A DNA stretch of 64,000 nt, taken from Perkinsus olseni. Lineage: Eukaryota; Perkinsozoa; Perkinsida; Perkinsidae. The stretch is taken from NCBI GenBank assembly GCA_013115135.1, contig JABANP010000092.1:62001-126000 (forward strand), written 5' to 3'. The translations under genes and the position numbers were made by a program. Position 1 is the first letter of the stretch; each line of letters opens with the position of its first letter. Positions 1-64,000 of the stretch are shown here, one piece after another. Under the pieces are notes generated by a model. It worked only from the letters and a program-made list of their open reading frames with translations, did not search any database and was not told the origin of the DNA.

Positions 1-156
1 GCGCCCATTACTACTGTTGAGAAGCGTGTCGCGGGTTGGTCGCCGAAAACGCAAGTCAGCGTTAAGGAACTGCAAGACTATCCAAGAGTGCAAGATTTAC
101 TGCAAAACTCGCAGGTTTCGATCTAAGATTTGTTTTCTACTTTTCCCACCCCCACC

Positions 157-3100
157 ATGTTGTTATCCCATCGCTGCAAGCCCCTCTCCTCCTCGATGAT
201 GGCGATGTGCGTGCGCGCTATTTCTTTTCATACCACTCCATCCGCAACTCTCCTTTCAAGAGGCCTTGCGAGCGCGGCTGCTCGAACCAGCGTATTGGAC
301 GGCTATCGACATCTCATTGAAAAAGGTAACGGCAGAGGGGCTATCCTTCAGTGAAGCTTCACCGAGCCACGAAATTATCGGTGACAGTATAAGGAATTGA
401 ATAATTTGAGCTCTCTCGTATCTTGCACGGCTCGACCCCAAGATACTTAATCGTTCAAGGTGCCAACTAAGCACTCCGAGCATCTCTGATGAATGACAAA
501 AACTTTGGAAGCGTTAACTCCGGGATGGTCTTTGTTTCTTTCTCTTCGTTATTCGGATATTTTCGATCTGACTTTTGTGTGAAATTCATCTCGAAAATCA
601 GATCCAAGGGAAAATTTTCCAGTTGTACTAGATGGTACGTAATCATCCGTCCCTTGATTATATATTTTCAGGTGAACTCAGTCCCGATGAGAAGCAAGAA
701 TCTATCATCATGAAGCTGAATGAAATAGCTCAGGGTCTCGAGAGATACTCTCCAACATATAACCAGCTTACACCGGAAGAAACAGCGGCCACTTCGACTC
801 AGACGACCACTGGAAAAGGTAATGAGGGAAGGGATGTAACGAGTCGTCGCGGTTAAGGGCTGTCAAACCAAACAGACAGAATAACCGAGACCTTGATCTA
901 AGAGGGCTGCGGACTAGTACTCAACCCAGAGCATCCATGAACGTTCGAGCGGGTAACGTAGGCTCACACTAGTTTAGCCAAATGAACGGCCTGAGGATTG
1001 AACCCCCGACCAGTAGACTGTCAGGCAGCTAGAGTTTTTAGGAGGCCGCGGTTGGGACAGGGAGCATCCCAGGATTCGTCGAGATTTTTGGCGAAGTGAA
1101 GAAGAGGATGAAGAGAAAAATCATGTTGTTGTTGTTTTCCTTTTTCTCGTCTTCATAACACCTCACTTAATAAACTAATTCTCTAGAATCGATTCTGGAT
1201 ATGATTTTTACGCGTAGGATGCAGAGGTTCTAAGATCGATTCTGAGTTTCAGAATTGGCTTATTAAGCAACCCGGTACCGACTGAGTTGGGGTACGGCGG
1301 CCGTACTACGGCTTCACACACAAAACTTGCCCCGATGATTTGAGGCCCCGTCTTATTTTTTTTTCGCGCAGGTTCATCAACACTAAATGGTGCTAACGAG
1401 ACCGCTAATAGTAGCGGAGGATTTTTCAGCCGCCTTTTTGGTGGTTCTGCAGCATCCACAGCTAGAGCTGAGATACCTCCAGTGGCCTTCCGCGGGTAGG
1501 TATTTTGCAACTCGGAAAATCGGTGAGCTTGGAAGTCTTCACCCTCATGGAGTTTATCTTCTCGGAATAATTATAGGGTTTCAGAAAAGCTCGACAAAAA
1601 TTTTCCGACTCTCCGAAAATTACCGATTGTATCTACCGGTCGGTGACCGACCGACCGTCGGTCGATTCAATGTGAAACTTGATCATCCTGCGAAAATTTT
1701 GGAAATTTGATACAACATTTCCGGGGTTTTTCGAATAGACGGAAAAAAGGTGTTTTCTTGATTTTCAGGTTGTACTTATGGGGCGGTTGCGGTAGTGGTA
1801 AATCGATGTTGATGGACTTATTCTATCAGCATGTTGCGGTCAAGGCGAAGAAGCGAGTTCATTTTCACGAATGGATGATGGATGTGATAAAAGGGAGATT
1901 TTGGGCGGAAAAATCTCCGGAAAAAATGACGACTTTTTCTCTTGATGTGGGGGCTTGGGATTCCTTTGGTTATGGTATCTTCTGTTGACCCGAGGAGGTT
2001 ACAGGGCACTGAGATCTTTTGCCTTGCCCAAAATGTGAGGATAGTGTTGGTGTGTAGGTCCATTCGAGGTTGCATGAGTCCCAGTTGAGAAGTTCGAGTA
2101 GAATGGCGAAGTGCAATACGGCATGGACGGCAGCCAGCGCTGAGGTAATAGGAAGCGGGTGTTCTTTAGCAATGTTTCCCGAGTGCCAGCCTGGACTCTA
2201 CTAGAGTCACTCTAGGATGGACGCGCCTTGGCGACGCTAGGTACGTTAGCTGCTCCAGTTAAACGCGTTGACGACGAGTATTCACCAAGTAGTTCAGACA
2301 GACTATTTAAGAAAGTAGAAATCAGAAAGGTCGTTCTTCAGTTCCACCTCCCGACGGTGGGTGCCGGCGCCGCTACGGGCCGCGTATCATGTGTGCAGAA
2401 TCTGCACACAGGTCGCTGAGCTCGTTAAACCGATGCCCAGCATGGCCCCTCACCCACCATAGATAGGTTTGGTAGCCGTCAGTGAAATGGTCTTCTATTG
2501 AGGCTATTGACACCGTCAATTTGACTGCTTCAATAGCAATTTTCTCATCGGCATTGTCCCAAGTTAGCAATTGCGGGTAGTATTCCAGCCTGAAACTCCC
2601 AGGAGCAATGCTCGTTCTTGTAGTGGACCTTAGCCAGAGCAGCGGGCAGTGACTTCAGCTTCGCTCTTAGTCACCGAGTAGAGAATAGTTTTGTAGAACG
2701 TGTGTAGTCTCTGGTAGGCATGGTGAACAACGATGGGGACTTAGTAGTCCTTCACAGTTGTAGCGGGGCGATAGATAGAACACCGGCACTATTTTTCGAG
2801 TCCAGTACCCTCTAATAGTTCGCAAAGCCTCGATCAGACTCCACCGGGCTAGCCTGCCGAGAGTGTCTAACTCGAAACAGTCGCTGAACTCGCTGACGAA
2901 ACCAGAGGTAATGAACTGAGTCACGCTGCGTTACTGCTCGCATCTTCGCGGCGTGACTCACGCTTCTCAGTGTATCTAAGCTCAACACACCATCTGGTAC
3001 TCGAAGAACGGGTAGCTTCACATCCAGAACATCACCATCAGGAACTCTAAACCACCGATACCCCAAGTTTGGGTTCCCAGCCATGACCCAGCGTGGGCGT

Positions 3101-6100
3101 CACCAACCTGTGACCACAAGCGTCGTTTTTCAATAGCCTATCACAAGTTGTGATTCACAACTAGATAGTTTTTACCAGAAGTTATGGACCAAAAACGGCG
3201 ACTTAGCCCTAGTGCCCGCTAGTACTGATTTACCTGTTCGACTATCGACTAAATGAATACAGCGCGCTGAAGTTTAGGAATCCGGTACGACTACTACGGA
3301 GCTACTACACTCACTCTTCTGACGGCCGGGATACTAAAGCTCGGGTGTACCCCTGAAGTTAGTATTAGTATGCTTACTAACAGCAAACAAGTACTCGACT
3401 ACGTCCACGTATGTGGTCGAGTACTTGTTCGTAGTTCGTTCACGCTTATACTCGTTGGCGAGGTCGAAAGAGAGCCGAAAAGAATTGGTCATCTGCTACA
3501 TCCTCGATAGTTGAACTTCGCTCCGTCGGCATGTCCTTCCCGAAGGAAAACACAACACCGTTGTGAGAACAGCCTTGAGGGTTTTTGAAAATGCTGTACC
3601 ATTCCTCAACATCTTTTTGAAGTGGCACAATCGAGGGAGAATGTTCCGCGGGTTTGAGCTGCTGCTGAAAATCGCGAGTAAATGTGACCTAGTGTTGGGT
3701 TCAAATAGTTATCAGAATTTCTATAATATTGGAGTCCTAGTTTCTCTCATGTTACATTTCGTGTCCTATGTTGTCTCCCATAGTTCCTATCTCAGGCCCA
3801 GCGATTGAGTCTTCAGTGTGAGGTTGGAGGGCATCAGAACGACCTTATTGACCAAGTTGCCGACGAGATGATGAAGGAAGCTTGGCTGCTCTGCTTCGAT
3901 GAGTTCCAGGTATAAATCGAAATCGATCGGGTGATCGATCTTGTCGATTGGATGTATCTTCGTTGGATTTTTACCGTACCTTTAGGTTACCTTCATCTCA
4001 GACGCGGTGATAATGCGGCGTTTATTCAGTAAACTGTTTGAAAGGGGATGTGTGGTGATAGCGACTTCGAACCGTCCCCCGGAGGATCTTTACAAAAATG
4101 GGTTGAACAGAGGACTTTTTCTCCCGTTCATTCCAATGATAAAAAGATTCACTGAGGTAAGGAGAGCGTTGAGGAAATGCAAGTGGAGGGCAAGATTGCA
4201 AGATTTCTATCAGGTGGTTAATCTGGACTCAAGCGTTGATTATCGTTATATAATGGCCCAGGCGGCTAACGGTGGTGATGATAGAAGTGTTTTCTTATCG
4301 CCTTTGAACGACTATAATAAACGACTTCTCGAGGCCAAGTTTTACAGGATGGCCAAGAATGAGGTTAACACACACCAAAAGTAAGGTGCAGTGAGTTGAA
4401 AATTTTCGTCAGAATTTCCCGGAAAGTTTCGTGTAGAATCGTGAAATTTTGGGGAGCTTGATTCGAAAAACCATGATTTTGGAATGATATGGCAGAATTC
4501 TTAAAGAATTTGCGGACCACTCTTCTCTTGCAACACGGAAAATGCTTATGTTTATCCGCGGAGAAAATTTTTCTCCTGAAAATTATGAATACCCGTGGAT
4601 TTAGCCCGGACTCGAAGACGCGCTACCGACAAAAGATTTTTGTCAATTTTAATGGTAGCTTGAGCTCCATTCATGCAAGATTCACATTTCCCGGCTCAAG
4701 AAGTTGAAATTTCGTAAAATCCGAGAGAGAAAAATACGAAAATTCCTTTCAGGTTGGAAATCCAGGGTCGGCACTTGGACGTTCGCAGAGCAGCCCGGCA
4801 CACAGCCCTCGCGTGGTTCACTTTCAAGGAACTCTGCGATAGACCGTTGGGCGCCGCAGACTATCTCGCCATTGGTGAGTCACAATCGATCATCAGGGCG
4901 AGCGCTAAGTGCGCCTGTAGGCAAACACTATCATACGATATTCATCGAGGACGTTCCGGTGTTGACGATGAACGAGCGCGATCAGGCAAGGGGGTTGGAG
5001 GAGGGGTTCCTTACGGATGATTTTTGCGAAAAGGTTAAAAAAATCGGCATATCTTTGTTTTTGTTAAGTTTCTTCTTCGACCTCGAACTTCTGTCATTTG
5101 TTTCTTGAGAGTATTAACGATACACTATCTGAATCGATCGTATTGATCAACCTTTTCTCTCAATCTTGTGGCGCGCTGGAAGGCTTTCGGTGAAGGTACG
5201 TCGGTTTATCACCTTAATAGACGGCCTTTACGAGGCTGGGACGAAACTGGTATGTTCGGCCGAAGCAGAGCCGGGTGGGTGGGGGGCCTCCTTCTCGTGG
5301 CCTGGATTCGTTTTCTCTACTCCTTCGAGTGCTTCCGATCATCATCACCGGCGTATCTTTGTTTAACCTGTTAGGTGCCCTCTTTTCGATCAGTGAAGAG
5401 GACAAGTCGTCTTCGGCCTTTGATGAAGTCTTCGCTTGGGATAGGACAGTGTCGAGGTTGATGGAGGTAACGTTGGCTTCGGGAGAGGCACCATCGATTG
5501 TCAGCATTGTTACACTAGTAGTGGTGTATCACGACAGAATTACAGAGAATCGGCTTTCTCTGTAGTTTAAATCACCGGGGATATTTTCGTACGACAAAGC
5601 AGCCTCAGTGGGTTTTTCTTTCATGCTAGAGGGCGACCCAATTCGTTATGCAAATCGCCATCTTCGAGTTTATTTCGAACCCACGAAGTTGTCGCACACC
5701 AGTTGGACTGCTCCGGTATTTTGATGAGAATTCAATTATATATCGATCAGCCGTTTCATCGACCATTTCGATAGTGAATTTCGCGCACGCCGAGTCTACC
5801 ATTTTGATACGCAACCGTGCCGTTACGACGTAACACCTTACACAGTGCGCATTGCATACGCCCTTGCAACGACCAAAATGTTACACCGGATATTCTCCCC
5901 AAGACTGAGAGCGCTCCCATTCATGGTTATCTTAGAAATTCATTCGCGTTGCAGGCAGTAGAGGAGATTTTGTAAATATCCGTATAGCTTAGCTTGAAGT
6001 GATATGCGTCAGATGCAGTCTGGCGAGTATCTTTCGGAACACGCGAGGAAGCTCAGTGCTGATCAAATGCTAGGCCAATACGAGTTGAACAACCTTTCTA

Positions 6101-6411
6101 AGGAAGACATGGACGACCTGTGGTTCAGGTGAAGGAAATCGATTAAGCGGGCGCGCGCGAAAGTGTTTGATAGGTATGATCGTGATGATAGTGGTTCAAT
6201 TGACGTGTCCGAGTTGACGCTTCTTCTGGAGGATTTGACGGAGCATGTGGAGGGTCATCGGAATGTGCCGGCTGAAGTTGTGATCGCCTCGATGGACTTC
6301 CTCGATCTCGACAAAAATGGGGTGATCGATAGAAATGAGTTTGATCAGTACTGTCAGAAATACGGTTTGGCAATCACAGGCCCTATCAAGCTAGGCAACG
6401 CAACAGCGTAG
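157..6411 (+). CDS. AFG1: AFG1/LACE1-type mitochondrial AAA ATPase fused to C-terminal EF-hands, spliced
   Basis: AFG1-family P-loop ATPase, a mitochondrial protein-quality-control factor. The start at 157 has CCACC before ATG and a basic, Ser-rich mitochondrial-type N-terminus. Exons traced: 157-325, 672-818, 1372-1495, 1769-about 1975, 3817-3909, 3986-4156, 4214-4380, 4753-4874, 4921-4985, 5196-5274, 5375-5466, 6013-6128, 6174-6411; phases match except around the uncertain exon-4 end. Walker A is [14 protein letters not shown] (exon 4), Walker B LLCFDEFQ (exon 5), the sensor-like motif [11 protein letters not shown] (exon 6), and the AFG1 motifs [16 protein letters not shown] and RTVSRLME follow. 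After the normal AFG1 end, two canonical EF-hand loops occur, [12 protein letters not shown] and [12 protein letters not shown]. The fusion is read through one 45-bp intron (6129-6173). The 1.8-kb intron 4 holds retroelement debris. ATPase identity is secure; the fusion needs cDNA. Confidence 0.88.
2373..3084 (-). pseudogene. Possible retroelement coding debris (RNase H-like) in AFG1 intron
   Basis: Minus-strand open segments (2373-2570, 2667-2924, 2812-3084) lie inside the long AFG1 intron, antisense to the gene. One reads [19 protein letters not shown], which resembles the C-terminal end of a retroelement RNase H domain (hydrophobic, W, GH-G, N-E, D). The reading frame is broken between segments and no LTR, target duplication or poly(A) tail was found. 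Read as a decayed insertion; the family is not determined, and a chance resemblance is possible. Confidence 0.3.
3386..3429. repeat. Perfect 14-bp inverted repeat in AFG1 intron
   Basis: AACAAGTACTCGAC (3386-3399) is followed after 16 bp by its exact reverse complement (3416-3429). It lies inside AFG1 intron 4. It may be a hairpin or the remnant of a small inverted-repeat element. Confidence 0.6.
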
Positions 6412-6706
6412 CGACGTGGTCTGGTTGTGGTCGTTGTGGTTGCATTTCTTACGTACACTGTGACGTCTAGTCTTTTGATTTCTCTACCAGTAGGTCTCTA
6501 TGGTCCTCCTCTCAGTATTTTTTCACATTCCCGTACGATTGGTTGCTGGAGATGTTCGAGTTGTGTTGAGTTTATACGGAAAGCTGAGTTCATTCGAGAT
6601 GAGTATTCGACTTGTCTTCTCGACAGTTGTGGCTGATTAAGGGATTGCATCCGGAATGGTGGTATTTCAACTGGGCGTACATATACTGTAAAAGTCTCCC
6701 AATTAT

Positions 6707-6737
6707 GGCATCCTAGCCTATTATAGGCTAGAATGCC
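6707..6737. repeat. 31-bp near-perfect palindrome beside tRNA-Gly
   Basis: Arms of 15 bp (6707-6721 and 6723-6737) around a single central T, with one mismatch; the inner core TAGCCTAT-T-ATAGGCTA is perfect. It lies 11 bp beyond the 3' end of the minus-strand tRNA-Gly gene and downstream of the AFG1 stop codon, so it could fold in either transcript. Function unknown. Confidence 0.6.
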
Positions 6738-6748
6738 ATTATTAGAAT

Positions 6749-6819
6749 GCACCGTCCGGGAATTGAACCCGGACCATCTGCTTGGAAGGCAGATATCCTA
6801 ACCATTAGACCAACGGTGC
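6749..6819 (-). tRNA. tRNA-Gly(UCC)
   Basis: A 71-nt cloverleaf on the minus strand. Acceptor arms GCACCGT/ACGGTGC pair fully. The D-arm contains GTCTAATGGTTAGGA. The anticodon stem is TCTGC/GCAGA around loop CTTCCAA, giving anticodon UCC. The T-arm GTCCGGGTTCAATTCCCGGAC has a normal B-box. It sits between the convergently placed AFG1 end and the MCU start, on the opposite strand. Confidence 0.93.
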
Positions 6820-6850
6820 TGTCGTGTAGTTCTTTTGATTGACTGCGGAG

Positions 6851-8566
6851 ATGAAGGATCACATGATAAGCGTATTTGGTCGACGGCTACTAGGCGGCGC
6901 CCTGTCGTGTTATCCTTACCGAACCCTTGCCGCCTCCCACCGGCATGCGCGAGCGTTCCCGCACAGTAGACTCTTCTCCACCTCACTCGGATACGCCCCC
7001 ATCGCTGTTGCCAGAATAGATAGAGCCGAAGAAGCTCATCCAAGAGGACTCTATTTAGAGGTGAGACGCGTTAACTCATGTGCGATGTTGTTTCTTCGTA
7101 GTGATTATCATCATTAGAAAAGAGGAATATAATTAAAAAAAGAGAAAGAAGAAGAAAATATTGAGACGGGGAAGTGAAAAGGCTGTCATTCTTCTTGAAT
7201 GACCGTATACTATTCTGCCGTATATTCTAGGGTAGCTTCCTCTTTTCTCTTGCTGTAAAATTCCGTAGAAAACCCAACTGGATCGACAGGAAAAGCGCAC
7301 AGTGATCATCATCAATACTCTCTGATAGTCGAATCATCAGGTATGTCCTTCTGAGGTTGCCGCGGGTGCCAAGTCGCTGGTGATTCCCGTACGGCCGGGA
7401 GAAGCTGTTGGAGATCTTTGTGAAGTACGCTTTAGACTTTTCCGTGTTTACACGCTGTGTCGTACCACTCCTTTTTCAACGTCTGCAGAAAGTAAAGGAG
7501 TCTATTGGTTCCACTCGGGTTGATATTCTGACCAACGCCCCAGAGAGCCTCATCGTATCACAGCAGGAGTCGGCCTTGAAGCTCCTCGATGCCGATGGAG
7601 GCTTTCAGGTGAGCCGAGCGAGCATTCCTCCAACGCCCAATCATACTTATCTTCCTATCACTAACTAGTTTCAGCTCTGGTCAATGTTCAGTTGCGCGTC
7701 GCTCCGCCCGAAAGCACGCGGCTGGAGCCACAGTTGGTTCGAGTCTTACCTACGGATAGTAGCGCCCCACCCGACTCTGGCGATATCGAGAGACTGACGG
7801 CTTTGAAGGATCAGCGTCGAAGGCTGCGAGCTTCAGAGGAAGAAATACGCAGCCTTGCGTTGAGGAAAACCAAGTGAGCAAGTGACGGAAGGAGGATGGT
7901 CATCATGGATGTTATTTCTCAGTAAGTACGCTATTGGTGGAGTTGTGCTGTTCTCCGTCGAATGGGCTCTGGTCTACTACGGCACTTACTTTCTTTACGG
8001 ATGGGATGTCATGGAGCCAATAACAGTACAGTGATGCTGTCTTCCGGCCCGATCCAAATACATAATACTGGAGTATCTCCTTACATTCTTTCAGTACCTA
8101 TTGGCGCTACTAGACGTCATCGTCACTTACGGTTTTTTTATGCTTTGGAGGGAAGATTACTCGCCGAAGACTCTGCAGCAAGTGAGCCCACAGTAGAGCT
8201 TCTTCACGAAAGCATGATCCCCTGGGAGACCCCGAAGGGATCCTCCTAGGTTCCATCTGATATGAAAGAAAGAGTATCAATCTTAATTCTTGGAATCGCT
8301 GCCGAAAAATCTTGACCGAAGCAGGAGCCAAAGAGGCTATAGAAAAATTTAGACGAAGAAATGCTGAGTTAATAGATGCTAGTCCAGAGACTGTATTCAA
8401 TGAATTACTAATTACCTCTATCCTGCCATCGTGGCTGCTGCCGCCTTAGCAGGTCATCTACTCGAGACATGAGCGTAAGCTGAGTGAAAGCCGAGGCTTC
8501 GACTTGAAGTTACAGCAGGCTGTCGAGCGGGAGATCAGACTGCTAGAAGATAGGCTCAAGAAATAA
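6851..8566 (+). CDS. MCU: Mitochondrial calcium uniporter pore subunit (MCU), spliced
   Basis: Pore-forming subunit of the inner-membrane Ca2+ uniporter. Eight exons give a consistent reading frame of about 339 aa: 6851-7060, 7341-7424, 7489-7608, 7692-7873, 7923-8025, 8095-8181, 8273-8392, 8453-8566. Exon 1 encodes an Arg/His-rich, acid-poor presequence typical of matrix import. A first membrane helix (KYAIGGVVLFSVEWALVYYG) leads to the selectivity-filter motif WDVMEPITY, matching the family signature WDxMEP, then a second helix (YLLALLDVIVTYGFFML) and REDYSPKTLQ, also typical of the family. The C-terminal exons encode a charged region, probably coiled coil. The final acceptor could be at 8450 instead, adding one Gln. 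The gene starts 439 bp after the AFG1-EF-hand stop. Confidence 0.9.
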
Positions 8567-8866
8567 AGTCTCTCATCTTGGGTGTTATCAGCATGTTTCA
8601 CGGAGGAAAGCTGTTGTTTTGTTCAACCGTACTTGGATGACAGCGTCTTTCGCCGGACTCGACTTTGGGGATATCGAGCTTGGGGCTCGCGCTATCAGCT
8701 CGTCTTATAACTTGAAGTACTGAGTCTGTGACGCGTGCCCAGAATTGGGAGAAGCGAGCGACACGAGATGGTTCCTCCCTATGCGATCTTGATGTTGCGT
8801 CGCTTTAGCAATGTTGGTCTCGCGGTGCTTGGCACGAGTTGGTTGTACAGGGCAGTAGAGTAACAG

Positions 8867-8938
8867 CTGGAATGGTCTAGTTGGTTATGACGATCGCCTC
8901 ACACGCGATAGGTCCTGAGTTCGATTCTCGGTTCCAGT
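8867..8938 (+). tRNA. tRNA-Val(CAC), copy 1
   Basis: A 72-nt cloverleaf: acceptor CTGGAAT/GTTCCAG (one G-T pair), D-arm TCTAGTTGGTTATGA, anticodon stem ATCGC/GCGAT with loop CTCACAC (anticodon CAC), and T-arm CTGAG-TTCGATT-CTCGG. A second copy is at 14244-14315. The 5' base is C, which is unusual among tRNA-Val genes. Confidence 0.9.
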
Positions 8939-9984
8939 ACATTTCATCGAACCTCTCATTTCTTGGGTAGCTTCATATTCTTCATTATCATGAACTAAAG
9001 ACCCTCCCGACTCCAGCGTAGGGACGTTTTCCGAGTCCTTCTTAGCTTTCGGGCATACAAGCTCTCTTGGTTGCGACTATTCAGTTTCGATACACTCGCA
9101 ACTCCGAACAAACAAGAGGAACAAGACGCACATGAACAACATGATAAATAAAGGACAACACAGGAGGATGAGGAAAGCTAAATCTGACAGCACTCCACAC
9201 ACTCGCCCTCGGGGGCGCCTTCAACTGTACCTTCATTATCACCCATCTTCTTTCTCATTGGATCGGCATTTTTTCCTGTGAAATTGGAGGATCAAGCGGC
9301 CTCCAAAGTGCTCGTATTCTTGGGGAGGGACATCAAGGGATAGCCTCAGCCATGCGGTAGCAACTGCCAACGCCTGTATATTTGCCGAAGGCCGGAGCGT
9401 TTTCCTTAAGAATTTGTCGGGTATCAGTTGAAAGATGGTTCAATGATAAAAGGCCAGCCTCCTTGAGCGCGTTCCAGCTTTTCCTTCTTCGCAACTCGGA
9501 TCTCCAAGTTGTCAATTTTACCAGAGAAGAACCACAACCACGTTTCGCTGAGAAGCAACACAGCGAGCATCCATTAACATATAGCTAGACCGACTCCATC
9601 AAACACACAGGTCATCCTGAAGCCTCCCCTAGACTTACAAATAATACCAATGCTTCTTATCGTATAGCGAAGTGCACATCTCCGATGTCGAATCATCTTT
9701 TGAACGAACGAAAAACTTAAAGCGCATTTTCTAAAGAGGACTTCTCTGTTCGCTCCTCTCCCACCGCCCAACTCTAACTCGTGCACGCATATCTGTGGAG
9801 GGGAGCGTGACAGGTGAAGAAAGAAGAGGAAAAATCATGCATGCTCTGGATGTCAGCTGTTCGACTCAACTTATGCAACTTCTTGATCTAAGTGTCAAAG
9901 GCTTGCATCGCAGCTATGATTTCATTATGATTAACACTGCCAACCTGTCTTATCCCGCATGCTGTCAAAGTGACAGCATCATAT
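8939..9984. other. Stretch without a recognised gene
   Basis: Only short open frames on both strands, without convincing splice sites or domain motifs. Nothing structural noted. Confidence 0.5.
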
Positions 9985-10242
9985 TCATTGTGTCACTGAA
10001 TGAAACATGCTCATAAACACTACTATCAAATTTTTCGTGAGAGAGTTTACCGCTCCGGAGTCGAATATGTCGATAAAAATACTAGATTTAGGGATAGAAC
10101 ATCCGCGGGCGAGACGCTCGGCGTCGGGAAAGTGAGTGGGGTAATGCTCACGAAAATGGTAAGGCGGGTGGAGTGAGGAGCCAGAGAGTAGCCTAGGAAC
10201 AGTAGTCAATCCGTAGCCCCTCAAGTGCACCAAGGCCGCCAT
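9985..10242 (-). CDS. Hypothetical ORF, 85 aa
   Basis: Minus-strand ORF beginning with ATG at 10242 and an N-terminus rich in Arg, Ser and Leu (MAALVHLRGYGLTTVPRLL) that could be a targeting sequence. No family recognised. It may be a first exon with further exons downstream, or a chance frame. Confidence 0.22.
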   Translation of the reverse strand: MAALVHLRGYGLTTVPRLLSGSSLHPPYHFREHYPTHFPDAERLARGCSIPKSSIFIDIFDSGAVNSLTKNLIVVFMSMFHSVTQ

Positions 10243-10539
10243 TTGTTACTTTCTTCTAGTTGATGGGCTTCTTGTTCAAATTAGGCGTTTCGGTGGCACG
10301 GCAATAGTTGTAACAATTCAGATTTTGAAACAACGGGCTACCTATCCAGCAAATGTGGGACGAGTTTCATTTCATTCATCGTCGGAGCAGGGATCACCAT
10401 TGAAATAGTCTTATCACAACAGTGTTACAAACAACAACATCTCAGGACATTATCTGATAACAAGTGGTAAGCATGAAGCTGTCATGTTCCGGCTGTAGCA
10501 GTAGTATTGTTAGTAATCTAGGCAATCCTGATGTACGCT

Positions 10540-11016
10540 TCCCTCAAACTTTCGAAAGTGTCGAACTTCTTCAAAATTGCCTTTCGGACCAGCAAACAAA
10601 CTTCCCTCAAGCCTCCAAAAATAATCTGCGATTCGCTACCCTTTAAACTGTGGTATTGCCTCGACGCTGAGGACCTGAATGAGTCGAGCTCCTCCCGAAA
10701 AGTTGAGTCATCAAGGTCTCTGAGGGGATCGGTTATTCCACGCCTGAGAGAAATGAAGCAAGGTGGGTTGCATAACACAGACACTAATGATTAGTGCCTA
10801 TCAAGAGACTAATGCCATCCTGAGACTTACAAAGACAACAGTCCTCGCTCAGGACAAAATAGTGTGTCCGTACGTATTCCATTTAACACATCCACAATCA
10901 ACTCCGTCCTCTTCACTGCACGTTCTTGGCCGCGGCGATAAATACAAGTGGCTTCTTCAATGTAATGATCGTCCAGATGGAATACGATATTCTCGTCCAC
11001 CAGTGGAGGGAAGTCC
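10540..11016 (-). CDS. Hypothetical gene, two internal exons
   Basis: Two minus-strand exons join in frame. Exon A runs from the acceptor TCTCTCAG at about 11016 to the donor GTAAGT at about 10837 and contains FPPLVDENIVFHLDDHYIEE. Exon B starts after the acceptor ATTTCTCTCAG near 10744, continues with RGITDPLRDLDDSTFREEL, and ends near 10540. Both acceptors have pyrimidine tracts and the phase-2 join is consistent. The composition is acidic and charged. I do not recognise the family, and the first and last exons were not located. Antisense frames here are also open but lack comparable splice sites. Confidence 0.5.
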
Positions 11017-11291
11017 TGAGAGAGACCCACGAGTCGGCAAAGGTGAGCTCATGGAGCTCAGTGAGCAAAGCTCACCGTCGGGCGATTACGCGAAATTGTG
11101 GATCTGGCAGGTGAACTTGAGCGGCGCGCAGGGCACTTGTTCCAACAGCGTGACAGAGCGGTATCATCGAAATGAAAGTAACAGCAGTTGACACGCAGAG
11201 GATGATGATGTGTAACATTCAAGGGTTTAACTTTGCCACTGCATGAAAGCACCATCGTTGAGGTCATGGCGTCATATCGTCCTGGAGCCAA

Positions 11292-12001
11292 TTAAAGTGC
11301 TAAGCCCTTCCGGGTTGCAAGTCCACGGCCAAAAATCCGGGTTAGACCTCCATGGGTCGGTTTTCCCATTTCCCATGCTCTATTAGAGTGATGCTACTCG
11401 GAAAGGTCGACTTTCTGGGTGCATTTTCCAAGACGTCTCCCCGGGCGACCTTTCTCGAATTGAAGTACCAGCATGCAGAATGACATCCAGCGGAAAAACT
11501 TGGTACTTGGAAGACGAAAAACATCTACCTTTTCCTTGTTCTTAACGTTTTTCCGTAACGTTCTTGTGATACTTGGGAAACCGAACCTTGTAGAATTTAG
11601 AATAAGGTGAATTGGTCATTGGTTGGGTGTCTTTGGCAAGGTGTAGTTATCGCCTTGGGACATGACCATGCTCGCGAATTATTGTTTCCGCCTACAATTA
11701 TTGCTCTCTATCAAGTTACGAGTGCGCTTGGAAAAAAAGGATTGTGCTTCGGAGTCGCGAGACTGGTGGAAAGAACTACTTTCCCTCTACTTGGACTTCG
11801 AAAAGTGGGCACTTGAATTGGCTCCCGGTGTTGTGAACGCAGTGATATTACAGCACAGTGTTTGGTTCATGCGAGCACGTAACGCGGCATGCAAATGTGC
11901 ATTACCTTACACATAATAGTATTAGACAAGCATCCGAATCACACCGCCCCTCCAAGGTCCACATGTATCATCGGTGCCCTATTTCACGAGAAAGGCTCCT
12001 T
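11292..12001. other. Stretch without a recognised gene
   Basis: Short frames only; no coding signature or repeat recognised before the CCTTACG cluster begins. Confidence 0.45.
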
Positions 12002-12540
12002 AGCACCTTACGGATAGGTGCAAGGAGCAGGGTGCCTTACGACGTAAAGAGACTTCTTTCACAAGAAATCGCTCCTTGCACCTTATGCACCTATCCGTAA
12101 GGTGCACCTTATGAAAGGTACCTTACGGTGGCTATCAAGCATAATACAGCAGTGAAGACAAGCAGCTTTGAAAAAAGATTCAGTATAACTAGGAGATGTC
12201 TTGCTATCTTGGCATATCTCACAGTAAACGGCGATTGAAAAGTGGAAGAATGAGGTAATTCCCTCAAGTCCGAAATGTCCGAGAAAGTTCGTGGAGCGAG
12301 AACTGAACTTTCTCAGGGAATACCGATGCGGGTCAAGCCATGAGCGGAGCGGAATTTGCTAAAATCCGGTAAGGTGACGACGGATATCCCCATAAGCAAC
12401 CCCCAGAGGTACCCTACGGCACCTTACGTAAGGTCTGTAAGGAGGCATACCAAGAGGCCTTTTGTGAAATAGCCTTACGTTGGGAGCGCTTCCTTATCCT
12501 TCCTTATGTAAGGAGCCTTACGGTAAGGTCCCAGAGCTAG
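12002..12540. repeat. CCTTACG motif cluster with large hairpins
   Basis: CCTTACG or CGTAAGG occurs repeatedly. The main structure is 12004-12028 (CACCTTACGGATAGGTGCA then AGGAGC) against 12071-12080 plus 12086-12104, an almost perfect 29-bp stem interrupted by CCTTA at 12081-12085, with a 42-bp loop. A perfect 12-bp palindrome CCTTACGTAAGG lies at 12422-12433, and further copies occur near 12032, 12120, 12472 and 12500. It may be a degenerate inverted-repeat element or a protein-binding array. Confidence 0.6.
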
Positions 12541-13400
12541 GGGGCCGAGGCGGAAATCAACACCGCGTGAAGGATGACACCATATTGAGCGCCGCCGGCG
12601 AGCGAGGGTCCGACGAGGGGTTGCTGTGTCGTTGGGTCGCTGTGTTGTTGCTAGATGTGACCGACGTAGAACACAGAAGGCATTATCTTAGCCATACTGA
12701 TCATTCTCACATCACGGGTTGTTTACGTCTCCGTAAGAGGGATCTCGTAGCCATTGGCGGGCTAGTAAAGTTGAGATCGTCGACCGGCTTTGCTCGGTGA
12801 CGCTCACAGTATGCTACTCAATGCTCACAGACATGTCAATCAACACCCGTCTAGTGAACGGATGGGGAGATCCTTATGTACTTCCTATTCACGCTTCTCG
12901 GCTTTCGCGGTCGAGCGCATTCACGGTGGGCACTGCCCACTGGGCAGTCCCGCCACTGAGATGCTCAGAATCGAAGCCTAATGCCCCCAACACTGCAAGC
13001 CAACACAATGGCCAGGCCAGTGCTTTGAAAGTCGAGTCATGTGCAACCGCTGCATTTAATTGAACATATACTTTCCATACTCGCTAGACTCTAGGCTGTA
13101 TCATACTGTAGCTCGGTAGCTGACCACTTGTGTTTGGTGAGGTCACCATGAAGAGGGACCGTGTCGATAAGTTAACGGTGTATCGGCTGCTGCTACTGGC
13201 CACGCTGCCGACACTTGAACGACCGACAGAATTGTAGCCTGTCATCCGAGGTATCTCGAAAGCACCTGGTACTTAGCGGTTGCTTTAGAATAAGATTCAT
13301 CCAAGACTCACCCGACGCTCTCCTCGGTGGTTGAGCGTCGCATGGTGAAGGCGCCGGGAGGGAAACGACAGATCGATCCGGAGATGACTTGGGCGGGGGC
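12541..13400. other. Stretch without a recognised gene
   Basis: Overlapping short open frames on both strands but no domain motif, tRNA or clear splice-defined exon. Confidence 0.4.
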
Positions 13401-13419
13401 AGTGATCTCGGGTATCTGA

Positions 13420-13812
13420 TGGAGTGAGGCGTGCGGGCAGTGGGGATGTGAACGTCTGTTCCCACGCCCCCAAGGGGTTGGCTAAGAGCCTCATCCGGTC
13501 CTCTTCGTTCTCATCCTCCGAGCTGGTGGGCTGGGCTTCATCCACACCTGAGAAGGGTGTCAGTCTTATTTGCACGGTCTGTGTTATCAGAACCTACTCC
13601 CCTTTCCTGTAACACCAACAATTCCCGATGACAATGATTCTGATGGGGAAGACACGAAGCAGTGCGGGTCCGTCTGAACGCACACAAGCACCTCATGAAA
13701 GGTACCATAAAACCAGACGAGCTCACCTCGTTCGGGTTGTACAGAATGATGACATCCTTGGGTGGGTCGTCCTCCCTTTCCTCAAAGACGATGCCTCCTT
13801 GCCCGCCATTGT
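13420..13812 (-). CDS. Hypothetical gene, two acidic exons
   Basis: Two splice-bounded minus-strand exons. Exon 13812-13727 reads GGIVFEEREDDPPKDVIILY and ends in NPNE before the donor GTGAGC. The next exon starts at 13547 after the acceptor TTCTCAG, reads VDEAQPTSSEDENEEDRMRL, and continues to about 13420. They may be distal exons of the upstream FCP1/TIM50-like gene or an independent gene; the intervening tRNA-Val at 14244 is on the other strand. Family not recognised. Confidence 0.35.
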
Positions 13813-14243
13813 CTTGATGGATGCCCGCAGGAGACACTAAATGTTCTGACCCAGACTCGCTTTGCATTTCTAGACTCTCCGGTATTCCTGTTGGGCACAG
13901 GTTCGATCCCTGCTCGTGACAACTTTTGCCCTACCTTCAGTATGGTGAATGACTCGTATGACGCCGCTACCATTAGAAGTATGCCGAGCGTGTTTATGAG
14001 GGTGCAGTCTCGTCACTTCGCTGTCCGTCTCGCTGGACTGCTTGTTATGCTGCCGATGCACACTGTACGGACAGGGTGTTGATGCTTGTGCGACAGAATC
14101 TGAAAAGGGACGCACGCGCTCTTACTTCATTCTACAATTCCCCAGGGTAATCGTGGCAGAGCGAATCCCATCGCAGGGCTGCTGATATTCACGAGGACTA
14201 GGCTCGCTGGTGACGAGCTGGTACATGCCCTCGACATTCACGG

Positions 14244-14315
14244 CTGGAATGGTCTAGTTGGTTATGACGATCGCCTCACACGCGATAGGTCCCGAGTTCG
14301 ACTCTCGGTTCCAGT
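14244..14315 (+). tRNA. tRNA-Val(CAC), copy 2
   Basis: Identical to the copy at 8867-8938 except for two base differences in the T-arm (CCGAG-TTCGACT-CTCGG), where one stem change replaces a wobble with a full pair. The flanks are unrelated, so only the tRNA itself is duplicated. Confidence 0.9.
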
Positions 14316-14361
14316 ATTATCGAACAATTCGTCGAACACGTAAACCATGCATGCAACGACA

Positions 14362-15734
14362 TCAACGCAACGAACTCCTTGAGGACTCCTCACCTCCCTT
14401 CAATGTGGTTTCTGGAGTCCGTACGGGCGTAGACACTCCACTTGCACCCGATTGAGTAGCTCCATCGTCATCATTGCTACTGGCTTCCTCCTCTTCATCG
14501 TCATCATGTTGTCGAACATAATCCCTGTACGCTGGATGAATCTTGAACCTGTTCACACCGACTCCCAGGACGCGGCACTCGAGGAACCCCTACAGGCGTC
14601 GAAGTAACGGTTGGACACTTCCTGTGAGGTCGATGGCTAAGAGGGCCGCATCCAGAATGCTATTCACTCTACTCAGCTCTCGGTCGCGGTAGTCCCCGAG
14701 GTAACTACAGCGGCCCTGTCGGCGACGCAGATGTTGACAAGTCTCACTTTTTGATGGGAATGCCATTATCGAGATGGAAGGCGAAGCAGCACCTGACCGG
14801 CGCAGAGGCACCGTCAACAGCGGCGCAGAAGACTACAGATTATTGTCCAATAGGATGGTGCGATTGAGATCTCTCCCGAGGCACTTGAGGTCCTTCACGA
14901 GAATTGTTGACTCTCTCTCATGGTCGAAGAACTCCTGCGTGGAATGGCTCCAGGCAAAACGAGCCGCGGGAGCGTCGTACTGTGCAGTGTTGGCGATAAA
15001 GTCTGTGGGACACCAAGGCCCCATGAGGATCGAGGAAGTCCACAACTTGGTCAGCTAACAGCAGATGTCTCACCAGTCAGGAGTGTCGTCTTATCACCGT
15101 AGCTCTTGCAGCCAGCCGTGAAGATGACTATCTCGAACTTGCTGGCCCAGTAGGCAAGGTACATCCTCACCCAGGGGCGAAGGAATATGTACGCCTGGGG
15201 AAGATCATCAGAGCTGATGAGATGATACATCACTGACGGATTCCGAGTTCTCTTTATCTGTTGGATCTGCATAAACTCTCATGAAGTGTTGCTGAGCTGT
15301 TCCTTCTGCCTCCGGCTCCAGACCTGCTACAGAGCCCTTCGAGACGAGACGAAGATCGCGCGTCTGGCAGCAGCAGCACCGTGCTACGTGTGGGTTGGCG
15401 CTAGATGAGACTAGACACTTTCTCGACGCTGCAGTGACTGGAAGTTTCGAGGTCATTCCAGACCATCAGCCCAGTCAAGGGACCGGTCATGATGATCGAC
15501 AGAACTACGCAGTGGTCTTCGGAAGGGCCGAGCTCCGCCACGAGAGCAGGAGGAGGATATTTCGTTAAGGTAACCGCACCGCTTCATCAACGCAGTCCAG
15601 TCATGGCCTGGCCGCGTACTGGGGAGGTCACCTGATTGGTATAGAAACTCGTAGGACATGAGGGTGAGGGTGTCGTCAACATCCAAGCACAGAGTGGGGC
15701 GTTGAGGATCCTCAGCCGGGGGCCTGATCTCCAT
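14362..15734 (-). CDS. FCP1/NIF-domain phosphatase, TIM50-like, spliced
   Basis: HAD-superfamily phosphatase domain of the FCP1/SCP/TIM50 type, on the minus strand. Exon 1 carries the catalytic motif TLCLDVDDTLT (DxDxT). Later exons give YLAYWASKFEIVIFTAGCKSYGD (in two halves, the second catalytic block), then DFLDPHGALVSHRLYRQHCT, STILVKDLKCLGRDLNRTI and LLDNN. These are followed by the family loop AFHLDNGIPIKN and RDRELSRVNSILDAALLAID. The last four junctions were checked and keep frame. The tail is acidic (DDDEEEEASSNDDD), which is unlike typical TIM50. Family members are either Ser/Thr phosphatases or the catalytically modified import receptor TIM50; here the DxDxT is intact. The 5' and 3' ends, and the segment between exon 1 and the second block, are uncertain. 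Confidence 0.72.
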
Positions 15735-16185
15735 ACAGCGATTAGATTAATTTTCTCGAGCGTCGCTCCGCTCACAGGTATGGCCAATCTTCATTATTTC
15801 TAATCTCATCATCTTCCTCTCGGCACAACCGCAACTAGAAACGGGGAAAAGGTTCGGACGAGTCAGAAACCGGCAGGGCCTCCTCACCTGTGCCATTGAC
15901 TTGAAGGCATGCAAGGATTGTTCACATACCTGATCCATGCAACGGGGCTGTTGAATAACAAATGCTCATCAACATCCTACAGTGGTCCAATCAAATTCTT
16001 CGCGGTGCGAAGATTCTTGACTGCCCCTCCCCGTCGGCAGCACTCTAGGGAGACACCCAAGCCTGAATACAGCGCTGTGGCGCCTGGCGATGATCCGAAG
16101 ACTGAACCCTAGAGTTTGGTTCTACAATTATCATTCTAGGAAGAAGGGAGTCTTCCGTAAGAATAGGATATCTCCGGACTCGTCG

Positions 16186-16721
16186 TTACTCGGAGCAAAA
16201 GTTTTCCGGCGCGGCGCTCTCAATATCAGCCATCACGGCGGGCCAAGCAGACCAGTGAAAAAAGTCCCCAACATCGTTATCGTCCAAATACTGTCTTCTA
16301 TGCGATGGCACGAAGCAGCGGACGAGCGCACCCGAACAGGAGGGCCGAGCGATGGGCGACACGAACCTCTGAGATGAGCCGTCCAGACTGTTAAGGTTCG
16401 AAGATGCCGGCGTACTGGAGGCGAGGGAACTACGACGACTCTGCGAGGTGGAGGGCCTCTGCTGGGCGGCCAAAAGCCTGATAATTCACCAAACTCAGGA
16501 TCGTTGCGAAGGAGAAGCTTGCTGTTGACTGACCCACGATTGCCATCACCAACTTGATGGAGAGTGTTTTGCTGCTGTGGTGGCAGAGTTAGGTGCACTG
16601 TACTGCCTGTTCTACTGGGCAAGGGCGGAGCGACGAAGGTGGACAACATCAGAGAGGAGGGGTGATACTTATCCTGATACTGATCAACCCAACGGCTTCG
16701 TGTACCGATTATGGTGTGCAT
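16186..16721 (-). CDS. Hypothetical exons upstream of the TIM50-like gene
   Basis: Two overlapping open frames, Ser/Pro-rich, on the strand of the phosphatase gene and 450-1000 bp upstream of its DxDxT exon. They could encode an N-terminal extension or belong to a separate gene. No domain recognised and no clear splice pair established. Confidence 0.25.
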
Positions 16722-16944
16722 GTTCGACCTCCAACTGTGACCTCACTGAGACGGAATGATCCGTAAAGAAGCGAGCGGGCATTCTTTACCGTGCCCGTCT
16801 GCCAATGGTTACCGTCTTTGCAGCGAACGATAGTCGGGACGGTCGCCTCAAATGAGCTTTACGACAGGCCCTAGAACAGGTCGACGAAGGTCTTCCGGCC
16901 GTGCCGACACACAGTCACGCAATACGCCTCCTGAATTTCCCCTC

Positions 16945-17102
16945 CCGGGATTGAACTTAACTTGGAAAAGACCATCCTGGGAGAGCTCCGAGAACTCGAG
17001 AGAGGCAACAGTCTATTGAACACCTTGAGTCAGTATCAGGACAATAAGTATCAGGAGTATAAGGATCTGGTAGGGTCAAAACTTGCACATAATGAATGCT
17101 AA
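16945..17102 (+). CDS. Possible terminal exon, coiled-coil-like
   Basis: Plus-strand open segment ending in TAA at about 17100-17102. It reads IELNLEKTILGELRELERGN and continues with a charged, heptad-like sequence. An upstream stop shows it would need to start at a splice acceptor. Family unknown. Confidence 0.3.
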
Positions 17103-17732
17103 CCTAACGTTAAGGGCAATTACTCGTCATGAACTGCATCGTACCACACCAAACGCAACTCGTCAGCCACCATATCGGTTGAACACTCGGGACATTGCTC
17201 GGGTATGATCATGACTTTGCCGCAGCGCACGAGGGTTTGATAAAAGATATTTCTCCCTGCGGAGAACGCTGCAATTGCTGTCCACTGCAAAAAGTACTCT
17301 TCTCACAGCGGAGCGAAGCCGCGATGACCCACCTTCGTAATGAATACACAGCAGGGAACTCCCTAGGGTTGTGAGTAATACCACCGCATCGGATACCGAG
17401 GGCCGTACATCTGCGCATCGCCTCTGAACCAACACGGCGATCAGTAGCGGAGCGAGGTTATGAACTCACCTTCCAGATACGAGAACGAACCTCCCTCAGG
17501 CTCTACTAGGCCTTCTAAGAAACTGCCAGGAGAGAGACTAATCGCCAGAGTTATAGGAGGTGGTTCGCACCTATCGTTATGGCGAGGCCATCGACAGTCC
17601 TGATCGGTCGGGCGTGCAGCGGACGGCGTGGGGCAAGCCCCTTTGAGCCACACCTACAATAAGCATCGATTCGAAAGAAAGCGGTGATGCGCCTGTGCTA
17701 GGGAATATCAAGAGAAAAAGCGGAGCCAGGGA

Positions 17733-17890
17733 TCGAACCAGGGACCTCCCCCAAGCAGAAGGTCTTTCAGCCTCACCTCATGACCAGGAATTTTGCCGAC
17801 GCTAACAGAGTCGCTCTGAGTCATTTCTGCACCGACCTTCCAGAAGCGATGAGTGCCTGATAGATCCCCGGTTCAACCCCCGGGCCCTCC
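17733..17890. other. Two tRNA T-arm-like sequences, divergent
   Basis: A minus-strand segment ends GGTTCGATCC-CTGGCTCCGC before a T-run, and a plus-strand segment reads CCCCGGTTCAACCCCCGGG. Both have B-box-like cores, but neither has a matching 5' acceptor strand or a good anticodon arm. Probably degenerate tRNA-derived sequence. Confidence 0.35.
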
Positions 17891-20760
17891 ACTTTTCCAC
17901 CTACCAACTTGATAGGCCTGCACCCCCAGGCAATCAGAGTCAAGTTCTTCACATCTCCGCTGCGCCATCCTCAAGCGCGCGTACGGACCTCGACTGCCTC
18001 CACGCAGAACAACCTGTAATTTCGTGGCGCAGTGACGCAAACAACGAGCAGCATTCTTGTTCCTCACCGGACTTTCCTCCTTCGTCCAGCTGCACACCGG
18101 CTGTCCCTCGTCCCCGTCAACAGGTCGGAGGTCCGAAGTGAGATGGATTTCCTCCGAGCCAGTCGGAATATCATCAGGCGTCATCTCACCCGAGTCTGCG
18201 GACTCCCATTTGGTCTTCAGAAATTCTGCCTTACTCGACCATTCGTAAACCTGACCGACACTTCGTCGTGACGGTCTTTTATACGAGGCCTGGTCATCAT
18301 CTAAGAAAGATCCAGAATTCTGAATCTTCCTGAGATCGCTGCATCTTTCTCAATGATAAACACGTCTGGCCTGATCTGTTGATCGCCACGATGCCTCGGC
18401 GCTGTAATTCTCGCCATACACAGCTCCCTTCCTGCTGTTGCCACTACGACCACAGCTCGCTGCGATCAACACAGTGCTCTCGGTGAACGATAGCCTCACG
18501 ATGAGTCCCAGATAATGTCGAAGAAAGTGAATCGAAATCCGAACACTTTGTAGTTCTCATCAAGAGTGCTCATGAGAGAACTATCGTGTAGAACTAATGA
18601 GAACTATCATCATCATATTATCAGTGTATCGTAGTGTCAATAATTTTTCATACAGCCATTACCATCACCCACCTTGCCCTTCTCTTCATCACTCAGCGGG
18701 CCCTCTGGCACCAGTGGCTGGTCCCATGCCTCAGAGGATACCTCCAGAGGGTCTTCGCCCGTTAGAGCGAAGATACACATTCTACACTGTGAGTGCATGT
18801 ATCTAAGGTCGATGCACGGAGAGAATCCTATGAGGTCGGGCTTAGACCATAATGCAGCGGAACTCATAACCATGACTCTGATTGCGTTGTTGAAGTATTG
18901 TTCAATGAGATAATCTTCGATCGAGAGTGATCGCTGTTTCCCTCGCAAGTCCATTCTGGTTGTAGTGAAAAGACACTCTTCTGCGCCAATCAGCTCGTTC
19001 AGGTGAAGTGTTATATACCTTATAAAGTGTTCCTTAATCCCTCCTGGAGACGTCCACCAACTGGTATGCTCCAACCAGAGTGTCTTGTTACCCGCCACCG
19101 CCTTCATGTATCTAACCTCGAACCATGCGCATCACGAACGCCGCTAGCAGCAGCCGCCGCACTCACTGTGCAACCTCGCGCGGGCCCGAAAAATCATCAA
19201 CATTAATGAGAGCTCGGCGATTGGGGAGAGTCCAATAGACCTCCGGGCAACCACGGAAGATGACGATTGCACCACCCTGAAATTATCGTCTTGAACGGAC
19301 CAAGCAAGTGCTGCAGCATTCGCTCCCATTGTGATAACCGTACCATAGCTCAGCGGTGCTTGGTGAGCACTATAGTGACTACGTTATCTAAGTCCCCATG
19401 CTAATCATTATAGTTTGAGTTGGATTCCTCTATTGCTATACTGTTCAACCGAAAGACTTCGAGAAGAGCTTCGGTTTCTCCTACCTGTTGAGCTCTTGCT
19501 ATTTTATCGGAGCAGTAAAGCTCATAACGGTTCAATCGCAATATAGAAAAGATACCTAAAGATACTCCCTGATCATCACGGTCTTTCACGGATAGGTTCA
19601 CTGTTGGAGTATGTCCGAAGGTGCGCCCATCGCTCGGTTATCGTCTTTGTTATGCAAACAAGGCCCCATGCTGTCCACCGGATAATGGTTCATCAACTCC
19701 CGGACCTGCGCCGGAAAAAGTAAACCACCGAAAAACCTCAAAATTGAATTACAAATTCGGCACGGCCGGTGGGGGAGTCGCATGCTCGCTGCAAATAAAC
19801 TGCATTTTTGCTTCGTTTCTCGAAAGATACCTTCACCAAAAAGTGGTCATCATCATCGTGGTGGTAATGACGACTCACTTTGGAGGGCCTCCAGAAGGAA
19901 GGGTCCTCGAAGAAATAATCTGATAGTAATGGTGTCAAAATATGCTTCGATACGCCTGAAGGGCAAACACTCTGGGCAGGGTACCGAACTCATCCGTCCA
20001 ACGGTGGAAATACGAGCTCACTAAACCATACGCTGACTCCTGTGTTGGAGCGGTACTGTCATTGTCTGGCCACAGGGCTGATCAAATAGGGATTATGGGG
20101 ACACAGTTACTCAACAACTTCCACGATATCAAGCAGTACCAGAGGGACAAGTACTACTAGCGCTAGAGGACATGAGGGATTGTGTGCCCACACTATCACA
20201 AGGATGATCAGCTTATCAATGATTATAGAGTGACTACGAGCAACGACGAGAAATCAACAGCCAACCCACCAGATTCCTGTGCCTCGGGGTAATGACCGTT
20301 GATTATGGAGCTGGCGGTCGCGTCGAACTGACCAGTGAGAGTATATAGCACCTCATATAAAGTCAATGATTACATTGGACAGAAGTTCACGGTCTCTCAT
20401 TCTCGTGTGGAGATTGTCTGGTTCGATCTGAAGAGCTATCCATCGCTGACCGGGAGGCTTTTCCTCGGCTGTGAACTCATAAAAGTCAACCATATGATGA
20501 ACCACACCGTTGGCTGAGAACAGGCCCACTACGGTATCCGAAGGTTGAAGCGTGCATACCATGGACAGCTCGGCTGCGGTCATTGGTGTATTCACAGCGT
20601 ACTGGGCATGGTTCGTACATCCGATTTTCCTGTCGCTGACCCCAGAAGGTATCCGCGAAGAGTACTAATGAAGTCCTCTGAGGAGAACAACACCACCATC
20701 ACGTCGGTGATCACAGCTCGGCATCGCCTCCAGGCTCCCCAAACCAACGTAGCCGTTTGA
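17873..20760 (-). CDS. Hypothetical multi-exon gene(s)
   Basis: A series of splice-bounded minus-strand segments. 20760-20353 contains LQPSDTVVGLFSANGVVHHM. An exon near 19712-19604 starts at acceptor GGCGCAG and reads VRELMNHYPVDSMGPCLHNK. An exon near 19558-19485 reads FSILRLNRYELYCSDKIARA. The 156-aa open segment 19107-18637 includes DLIGFSPCIDLRYMHSQCRM. 18260-17873 includes KAEFLKTKWESADSGEMTPD. These may be one gene or two. No known family recognised. The exon-like composition and splice sites are the only support. Confidence 0.38.
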
Positions 20761-21279
20761 ATGATGATTCGCGTTGTTCGCTAACGACATGGTAATTTCG
20801 ATTAGAATCAATTATCATTGAGACCGCTCACCGGGATGATTAACGCCGTTAATTCAACGGCATTAACGACACAATAATTCAACAGTAACGGAATAAGTAA
20901 CCGTGTGACCTCCATGATCAGTTAGTGATAGTAATTGATTCTTAGCACTAATGCACTTTCAATGTCGATGATTTATCTGATTGGTTGATTTAATTCCCAA
21001 GTGATTATCCCTGTGACTTCCTTTGATTTTTTATAAAGCTTCATAATAAATCATACTAGCAATTTACTAGAATCAGTCATGAACTAATTTGCCACACTCC
21101 ACTAGAGATGGGCATATTCACGGTTCTCGGAACGATACGGGCGCAAACCGCAGCACTGCACGATTACGGAGGAAGGCCATGAATAACGGAGCCAGGCTGT
21201 TATTCGCAATCTAGGGGGTTTCTCAACTCACTGAGTTGAGTTCCCGATTCGGGAATCCCGAACTCAGCACTTCGAGTGT

Positions 21280-22370
21280 ACTGGAGGCACTCAAATTTGC
21301 ACCTCCGCCACCAGCCAGAGAGACACAAATGATGTGCATGATGTTACCTCCTACCACCCTACTCACCTTGTCTTCGGGTATGCCTCTAAGAATGCGATCG
21401 ACATTACTCGTCACTCGTCTTAGCATCGAGTTGAGGTACCGCTCGTCGAGGCCTGCCGCGGGAAAGGGTGTGAGGAAACCCATGGCCAACTCAGATACCA
21501 AAGCCCATCTTTTTGAGCTCGATGTCAGTCTTCCCTTCCAAGGCCGTTAAGTCGATCGGTGCTCTCGATTGAGTCTTCGCTGATTTCTTGATGCCGCGAA
21601 CGTGATGCTGACAAGGCCTCACCTCAACGCTAGTACTTCACGCAAGCTTACTGAATAGGTTGGACTTGCTATGAATCTTTGCTTCCTTTCGATGCCAGCA
21701 TCAACCTCGGGTTCTTCAGAGGTTGAACTGACCGAGGGCGAGATGCTGATGCTAGGACCTGAGCATCAGATCAGTGCAGACTTCTTCTTGTGACTTGGAT
21801 ACCAACTTTTTCGTATTTCCTGGAGCTCTCGTTTCCGACTTTTCTGCTCCTCGGACTTCATTAGTAGATCAGCGACGGCCTGATAAGCCCTAGTGTGAAT
21901 GCGCTCCCACAAGAAGTCTCTGCTTAACGAACAAGACGGGTCGAATCTTATCAAAATTGAATCAGATATTTTCCATCATCCCTTTGAGGTCAGCATATGT
22001 AAGATATACCATACCATCACTTTAGTCGGCAGTGCTAAGTCCACCAACGAAAGCAGAGCAACAACTTCGTCTCACTTGAAATTGTTTCCTTTCGTTCTCA
22101 CGAGAACATTGCCTACTGACAGTATTAGAAGGAGAAACGAAAGCTTTGCTCCCTCCCAGTCGAGTTCTTGCCACGGAAAACCGAGTGCTCGAAAAGAGTT
22201 CTCAAGAGCTGACCTAGACCATTTGAACTGCGAGTATTGGGGTGAGACCGCGGCCATTAGATGGCGAATTTGCACAGCTGTTTCAATGATGCGAGTTTCG
22301 TGGCACAGCTCTAATTCCTTTTCAATAAAACTTGCTTTCAGAATTTTTTCCACCGTGTTCTCTCCCGTGG
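21280..22370 (-). CDS. Hypothetical gene, at least three exons
   Basis: Minus-strand exons with good splice signals. 22353 to about 22110 reads EKELELCHETRIIETAVQIR and ends LSFLLLILS before GTAGGC. About 21915-21804 starts after the acceptor TTAAGCAG, reads DFLWERIHTRAYQAVADLLM, and ends at the donor GTATCC. An exon ending at 21368 reads LDERYLNSMLRRVTSNVDRI and stops at GIPEDK before GTGAGTAGG. The sequence is helical and charged. I do not recognise the protein. Confidence 0.45.
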
Positions 22371-23518
22371 TGCCTTACATCTTCTAAGCGCCTCAGTCTG
22401 ACACTAGTCGTCGTATGAACGTAGAAACTGAGATAAATCAGTGACTACCGAGTCACCGCGAGTAGAAGAGGCCTCACGTGTTTATCATGACACAAAGAAG
22501 GACCAGTATCATGAGTATTATCAATGAAGCCGCCAGGCCTCGTATTGGGGCACCGCTACCGCTGCCGGCGCCTGGCCGATTTCGAGGCATCACGGCAACA
22601 ACTACTAAAACGCTTGCTCGGAAGGTGTTATTCACTATGATGAACTCTATTCGATTGGCGATTCGTGAAGGCCTATGTTCAACAGGTATCATTTGCTTGA
22701 TCCTTCGAATCCCTTCAAAACAAAAATATCACTTTACAAAATAAGTCTCTACGAGTTGTAACTGTGGGAACCAAAGTATCCCGCACGGATAAATTGATAC
22801 TGCAAGGCCAACTGCCGGTACCGCTCGGCACGATGCAGGCTAATACTACTCACCCTGTAGAGCTTATCCTTTGGACTTTCACAAGCTGCCCCAGGAGCTG
22901 TAGCACCGGAGCACAATAACTGACGCGAACAGTTGACGGAGACCGAGTGGTAGTCTCTTAGTAGCATCAAGCCCCGTTGCTTTAGACGGAGGCCCAACCC
23001 ACGAGTCACTCCCGTTGACCCTGGGTACGGTACAGAAGTGGTGTCTATGCGATCGGCAGGCGCTCAATTCCAGGCCTCTGGTCGCATGGTGATCGACTTC
23101 GCTCCGCTGAGCTCTTCTCGCTCACCCCTCGGAAACGCTCAATTAAGAAAAGCATGGATGAGCCGACTAGCTAACTGTATTTGCATAACTCCGTTCACTC
23201 CATTTTTAACTATGTCGAGTTCCCGAGCTAAGAAGGAAGACGGATCGCTCGAGCGAGCCTTCTACTCTCCCAATCGCTACTGTCATCGCAGCAGCACGGT
23301 TCTAGCCACACTCCTCCTGACGGAGGGGCGAGCGACACTTTGATGCTCAAAAAACAGTTTTCATCGATTTGAAGTCGGGACTATAGCACAGTTACTGTGC
23401 CACATTATCATCCCCATCCAAGCGTGGTGTAATGAGCCGCGGCTGCCGAGTGGCCTCCAGTACGCGTCGTGCGACCGTCTGTCAGGGTTTTTCCTCGAGG
23501 CTCAAGCCAATCTATCGA

Positions 23519-23973
23519 ATGCCGGTTTATCTTCTCATCGCAACATCGCTCATCGCTGCGTTGATTTCCCACTTGCCTTTCGGTGATGCAGCCGCCGCAC
23601 CGACACCCCAGCCCCATCGCGAAGTAAGTCCATCGATGGTAGCTAAGGATAGCAACATGGGGATGTTCCGGGGCAGCAAGTCAGCGGCGACGACCCAGTT
23701 CCTCTTGAATATTTGCAAGAGCCCGAGATCCGCCACATCGTAGATAAAGTTACTGGTATGCCTGGATATAACCCTGCCAACTTTCGAGAGTTTACAAAGA
23801 TTGCCGCTCTGTACAGGCTAAACTTCGTGACGGAGTCAGTCTTAGATGAATTAGTCGAGTCGGAAATGAGTTGGGAATCACTCAAGGCTGAGTGGAATCG
23901 AATGCATGACGAAGCCGTCGAGCATGCCATGAAATCTGATGGCCATTACTTCCGGCGTAATGACCGTCCTTAG
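23519..23973 (+). CDS. Small secreted protein of unknown function, one intron
   Basis: Two exons, 23519-23623 and 23653-23973, joined in phase 0 across a 29-bp intron (GTAAGT...GATAG), give 141 aa. The N-terminus MPVYLLIATSLIAALISHLP then FGDAAAAP is a classical signal peptide. The mature part is helical and acidic (VLDELVESEMSWESLKAEW) and ends GHYFRRNDRP. No cysteine-rich or enzyme motif. The very short intron is plausible for this genome (35-45-bp introns elsewhere) but should be confirmed. No family recognised; a secreted or effector-type protein is only a possibility. Confidence 0.5.
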
Positions 23974-24550
23974 GTCGGTACGTGACTCTTATCGACGGTG
24001 AGAGTTGAATTCGTCTGTACCGGAGAGCCTACCGTTTTCGAGCTCTCTACCTCCATTGCCATCATCGTGATTCGGAGTTGGTCATTAAGGTCGTCACTAT
24101 CGCTCTCGAGTGGTCATATTTATCACTTTGGCATGCTTCCTATTGCCTTTCTAACGTTGCTGTTTATCAAGTCTTTGCCACTGCATTGATGAATGATGAA
24201 GTCTTGATGGAAGATGTCCGATATTACCGGATAGATAATCACGTTGTATCACTACAGTTGTGACGATGTGCGTGAGAAATTAGCATCTGTTGCGCTACTC
24301 GACCGAAGGCTTGCTCAGCACGTAGGAAAACTCGTCTTGTAGCCACATAAAAAATTGCTTAACGTGGTATGAATTTCATCCGATGAAACTCGAAAGACTA
24401 GAAAACTGAGATCCTGCGCAGCGAATGAATATTCGAGGTCGCTAGCTGAACTCGTAGAATACTTCTAATACCAACACCCAATGTCGACCGGGGCAAGTCT
24501 GGAGAGCTGATAGCAGGCCGCTACACTAAGTAGAGTCTACTTCCTCACCT

Positions 24551-24682
24551 GTTGTAACCGAATATTCTGAATCAGATGGATTTTCTGCTGCCTTCGTCAA
24601 ATGCAAAAGCATCCTTAATATGAGCGAACAGCGGCCTTGCTCCCTCCGCAAAAGCCACGCCGGCAGCCGCTAGCTCTGCAAA
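24551..24682 (-). pseudogene. Relic first exon of the array membrane protein
   Basis: Aligns by eye with the first exon of array copy 3 (48213 downward): AELAAAG and similar residues, then the FxFD region, then the same 3' end ATTCAGAATATTC and a donor ACAACAG/GTGAGG. The start codon is lost (ATG to TTG) and an indel within the LRQQKVHQ region puts a stop codon in frame. No second exon was found next to it. It lies 5 kb from copy 1, separated by two unrelated genes. Confidence 0.6.
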
Positions 24683-24699
24683 ACCCCTTTTGTGAAGTG

Positions 24700-25390
24700 C
24701 GAACTCAATTAAAGCTAAGCAGGGAATCATCTTCATCGCCGGCACCACCACCCCCGGGTTAAAAGTGAATGGTAAAGCTAGATTAAGTTCATTGGCGGAG
24801 CCAGCCGCGAGCTAGCAGCAGGTACAGCCATGAACAGATAGCTGTGATGACGGCGGACCCGAGCTTAGCCCAGCCCTCCGGTCCCTGGATGTGGAGGTAG
24901 TATACTCGGGACTTCTGAGTCGACCCAGACCGGGTATTTAGTCGAACAGTGTACAGCACTGTTGTTCAAAATCTTCGCCGTGGGCTTTACTGATTCGACC
25001 TGCGCAGCTTCGATTGGGGCATTCGGGCGGTTCGCTACTGGCGAACGCCATATCATGTCCTTGCGGAGGCCTCGCGTCACGTCACCCCGGAAATGGCCCT
25101 CTTCTTCATTTCGTTCGTAGGATCTTACAATAACAACAACAGTCTACGGTTACTCAGCTGCAGAACTGTCGTGGATCAGTTTACTGGAATAGAAGGGCGA
25201 GATGAAGTATTACAACGTACGCGTAGCTTGTGCGCCCAACTAAGCGGTCACGTTCCGTCTATCGCCACGGGGTGACGCGCAGGCAGCGGCAGCTGAGCGG
25301 CGCTAGCTTAGCTGCGGATACCTTAGCTTCGCTGAGTTAATCAGCTGAGGATTAGGGAGGCTACCAACAACGTATGATCTGGATCGGATC
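24700..25390. other. Stretch without a recognised gene
   Basis: No coding signature, repeat or RNA gene recognised between the relic exon and the chitinase-like gene. Confidence 0.4.
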
Positions 25391-25453
25391 ATGCAATGTG
25401 AGAGAACAGATCGAAGCGTTTTGTCTGGACTAGTTGTCCGTTGTGTCGCCATC

Positions 25454-26640
25454 ATGAGGGCCTCGAAGCAGCTCCTGGGCCTTTGCATCCTCTTCCAGCT
25501 CGTCACTTCCGGGAATCCTACGAAGGAGCAGAGGAAACCATGCCTTACACCACCCACAACCACATCGCCCCTCGGCAAAGGTTTAGAGATCTATACACAA
25601 GTGGCCCTGGAGTTCGACGGGGTTGACCACTCCGAAATGGATTCGTATGTCGATAAAGTTTTGATGAATGGTACGAGGAACTTCATTCTGCATAACTACA
25701 GGCTCCATGATAGCATGATCGTTTTCGACAAGACGTTTTCCCAACTTGATGATTGGGATAAGTCCAGGTTCATGTCCCTGAGAGAGCGAGTAAAAGCGAA
25801 GGGGGGTAAAATAGTGGCCTCTTTGTGGTGGGGTCCGGACCATGTTTCGTTCAAGGACTTCGACAAGGAAACTTTCCAGAGCAGTGTGCGGAAATTTGTA
25901 GAAATCTACCCCGTGGACGGCTTCTCGGTGGCATTGGAGCGGTTTGACGGGGATCACCTCCTCATTATGGGAGAGCTTATCGCAACTTTCAAGAAACTGG
26001 GGATGACGTTCATGACGAAGTGAGTTACCACGTCAGGAGTCGTTTACGAAAACGCCGCTCAGTCCAGATCAGACTACGACATTGTCGTAACGACATCGCG
26101 TTCCGCTTTATTTGTCCAATCAGGTGCAACTATTATGACTGGCATCGAGCTCTCACGGAGACTGGAGTCCCGAAGATGGCTGATTTGAATGTCATTAGTC
26201 TCGAGCCCAGGTTTGACGACGAAGTTCCGGATGCCGAACGAGGTCTGTTCCTCACGGACGCTATCGCAGAGAAGGCCATTAAGAGCGCTACCAAGGCTGG
26301 AGTACAGACGGACAAGCTCATCCTCGGAGTAAGTGGCCGGTTTGTGGACTCGACCTTATCCGCATTGATCGGAGTCCGCAGTTCCTTGATTACTCAGATG
26401 AGTTCTGCTGCTAGGACCTACGACAAATCTGCCGACCCGGGTGCCACATCTCTCACTGGGTATATCAACGTAGTTGAAGAATTCGGTGCTGACCCCGACG
26501 GCGATGGCACGGTTTTCGGTCCTGATGGCAGACTTTATTATTTCTACTCGCAAGCCAGAGCGCTCGGTAAGGTCAGATTGGCGAAGAGATATGGTCTTCA
26601 CGGTGCTATGGCGCCACAGGTAGCGGAACGGTGGTACTAG
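25454..26640 (+). CDS. Secreted chitinase-like (GH18-fold-like) protein, one intron
   Basis: Exons 25454-26019 and 26124-26640 join in phase 2 to give about 360 aa. The ATG at 25454 is preferred because it begins a signal peptide (MRASKQLLGLCILFQLVTSG); an in-frame ATG lies upstream at 25391. The fold order suggests a glycoside hydrolase 18-like barrel: a beta-strand with GGKIVASLWWGPDH, a strand with YPVDGFSVALERFDGD where GH18 enzymes have DGxDxDxE, then MADLNVIS, and a late block RLYYFYSQARALGKVRLAKR followed by GLHGAMAP. The acidic catalytic motif is not preserved, so this may be a lectin-like or non-catalytic member. A decayed paralog lies at 54059-55361. Assignment is by eye and could be another TIM barrel. 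Confidence 0.6.
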
Positions 26641-28430
26641 ATGATGACGGTCATGTAAATAACCATTATGTCATAATCTCCTGATGACGAGATCTCATTC
26701 CGTCATATCTCGCTCCTGATCTGAATTCTTCGGATTTACGGGCTTTATTCCTTCCTCTTGTCAACCTGGTTGACTCAAGCAAGCTTGACTTGGTACACTG
26801 GTCGAGTTTGCCTGGCTCACTGACCCGCCAACTGACTCGGTGGCTTAGCTGCAGTCGCTGAGGTATGCGTTGGCTTCATTTATCCATTCTTACAGCAGGA
26901 TTAGAATTTTCAAGAAGATTTTTTCATAATAGATGAGGCGGGTTGAGCTGTTGATAGTAAAGTGTGGACTTTGAGGTGGTGCAGGGAAAACGTCTAATCG
27001 TCCGATTGTCTTTTCGGCTTCGAGGATCTGCAGGGACTGTCAAGGGCTTTGAAGTCCCCAGTTCAACTTGGCAAGTTGGAAGATCCTAGAATCGAACGTG
27101 AGGGAAAAATTATGATTTTGGAGCAACCTGCAAGAGGTCAGATGACTGCGCAGACGACACTGTTACTTGCCGCTGCTCTCAGCAGCAATTTCGACAGGAG
27201 TAGAAGGGAGATATCATCCATTCGGTCCAATCGAAGAGACCCTGTGAGGAGCAGTTGCACACGACTGACCGTCTCGCTCAATGACCCCGTCCCTCTAAGG
27301 GACTCCCTTACCTAAAGTAAGTTACATATTGATTGACCTTTGTTGGAGGCTCTGGGACAGCTTGACGTCTCCCAGGTCTCGCGGGCTCATCGTGCCCTAG
27401 CAAGTGTCGCATGTCTGCTGCTATGAGTTGCATCATTGGCAGGATACTGGTGAGAGCACAGCATGACATGCTGAGCATGTCTGTCCTGAAGCTCGCTACG
27501 GTATAGGATGACGCCGCAGCTGTTTACACAAACTCACAGGCATGGTGGAGTCTCACAATTTGTGAGTCACAAACTAATCTTAAATAAGCCCTTAAGAACG
27601 TGACCTAGTGAAACGAACAGAGTCCTTTACTCGCCTTGCTTAGAAAACTACCGTCAGTTGTTTGCTCCTGCACCGGAAGGCGTGGGTCAAGTGGACAACA
27701 GGCATGACCCACCGTGGGTCACCCACGGTCTTTATGATGAAGATTTTATCCGACCGAGGTCAGGATACCCTGCGCTACTAGTTATCGGTTCACACAACGA
27801 GTAAGACATCTCCCTTCGTGCTAAGTCAAACAAACCTGGTTACTACTGCGTGGAAACCATCTTGAACGTGAGGATTCTTAACTTGAGGCTGCGTTCAAGT
27901 GACTTGAAACTTACACCTCTTCCTCTTAGTCAAACGATCTTACCTGAGTTTTCGAGTAGTTTACTCTTCTCACTCGAGCGAGGGGTTAGTTTTATGATGT
28001 TAAAGATATACCGCTAGAGGGCAGATCAGTCAGCCTCTTACCGCTAGTCAGCAGTCGCTAGTCAGCAAACAATCTCGACAGGCGTACGACGCGTGGTCCT
28101 CGGTCACCGACTAGGTAACCGAATTTCGGTTCGATCCAATCGGTTACGATCCTCTAAAGAATTGTTGTACACAATTATTCGTCTCGCTCGACGTCTCCTC
28201 TCCCCCACTAGCCAACCTTACCTATTGAAGTAGATGCAACTTGAGTACGACTGTGAACGGCTCGTGTTGAGTTATATAACCTAACACAGTACAATGCAAT
28301 GCCGCCTAGAATTTCTGGGACTCGTGACCCAAGTCCGGCTCAACTAAAATCAGCTGGCTTCTCGGAAATCAAGAGATGAACGAGTTCCCTAGGGAAGATC
28401 AGTCGATCTCGCCTGCCTCTGTTCAATAGG
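26641..28430. other. 1.8-kb stretch without a recognised gene
   Basis: Contains a perfect 19-bp palindrome (27711-27729) but no supported gene. Confidence 0.45.
27711..27729. repeat. 19-bp perfect palindrome
   Basis: ACCGTGGGT-C-ACCCACGGT. It overlaps a second palindrome, GACCCAC-C-GTGGGTC, immediately to its left (27706-27720), so the two hairpins are mutually exclusive. Confidence 0.6.
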
Positions 28431-28436
28431 CCATCA

Positions 28437-29306
28437 TCAGCATGGAGCTGTCGAGGTTGATGATCTCATCAGTAAAGTGAGAAGGCAATGGCCGCAACGG
28501 CTCGTATACACGTATGGAGGTTCAGAGCATATCCACCAAGTCCGCGCTATCTTATTCTTGTTGAATCTCGGCGCATTGAGCCCCACGTGATAGAGGACCA
28601 ACTCACCATACTCGTCGCCTGGAGCAGTAGTGGCTACCACCACATCAGCAGTCACGAACCATATATTATAGAGATCGGCCGTGACACCAGTGCACTCGAT
28701 CGTACGCATTTCTCCCAGACCATCCCAGACGTATATGCTCTTCCCACCATCATCAACAGCAGCCACCCTGAGCTCGTCTCCATAGCGAGTAACGTCGAAG
28801 CATGAAGTCGTCACAGGCGTGTACTCCAACCGTCTTACTAAGCGCCATACTTTGGTGAACACGTTAAGCTCCCACAACAACGAACCACCATCATCGCTAG
28901 GGGCAATCATGTACGCGCAATCATAACCCAGACTGACGTGATTATACACTCCGAGCCACCGCGGTACCGGATTTGGTACGTATTCCACGCGGCCTCCCTC
29001 CCACTTAATTTCAATACGGTGATCAGAATCTCCGCCAACCCATACATAGAATTTGTTGGGTTCATCCGCGTTGCATTCACCGCAGAAGAACTTCACTTCA
29101 CCGTCGTCGTCGGGGATGACGAAGCCCAAAGGATCTCTCTTCCCTATGTACTGCATTACAAAGTAACGCAGCTCCAGAGGTAGTGATGCATCCTCAAATT
29201 TCCTATTCGTAGTCTTCAAATCAACAGCGAGGTTGAAGAGACCTTGTCGCGCCATCTCAGCCTCCGAAAAAAACTGCTTGAGTCCACCGAATATTGTACT
29301 GTCCAC
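28437..29306 (-). CDS. Uncharacterised intronless protein, 289 aa
   Basis: The longest uninterrupted host-like ORF in this part of the window. It starts MDSTIFGGLKQFFSEAEMAR and has no signal peptide. The centre is rich in aromatic residues, Asp and Val, with repeated strand-like blocks (KFFCGECNADEPNKFYVWVG; VYNHVSLGYDCAYMIAPSDD; LRVAAVDDGGKSIYVWDGLG) that suggest a beta-propeller. A CxxC pair (CGEC) is present. It is adjacent to, and on the strand of, the membrane-protein array, whose tail is also propeller-like, but no clear sequence relation was seen. Function unknown. Confidence 0.65.
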   Translation of the reverse strand: MDSTIFGGLKQFFSEAEMARQGLFNLAVDLKTTNRKFEDASLPLELRYFVMQYIGKRDPLGFVIPDDDGEVKFFCGECNADEPNKFYVWVGGDSDHRIEIKWEGGRVEYVPNPVPRWLGVYNHVSLGYDCAYMIAPSDDGGSLLWELNVFTKVWRLVRRLEYTPVTTSCFDVTRYGDELRVAAVDDGGKSIYVWDGLGEMRTIECTGVTADLYNIWFVTADVVVATTAPGDEYGELVLYHVGLNAPRFNKNKIARTWWICSEPPYVYTSRCGHCLLTLLMRSSTSTAPC

Positions 29307-29383
29307 TTAACAAAATCCGACTACTATCATCAAGAACCGAGTGGTGTCATAAACGCTTCGATCGTTGATACTCAGTCAGGCCT

Positions 29384-29596
29384 CTAACTTAGAGGCTCTA
29401 AGATGGAGTGGGAAGCGCGAAGAGCTTCAACCTTCTTCAGCGTGCGCATATACTGACGTCTCTCGCTCCCTCCAATGGGTGCTACTCGGAGAGAATCTTC
29501 GCCACTATGTGCTGCAAGAATCGACCAGGGCTCATTAATGAGCCCAATTGACCGACTGAGAACGCAAATCCGTAGGACTAGAGTAGAGAAGATCAC
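29384..29596 (-). CDS. Hypothetical small ORF, 70 aa
   Basis: Short minus-strand frame with plausible composition (SGEDSLRVAPIGGSERRQYM) between the 289-aa gene and array copy 1. No family and no splice evidence. It could be a fragment of a larger gene. Confidence 0.22.
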   Translation of the reverse strand: MIFSTLVLRICVLSRSIGLINEPWSILAAHSGEDSLRVAPIGGSERRQYMRTLKKVEALRASHSILEPLS

Positions 29597-29726
29597 CTTG
29601 AAAAGATAAGTTTTAAGCTAGAATGAGCGGGTTTATAAAAATACCAGTGCCATAATGGCAGTAACGTGACGACGCTGAGGTGCTACCAACGAGTAATCGC
29701 CCCTTTGTCACAGAAGGAACTTGAAC

Positions 29727-32700
29727 TTATTTTTCTAAAAACTTATTAACTTCTTCATTAATCCTAAAAAGGTCGGCTCGTTGGTCTTTTCCCAGGCCAG
29801 AGACGACGATGGAATCTTCTTCTCGTCCTTGAGTGTTGACAGCAGCGATGGCGGTATATCGCTGTACCTCCGGTAGTGTGAGGTGGGTGATGGTCCTCCT
29901 ACCATCAGCCATATTCCAAATATCAATATTACCCGACGTCATTAATACCAACACACCGTACCTTCTACTAAAGGCGATGCCACTTATCACATCAGCAGCC
30001 GACGATTGACGATCATCATAGTCGCCGATCTTCGCCTTACGACGCCATTCACCATCACCATCAACTTCCAACAGATATAAAGAATTATCAGGAGTAGACA
30101 CAGCCAAACTCCCTTCTCTAATATATGCTACTTTCACGACCGCAACCGGTAGCTTCCAAAGATTCGGCAGTAGCGCAATTGAGCAAACGGTCGGTGCCAT
30201 TAGCGACCATCACGTCCTCGCCGATACTCAGAAACATCACTCGGACTGAGTACAGAGCAAGGCAACCGAGGCCAGAAAAGATATGCCATCAGTTGCTACA
30301 GCTGAACCGTTGTTAGAAAAACCCAAACCAATAGGGGTGAAGAACGGCGGGAAACCGGCCGAGCGTTCTCCGGCCGATGCAGCCTTGAAAACCGGGCCTG
30401 GCAGGTCCGTACCGGTGGGAACATCAGCGCACACCAGAGCCCACCAGATAAAGTCTGAGCGAAAAACGAATCCGTCAAAGGAAGCAGGCAGACGATGAAC
30501 TCACCCAACAGTCCACACGGCAGAAATAATCGCTGAGACCTGCTTGTAGATCGACCAAGGGCGGAGACGATAATGGGTGATGTTCTTAGGGCGATCGGGG
30601 TGACGGTACTCACAAGGCTTGAGGATGACCTTCGGGCTGTCCACGCAACTGGAAAAGGAAGCTTAGTCTAGGAAGGGGAGGCGACCATCATCTCACCGGC
30701 TGGACTTGCCCTTGCCAGCCTTGCGCTCCTTCACAAATTCCTCGACATTTTCACCAAATTCATCAACCTGTTCTCGAACAATACTAGGATCAGTTACCTA
30801 TCGCCGTTGAGGAAATGCAAGAGAGCAAGTGATGCAAGTGATGAGACTCACCCCCTTGAAGCAGGACTCTTGCCAACGATCCTCTGGGGACGGCCGTTGT
30901 CCGTAATGTGCCTCCACCCACTCACCTGAGTGCTCCACTGTCACCACAAAAAGCCAACTTTCGCGGACTCACCAATTTTGCTGTGGCGGATCGACGCCCC
31001 TCGACCCTCTTCCATCAAGGCCAACTGCGAGTCCTTTCTGAGGGAGCAAAAGTCCCCACACCATCAACAGAACGATACCGCAACTTGTTTCCTGCCGACC
31101 TCTTCTCAGCGGAAGAAAAACTGTCCTGGTCAGTAAAGGGTTTAACGCCGAGCATATTTCTTTATCCTCTTTTTCGACCAGGTCATCGTCCAAACGGTCC
31201 ACTTCTCGTCGGCACTCGGGAGGGCAATAACCGTCGTTCCTTTCGAAGTCCCACTCGTAGTCGCTAGGCCTCCTACTTCCCTGAATCCACAAGAAAACTG
31301 AGTCGGAGGTTCAGTTGGAAGTCACGGGATTCTCCATCGCTATATGCTAGTCACGCAATATTTATTTGCAACTCATCATAATAATGTCAAACGTGTACAA
31401 TTCTGTGTTCGCTTGAAAAATTCCGATCGGAGAGGTCAGAGGCCACTTATGAGTATCCGCTGGAAGATTCCTAGACCGACGACATATAGCTCCCAATGGT
31501 TCATCTCCATGCCTAAAGCGTAGCCCTAGCATGCACGACCATCACCCTGTCGTCATTCACCATCCGTTCCCCACTTCCTGTGCGTCTGGTCCCAATAAGC
31601 GGGTTTTCTTTTAAATTAAAATGAGCAAGTGGCATCTTGCCCGCGCTGCAAAAGACTTACATCGATTCCCCCTTCCGTCATCTCGTGGCGAACAAAACCG
31701 TGGAACGGGTTCTCATGCAGGAGAATATCTAACGCACGCAGAAGGATAGGCGTACAGATATACCGCCATTGAAGAGCCCACCTGACGTCATCCGGACGAT
31801 ATTGAACTTGCCAGGCAAGACTTCAGTGGCCTCCAACCCTTGCAGGACCAGATAGTAATACCAGAGGCAGTGCAGGGCGATGGACGCCAGGGCTGTGTCT
31901 TCACCTGAACGGCAAAGGCGAGAACTCATGGAAGCGTTCTCTGATGCACTCGATAACTACGGAAATCAAAGATGGCACGAGAATGACTGAGGAAATGGTA
32001 TAAAGGCTGCCTCATTTTTCCAAAATTTGCATGTGGCATTCTTTTCCCGACTGTATACCTCCCTCGAACTTCGAAGCCTCGTGTGCGGTTGCAACGACAA
32101 TCTTCCTCCTCACAGGGGAGTACTCAACATTAGCCAGATCCCCTCTCCCACGCTCACCTATGGACGTCTGCCCCGCGTAGTCCAGAGTGGCGGCGGCTGC
32201 TGCAGATAGGGGCGTCAGGTAAGCCAGGACCAGCATAACGATGAGCTCGTTGTAGCTCTCGAAAGTAAGATTCATCCTCAGGTGAAGCATCGCCGCGGTG
32301 GCGATGACGACAACGAACGCCCAGGCGGCCCAGACCTCGCGATCTCCCATCATAGTAGACCTGACAGATGAACCGTTGAGGAAATGCAAGATACGACGAG
32401 AGTGCAAGATGCTCCTCACCCTAGCGCGAAATCGGCGAACGTCAATAGCATCTGGTTGTTGGCCAAGACCATGAACACACGGGCGTAGGCGTCGTAGCCC
32501 TGCCAGGATTTTTGAAGACGCTGGAAAAGGGAAAAATGCGACACAGTATACCTGAGGAGCATCGATCCGGTACCGCAGAGCCTCGAGCCAGTGAGCCCCT
32601 CACTTATCATCCTCTGCGTGGTCCATCATACCGTTCTTCCCAACATCTCGGGCGTCCTTCCGACTCGACCCCTCGTGGGCAGTCCGTCGCTGTGATAGTC

Positions 32701-33717
32701 GCCGGACGACCGGGATACGAAAAATCGATTTTATTGGGTTGCACTCGAACCTCTGATAGGAAGACCAGGATGCAAGGTGAGAGTACCCCACTCCCAACGT
32801 CCCAACAACAGCAGCCCCGACCTCGGCGGCACAAGACATGGTCTAGCTTTGACACAGCCAAGACGACAGAGAGGAGGCACCCGCGACAGGAGCAACTAAT
32901 GGACTCGGGGCCTCAACTCTTCGCCGCATCAACAAGACAGCCACAGGAGAATCTTCCCCCTCACTCACCTCGATGGTGTCAGCGGCATTGGCGATGTCAG
33001 AGGTCTTCGGTAGAGGAAGCCTGACGAGTGTGACGATGGTCTACTCGAAAGGGACGTGGCCACCGATCTCGACCCTACCGGAGCCATCGTGTGAGCAGCT
33101 TGACTTCGAGGGACTGGGCAACGATGGAGGCGTGAAGGGCGAAGCAGACAGATAGTAAAAGAAGTACAGTACTGGCAGCCAAGTTGAGAATCCTGAGGAA
33201 TAAAAATAGACGACTGCAGGGATAGAACCCACGCCCTTCTAATTGGAAGAGCGACGCCGTAACCCACTAGACTGGTCAGATGATACTCACCAGATGAACC
33301 ATAGCCACGACGGGACTTCCTTCGGTTGAGGTATATCAGGTGGTATCATACCACAATAAATAGAGTGAACACTCACAGCAAGAGCCACCGAGTTGACAGT
33401 AAGGTACGTGTCCATCCTGGAGATAGTCAGACCAAAAAGATCTCTCAAATCCTCACGATACAAATCAATCTGAAAGAAGAACGCCTCAACCCGCGTCTCA
33501 GCGACAGCGTTGACGCCCCAGAGCACCACTGTAGTACTCAGAAGGAATGCGGCTAACCTGCCTGGTCAATTCGCATATCCTGGACTTGATGGACCGCCCA
33601 TTGCCGCAGCGTTTGATCCAATACGAAGGCGGCCTTGTTATAAGAGAACAACGCCCCTGCTGAGGAGCCGGCCAGAGCAGCGACCCCCGCGACTGTTGCT
33701 GCAGCTGCGGTTGCCAT
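29727..33717 (-). pseudogene. Array copy 1: multi-pass membrane protein with propeller-like tail, frameshifted 3' exon
   Basis: Many exons on the minus strand. Exon 1 (33717-33558) begins ATAAATVAGVAALAGSSAGA after Met and contains FSYNKAAFVLDQTLRQ. Exon 2 (33528-33291) reads YREDLRDLFGLTISRMDTYL and exon 3 (33192-33079) begins ILNLAASTVLLLLSVCFALH; their phases agree. Later exons hold further membrane segments (ALASIALHCLWYYYLVLQGL; AWAFVVVIATAAMLHLRMNL; ELIVMLVLAYLTPLSAAAAA) and QKSWQGYDAYARVFMVLANN. The 3' exon encodes a beta-propeller-like tail (SLAVSTPDNSLYLLEVDGDG). Compared with copy 2 it has three single-base homopolymer gains, near 30155, 30232 and 30275, that break the frame, and a different C-terminus. 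Resembles an uncharacterised protist membrane family. Function unknown; pseudogene status assumes the indels are real. Confidence 0.62.
33212..33277 (-). other. tRNA-like sequence in intron 2 of array copy 1
   Basis: Minus strand: an A-box-like TCTAGTGGGTTAC, an anticodon-arm-like hairpin CGCTCTTC/GAAGGGCG, and a B-box-like GGGTTCTATCCC. The acceptor arms do not pair and the anticodon loop is not standard, so it is probably a tRNA pseudogene or tRNA-derived repeat. It has the same strand and position as in copy 2. Confidence 0.45.
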
Positions 33718-34179
33718 GATAATCTATTATACAAATTAAAAACAATCTTACATGCAGATCATTACAAAAATATCAGACCAATCATAAAATTATTAAATTA
33801 GCAATTAGCAATAATTTGACCTTTTCTTGATGATCTTCATTCAAGATTCTTCTAATAAGATTCAATAATGATGTAAAAACAATTATCAAATCGTATCAAA
33901 ACAGTCTTTACTGGAGATGATACGTCCCAAGCCGCCGCCATCGTCAACGCAACAATCAACATTTATCAGATTCGAAACTGGACACTAACAAGAAGGAGGA
34001 GGAGAGATAGACAACGGTCCACCATCATTGGTGTTGAACGGGTGGGACCGCTGTCTTGCCCAGAGAACGGGGCATTACTAAAGTTTAATAGAAAATCTAC
34101 GATCCCAATAACAAGGGACATCGCGGGTTAGAATATCTTAGCTTCACCATGGCAAGATACGGAATAGGTTCTTACGTAC

Positions 34180-37100
34180 TCAGTCCACTCGGACACGTAT
34201 CGCGACTGCCTGTCGATCCTTCTTCAGTCCAGAGACGATGATGGATTCTTCTTCTTGTTGTCCTTGAGTGTTGACAGCAGCAATGGCGGTATAACGCTGT
34301 ACCCCCGGTAGTGTGAGGTGGGTGATGGTCCTCCTACCATCAGCCATATTCCAAATATCAATATTACCAGACGTCATTAACACCAACACACCAAACCTTC
34401 TACTAAAGGCGATGCCACTTATCACATCAGCCGACGATTGACGATCATCATAGTCGCCGATCTTCGCCTTACGACGCCACTCCCCATCACCATCAACTTC
34501 CAATAGATATAAAGAATTATCAGGAGTGGATACAGCCAAACTCCCTTCTCTAATATATGCTACTTTCACGACCGCAACCGGTAGCTTCCAAGATTCGGCA
34601 GTAACGCAACTGAGCAAGCGGTCGGTGCCATTAGCGACCATCACGTTCTTGCCGATACTCAGAACATCACTCGGGCTGCGTACTGGACAAGGCAACCGAG
34701 GCCAGAAAGAAATGCCATCAGTTGCTACAGCTGAACCGTTGTTAGAAAAATCCAAACCAATAGGGGTGAAGAACGGCGGAAAACCGGCCGAGCTTCCTCC
34801 GGCCGATGCAGCCTTGAAAACCGGGCCTGGCAGATCCGTACCGGTGGGAACATCAGCGCACACCAGAGCCCACCAGATAAATCTGAGAAAAACGAATCCG
34901 TCAAAGGCAGCAGGCAGACGATGAACTCACCCAACAGTCCACACGGCAGAAATAATCGCTGAGACCTGCTTGTAGATCGACCACGGACGAAGACGATAAT
35001 GGGTGATGTTCTTAGGGCGATCAGGGTGAGGGTACTCACAAGGCTTCAGGATGACCTTCGGGCTGTCCACGCAACTGGAAAAGGAAGCTTAGTCTAGGAA
35101 GGGGAGGCGACTATCATCTCACCGGCTGGACTTGCCCTTGCCAGCCTTCTGCTCTTTCTCAAATTCCTCGACATTTTCACCAAATTCATCAACCTGTTCT
35201 CGAACAATACTAGGATCAGTTACCTATCGCCGTTGAGGAAATGCAAGTGATGCAAGTGATGCAAGTGATGAGACTCACCCCCTTGAAGCAGGACTCTTGC
35301 CAACGATCCTCTGGAGCCGGCCGTTGTCCGTAATGTGCCTCCACCCACTCACCTGAGTGCTCCACTGTCACCACAAAAAGCCAACTTTTGCGAACTCACC
35401 AATTTTGCTGTGGCGGATCGACGCCCCTCGACCTTCTTCCATCAAGGCTAACTGCGAGTCCTTTCTGAGGGAGCAAAAGTCCCCACACCATCAACAGAAC
35501 GATACCGCTACTTGTTTTCTGCCGGCTTCTTCTCGGCGGAAGAAAAACTGTCCTGGTCAGTAGGGTTCAACGCCGAGCATATTTCTTTATCCTCTTTTTC
35601 GACCAGGTCATCGTCCAAACGCTCCACTTCGCATCGGCACTCAGGAGGGCAATAATCGTCGTTCCTCTCGAAGTCCCACTCGTAGTCGCTAGGCCTCCTA
35701 CTTCCCTGAGTCCACAAGAAAACTGAATCTAGCCTGAATCTGCCACTAGCCTGTATTGACTCAATGCCAAGAGGAAGCGAACTACTCACCGAGTGAACCA
35801 CAGGAGAGTTCTACTGAGGATCCTAACGCCGGCAAACAGCCGGGAGTGTCGGGAGTTTTCAAACATCAAGATGAGGAACAGGCCACTTGTCCGCCCCCCG
35901 GCCCGGCAGCGCACTTACGTCGATTCCCCCTTCCGTCATCTCGTGGCGAACAAAACCGTGGAACGGATTTTCATGCAGGAGAATATCTAACGCACGCAGA
36001 AGGATACGCGTACAGATATACAGCCATTGAAGAGCCCACCCGACGTCATCCGGACGATATTGAACTTGCCAGGCAAGACCTCAGTGGCCTCCAACCCTTG
36101 CAGGACCAGATAGTGATACCAGAGGCAGTGCAAGGCGATGGACGCTAGGGCTGTGTCTTCACCTAAACAGCAAAGGCGAGAACTCACGGGAGCGTTCTCT
36201 GATGCACTCGATAACTACGGAAATCCAAAACGGCACGAAAATGACTGAGGAAGTGGCATAGTGGCTGCCTCATCTTTCCAAAATCTGCATGGGGAATTCT
36301 TTCCCGACTGTATACCTCCCTCGAACTTCGAAGCCTCGTGAGCCGTTGCAACGATAAACTTCCTCCTCACTGAGAAGTCCTCACCATTAACCGGATCCCC
36401 TCTCCCTCACCTATGGACGTCTGTCCGGCATAGTCCAGAGTGGCAGCAGCTGCTGCAGATAGAGGTGTCAGATAGGCCAGGACCAGCATGACGATGAGCT
36501 CGTTGTAGCTCTCGAAAGTAAGATTCATCCTCAGATGAAGCATCGCCGCGGTCGCGATGACGACAACGAACGCCCAGGCAGCCCAGACCTCACGGTCTCC
36601 CATCATAGTAGACCTGCCAGATGAACCGTTAAGGAAATGCAAGATACGACAAGAGTGCAAGATGCTCCTCACCCTAGCGCGAAATCGGCGAACGTCAATA
36701 GCATCTGGTTGTTGGCCAAGACCATGAACACACGGGCGCACGGTGGGGTGAGTGTGGCGGTATATCTTGAAAAAAAACTCGTTTGTTCAACTCACGATGG
36801 GGATTAAAATGTGACATCTCTTAGCTCTGTATCCGCCCTGGTTGCCGAGTTACGTGCGGGAGGGTTAGACGCATTGAAAAACGCCGAAAAACGCGAGATA
36901 TACAGCCGAGAGTGGTTCAACGGGAATGTTTTTTGTGAACCACTGCTCCCACAGAAATAGAAGTGCTGGGCTATCATAATCTGCTTCCGTAGTTTATCCG
37001 TCAATCCCGATTCGTATGACCCCGGCTATTCCCTGCAAAGAGCGATTCTGTTTTCTTTGTGCTCACCAGCACAACAGGAAGGGAGTTCCCGTTACCAGGC

Positions 37101-40100
37101 CGTCTGTGCTTGCTAAAGTGAAGCTGGTGTGGGGGGGAGGAGGCTCTTGGGATGCTGGCGCTGGAAAACTCCCCTAGCCAGATCTGTTCGGCATGCGATA
37201 TAGGCCTCGGAACCGACCCGAACAAGTACATAAAAGAGTGGGTTCGCGAAGGAGTGCGGACTCGTCAGTCACAGACTAGAGGCCCTAAAAACGGTACCAA
37301 GGGAGAGGTGCCAATGGATTGGCGGTTTTTGGCTTTCTGCGGAGGAGAGAAGGGCAAGGATTGTTTCTTCTGCTCGAATATGGGTGCGAAGAACACAAAT
37401 GCCAACAGGAGACGCGGTAAATCTGGTAGGCCTGCGAAAGTCGCTTCCAGTGAGAGTAAAGGCAAGGCGGAGGGCTCGCGGCTTGGGCAAGAGTTGGGGA
37501 GTAGCTCTAGTAGTAGCTCAACCTGCACACAGCCAGTGCTCCTACTTGTGAACAAGGACGTTCTTGGAGCTACCAGTGCTGCCGGGTCTGACGAAGTCAT
37601 TGAGTTCTCACAGCTCAGTGCTTCAGTGAAACATGCTCTACTGGTTGAGACATCCCAGAAGGAGAATCTGGCAGGTCAGGTAAGCACTGGGTGTGCTTCC
37701 GCATACCGCAAGCAGCTGGGTCAGCCTAAGGGGAAGGAACTGACTATGCCAAAACTTCATGGCAAGCCAGTGACATACCAGCAGGTCTTCTCGAAGCAGT
37801 CGAAGCCTCGGCTGACAATTGGCCTGGACTTTCTCAATCGTATTCAAACGACGGCGACTATATCTAATAGGGCGCTTGAGAGGATACGACAGCTTCTGCA
37901 CAGCGAGCTCACCTCAGTAGCAACAGTACCGTCGAAGAACGACTTGCAAGAAGATCGCGCCACGATGAAGGCTGACTGGAGGACTATGGAAATTGAAGGG
38001 GGTATCGTAGCTATGAGCAAGTCCCCTGTAGATGCTCTGAAGGACAAATATGGCTCTGGCTGCATTATACGCCTATCTGGTGATAGCGGCGGAGGCTTCT
38101 TCAAGTTGCTTGCAGCCCCTGTCAATGCAATATATTTCACACCACGGAAAATCTGATACCCATGCGCCATACCTTCTCTGCATAGGTGATGTTCCTGAAA
38201 AGCGGGAGCCCATGGCTAAGATCTGCTCGGAGCTCCGAGCCGTTTTTGAGCACTACCGGATCATTCTGAGCGGTGATATAAAGTGGCTGCAAGTAATGCT
38301 TGGTCTCACCACTACTGGCTGCCCATACTGCGTGAGCTCCGGAAGATCTGAGTCCCATCGGATGGTCTACGAAGAAGCGGGACCTCTGAGAACTACTGCC
38401 AAGTCTAAGGAGCTGGCAGTGGCCAACAAGGGGCGGGTCAAAGCTCATATACAAGGCCAGAGGTTCGAGCCGCTGTATCAATTTGAAGGTTCGCCGTACT
38501 TGGCAGTTGCTTGCCCTGTCCTTCACTTAGGAATGAATCTCGTCAAAGCGTTACTAGGGAGATATGCAAAAACTCACGAGGCCCGCCAGAAGATTCAGAA
38601 GTTTCTTAGGGACAACTATGGAGTTGCACCGTCCTTGCCCACCCTCGTCGTCAACCCTAGACCGTAAGTTTATACAGTCCCTATCCCTCACCGGGAAGGA
38701 CTGTGCTACACTGGCAACTAGAATCGCTGGGCAATCCGGCGCAGAAGCTCTGTGGGAGTCGGCAGGTTACGATGCCGAAGCGGCGACTATCATCAGGCTC
38801 TGGGGCGAGGTCCGCCATCTGGTTTACTCGGAGCATAGCACCGACGGTGAAGAGGACGGAGGGAATTGGATTGATCAAGTAGAGGGGTATCTCAGGGACA
38901 TGTCGAGAGCCGTGGCTGAGCTGGGCCTCCCAGTAACCCTGAGTCTGCATGTCACCTTGCATCACTTGCTCGATAGCCTGGAGGCTCTGGATCAAGCTGG
39001 CGTTGCTGCTTGGTCCGTGACCGAAGAAAGTGTCGAATCCCTCCATGGCGTGATCAACCGAGAGTCCAGCGTGAGCATGGTGAAGTGCATGACGACCTCA
39101 GATGCCATCAAGCATCTTGGAGTTACATACAACTCAAAGCGGCAACTGGGAAAGCCGACCAAAGGGTCACAGGTCTCCCCCAGGCCTCGTCGATCATGCG
39201 CAAAGTATAGAGATGCCCTTTCTTCCAGTAGTAGTTCCTCATCGTAATTATTTCCATCATAATTGACGTTTTTGAAGTTCAACTGGTTGCGTTATGTTGA
39301 CTGGAAGTATCGAGTGAGACCCTCCCGCACGTAACTCGGCAACCAGGGCGGATACAGAGCTAAGAGATGTCACATTTTAATCCCCATCGTGAGTTGAACA
39401 AACGAGTTTTTTTTCAAGATATACCGCCACACTCACCCCACCGTGCGGGCGTAGGCGTCGTAGCCTTGCCAGGATTTTTGCAGACGCTGGAAGAGCGAGA
39501 AATGCGACACAGTATACCTGAGGATCGATCCGGTACCGCAGAGCCTCGAGCCAGTGAGCCCCTCACTTATCATCCTCTGCGTGGTCCATCATACCGTTCT
39601 TCCCAACATCTCGGGCGTCCTTCCGACTCGACCCCTCGTGGGCAGTCCGTCGCTGTGATAGTCGCCGGACGACCGGGATACGAAAAATCGATTTTATTGG
39701 GTTGCACTCGAACCTCTGATAGGAAGAACAGAATGCAAGGTTGGAGTACCCCACTCCCCACGTCCCAACGACAGCAGCCCGGCCCAGCCTAGGCTTCTCG
39801 TCACGATCTCAGCAGCACAAGACATGGTCTAGCTTTGACACAGCCAAGACGACAGGGAGAAGGCACCCGCGACAGGAGCAACTAATGGACTCGGGGCCTC
39901 AACTCTTCGCCGCATCAACAAGACAGCCACAGGAGAATCTTCCCCCTCACTCACCTCGATGGTGTCAGCGGCATTGGCGATGTCAGAGGTCTTCGGTAGA
40001 GGAAGCCTGACGAGTGTGACGATGGTCTACTCGAAAGGGACGTGGCCACCGATCTCGACCCTACCGGAGCCATCGTGTGAGCAGCTTGACTTCGAGGGAC

Positions 40101-40700
40101 TGGGCAACGATGGAGGCGTGAAGGGCGAAGCAGACAGATAGTAAAAGAAGTACAGTACTGGCAGCCAAGTTGAGAATCCTGAGGAATAAAAATAGACGAC
40201 TGCAGGGATAGAACCCACGCCCTTCTAATTGGAAGAGCGACGGCGTAACCAACTAGACTGGTCAGACGGTACTCACCAGATGAACCATAGCCACGACGGG
40301 ACTTCCTTCGGTTGAGGTATATCAGGTGGTATCATACCACAATAAATAGAGTGAACACTCACAGCAAGAGCCACCGAGTTGACAGTAAGGTACGTGTCCA
40401 TCCTGGAGATAGTCAGGCCAAAAAGATCTCTCAAATCCTCACGATACAAATCAATCTGGAAGAACGCCTCAACCCGCGCCTCAGCGACAGCGTTGACGCC
40501 CCTGAGCACCACTGTAGTACTCAGAAGGAATGCGGCTAACCTGCCTGGTCAATTCTCATATCCTGAACTTGATGGACCGCCCATTGCCTCAGCGTTTGAT
40601 CCAATACGAAGGCTGCCTTGTTATAAGAGAACAGCGCCCCTGCTGTGGAGCCGGCCAAAGAAGCGACCCCCGCGACTGTTGCTGCAGCTGCGGTTGCCAT
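34180..40700 (-). CDS. Array copy 2: multi-pass membrane protein, exon split by a transposon
   Basis: Same exon plan as copy 1. The start codon is at 40700, followed by VAGVAALAGSTAGALFSYNK. The 3' exon is open from WWALVCADVPTGTDLPGPVF through the propeller-like tail (AFSRRFGVLVLMTSGNIDIW) to a stop at 34180. A 2,707-bp transposon sits inside the exon reading RLQKSWQGYDAYAR / VFMVLANNQMLLTF. Without splicing of the element, translation stops within five codons. With the splice sites present in its inverted repeats, the frame would be kept with 14 extra residues. Judged intact only if that splicing occurs. Regulation is unknown; the upstream AT-rich flank is shared with copy 1. Confidence 0.62.
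36739..36865 (+). repeat. Left terminal inverted repeat, 127 bp
   Basis: Identical to the reverse complement of 39319-39445; the match ends at GGGAGGGT. It contains the donor-like GGG/GTGAGT 9 bp from its outer end. On the other strand it contains TTTTTTTTCAAG, an acceptor-like site ending 27 bp from the outer end. Confidence 0.95.
37016..39247 (+). pseudogene. Transposase, RAG1/Transib-like, frameshifted
   Basis: Three frames together give about 740 aa. The N-terminal frame (37016) has a zinc-type motif CKERFCFLCAHQH and shifts at a G7 run near 37130. The frame from 37152 has CSAC and CFFC pairs and ends with the first acidic block CIIRLSGDSGGGFFKL. A shift near 38150 (AAAA) leads to the second block ILSGDIKWLQVMLGL then CPYC. 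A shift near 38660 leads to VTEESVESLHGVIN, the probable third acidic block. The order D - GD...CxxC - E-x-E, the spacing and the total length match RAG1/Transib transposases as I know them. A distant superfamily such as KDZ is not excluded. The frameshifts mean inactive, or assembly indels. Confidence 0.6.
39319..39445 (-). repeat. Right terminal inverted repeat, 127 bp
   Basis: Perfect inverse of the left repeat. Read from the host gene (minus strand), it supplies the donor-like GGG/GTGAGT immediately after the interrupted exon half. Confidence 0.95.
40198..40263 (-). other. tRNA-like sequence in intron 2 of array copy 2
   Basis: Counterpart of 33212-33277. It has a slightly better D-arm (TCTAGTTGGTTACG), suggesting that copy 1 has decayed further. 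The acceptor still does not pair. Confidence 0.45.
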
Positions 40701-41160
40701 GATAATCTATTATACAAATTAAAAACAATCTTACATGCAGATCATTACAAAAATATCAGACCAATTATTATAAGTAGTAAATTATCAATTAGCAATGATT
40801 TGACCTTTTCTTGATGATCTTCATTCGAGATTGTTCCAATACGATTCAATAATGATGTAAAAATAATTATCAAATCGTATCAAAACAGTCTTTACTGGAG
40901 ATGATACGTCCCAAGCCGCCGCCATCGTCAACGCAACAATCAACATTTATCAGATTCGAAACTGGACACTAACAAGAAGGAGGAGAGATAGACAACGGTC
41001 CACCATCATTGGTGTTGAACGGGTGGGACCGCTGTCTTGCCCAGAGAACGGGGCATTACTAAAGTTTAATAGAAAATCTACGATCCCAATCACAAGGGAC
41101 ATCGTGGGTTAGAGTATCTCAGCTTGACCATGGAAAGATACGGAATAAGTTCTTACGTAC

Positions 41161-44100
41161 TCAGTCCACTCGGACACGTATCGCCACCGCCTGCCGATCC
41201 TTCGTCAGTCCAGAGACGACGATGGAATCTTCTTGTTGTCCTTGAGTGTTGATAGCAGCAATGGCGGTATAGCGTTGTACCTCCGGTAGTGTGAGATGGG
41301 TGATGGTCCTCCTACCATCAGCCATATTCCAAATATCAATATTACCAGACGTCATTAATACCAACACGCCGTACCTTCTACTAAAGGCGATGCCACTTAT
41401 CACATCAACAGCCGACGATCGATCATCATAGTCGCCGATCTTCGCCTTACGACGCCACTCCCCATCACCATCAACTTCCAATAGATATAAAGAATTATCA
41501 GGAGTGGACACAGCCAAACTCCCTTCTCTAATATATGCTACTTTCACGACCGCAACCGGCATCGCCAACTCCGACCCCTCGCTGTAGCCCACCAATCGGT
41601 CGTCATTAGAAGCCACCATCAAAGAACCATTCACATACTCGATATCCGAGATGTCCTTCCCGAAATCCTCAACCCGACCAGCCTCTTGCGGCGGCCAAAC
41701 TCCGACAGAATCCGCGTAGACGACAGACTGAGGCGATTCGCCAGTCGCCGTCATGCCAACAGGCACGAAGAAAGCTCCCGTCCCGCTGGAAATCGGTGTG
41801 GTACTCTCGACAGACGCCCGGATGTCATTGCCGGTGGGGATGTTGAGGAGGTCGAGGACGCACCAAATGACACTGAGAATATACACAACGAAATAAACTG
41901 GCGGTAGAGCCCGCTCGGCCGAACACTTCGATCTACCCAGTAAGAGGACCCGGTTCGAACCCCAGGCCTAACATTTTTCCGTCATTTCTCTCCGTAGGGA
42001 TTCCCAATGCGCTGAGACAGAGTGATTCCGCTTCGGACGAGAAGAAATTATTCTACACGCGCAGAGTTGTAACTCTGGGACCTCTCACAAATGTCGACCA
42101 AGTCGAGTAAATTCCAAACAACGGTTCGGAACTTGTGTTCACCGGGGGCGCTTCGCCAGATAGATTCGCCCAAAAACTCACCCGACGGTCCAAGCCAATA
42201 CCACAACAGTGGAAGCCTGCTTATAAATCGACCATGGTCGTAGAGAGTAGTGCTGGAAGTCCAATGGGGCACGCTGATGATGATGACGGTGACGCCGCGG
42301 TTTGCCATCCGCATTCGGAAGAGGAGGGCGTATCTTCCGAACTCGTGGAGGTCACGCATGAAGATCCGGTCGATTCCGAAGAACACTTAGTAGAACTCCG
42401 CGACCTGACAACATCAAAATTCTCCGTCTCTCCGGAGAGAGACCAACCCTACCTCAAACTATCTTCCTTTTTCAGAAAACCAACATGAAGCTCCTCCACC
42501 GACTTCTCCAAGTTCCGCAAAGCATTCTCGAGGTCCTCTACAGATCTTCGGGGTCGTGAGGGACGACGAGTCAACGTCGTCGTACTAGCCGTTGACACTG
42601 TGTCGCTCTGAAAAAAACTTTTCTACTGACTTCTTCTTCCGATAAAATTGAGCCGGTCGCTCGACTATCATGTGCTCACTCCGATTCGCTATTTTGGCGA
42701 GAAAGTCCAGAAAAAAATATAAAAATTTCTGTTCGGAATACTGAAATGAATATTTATTATAGAAAAAAATAAATATTTATCGAAATTTTTGGAAATTTTA
42801 CTATAATTTTTAATAATATAGGAAAAAAAAATATTTATCGAAATTTTTTTCACTTTCATTGAATTTATCACAAAACAGCGCCCTACACGAAGAGCAGAAA
42901 AAATTCCACCAGAATTTCCCCTCAAAACTAAGTGAATTTTTACCCAAAACCATTACGACCGACCCTTTTCTTCTTACCAAGGATCTCTTGAGGACAGGTC
43001 GCCATCTGATGTCTCCAGTCACACTGTTAACGTAATAGTCCACCTCCGAGTCATTACCACCTACACTAAGAACAATCAAAGAAATTCGATGCTCGCCCTT
43101 CCGAGAACACCGATGACAACCACTCGTCTGGTCTCCACGTTAGAGACGGCATCCGTAACTCAGTCAAGCCAGACACCCGGGTTCGATCCCCGCACCCTGC
43201 AATATTACCCGAGCAGTCTGTCGCCATCCGAACCCAGTCCTGAGGTGTAGATTCTCCCTCTTCCGCCGCGACCGAAGATGACGAGGACGAAGACGACTCC
43301 TCCGAACCCTTTCCCTTCGTGCTTCGCTCCGCCCCCGAAGACATGTGAAAATCGCTCCTGGCAATCGAACAGGTCAGGAACTGCAACCACCCGAAAAAGT
43401 GTATTGAGAATTCATCACAGAATGATCATCCCACGGGTAGCAAGCTGTCATGTCCCAATTCCGTCAAGTTAGAAATAGCATTCGATTCAGTGAACTGTGG
43501 GGATTCGAAAAATAACCTATATCGAGTTTATAATACTAGCTGTGATTTTATCGACCATTATGATCGTAGAGTTTCATCGTATAATTTAGAAATCACTAAT
43601 TACGTTAATCTGACTCAATCCGGGTCTGTGTTAACTTAATACTGGGTTTGGCTTACCATCCGAGATAACGCGCACAATTTCTGGGAAGTAACAGAGCAAC
43701 TGTCTTTCAGTACTCAAAGACAAATCTTACTCAGGCTGTTATTTCTGTCAATCCAAACCTCCACCCGTCCCAAAAACAGTACCGTATTTTCTCGAAATCT
43801 TTCTTCAAGTCTGACAATTTGCTCTGCTGCATCGCCGACAACTTGCCACCCGAACCATCATTCTCAGCCGCGAATATCTTTTCCAATTCCCGTTCCTCAT
43901 CTTCGCACTTTTCCTTCAAAATTTCCTCTGGCGGGGAGTCCTTCGTGAGGTTGCTCGTCCCCCAGAGAAAATCCCCAGGATTTTTGGTCTGCAAGAAAAA
44001 CAAATAATCCACCATTCTGTCCAGCTTCGCTCCGCCTTTTTTACGTCAATTCCGAGATCGTGCAGCTCATCCTTCACAAAGTGTTGCATCGAGTTGTCGC

Positions 44101-47100
44101 TCATCACATCTGAACGCAGAGAATCGTCAAGAGTCAAATCCGAAAACTCATTTTCACCGAGCTCAACCTCTCCGAGGAATTTTCGAGCAATCGCTTTTCC
44201 CACTGGGAGAACGAAGCGATCCCTAGTAGCAACCTACCTCTCTATTTTACGTCCTTATCCCACTGTTCTATCAAACGACAATTAATTTACCCCGCAATTT
44301 CTAAACCAGGACAAATATTCTAGGAAGCGAAGAGCCTTGAGGAATCCTAACTTAGGATTCCTAAGATTAACTCTTCATCAACTCTCTTCATCTATTTGCG
44401 TTGTGATTACTTTTACGGGTGATCTAATTTTACTCATCTACAGCAGTATCTTCAACACATATAGTTACAAGTATCTCTACGACTTAGAATGACACCAATG
44501 ACATAGACGATGATAGAGCCCGTGGCGTCAGACGAAAATCGCCTTCCACCGCAATTTCGACTCTAGAAAAAACAATGATCATCAAATTCCTTCCGCCATT
44601 ACCAGAAGAGATGTCTACGGTGTTGAACTTTTCCGGCAGACCTCCCCGAGACTCCATCGCCTGGGCGAATACAAAGCACATCCAAAGGTCATTCAGGACG
44701 AAAGATATCAGAGCCCAGACACGACCTGAGAAAAGAAGGATACTCACTACTCCGAAACTGGGCGAAAAAATCCGAATTTGTGAGTAATTTACCCGCTGTT
44801 ATCCAGCCAGCATAGTCCATAGTAGCCGCCACGCCAGCTGTCAAAGGGGCTGCGTAAATAAGGGCGACCATGATTATCAACTCCCATTTGGTGAGGGTCA
44901 AATTAATTCGGAAATGTAGCATCGCTCCCGTCGCCACGACGACGATGAACACCCATGCTGCCCAGGGTTGTCGATCTCCAATCAGAGTGGACCTACAAGA
45001 CACTTCATGATTTGGCGAAAGTATGGTATAATAATATATCACAGATCTAACAATGACCTAACAGAGTCTTCAAATGCTAATTCTCAAGTTAGCAGGGCGG
45101 CCCTGCCAGGGCCACACGGACGGTCACACACGGGAAGCAGAACACCAACGCGTGACTGGGTCGTTAGGAAGAGCGAAGGACCACAAGACGAACGTGAAGG
45201 AGATGCTCGAGAAGCATCCGGAAGCTGTGCAAGACACAACGCTACCTTCGCGTGGATCATCTCTCGCCACCGACGAGAAAAATAACAACCCGAAATAATA
45301 TGATCGTATCAACCCCGTAATTCCCAACATCCGCCCGAAAAGCGATTACTACCCCAGGGCGAAGATGCATAGCGTTGAGGAGAAGCTGGTTGGTACCGAC
45401 GGCCATGCAGACTCTCGCGTAAGCGTCATAACCCTGCCAGGACTTCTGAACGTGCTGGAACAACTTAAAGTGGATGTGATACCTGCCAAAACCCTCAGTG
45501 ACTCCGATATTGTCGATACCATGGTGACACGGACGAGTGTGTCACCATACACAAAACGACGCTTTGATCCATCTAGAGACCTAGTGCAGCTCATAAGACG
45601 CTTTCTGACATGTACCCTGGCACTGCTGTTTCTCGAAAAGCTACCAAAATTCGCCCAAATCACGTCAGATTACAGCGACTATTCAAACGAAGCACGTCTA
45701 TCAATATGACAATTAATGCTACACCAAAAAACTCAAAGCCCTGAAGCGCTAAGCCTACACAAATAAGTCTCCAGGCGCTACCTAGCAACAGCAGTGGACT
45801 ATGATTCTCAATACTACCAGTCCCATCCAAGTCAACGCGGAAGCCCTCTCGTTCAACCATTTTAGGAAGCGAGACGTAATCACTTCCCATATTACAATCG
45901 GTCTCCCTCGCCGCTGACTCTGCCGTCCTTATCAACCTTCGTGTAATCGTCCATGTCCACTTTCTTCCGCCGGGGGTCCAGACGCTGCAGCCCTGGTATT
46001 CGTAGAATAGACGACACTGGACAACACTCGTAGTCCTACAATAAGAAGCCATCATAAAATATCTAATTTACCACTACTGTATCCTGTATCACAATCTGAG
46101 ATCCAATTCAATAAGTTGTGCATTCAATAATACCACACGTTACTCAAACTGCCCATAAAACTGAGCAAGTAGCCCACGTCGCTCAATCCCAGCCAGAAAT
46201 CTACTGAACGGTAGAAGTTGAAGAGTTGAGTAAATATTCTAGTACTACGAAGAACTCAGGAAGTACAAGCTGATCGCCAATGGCAACCCTTTGGTCGCCG
46301 GCAAGCTCTCCCGTAAACTACACGCCATCTTCAAAATTTACAGGACCACAAATTGCCCAAATACATGAATAAACGAGAAAGACATTCCGAGGGCTCCTCT
46401 CCTTCGACGCTTCCCATCAGCCCTTCACCAGTACCCCTAGTTTTCCCACGACAAGTTCGAATTTTCTACATTCCGATTCGAGCCAAAACCCTGTAGTACC
46501 TCAATAGTAGCCGATGCAGCCGCGATATCCTCGGTCCGAGGCAATGGCAACCTGACGAGAACGCAGTTTAATTAAATTACAGTTCTGCAAGGCTTAGTGG
46601 TTATGTGCGGTCAAAGTAATTACCCTAAATTCAGGCCTAGATGAAATTATTCATTTTCCTTTTTTTCAAATTAATTGAAGTATTCAGATTAGAAAATCTC
46701 CTTATATAGAATCTCTGGATTCATCTTCCAGCAACTCCCTCTTCGCATCGCCCGCGAATTCTCGTTGCCCTTTCATAAAATTTCAGCCAATAGTATGGTG
46801 GGATGGTAGTTATGAAAAACTTGTGTACAACTTCCGGTATTTTTCATTTCCAGTAAGTTTGCTGAATAGCTCATTCGCGTTTGAATTACCAACGAAATGA
46901 AAACTCACGCAACGAAATCTTCATTGACTTTTTCACGGAAGATGGTAGAGTACAATATTCTGAGAACAAATTTCGGCGCACTTGAAATTAAGGATATTTA
47001 CAACGCGTTATTTCCTGAACCACAGTTCAGAATCGCTCAGTGAGCGACGCTCACGATTTTTCTCAGCATCTCCCCGGAAAGTTCGAAAATCTTGAGTACC

Positions 47101-48213
47101 TGTACTACCTGAGCCACTGGGTGAGCAGCTTCACCACCATCGACTGAGCCGTGATTGATGCATGCAGAGACAGCCAAATGGATATCAATAAAAAAATCGT
47201 AGAACCGGAGAGATCGAGGCACCTGAAGACGACAGGAGCCGCGGACTATCAACGACAGAGTTTGAAAGCAAATTACAGAGAAATGATGGTTAGCGGTCGA
47301 AGGTCCTCGCCCTCCCACACAGCAAGAAAAGTCCGGAAAGGCTACGAAACGCGACGATAACGCATCGGAGGTTTTACCCAAAATACGTGAAGTAAAGTTT
47401 CCTAGCCGCGATGTGACATAGTCAAATCACTTGCGACTTCCGAGAAACCGGTTTTCGCGATTCTGATCGATGCTACCGAAGATGACCCTACGGTCTTAAA
47501 TAATTTCTACAATAATTACAGCGTGATTCGATGGTGGCTAACCCGAGTGGACCCTCCCCGGAGATATTACCACATCCACCACAACCATGGTGGGTTCTGT
47601 TGAGGCAACACTCCATCGTAAAACAGAGCAATGCAGAAGCCCAGCATAAGAGTGTTGACCACGAGATAGTTATCCATTTTCGATATAGTGAGACCGAATA
47701 GGTCGCGAAGATCTTCACGGTACAGACCGACCTGCCAGCAACCGAGGATGGGTATCCGAGTACAGAGGATAATATCCCATCCTCATCATACTCGTTCGCG
47801 AAGATTATTGAAAACGAACCAGCAGATGAGACCAAAACGAGAATGAGTTGCAGATAGAGAAAACAGAGTCAACAGGCGTGTAACACGGGGGCGTTGATGG
47901 TCCAGAAGAATGATTCGGAACACAAGCGAATTTCACGATGAACGGCTTAGACACTAGTTGACCGGGAAAAAAGCATAACCAGGACGATTCGACAGCAATT
48001 TTATGGGAAATTTTCGGATTTTTGGACAAAAACGGGAAATTACAAAACTCTCCTTCCTTCTCCCGTTATCACCTGTTGTAATCGAATATTCTGAATTTGA
48101 TGGACTTTCTGCTGCCGCAATGTTTGGTCGAATACGAAGACATCCTTATTATACGAAAACAGCGATCCGGCTCCGTTCGCCAGAGCCGCTCCGGCTGCCG
48201 CTAGCTCTGCCAT
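41161..48213 (-). CDS. Array copy 3: diverged membrane protein with a converted 3' end
   Basis: Exon 1 starts at 48213 (AELAAAGAALANGAGSLFSY after Met) and ends at acceptor-proximal residues RQQKVHQIQ. An exon near 47740-47560 reads YREDLRDLFGLTISKMDNYL. Near 46540 comes VLVRLPLPRTEDIAAASATI. At 45463-45370 comes QKSWQGYDAYARVCMAVGTN. At 45000-44800 come AWVFIVVVATGAMLHFRINL and LIIMVALIYAAPLTAGVAAT. 44000-43730 is an acidic cytosolic segment (EILKEKCEDEERELEKIFAA). The 3' exon (41886-41161) carries the propeller-like tail. Sequence from 41161 to about 41559 is nearly identical to copies 1 and 2; everything 5' of it is strongly diverged. No disabling change was noticed. Function unknown. Confidence 0.6.
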
Positions 48214-48229
48214 ACCACTTATAAAAAAT

Positions 48230-48852
48230 ACAAACTGATTAAAAAACGGAAAAGGAGACCCGCCATCGCCTCCATCGATGAGTTCGGAGTGAAGCCCTCG
48301 TCAAGTGGTGGGGTCGTTATTTTCCTATTCTTAAGGATTGCTCAATAGACGAATAGTGGAAATTAGAATCGACTCTAGAACTGCCGCATTCAACGTGTTA
48401 ACATCAATTCCAGGATCGATTCTGAGTTTCACAATTACTCGTTTGAACGTGGAGTGGTTCATCCGTAAAACATCATTATAATTCTCAAGATGGCCATGGA
48501 CTATTATCACTATTTGAATAATAAATGCTAAAGATAGAGTATCCATGGTTGACTCTAGGCATAAATGAATCGGAAAGATGCTCATCACATGCCCTGAAAA
48601 ATATTTAGGCCGTGCATGGGAGAAGAGCTCGCTCTTACATCCGAGAAAGATACGCTTCTCCGACCCTATTGTGTGTAACTGTCCCAATCAAATGGTGGAA
48701 AGGTGTAGGCACAGAGAATAGAAATAACGAAGGATGGGCATCACAAATATCAGAGATTAAACATACATCTTCCAGGGGTTGAACCTGGATCACAGGGATC
48801 ACAGCCGTGCCCCGCTCCCGTGTGACCAGTTCGATTCGAAAACTGTAAGTTC
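48230..48852. other. Stretch without a recognised gene, upstream of array copy 3
   Basis: Presumed promoter side of array copy 3. It contains a tRNA T-arm-like sequence on the minus strand near 48777-48800 (GGTTCAACCCC within paired CCAGG/CCTGG), without a partner acceptor. Confidence 0.4.
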
Positions 48853-48857
48853 CAGTC

Positions 48858-49159
48858 TGTTATGGAAAGATGCTGAAGTGCGCAAGATTTGATGATAGCT
48901 GTTGTCTTCCTATCGATCGCACGATCTGTTTACCCCGCCCTTAAGGGGAATGAGTGTCTGTGAACGTATCCGCGGCCGTTTACTCTCACCATTGCTCACC
49001 GTTGCTACTGTAGGGGTTCTTGTTATGGTCTCAATCGTATCGTGGTATGAGTAACCACCCCAGTTCGTCAGTATCGTCACAGAGCGGGAGTTCCGAGTTG
49101 TCTAGTCTCGAGGGGCCACCAAACCACGGGTTCGATCAGTCCGACGAATTATTACATCA
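48858..49159 (+). repeat. 5' LTR, 302 bp
   Basis: Begins TGTTATGGAAAGATGC and ends GAATTATTACATCA. The gag ATG at 49047 lies inside it, so 37 codons of gag are LTR sequence. Confidence 0.95.
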
Positions 49160-51177
49160 TCTGGCGATCTCGGTGGGACTTGAGATCGGTACGGCCCTTG
49201 GTGGTTCAAGGTTGACGACGGCCACACTCAACGCCCTGGTCTCCCAGTTCGTATCGGCCTTGATGGTAGAGGCCCCTTATCCCTCCCCCGAGTGGTTTCG
49301 GGCTATGGTCGAAGCCGTAATGTCGAGGGCGACTACGGAGATGGCCTTGGACGTGCCGGAGGAAGTAAGGGACGAGGTAGATGCACGGGTGGTCGAGGGG
49401 GTCGAAGCGCTCATACAGTATATCCTCGTAGAATTAGAGGAAAAGAGAGAGTCCACGCGTGAGGGACGCCAACAGAAGAATTTGTTAAGGAAGCAGTTGT
49501 GGGGAGATTCGTTATCGGTGGTAGCGATAGGTCTTGAGGAGTCATTCTGGGATCGTTATGCTGGGGCGAAAGTCGCGTTGTACCGTTCGAATCGGAGTGA
49601 GACGCACGATGGTCAATCCTCGAACGCTGAGGTTCGAGTGCCTTCCCCGAACGCTGAGGTCCGGGGGGCCATGAGGTCTCCTTCGCCGAGAGTTGTCTCG
49701 GACGGTGATGGTGAGTCACAGGGAGTAGTCCCTGTTGAGACGGGTCCATCGAATGCGCGAGAGTCTGAGGGCGCCCCAGTGGTGTCGGCTACCCTGAAGC
49801 TCGGGTCGGAGAGTGACCCTACAATTAGAACCCCGTGGCTAACTGCTTCACGGGCAGCTACCGTCGCTGGTGGGCATGTCTCCGGGCAGCCAGACTCCGC
49901 GAAGGGGGAGCTGCCCAGAGTTGGGCGTGCCTCACCCCAGGCCGAGTCGGCGCCGGAGCAGCCCAAAGATGAGCCAGCTCCAGGATCGGGTCAGGTTTCC
50001 AGGAGGGGGCCCTCAGGAGGGGTCGGTGACGCTCTGACCGAGGCATCTCTAGAGAAGATTCGCAAGGCCGTTAAGGCAGCGAAGGCTCCTCCAGGTGCTC
50101 CGATACGTCTCGGAGGCACAGAGATTCTCAGTTCGTTTCGCGTCTTCTACAAAAATCAAGCCCTGATCAACGGCTGGTCTGAGGTGCATGAGTTCTATTG
50201 GCTCTCTCTGAACATTGAGACTAAGCTCTGGCTCCAAATCAGTGGAGTCAAATTTAAATCTGTTGCCGAACCCCTTGAGTCGCGCCTGTTATGGGCAAGC
50301 CGCAGCTTTTATATGGTCCAGTCTGGAACGTCGTTTCGGTGCGGACAAGGAGATCGAGAAGCTGCAGGCAGAGTCCTTGAGTCAAGGACCTTGACGCTAT
50401 CGCAGCGTCCGAGCGAGAAGCTGCTGGCCTACTTAGGTAGAGTCAATGACTACAGGGCAAGATCGCATTATGCTAACCTCACGCGGAAGGATTCTCAGTG
50501 GATAGCGGCGGCGAGATCGGGGATCAGGGATCCTCTTGATGCGTCGCTTGAGTTACCTTCCGGTGGACCCGAGCATCCGAGAGAGCTCGGTTGACGAGGT
50601 CGCACCCATTGGAGAATGGGAAGCATGGTTGATCTCCATGGAGCAGCTGACGATGAATGAGGGTGATACTACCCAACAAGGAGCATCGCAGGATGAGGCG
50701 GTGACTGTCTTCGAGACTCAGGCTGGTCCGCCTGGGGCTCAAGAAGCCGCGAAGGGTGCCGGACGCCGACGAGGACGACGTTCGCCGTTTGCGGGAAAGT
50801 GCTATGGCTGTCAAGAGTTTGGCCATCGTATAGCAGATTGCCCTCAGCGGAAGAACAGCGCCGGTGACAACAAGGAAGGGAAGGCCGGAGGATCGACGGA
50901 AGCAGCTACAGCTGAGTCAGGTGGACCGGTGGATGACGCTGAGAAGAGCCCTCCAGGTGAGGACAAGACCAAACCTCGGGAGAGCGAGGACTGTACAGTG
51001 CAGACGGCGTCGTATGCTGTCGACTGTTATACAGTACCGATAGCGTCATACGCCTTCGACTGTCACCACGCCAAGCAGTCGGCCGGGAACGACTCGGTTC
51101 GGTCCTACGCCATCACGGAGGCTGACAGCCCGCCAGTACTCCTTTTAGATTTTGGAGTCATCGACAGGAAGGCCTAG
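49047..51177 (+). CDS. gag: gag polyprotein, with a frame change
   Basis: Structural protein of the LTR element. The first ATG in frame (49047) lies in the 5' LTR; the frame runs to a stop at 50594. The overlapping +1 frame (50536-51177) continues without a break in sense and holds one CCHC zinc knuckle, CYGCQEFGHRIADC (50800-50841), after an RGRR-type basic stretch. The frames overlap for about 60 bp, so the shift is either programmed +1 or a single indel. The middle of the protein is rich in Pro, Ser and Glu. Confidence 0.8.
49162..49181 (+). promoter_or_regulatory. Primer-binding site
   Basis: TGGCGATCTCGGTGGGACTT starts two bases after the LTR. Its complement reads as a tRNA 3' end: T-loop AAGT, T-stem CCCAC, acceptor CGAGATC, discriminator G, CCA. 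The tRNA would begin GATCTCG; none of the three tRNA genes in this window matches. The site is also within the gag coding frame. Confidence 0.75.
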
Positions 51178-53434
51178 TCGATACAGGATCGGCGACTTCT
51201 TTGGTCGACTTGGACACGGCCAAGCACCTATGTCAGTTGGGTCATGCGGTCTGGAGTCCAGACTCTGGACGCCGACACGTCTCAGAGTGACAGTCAAGTA
51301 TGCTGATGCACGCGAAGAGGTTGCTCGAGGAGAAGTTATCCTTCGTGCTACGGTTAACGGCAGTGTCTGTTATCTGCCATGTCTCGTCGTCGAGCGGCTT
51401 GGCAGGTCTATCATTCTGGGACGGCGCAGCTTGAAACTGCTCGGTACGGAGCTCAAGTTCCGTCAGGACTCTGAGGCGGTGAGATGTTCGCTACGTGAGG
51501 CCTTTAAGGCAGCCGGCGAGACGGTGAGTCCGCCAGATGCCGAGGCAAACTGTGGTAGTGTCGACATCGCAGAGGCCGTGGAGTGCTATACCACAAATGG
51601 AGAGCTTTTCGTTGATGATCAACGTGAACCGTCACATCCAGAGAAGGGCCAACAGATTGGCCGCGATGTGGTTGATCGGAAGCTCCGCCCTATGTTGAGC
51701 GAAGCTGTCGAGGCTGGAGTTGGAGAGAAGACGCCCGATGAGTTTATCTCGCAAGCACTGCAGAATATCTCCGAGTTAGGAGAGCTGCCAGTTGCCGAAG
51801 GATATGCCCTACGCTTGAAGAAGCTCGAGTCCGATGACGCCGAGCCAGCTGAGGAAGGTCAAGAGTACCGGTTCCTTGCGAGCTGACAGGTTAGACAGGC
51901 GGGTTCGACAGGCAGTGCGGTATGGAACAGCGCGTCGCTGATCCATCGATTGCAGCAGCAGGAGCGAGAAGAGTTCCAGAAGAACTGTGACTACTATGTT
52001 GCTAAGGGCTTCTGGAAAGAGAAAACTCCGGATCATGGGCTGGCAGCTGCGCAGAATGCGGATAGCAGTTTGATGGGAGTGATATTCCCAGTCAGACAAG
52101 ATCCTAACAAGTCGACGGCCGTGCGGCCGGTATGTGATCTGCGCCAAGCTAATTTGGTCTCTCCACCAGTTTCTAATACTCAGTTGACGACGAGTGATGC
52201 GACGATGAGACTTCGATCTCGCTTACAGCCATTACATGTGGTGGCCCAGTATGATCTTCAGAAAGCGTTCTACTCGGTTGAAGTAGACATCACCAACCCA
52301 CATGGTCAGTCCGTCCCATTGGAGTTGAGCGTAGGGGGCGCGGTGTATGAGACGCGCAGGCTCGTCTTTGGACTGAGCTGCGGTCCTCTGATTTTGAACA
52401 CCACGCAGCGCATCGATCTCATGGTAGCCGAGGCGGCGTATAGAGCCTTCTATGGAGATGATAAGGCTAATCCGCCTCCGAATGTGGTGGTGGTGATGGA
52501 TGATTTCTTGCTGTCCGGCAGTGAGGTATCAGTGAAGCGCTTTGAGAGCCTTCTACTCTGTTGCTGGCAGAAAACTGGTTTCCGTTGCCCAGACGACAAG
52601 CGCACCCGTTGGAACGAGTCATGTGCCGTTCGGTGGCTTGGAGGGTACTGGAAATGGTCGGCGCAGAAAGGAGAGTTGTCTCTCTCGCGACCGGAAGTCT
52701 CTTTCGTCAAGGATTTTCCTCAAGCTAAGTCGTCTGTCTCTCTGTCCAAGCGTCAGGTCTTCAAGTATGGAGGCCAGTTCATTTGGAATTTCGTGCGGTG
52801 TCGGAGAGACGCTGGCTCGCAGTCATGCTGACTGTGCGAGAGTGCTAGCTTCCAGAACGGAAGCTTGGGACCGGAAGGGCGGTGAATGGGTGAAAGAAGC
52901 TTGGCTTCATCTCTCGCTGGCGTGTCGTTATTGGGACCGGGCTAGAGAAGAAGAAGATCAGGCCCTGCCGCTCTACTCTGGTGTGAAGAGCCTTCGCGCC
53001 GAGATTGATGCATCCGGCGTAGGGTTCGGTTACGTGTGGAAGGACGGTTCGGATGGCCAGGTTCTTGCCTGTGCTGCGCGTATCCAGTCCCGAAGCATGT
53101 CGGTAGGCTCGTGGCATGTGAACAGAAGGGAGCTCTATGCTATCGCATGGTGTCTCCAGAGGCTCGAGGATTGCCTTTCCTTCTTTCCATTGGTGACCTC
53201 TGTGCAACTATTATCAGATAGTTCCGTTGCCGTCAAGCAGTCCGATGTCTGGACGGTGCCCCGTTGTAAGAGCGTCGAGCGTAAGGCCATCTTGAGGCTG
53301 AGAGGTGTCATCTGTGACACAGTTCATGCTCTAGCGGTGCGGTCCCCGGCGGTTAACGTGGTTACTGGTCACATAAGTGGTGCTCAAAATCACATTGGGA
53401 TGTTATGGAAAGATGCTGAAGTGCGCAAGATTTG
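51171..53434 (+). pseudogene. pol: pol: protease, reverse transcriptase, RNase H; frameshifted, no integrase
   Basis: Protease: LVDTGSATSLVD with DTGS at 51180-51191, then a frame change and the flap/ILG region (SIILGRRSLKLLG). Reverse transcriptase (51950-52735): VRPVCDLRQANLVSPP, AQYDLQKAFYSVEVDI, FGLSCGP and the catalytic VVMDDFLLSG (MDD at 52496-52504). RNase H (to 53434): EIDASGVGFGYV, NRRELYAIAWCL, LLSDSSVAVKQS and GHISGAQNHI. At least three frame changes (near 51210-51270, 51885-51950 and 52735). The RNase H ends at the point where family members have an A-D-x-L motif, because the 3' LTR starts there; the stop codon is inside the LTR. Confidence 0.8.
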
Positions 53435-53702
53435 ATGATAGCTGTTGTCTTCTTATCGATCGCACGATCTGTTCACCCCGCCCTTAAGGGGAATGAGTGT
53501 CTGTGAACGTATCCGCGGCCGTTTGCTCTCACCATTGCTCACCGTTGCTACTGTAGGGGTTCTTGTTATGGTCTCAATCGTATCGTGGTATGAGTAACCA
53601 CCCCAGTTCGTCAGTATCGTCACAGAGCGGGAGTTCCGAGTTGTCTAGTCTCGAGGGGCCACCAAACCACGGGTTCGATCAGTCCGACGAATTATTACAT
53701 CA
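53401..53702 (+). repeat. 3' LTR, 302 bp
   Basis: Same length as the 5' LTR. Differences were seen at three sites only (C/T near 53451, T/C near 53473, A/G near 53525). It supplies the last 11 codons and the stop of the pol frame. Confidence 0.95.
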
Positions 53703-53705
53703 CAG

Positions 53706-53981
53706 TCAGACCGGCTCGTCAACCAGCAGCGAAGCCCCGCTGTTTGAGTACAGACCGTTGCGGCCTTTGGTGACCAGACTAACGTCTTGTACGGAATAAC
53801 CCAACTGAAGACCGGAACTCAAGCTGAAGTCAGATATGGAAACTGAATCGACGGCTGAGGGCCGGGTCCTAGCGTCAGGTGTTAGAATATTCTGCGAGGC
53901 CGGCAAATATCTCGCCAAGCTGAGCTCGGTCGCAAGACCTGTCTGCTGCACTGTAACGGTGGTTTCAGTCAAAATCTACCG
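53706..53981 (-). CDS. Possible terminal exon ending at the LTR insertion
   Basis: Minus-strand open segment after an acceptor-like CTCGGTAG (about 53981). It reads ETTVTVQQTGLATELSLARY with a Ser-rich remainder and stops with TGA at 53708-53706, overlapping the retrotransposon's target duplication. Family unknown; it could belong to the decayed neighbour. Confidence 0.25.
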
Positions 53982-54058
53982 AGATACGTTAGCCAAACTT
54001 TGTTGGCATCACTTGGTCGAACGGGTCCGCAGAGCCTCCAAGCAGGAAGAGATCTTTG

Positions 54059-55361
54059 GTCCCTTAAACGTTTCTGAGAAGTACTCTAGCGGGTCTCGAT
54101 ACTAGACCGAATTTCTCCGACAATAGCGGAGAACAAGGAGCGTGTTTCGTGAGGGAAAAAAATCTTGCTCATCACCATAACCACCAGCCAGTGATATACC
54201 GTGCAGGCCATGCCACTTCGCCACTCTAACAATACAGCTTGTCCGGGTTTTGGTCCAAAACTTTTGGAGAAGAAGTAATAGAGCCGACCATCAGGAGCGA
54301 AAACTGTGCCGTCCCCCAGTGGGGAGGCACCAAACTCGGTAATTGCTTTGTAGTATCCAGTGAAACGACCTTCTTTTTCGGCGACTTGGTCATAGGTCCC
54401 AGCAATAGGAGTTATCTAAGTAACCAGAGGCTGCGGATTCTGACCAGTGCAGCGGCGGTCATCTACCGCAAGGGATGAGCTTCTCCTTACGTACTCCAGC
54501 CTTGTGAGCGTCGCTAATGACCTTCTCAGCGTTCGCGTCAGTGAGGAACATACCTCCCTCAGCTGAAACATTGCGATGGACGTTGGGCTTGAGTACAACG
54601 ACATTCAGATCGGCGAGTTGAGGGACTTCGGTCTCCAGAGCACGATGCCACTTGAAATAGTCACACCTAGCAGAACAAGTTCAGATGAATCGCAGCCTGG
54701 TAATCGAACGACGAGCGAGTATATAATAACATCTCCAGCCGACGGTTTGCCCTGGGAGCTCACTTTGTCATGAAGATCTTCCCCAGCTCCTTGGAGGCCT
54801 CAGCAAGGCCCTTCATTATGAGGACATCCACGGGATAGGTTTCCAAGAACTTCCGAGCACTGTTCTGAAAGCTCACTTGTCGTTTTCATGGAAATAAAGG
54901 CCCAGATGAAGCATCATTTTACCCCCTCTAGCCGCCACTTGCTCCCTCAAGGCCGTGAAACCGGAGTCGTCCCACGCTTTGTGTTGGAAGATCGATGGCA
55001 CGATCTTATTGCCGTCGACCATGTAGCCAGTCAGTAGGAGGTTCCTCGCACCGCCCCGCAAAACTTCGTTGAAATACCATTCCCAGTTGAAGATGTCAAT
55101 CTTTGGGCCCTCGGGAGAATCCCACGGATGAGTCACACCTTTATAGAACTCGAGAGGCGGCGAGGATGAGAAGGGGGTCCACGTGGTGGAAGTGGACGGA
55201 CTGGGTTCCATAGATGTAGTCGAAGACTTTGGAGTGGTCGAAAGCTGTCGTGATGCCTTGAGAGGCTCTCGCGTAGTGGAAGATGGGCGCTTGACAGAAC
55301 CCGTGGATCTGACGAGCTCTAGCAGGAAGTAGAAGCTGAGGACATGCGGCACGACCTCCAT
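54059..55361 (-). pseudogene. Decayed paralog of the secreted chitinase-like protein
   Basis: Minus strand, starting MEVVPHVLSFYFLLELVRST (signal peptide) at 55361. It keeps the order of the gene at 25454-26640: ARGGKMMLHLGLYFHENDK, FLETYPVDV, KELGKIFMTK and a donor GTGAG, then WHRALETEVPQLADLNVVV, GGMFLTDANAEKVI, and DGRLYYFFSK. Breaks: a frame change and loss of the segment equivalent to GFSVALERFDGD right after YPVD, an in-frame stop after EKLIP, and further frame changes. A Thr/Ser-rich linker follows the signal peptide. The retrotransposon lies 350 bp beyond its 3' end. Confidence 0.62.
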
Positions 55362-55646
55362 GTGATGATGACACTAGAAAGGAGAACTAGCCGGAGCCGA
55401 GTCCAACAGAACGACTTCACCCAGATCATACACAAAATTGTTCGCAAGATGGCGGCGGCTATTCAGCTCTTCGTGCAACCGTCTCTCACTCTCTGAGACT
55501 CTCAGACTGAAAGTGACCCAGCTTATGACGATATCGCTGACTTCTCTAGACTGCTGTAGTAATTACCGCGATGGGAATAAATGAAAGCTGAACAGGCATG
55601 GGGTGCTTGTATCGGCCCAACGCAATCCACCCTCTAAAGAAACGCC

Positions 55647-56254
55647 TCACTCACTCCAAGATTGGTCGAGCGCCGTCTCATCCACCTGGCCTTCAGCGCC
55701 GTCAAGGTCCGTTCTTTTCAGTTCCCTAAGATGAGGCGTTGTAGATTGTACAGCCCTCCAAATAATTTTGGAATATCGTGTTTTTCTCGGCGCTAGCTCC
55801 AACTGAGACGAGTTACGAAACGAAATGTACAGGGATACTTCGTAGTACCCCACTGAATAGAACCCCGAAGTTCGACAGCTATTGGAAATATGCCCCCGTG
55901 TCGCACGGGTCTCGACATCCTGCCAAAAGGACAGTTTGCCCCGCACATTTCGAGAGCGGAGAGCTGCGCGTTTCCCCTCGCAAACTGAGAGTCCGAGAAC
56001 ACTGCTTCCTTTCTCACCGTCCATTCGAGTGACTCCGCATTGTTTTCAGATTTTGCCGGGCCCTCAGGATTCTCCGAATCAGCTGCGTCACGTGACTCAT
56101 CCCCCAGTACCGTGATGACTTCACTCTTGGGCGTGATCGCCGACGTGCTTGGAGAAGGCCTGACAAATATAACAAAACCGGTAAAGGTGCTGGAGAGCTT
56201 TCGGTGAGTACTACATACAGAAAATCTACGAATGAAGGCCCATGCCCACAGCAA
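55647..56254 (-). CDS. Hypothetical open frames, two overlapping
   Basis: A 153-aa frame (55793-56254) containing TPKSEVITVLGDESRDAADS and a 125-aa frame (55647-56024). One is probably a shadow. A hydrophobic stretch (FTGFVIFVRP) occurs in the first. No family or splice structure established. Confidence 0.2.
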
Positions 56255-56259
56255 CCTTC

Positions 56260-57220
56260 ATATGGTTGCTGGGGAGCTTCCCGTTCATATGCTACATAGC
56301 GTTAGAGTACTAGGAGTCGCATTTTACAGTAAAATTTTGGAGTAAAATTTTTACTCACCATTCCGCACGAGACACGGAAATCTGAGACGAATTGCAAGAA
56401 CCACATGTAGTTACTGTGAAAGAATGGTTCTTGTCAGAGCTAACTTGGATGCTGGCGAAGTCGGAGTTCTTTCCATTCCGTGCTTATCTGGTCCCTGCGA
56501 TTTTCAGTTGCATCTTCAGTGTATTTCACGAGAAAACCACGAAATCACTTCCAAGCAGGCCTACTACTCCTAGCACCCGGATAGCATCATACTTTGAGGA
56601 CTCTTAGTATGAAAACTGCGAAGCATCTGAGCTGCTGCAGCTAACGAGCGTTGATCCAAATTGGATCACCCAATAAACTCGATTGGCAAACATACCGCGG
56701 CGGTATAACTTCACTTACAGAGTGCTCGTGTCAACGGAGCTTCCAGCAGCCTTACCATTACGCCTGCGAACGAAGAAACGCGAAATGAACCTCAAGGTGA
56801 GGCGATTGATCGACTTCACGTCACCTCTCCTTCAAAGTCCATTCCGCAATAGATGCGACAACAATTTGACGAGGACTAAGACTGGCAAAGCCGGAATAGA
56901 AATCTGCCGAGTTTTCGAGGTGCTCGCGGAACTTTCCGTCGTTGGACATTGTCAGATGGAAAAAACTAGAGCGAATAAAGCGTCAGGAATATAACATGCC
57001 CCGGATAAGCTGATTTCCCCAACACTGGAGTCAAGACTTGCTTGAGAGGAAACTATCAAGTCACAAAGCCTCACTCTTCGGCATTTTTGGATGACGCCTG
57101 TTCATCTGAAGGGCCCGATGGTCTGACAAGCGAACTAATACCTTACTATCGCTCAAGCAAGTAACTGGTTAAACATCAGTCTACAAACTGCTTGTCCGTC
57201 AGATATCTCAAAGCCGACTC
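56260..57220. other. Stretch without a recognised gene
   Basis: Short frames only. No repeat or RNA gene recognised before the inverted-repeat element at 57224. Confidence 0.4.
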
Positions 57221-57223
57221 CTG

Positions 57224-58040
57224 GAGCCCGTTCAAGTGTTCATTTTTCCGTGAACTTTTTCTCGGAAAAGTGACTTCCGTGAGCTCGGAGAAAAAAATGT
57301 TGTTCAAGTGAGTGAATCATCGGAGCTCAGAATCCGAGTTCTCGGATCCGGTGAATTCCGAGTAGCACGACAACATATTCCTAGTTGGCTGTTCAGGTGC
57401 GGCTATTTTCCCCTCAAATCACGCATTCCGAGTCCTAGCGATAGGGTATAGTGTTTCCGAGTCCCCTCCATGAAACACAACGCGAGGACTCAACAGAAAA
57501 GTATCTACCATCACACTCACGCAGTCCCCAATCATCGCAAGGCCCCTAATATGTTACTAACTAGTAGAAAACATTCTTTCACGCGGAATAGACAATGTAG
57601 CTGCAAGCTAGTAGCCTACCAATAATGAGGGAAATAATCTGCGAGCCATGCTTGAGAAATAGTTTAGTCTTTCGACAATCCCACGGTGGGATTCCCACCC
57701 CGAGTTCGGCTTTCAGCTTCTCGCAAAGCGAACGGTAGTACTCAGTTTTCTGCTTCACATAATTTTCTTGAGATGTCTTGATATGTGCTGTCACTGATGC
57801 TTTGCGTTGTAAAATCGAGCCAGAGTGGGTTCCGAGGCCCAGCCGTGACTCGAAGGCGGCACTTGAATGCACTGCACAACCGCTCGGGGAGGCTACTCGG
57901 AGAAAGTTCTCGGAAATTGCGCCTTTCCGAGCTGGAACACTTGAGCAAACTGCAGCTCGGAGGTCATTTACTAGGTCTCGGAACTAGGAAAATGCAACTA
58001 GGACTCGGAACTCGGAGTGGCTGAGCACTTGAACGGGCTC
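57224..58040. mobile_element. 817-bp element with short terminal inverted repeats
   Basis: The left end GAGCCCGTTCAAGTGTTCA and the inverse of the right end GAGCCCGTTCAAGTGCTCA match at 18 of 19 bases. The flanks show a 3-bp duplication CTG (57221-57223 and 58041-58043). The interior is dense in CTCGGA/TCCGAG and contains a minus-strand open segment (KTEYYRSLCEKLKAELGVGI) that may be a transposase or host-gene fragment. Probably a non-autonomous DNA transposon; superfamily unknown. Confidence 0.6.
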
Positions 58041-58043
58041 CTG

Positions 58044-60470
58044 CACTATCAGCTCACACTGTACGACACGCAGATGTGGTGAAGTGCGAGTGGTACCCCG
58101 TCATAGCTGACTGCCGCCGGACACGCGTAGCTGATTCACATGGATGACCAGAATCGGGGCGCCTGAGACAGCGGGTTGGTGCATTAGTTACTCTCATTTT
58201 CTCGCAGGGTCGTTGATGCGGAACATAGCAGAAACCGTCAAGAGGCTTACTGTTCAGCTTTCTGCCATTCCTTGATAGCAGCTACCGTGATCTGCCTCGG
58301 TGTCAGCTGTGGAAATTTTGTTGATAAAATCAGTGTTCGCTCCGTGAGGAAGCGTACGAAGTGATCATCTGGGAATCGGTGGGCGGTAGTAGACTACTAC
58401 TAGTAATAGTAGTGCAGGCTCTCTTCATCGTAGCTCCGCCTCACCTTTCGACGACTCGACATTGTCGAAAGATGAGAATAGGAAGATAACAGAAGAACTG
58501 GAACACTACAACGGGCCTAAAATCCCTCGCCGTCTCGAGTCAGGCCGACAATGCAATCAAAGGAATGAATGTGGCGAACGTTACCCATCTGTAAATACTA
58601 GAGACTTAACGCGTTGAGTTCTGTTGATACTAGATGGCTCCTTGTAGAACTGATGAAGTTCAACTACGAGCTACTGCTCGCTGCAGCCGCTTGCTGCCAG
58701 CAAGCTGCTGGTAATGGTACCACGAACGGCGACGGAAAGCGCCGCTCTCAAAGCGGTGAGGATCTCTAAAGACGATAGCCATGACATGTCTCTATCAACG
58801 CGCGTCCATATAGCGGCGTGATGGTGCTTAGAATGTTTGATCGCCAGTGGCGACTAGCCAGGGGTTACTAGTCGTAGTTCATGCCGCAGTTTTGTCACTA
58901 GGGAGTCAGCGGTTGTGGCGGTGCGGGTTATTGTTGGTATGTCGGTTGGCCAGGCCAACTTGGTCTACTCGATGGAACATCGAAATGCCATTGTCCACTA
59001 TTAGAGGCTCCGATGGCGATGAAGATCTCTCTCTACACTATTTTAATTGACTTAGCACGACATCAAAGACTTGTATCATCACGAAGTAGTAATTGACTAG
59101 TCGCAAGGCATGGTCACTCATTGTGGTTGTCAAACACTATTGTGCTCGTTCGCTTTCCTGGAGCTGCAGCCTGCAAAATAATCTCACGCGTGTGCCAGAT
59201 ACTGCTCCGAAGATCTCCCCCACCTCCAGACGCTCCGCATCTTTCGAAGGCAATGCCTTCAAGGCATTGGTAGGCCGACAGGATTCCCCTTCAATTCCTA
59301 TAAGAGGCTAATGCTAGAGCGAGAACTTCGCAAATCAATTATCAGGGTGCGCGCTGTGCTCTCACTGTCTCATGTATCCTGCCAAAACGGATGACCTGCT
59401 GGATCATGATGATCCAGCCTGGATGTAACGGCGACACTCCGGGCAATGACGGCCACCGGCAGCGAGATCGCCAGCGATATGAATACTGCAAGACATTGGG
59501 GACATTCGACACAAAGGTGCAGCATTGGGACACCAGCTGCACACCTAGCGCTAGTATCAGACTCTGTTTCTGCCTCCGGCTACTTGAGTTGAGTTGACTC
59601 ATTTATATTCGGGAGGAAGACGGCTGCGTCCCTGCGGAGACGCGTGGGTCGCGCCGCCAGGCCTCTCTTTCGTTTTAAGCCACCCTCCCTGAACCCTGCA
59701 AAACCGAGAGTGTGGGTGAGCTCGTTGCCATCCAAAGGATGGGGCGGGCTGGACGTGTCTAGCACCGTTACCAGGGCAAGGTGCTTGGTCGAATACTTGG
59801 CTTTCATGGGCCTGCAAGTCCGTGATCGCCGGGGCTTCGGCGGTTCCGAGAGCTCTCTCACGGAACTGCGCTTGCCTCAGGTTCCGGCGCTCGCACGCCC
59901 CACTCCCCCTCCCCACACTCAGAGGTTTCACCCGTCCGATCAAGACATATGCTACACGGGTCCCGTGTCACGGGAGGAGGATGTCACTGATGAGTGCCAA
60001 ATTTTACAATTCCACAACTTTCCTTACTTGTGTGGGTCTCGTGATAGTTGTAATCCATTGCCTGCTCCTCTTTGACGAAGCACTGTGCATGAGGGGTCTC
60101 CCACGAGTTCCACCCCGCGGTCACCGAGCGGATGAACAATAACTCGATTGACTGTCAGTCAATGACTGATCTGAAGATCGACGATTTGCGAAAGGAGTGC
60201 TGAAGGCCGCACGCGAGTGCAACCAATTTCATTCGCTCACATAGTGTGTGACACATACTTGCACGATTCAAATAGAAAATTATTCGCTTCCTCAGGAATC
60301 TTGCTCAGGGCCTTGCAAGTGCCGCAACATTGAGACCATCGAAGGCAGTGTCGGCGAGCCCTTTCTTACCGCTGGTTATAAACGGTGCATAGCTGGGCAG
60401 GAAGTGACATACTCTCCAGCGTAGGGAATCGACTAGAGCGCTTCTACGATCGACGGCCCCTTTTTGGAAT
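58044..60470. other. 2.4-kb stretch without a recognised gene
   Basis: No supported coding gene. A perfect 21-bp palindrome lies at 59398-59418. Long GC-rich frames near 59580-60140 are open on both strands and look like composition effects. Confidence 0.4.
59398..59418. repeat. 21-bp perfect palindrome
   Basis: GCTGGATCAT-G-ATGATCCAGC: 10-bp arms around a single base. Confidence 0.6.
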
Positions 60471-60479
60471 CCTGCCGCA

Positions 60480-61490
60480 CTTGAAGAAAGGCAGCTTGCG
60501 GAGAAAGGACATCAGAGAAACTTTGACAGAACCCTCGATGAAAGCTCAATGGAGATGCTGAATCGCTTTCTCTCCGCAAGCTTCCAACTGTCGCATATGC
60601 CGTAATAGGACAAGCTGAAATGCTAGCGATCGAGAGAGCACTCACACACCTTGCAAGAATGCAAGGAGTCGAGAAGGTAACGCTCTTTTCAGACTCCCTA
60701 GTGTGCCTACAGATGCTGCGAGCGGGACGACCCTGGAGCGAGACGCTTGGCCGCGTAAGGACCCTCATATATCTGATATATTATATCAGCTGGGTGACAA
60801 GGTGCGCCTGGCGTGGATCCCGAGTCACACGGGGTCAATAGCACCGAGCGATCTTGTGGACAAAAGGGCCAAAGACGCAAGGCACCATGGAGTCAGCGTG
60901 AGCTGTCCGGGTCCAAGGGCCCACACGGCCTCACTACTGAAGAGAGCGTCCGAGAGGGAGTGTGCGGCTCGGGTAAGGCAGTTGAATGAAAGGCTTCGCG
61001 CGTTGTGTGGATCCCAGCGCCAGAGAAGAATCGTCCAAGATCACATCGCCGCTGGACCAAAGCTCGCCGGCCTGATCATCGGGCATGCAAGACATTACAG
61101 AGCATACATGCACCGCATCGGCAGAGCCTCGGATCCGTATTGTCAGAAGTGCCAGCTGCGAGAGGCCGAAACACCCAGACACAGGGCAATAAGGTGCCCG
61201 GGGGTTGCTAGGCCGCAGTGGGTGCATCCCAATGGTACTCTTGGGCAGTTCAGCATCAGCAAGAAGAGGATAAAGGCCCGTGAGCGTTTGCTTAGCGTGG
61301 GAGTGACGGGCCCCCAAGTCGCATAATCGTCTGCTGGGCGTCCGTGCTTTGTCTGTCGTGTTCTACTTTGGCTTGGTATAAAAAAGAAAGGAAGAAAAAT
61401 GAAAAGAAAAAAAGAGAAAGAAAGAGAAAAAAGAGAAAAAAAAGAAGAAAAAAGAAAAGAAAGAAAGATAAATAAGATAGGTATATTTCC
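60480..61490 (+). mobile_element. 5'-truncated LINE: RNase H and zinc-knuckle 3' end plus purine tail
   Basis: Contains only the 3' part of a non-LTR retrotransposon. RNase H segments: AEMLAIERALTHLARMQG, VTLFSDSLVCLQMLRAG, then after a frame change near 60720 RLAWIPSHTGSIAPSDLVDK. The C-terminal zinc motif CQKCQLREAETPRHRAIRC is typical of LINE ORF2 ends. The stop is at 61326. About 50 bp later comes a 90-bp A/G-only tract (61378-61470), a plausible LINE 3' tail. No reverse transcriptase or endonuclease remains. Confidence 0.75.
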
Positions 61491-61861
61491 TTATCATTAT
61501 ACTTCCGTTAACCTGTACCTGAACTATTACCGGAACTATTACTTGAACTATTACTTGAACTAGTACTAGTGCATACCAGTAGTATGATACCAATCTTACT
61601 ATTCGTCATATACTTTGCACTTCTCCCTTTTATAGTGTCGCTGGTGAATTGTCACTCGGTGTGAGGAGAGAGAGCTAAATATACCATCATATTCAGCGAA
61701 CGACTATTTGCACGCTTTGATTTCCGAGCTCTTCTCGAAGGTCATGTACTACGTCGAGAGAATCTGCAGCTGTAACAACAACAAACATGAATGTTTCTGA
61801 TACCACTGTATGTTTTGATCATCCTGCAGCTTTATCCGGGTCCTGGTTCAGGACTCCTTAA

Positions 61862-61910
61862 TCGCCAAGTCTCATCTCATCCGGGCCATTGATAAGATGA
61901 GACTTGGCGA
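61862..61910. repeat. Perfect 16-bp stem hairpin
   Basis: TCGCCAAGTCTCATCT (61862-61877) and its exact inverse (61895-61910) with a 17-bp loop. No T-run follows. It lies between the LINE remnant and possible WD-like exons. Confidence 0.65.
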
Positions 61911-61983
61911 ATTTATTCATCACGGTTTCAAAATCCCTCTGGGCCAGCATAACTGCCGCACTGGATGCAATAAATGGGCGATT

Positions 61984-62244
61984 TCATACTGGGCGAATTG
62001 AGATGGACGAGTTGCCCCCATGGGCGAACTGCCCACTGAATGTAATTATACTGGATGAGATACACCCAAGGATAGGTCTCCTCCGAGGGGTGGCATTCGG
62101 CATCGGTTCGATGTCCTCGAATCTCCACGATACACACGAAGGTGTCATAAGAACGAGTAACTCAATTGTCGAATGTCCGTTGATATCCCACAGACTAACG
62201 CAGGTATCCCCACCAGCGATAGAAATCAGGTTTCCGACGGTCAT
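61984..62244 (-). CDS. Possible WD40-like exon
   Basis: Minus-strand frame reading NLISIAGGDTCVSLWDINGH, which has the spacing of a WD40 repeat end (GGDxxVxLWD). The frame ends at a TGA and resumes in sense after it, so an intron or a nonsense change is likely. A 148-aa frame on the plus strand overlaps it completely; I could not decide firmly between them. Confidence 0.28.
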   Translation of the reverse strand: MTVGNLISIAGGDTCVSLWDINGHSTIELLVLMTPSCVSWRFEDIEPMPNATPRRRPILGCISSSIITFSGQFAHGGNSSISIRPV

Positions 62245-62614
62245 CGTGGCCGCAGACGTTGAGCGTCTGCGCTACTATGGGCGAATACGTAAGAGGATGC
62301 CATATCCACGCTCGATTCTACCAGCACGATGCTTACAATGCTGCCAATGATCGGTTTCGAAAGAAGAGATGAAAGGCTTGAAAATCTCGAGTTTACATGC
62401 GTCGACGACCACAACTGACTGAATCGTGTCTTGAAGCTCTCAAACAGCGGTGAAATGACCTTTGATGTCATCCACTAGAGATGAAGTTACCACCAGTGGG
62501 GATTCTCCCTCTGGTGGCGAAGCGGTACAAAAAACCCTTACACAACGACAGGCTAATAAGACTCTTATTATAAGAGGTCACGTCGCGACGCATGGTCGTC
62601 GGCGAGTGAACACC

Positions 62615-63385
62615 TTACGAAAAACTCATAGGCCGGAGATGTATCCTTACGCCTTCGAACTGAGTGAAGAGCGTTCGAGAGGTATCGGCGGCGAAGTAGG
62701 ACAAGTCGTCAACCTGGAGGGGTATCGAGCACTCTTTAGTGATACTATCTTTGAATATCTGCAAATTCTCGGAACTACTCGAACGGACGCTATAGACCAG
62801 ATACGGCTTGGAGGTCCTGTCTTCAGAGACTTGCAACTGCGTCGATATCTGCTGGTCAGAAGCCTTGCATCTTGCTACTGGGTATACCGAGTGAGAAGCC
62901 GTATAGAAAGAAAGCTCGAAGTCTCGGTCATTGTACTGGTAGTGCTGCAGTTGAGGGCTCAGGGTGAAAGTAGATCTCGGGAAAACTTGAGGGTGTCCTT
63001 CCAGACTAGCGGAAAGATGATCATCGTCGGCGAAGGAGATGGTGGCTAGATCACCGTCGATGGGACGAACATCAGGGCAACCCGTCTCAATCTGGGTATA
63101 CCAGGAATCGATACTTGAGAGAGACTGGGAGAAGTCGATGGTGTAACTGTTACCACCAATGGGAAGAAGCTTCAAACCATCAGATGGGTATCCGGTGTCA
63201 CTGATGACAAGTTGATCATTACAAAAGAACAGTAGAGTCACCGCTCCGTCATCTTTCACATCAAAAATCACGTTGTACTTCTCAGACTTGAGCTCGAATC
63301 TCCCAGCAGGTTGAGCCTCCACCAAACCGAAGAGTAGGGCCGAAGTAAGCGATAATGATAGGATGATGATACTCATGTTAGACAT
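62615..63385 (-). CDS. Secreted protein of unknown function, 256 aa
   Basis: Single-exon minus-strand gene. The start at 63385 (MSNMSIIILSLSLTSALLFG then LVEAQP) gives a clear signal peptide; the frame extends further upstream, but that part is low-complexity Arg-rich and unlikely to be translated. The mature protein is beta-rich with few cysteines (FELKSEKYNVIFDVKDDGAV; SSIDSWYTQIETGCPDVRPI). No known domain recognised. It may belong to a lineage-specific secreted family. Confidence 0.62.
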   Translation of the reverse strand: MSNMSIIILSLSLTSALLFGLVEAQPAGRFELKSEKYNVIFDVKDDGAVTLLFFCNDQLVISDTGYPSDGLKLLPIGGNSYTIDFSQSLSSIDSWYTQIETGCPDVRPIDGDLATISFADDDHLSASLEGHPQVFPRSTFTLSPQLQHYQYNDRDFELSFYTASHSVYPVARCKASDQQISTQLQVSEDRTSKPYLVYSVRSSSSENLQIFKDSITKECSIPLQVDDLSYFAADTSRTLFTQFEGVRIHLRPMSFS

Positions 63386-64000
63386 GCCGTGGCTTTGATT
63401 GATGAGGGATGAGATTACTGTGATAGGGATGAAGGTTGGTCGACCAACAAAACTGATGAGGGAAAATACTACTTGGCGAACACCCGCAGATAGAGACCAA
63501 GGCTGCGATGTGCCTTGATAGCTGGGGAAGGAGTATCGATCGAAGACCCGGCGCGTGCCGCACGCGCGTTGTCTCCTGCGCGCACGGTGGCCTACCGCAA
63601 CCGCACTACCACTCGGTGCAACTTCCCTAGTGGGATCAACGATCCGTGCGAGCCGATGTGGGGAGGGCCCCCATCTCCGAGCGAGCGCTATCATCCCCAT
63701 TCCCTCTCTCAGGTACCAGACCGCGCCAAACGAAGGCTAATTTTTTTCGGCCCATACGATTTCTTCCTTTCCACCACGCACCACTCCTATGCCTTCCATA
63801 TTCTGCATATACGTATCCAGATAACCTGCGAGCCCGTCGTTCGTGAAAATATCCCCCCGTCTGTTCTGCCACGTGCTTCGCTCCGCTCACGTATGTCTCT
63901 TTCGTTTCCACTTTCTCCAAGTCACCACGAACTTCGCTCCGCTCATTCGTGCTCCCTCCTTCCTTCCTTTCCATACGTCACGAAGTACGTGCGACGTCGT

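What the first reader, a model, noticed from the sequence alone, without database searches (positions are those of the whole stretch)
36739..39445. A 2.7-kb transposon in a coding exon can be spliced out as an intron, leaving a 42-nt in-frame scar
The element lies inside the exon RLQKSWQGYDAYAR/VFMVLANN of array copy 2, opposite in strand. Read on the host strand, its first inverted repeat begins CACGGTGGG/GTGAGTGTGG, a consensus donor after 9 nt. Its last repeat contains GTTTTTTTTCAAG/ATATACCGCC, a pyrimidine tract and AG followed by 27 nt to the end. Splicing there retains 9 + 27 + 6 (target duplication) = 42 nt. The resulting frame has no stop and rejoins the conserved exon exactly in phase, adding 14 residues. 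Unspliced, the frame ends within five codons. This is the logic of introners (intron-generating transposons described in Micromonas and Aureococcus), here apparently in a full-size, transposase-encoding element.
Basis: partly seen in the sequence, partly recalled or inferred. Interest (0 to 1): 0.92.

Follow-up and report, generated by a model that had tools for sequence, protein, structure and literature searches.

The report
RAG-like transposon with splice-site ends
A jumping gene whose enzyme resembles our antibody-gene recombinase sits inside a coding exon of a shellfish parasite, and its ends carry sequences that resemble intron borders, so the cell might sometimes cut it out of the RNA; no RNA evidence was available.

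Summary
A 2,707-bp DNA transposon with 127-bp identical inverted repeats and a 6-bp target duplication interrupts a conserved exon of gene copy 2 in Perkinsus olseni. The proposed splice leaves 42 nt with no stop. The introner reading is only partly supported. The donor is strong; the acceptor is weak (it ends AAG, seen in 1 of 50 reference introns), and the pair ranks 10th of 247. The best pair joins the repeat's donor to the next exon's acceptor, also in frame but losing residues. The intron would be 2.7 kb against 44-903 nt in the reference set. The family has five insertions, none shown to be an intron, so introner membership is not met. Random ends do as well in 2.8% of trials (1% also in frame). 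The antisense nonamer is the pyrimidine tract of the predicted acceptor; an AG lies 27 nt from the end in four of five. New variant of a known kind; splicing plausible, unproven.

The parts
36739..39445 (+). whole transposon, 2,707 bp, transposase on + strand, antisense to host gene
36739..36865 (+). first inverted repeat, 127 bp
   Evidence: identical to the other end over 127 bases
39319..39445 (-). second inverted repeat, 127 bp
36733..36738 (.). target duplication CGGGCG, first copy
39446..39451 (.). target duplication CGGGCG, second copy
36739..36745 (+). heptamer CACGGTG (recombination-signal-like); mirror copy at 39439-39445
36770..36778 (+). A-rich nonamer-like AAAAAAAAC, 24 nt after the heptamer; mirror copy at 39406-39414; its antisense is the pyrimidine tract of the predicted acceptor
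39437..39445 (-). 9 nt that would be kept before the donor
39431..39436 (-). donor GTGAGT, 8.13 bits, above 37 of 50 reference donors, third of 154 GTs in the region
36766..36767 (-).
36739..36765 (-). 27 nt that would be kept after the acceptor
36614..36615 (-). AG of the next exon's natural acceptor, 11.69 bits, best AG in the region; pairs in frame with the repeat's donor
39446..39517 (-). 5' part of the interrupted host exon
   Evidence: spliced alignment to P0005
36673..36738 (-). 3' part of the interrupted host exon
37122..38156 (+). transposase reading frame, piece 1; the frame is broken in this copy, an uninterrupted 754-codon frame exists in the C94 copy
38041..38667 (+). transposase reading frame, piece 2
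38558..39247 (+). transposase reading frame, piece 3
32480..32485 (.). empty target site CGGGCG in paralogous copy 1

Best explanation
A recently moved cut-and-paste transposon of RAG1/Transib-like type in Perkinsus olseni. Its transposase recognises ends built as a CAC heptamer, 24-25 nt, and an A-rich nonamer, and inserts at CG-rich targets, which takes it into coding exons. Here it landed in a conserved exon of one copy of a tandem gene family. Two features of the ends make it look like an intron on the host strand: the antisense nonamer is a pyrimidine tract followed by AG 27 nt from the edge, and in this family the spacer also contains GGGGTGAGT. Shown: anatomy, insertion, copy identity, fold match, motif layout, site scores, frames. 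Inferred: transposition mechanism, end recognition, any actual splicing, and that CG-rich targeting explains exon insertion.
Confidence: 0.65

Rival explanations
1. True introner-like behaviour: the ends are selected as splice sites and the element is removed efficiently and precisely from mRNA, leaving 14 extra residues. (The rivals overlap with each other and with the main explanation, so the figures do not sum to one.)
For: Donor above 37 of 50 reference donors; scar a multiple of 3 and open in all three frames; the rest of copy 2 aligns to P0005 (residues 1-820 of 827) with no frameshift; an AG 27 nt from the end in 4 of 5 families; published introners that carry both sites and add codons; C182, a diverged relative, keeps GT at +9 at both ends.
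Against: Acceptor AAG in 1 of 50 introns, rank 24 of 195; pair rank 10 of 247; intron about 2.67 kb against 44-903 nt; donors weak in the four other families; C182 has no AG at 27 at one end and -0.43 bits at the other; only five insertions; chance about 1-3% before counting where else one could have looked; no scar peptide in 22 related proteins.
Confidence: 0.15
2. Accident only: a recent insertion that knocks out copy 2. The resemblance to splice sites is chance plus base composition, and transcripts end early or are degraded.
For: 2.8% of random ends score as well; unspliced frame stops after three codons; the gene is one of several tandem paralogues, so loss could be tolerated; near-identical copies mean there was little time for selection.
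Against: Strong donor; AG at the same distance in two deep lineages; copy 2 otherwise without frameshifts, although a very recent insertion explains that too.
Confidence: 0.45
3. Removal from mRNA by recognition of the paired inverted repeats, as in the SOS splicing described for animal DNA transposons, independent of splice sites.
For: A perfect 127-bp inverted repeat flanks about 2.45 kb; SOS splicing is described in a review (PMC13247085, passages); that it acts through paired repeats is recalled, not in the passages seen.
Against: Described there as metazoan; not tested here whether Perkinsus has the factors.
Confidence: 0.07
4. Skipping of the whole interrupted exon (39566 to 36614) restores the frame with a loss of 44 residues.
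For: The introns on both sides are phase 2; the skipped product is open, pair rank 3 of 247; the annotated model P0010 of the neighbouring paralogue leaves out the homologous exon.
Against: Needs skipping of an exon carrying a strong internal donor; the P0010 case may be an annotation artefact.
Confidence: 0.15

Closest known systems
Transib / RAG1-like transposons, including AanRAGL of Aureococcus
   Same: RAG1/HzTransib-like fold, DDE plus CxxC and HxxxxH, CAC-type heptamer and A-rich nonamer at a 23-RSS-like distance, short CG-rich duplications
   Different: no detectable sequence similarity; 127-bp perfect repeats; 6-bp duplication in this family, 5 bp in three relatives; no RAG2-like gene noticed in the element, not searched for by model; a splice donor in the spacer
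Introners (Aureococcus kind that carries both splice sites)
   Same: ends carry donor and acceptor and would leave extra in-frame codons
   Different: full-length transposase-coding element, five insertions, not shown to be introns; published family medians are 30-654 nt
Introners of Amoebophrya (a related alveolate)
   Same: repeat-bounded elements in an alveolate (PMC7789003, passages)
   Different: those authors argued against general transposase-driven spread; non-canonical introns there
Maize Ac and Spm ends that mimic splice sites
   Same: ends of a DNA transposon sometimes recognised as intron ends (passage in PMC4219821)
   Different: other superfamilies and another kingdom; only predicted here
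Dada transposons (known in Perkinsus marinus)
   Same: 6-7 bp duplications, intronless transposase in Perkinsus, DDE enzyme (PMC3706591, passages and outline)
   Different: Dada-U6 and Dada-U1 lack terminal inverted repeats, complete Dadas are 4.7-11 kb and those with clear ends sit in small-RNA genes

Membership tests
Introner | several near-identical copies that coincide with introns of genes | tested here: not met
   9 repeat ends = 5 insertions genome-wide with up to 3 mismatches; 1 of 5 demonstrably in a coding exon; no copy shown to be an intron (undecided for C94, C60, C182). The published lower bound is 5 copies per family, so the failing part is coincidence with introns
Introner | spliced out of mature mRNA | not testable with these tools
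   no RNA reads available
Introner | ends supply or create functional splice sites | tested here: inconclusive
   donor 8.13 bits strong, acceptor 4.15 bits weak; better pair elsewhere
Transib/RAG1-like | RAG1/Transib transposase fold | tested here: met
Transib/RAG1-like | DDE triad with CxxC and HxxxxH zinc residues (RAG1 counterparts recalled) | tested here: met
   unchanged in this family and four distant ones, rows with letters 7 or 8 of 8
Transib/RAG1-like | recombination-signal-like ends: CAC heptamer, about 23-nt spacer, A-rich nonamer (standard recalled) | tested here: met
   5 of 5 families at spacer 24-25, C188 by one end only, C56 with a variant heptamer; random rate 901 of 200,000
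Transib/RAG1-like | 5-bp target duplication | tested here: not met
   6 bp in 4 of 4 two-ended insertions of this family; 5 bp in 3 of 3 relatives. I therefore call it Transib-like, not a Transib
Transib/RAG1-like | sequence homology to known Transib or RAG1 proteins | tested here: inconclusive
   no hit by Pfam, PDB sequence or protein search; sensitivity limited
Dada | no terminal inverted repeats, insertion in small-RNA genes | tested here: not met
   127-bp repeats and a protein-coding target

The most novel reading that the evidence does not exclude
Recombination-signal-type ends are pre-adapted to become introns: the antisense of the nonamer is a ready-made pyrimidine tract, an AG sits 27 nt from the edge in 4 of 5 Perkinsus families, and one family has gained a consensus donor in the spacer, so a full-size, transposase-encoding RAG-like transposon can be removed from mRNA in frame. 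RAG-like, CG-targeting transposons would then be a natural source of introners, and this is one caught at the first step.
Probability: 0.2. Interest if true: 0.85.

Novelty: new variant of a known kind. Interest (0 to 1): 0.55.

Why it matters
It offers a concrete, testable link between two open questions: how autonomous transposons turn into introners, and how widely RAG-like transposons spread outside animals. The introner survey suggested that transposons biased to GC-rich genic sites come under selection for splicing (PMC9860276 section 9 passage); a CG-targeting RAG-like element with splice-like ends in an exon is the kind of intermediate that idea predicts. RAG-like transposons are already reported in the alga Aureococcus, as fragments in other simple eukaryotes, and Transib-like proteins in bacteria, fungi and plants (PMC9435367 passages), so presence outside animals is not new in itself. 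I saw no report of them in Perkinsus in my searches (of these, 69 and 72 listed only 15 of 459 and 20 of 62 papers). One search listed two papers holding both words; in the passages seen, one is about Merlin in Perkinsus and one about Dada.

Full report
What is there. The element spans 36739-39445, 2,707 bp, with ends identical over 127 bases. CGGGCG flanks it on both sides and occurs once at the matching place of copy 1, 32480-32485. The transposase frame is on the + strand; the host gene is on the minus strand. The genome is Perkinsus olseni: proteins FOZ60_016872 (P0009) and P0010 are annotated on a contig of 149,943 bases, the length of this contig.

The host. Alignment of P0009 or P0005 places 14 introns in copy 1. 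The interrupted exon (39517-39446 and 36738-36673) carries YDAYAR|VFMVLANN. Of the 22 proteins found with the host query, 15 contain YDAYARVF or YDAYARVC across the insertion point, so the exon is real and conserved. None of the 22 contains the scar peptide. The label 'pumilio domain member 4' has no Pfam hit at E<=0.1 in P0005 or P0016. Copy 2 aligns to residues 1-820 of P0005 (827) without a frameshift event, while copy 1 shows five, four of them in its last part.

The splice prediction. Reference: 50 introns from four alignments of annotated P. olseni proteins to this genome. Acceptors are CAG 40, TAG 9, AAG 1. The element's donor GGG|GTGAGT scores 8.13 bits, above 37 of 50 real donors and third of 154 GTs in the region 39520-36600. 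Its acceptor scores 4.15 bits, above 12 of 50 and 24th of 195 AGs; several stronger ones lie inside the element. The best pair, 39436 to 36614, is also in frame: it drops 19 residues and adds T-V. Exon skipping, third, is in frame too and drops 44. Against the best pair: the natural 59-nt intron 36672-36614 competes for that acceptor. Intron lengths run from 44 to 903 nt in the 38 introns of the first three alignments and in the wider set of 55; this one would be about 2,670.

Chance. Treating random 127-nt segments of the window outside the element as perfect repeats, 1,063 of 38,096 reach the observed summed score, 362 of those with a multiple of three, 340 of these open in at least one frame and 79 in all three. 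So the signal is suggestive at the percent level, before allowing for the choice of what to look at.

The family. With up to three mismatches the 22-nt end occurs nine times, control zero: five insertions, in C912 (the window), C94, C60, C421 (one end) and C182. Window and C94 copies are 99.8% identical; C60 is a 716-bp deletion derivative; C182 is a 411-bp relative at 79-89% over the matched parts. A further degenerate piece lies in C602. Only the window copy is demonstrably in a coding exon. The window copy's transposase frame is broken, and the C94 copy is open for 754 codons. In C182 the GT at +9 is kept at both ends (8.98 and 5.69 bits), but one end has no AG at 27 and the other end's AG scores -0.43. 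That is not the pattern of firmly maintained splice sites.

The link between the two. On the host strand the antisense nonamer is a run of T, and an AG follows it 27 nt from the edge in window, C56, C316 (26 at its other end) and C188, not in C273; the acceptor scores are 4.15, 11.99, 6.39, 7.66 and none. C56, C316 and C188 are close relatives (54-58% identical proteins), so this is really two lineages and could be chance or a demand of transposase binding. A strong donor exists only in the window family; the others reach at most 3.15 bits. Thus the acceptor half may come with the recombination-signal layout, while the donor half looks like a family-specific gain or accident.

Compared with what is known. 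Introners with both splice sites and an added 12 bp exist (PMC9860276 section 7, read in full). Ac and Spm ends are said to mimic splice sites sometimes (PMC4219821 passages). Removal of transposons from animal mRNA by another route is reviewed in PMC13247085 (passages). RAG-like transposons outside animals are known from Aureococcus (PMC9435367 passages). New here, as far as my searches go (listings capped), are a RAG/Transib-like clade in Perkinsus and splice-like signals inside its recombination-signal-type ends.

Verdict. These two numbers are judgement, not computed.

Noticed in passing
L010:4386-4680: The upstream flank of the C94 copy is a dispersed repeat of about 290 bp: 42 matches including itself, with only 40 of 102 candidate places scored.
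   Followed up: no
P0004 (P. chesapeaki annotation): A gene model joins an S28 peptidase (Pfam PF05577) with a transposase of this clade, suggesting another insertion in or beside a gene.
   Followed up: no
P0007 (P. olseni FOZ62, contig 3,540 bases): The annotated protein of a paralogue starts at the M three residues after this insertion site; the contig may end in a repeat there.
   Followed up: no
L042:2497-4807: A distant relative with the same kind of ends lies at the edge of an open frame for a secreted-type protein and has no usable donor or acceptor near its ends.
   Followed up: partly
L043:2489-4893: Another relative overlaps the end of a reverse-transcriptase-like open frame, so it probably sits in a retroelement; the label is by eye.
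   Followed up: no
window 29727-33900 (copy 1): Copy 1 shows five frameshift events against P0005, four of them near its 3' end, whereas copy 2 shows none; decay or assembly error.
   Followed up: partly
window 45374-45472: The homologous exon of the next paralogue is left out of the annotated model P0010.
   Followed up: partly
L062 around 2542: A solitary element end with heptamer and A-tract in C206; no partner end found in the 2.65 kb fetched.
   Followed up: partly
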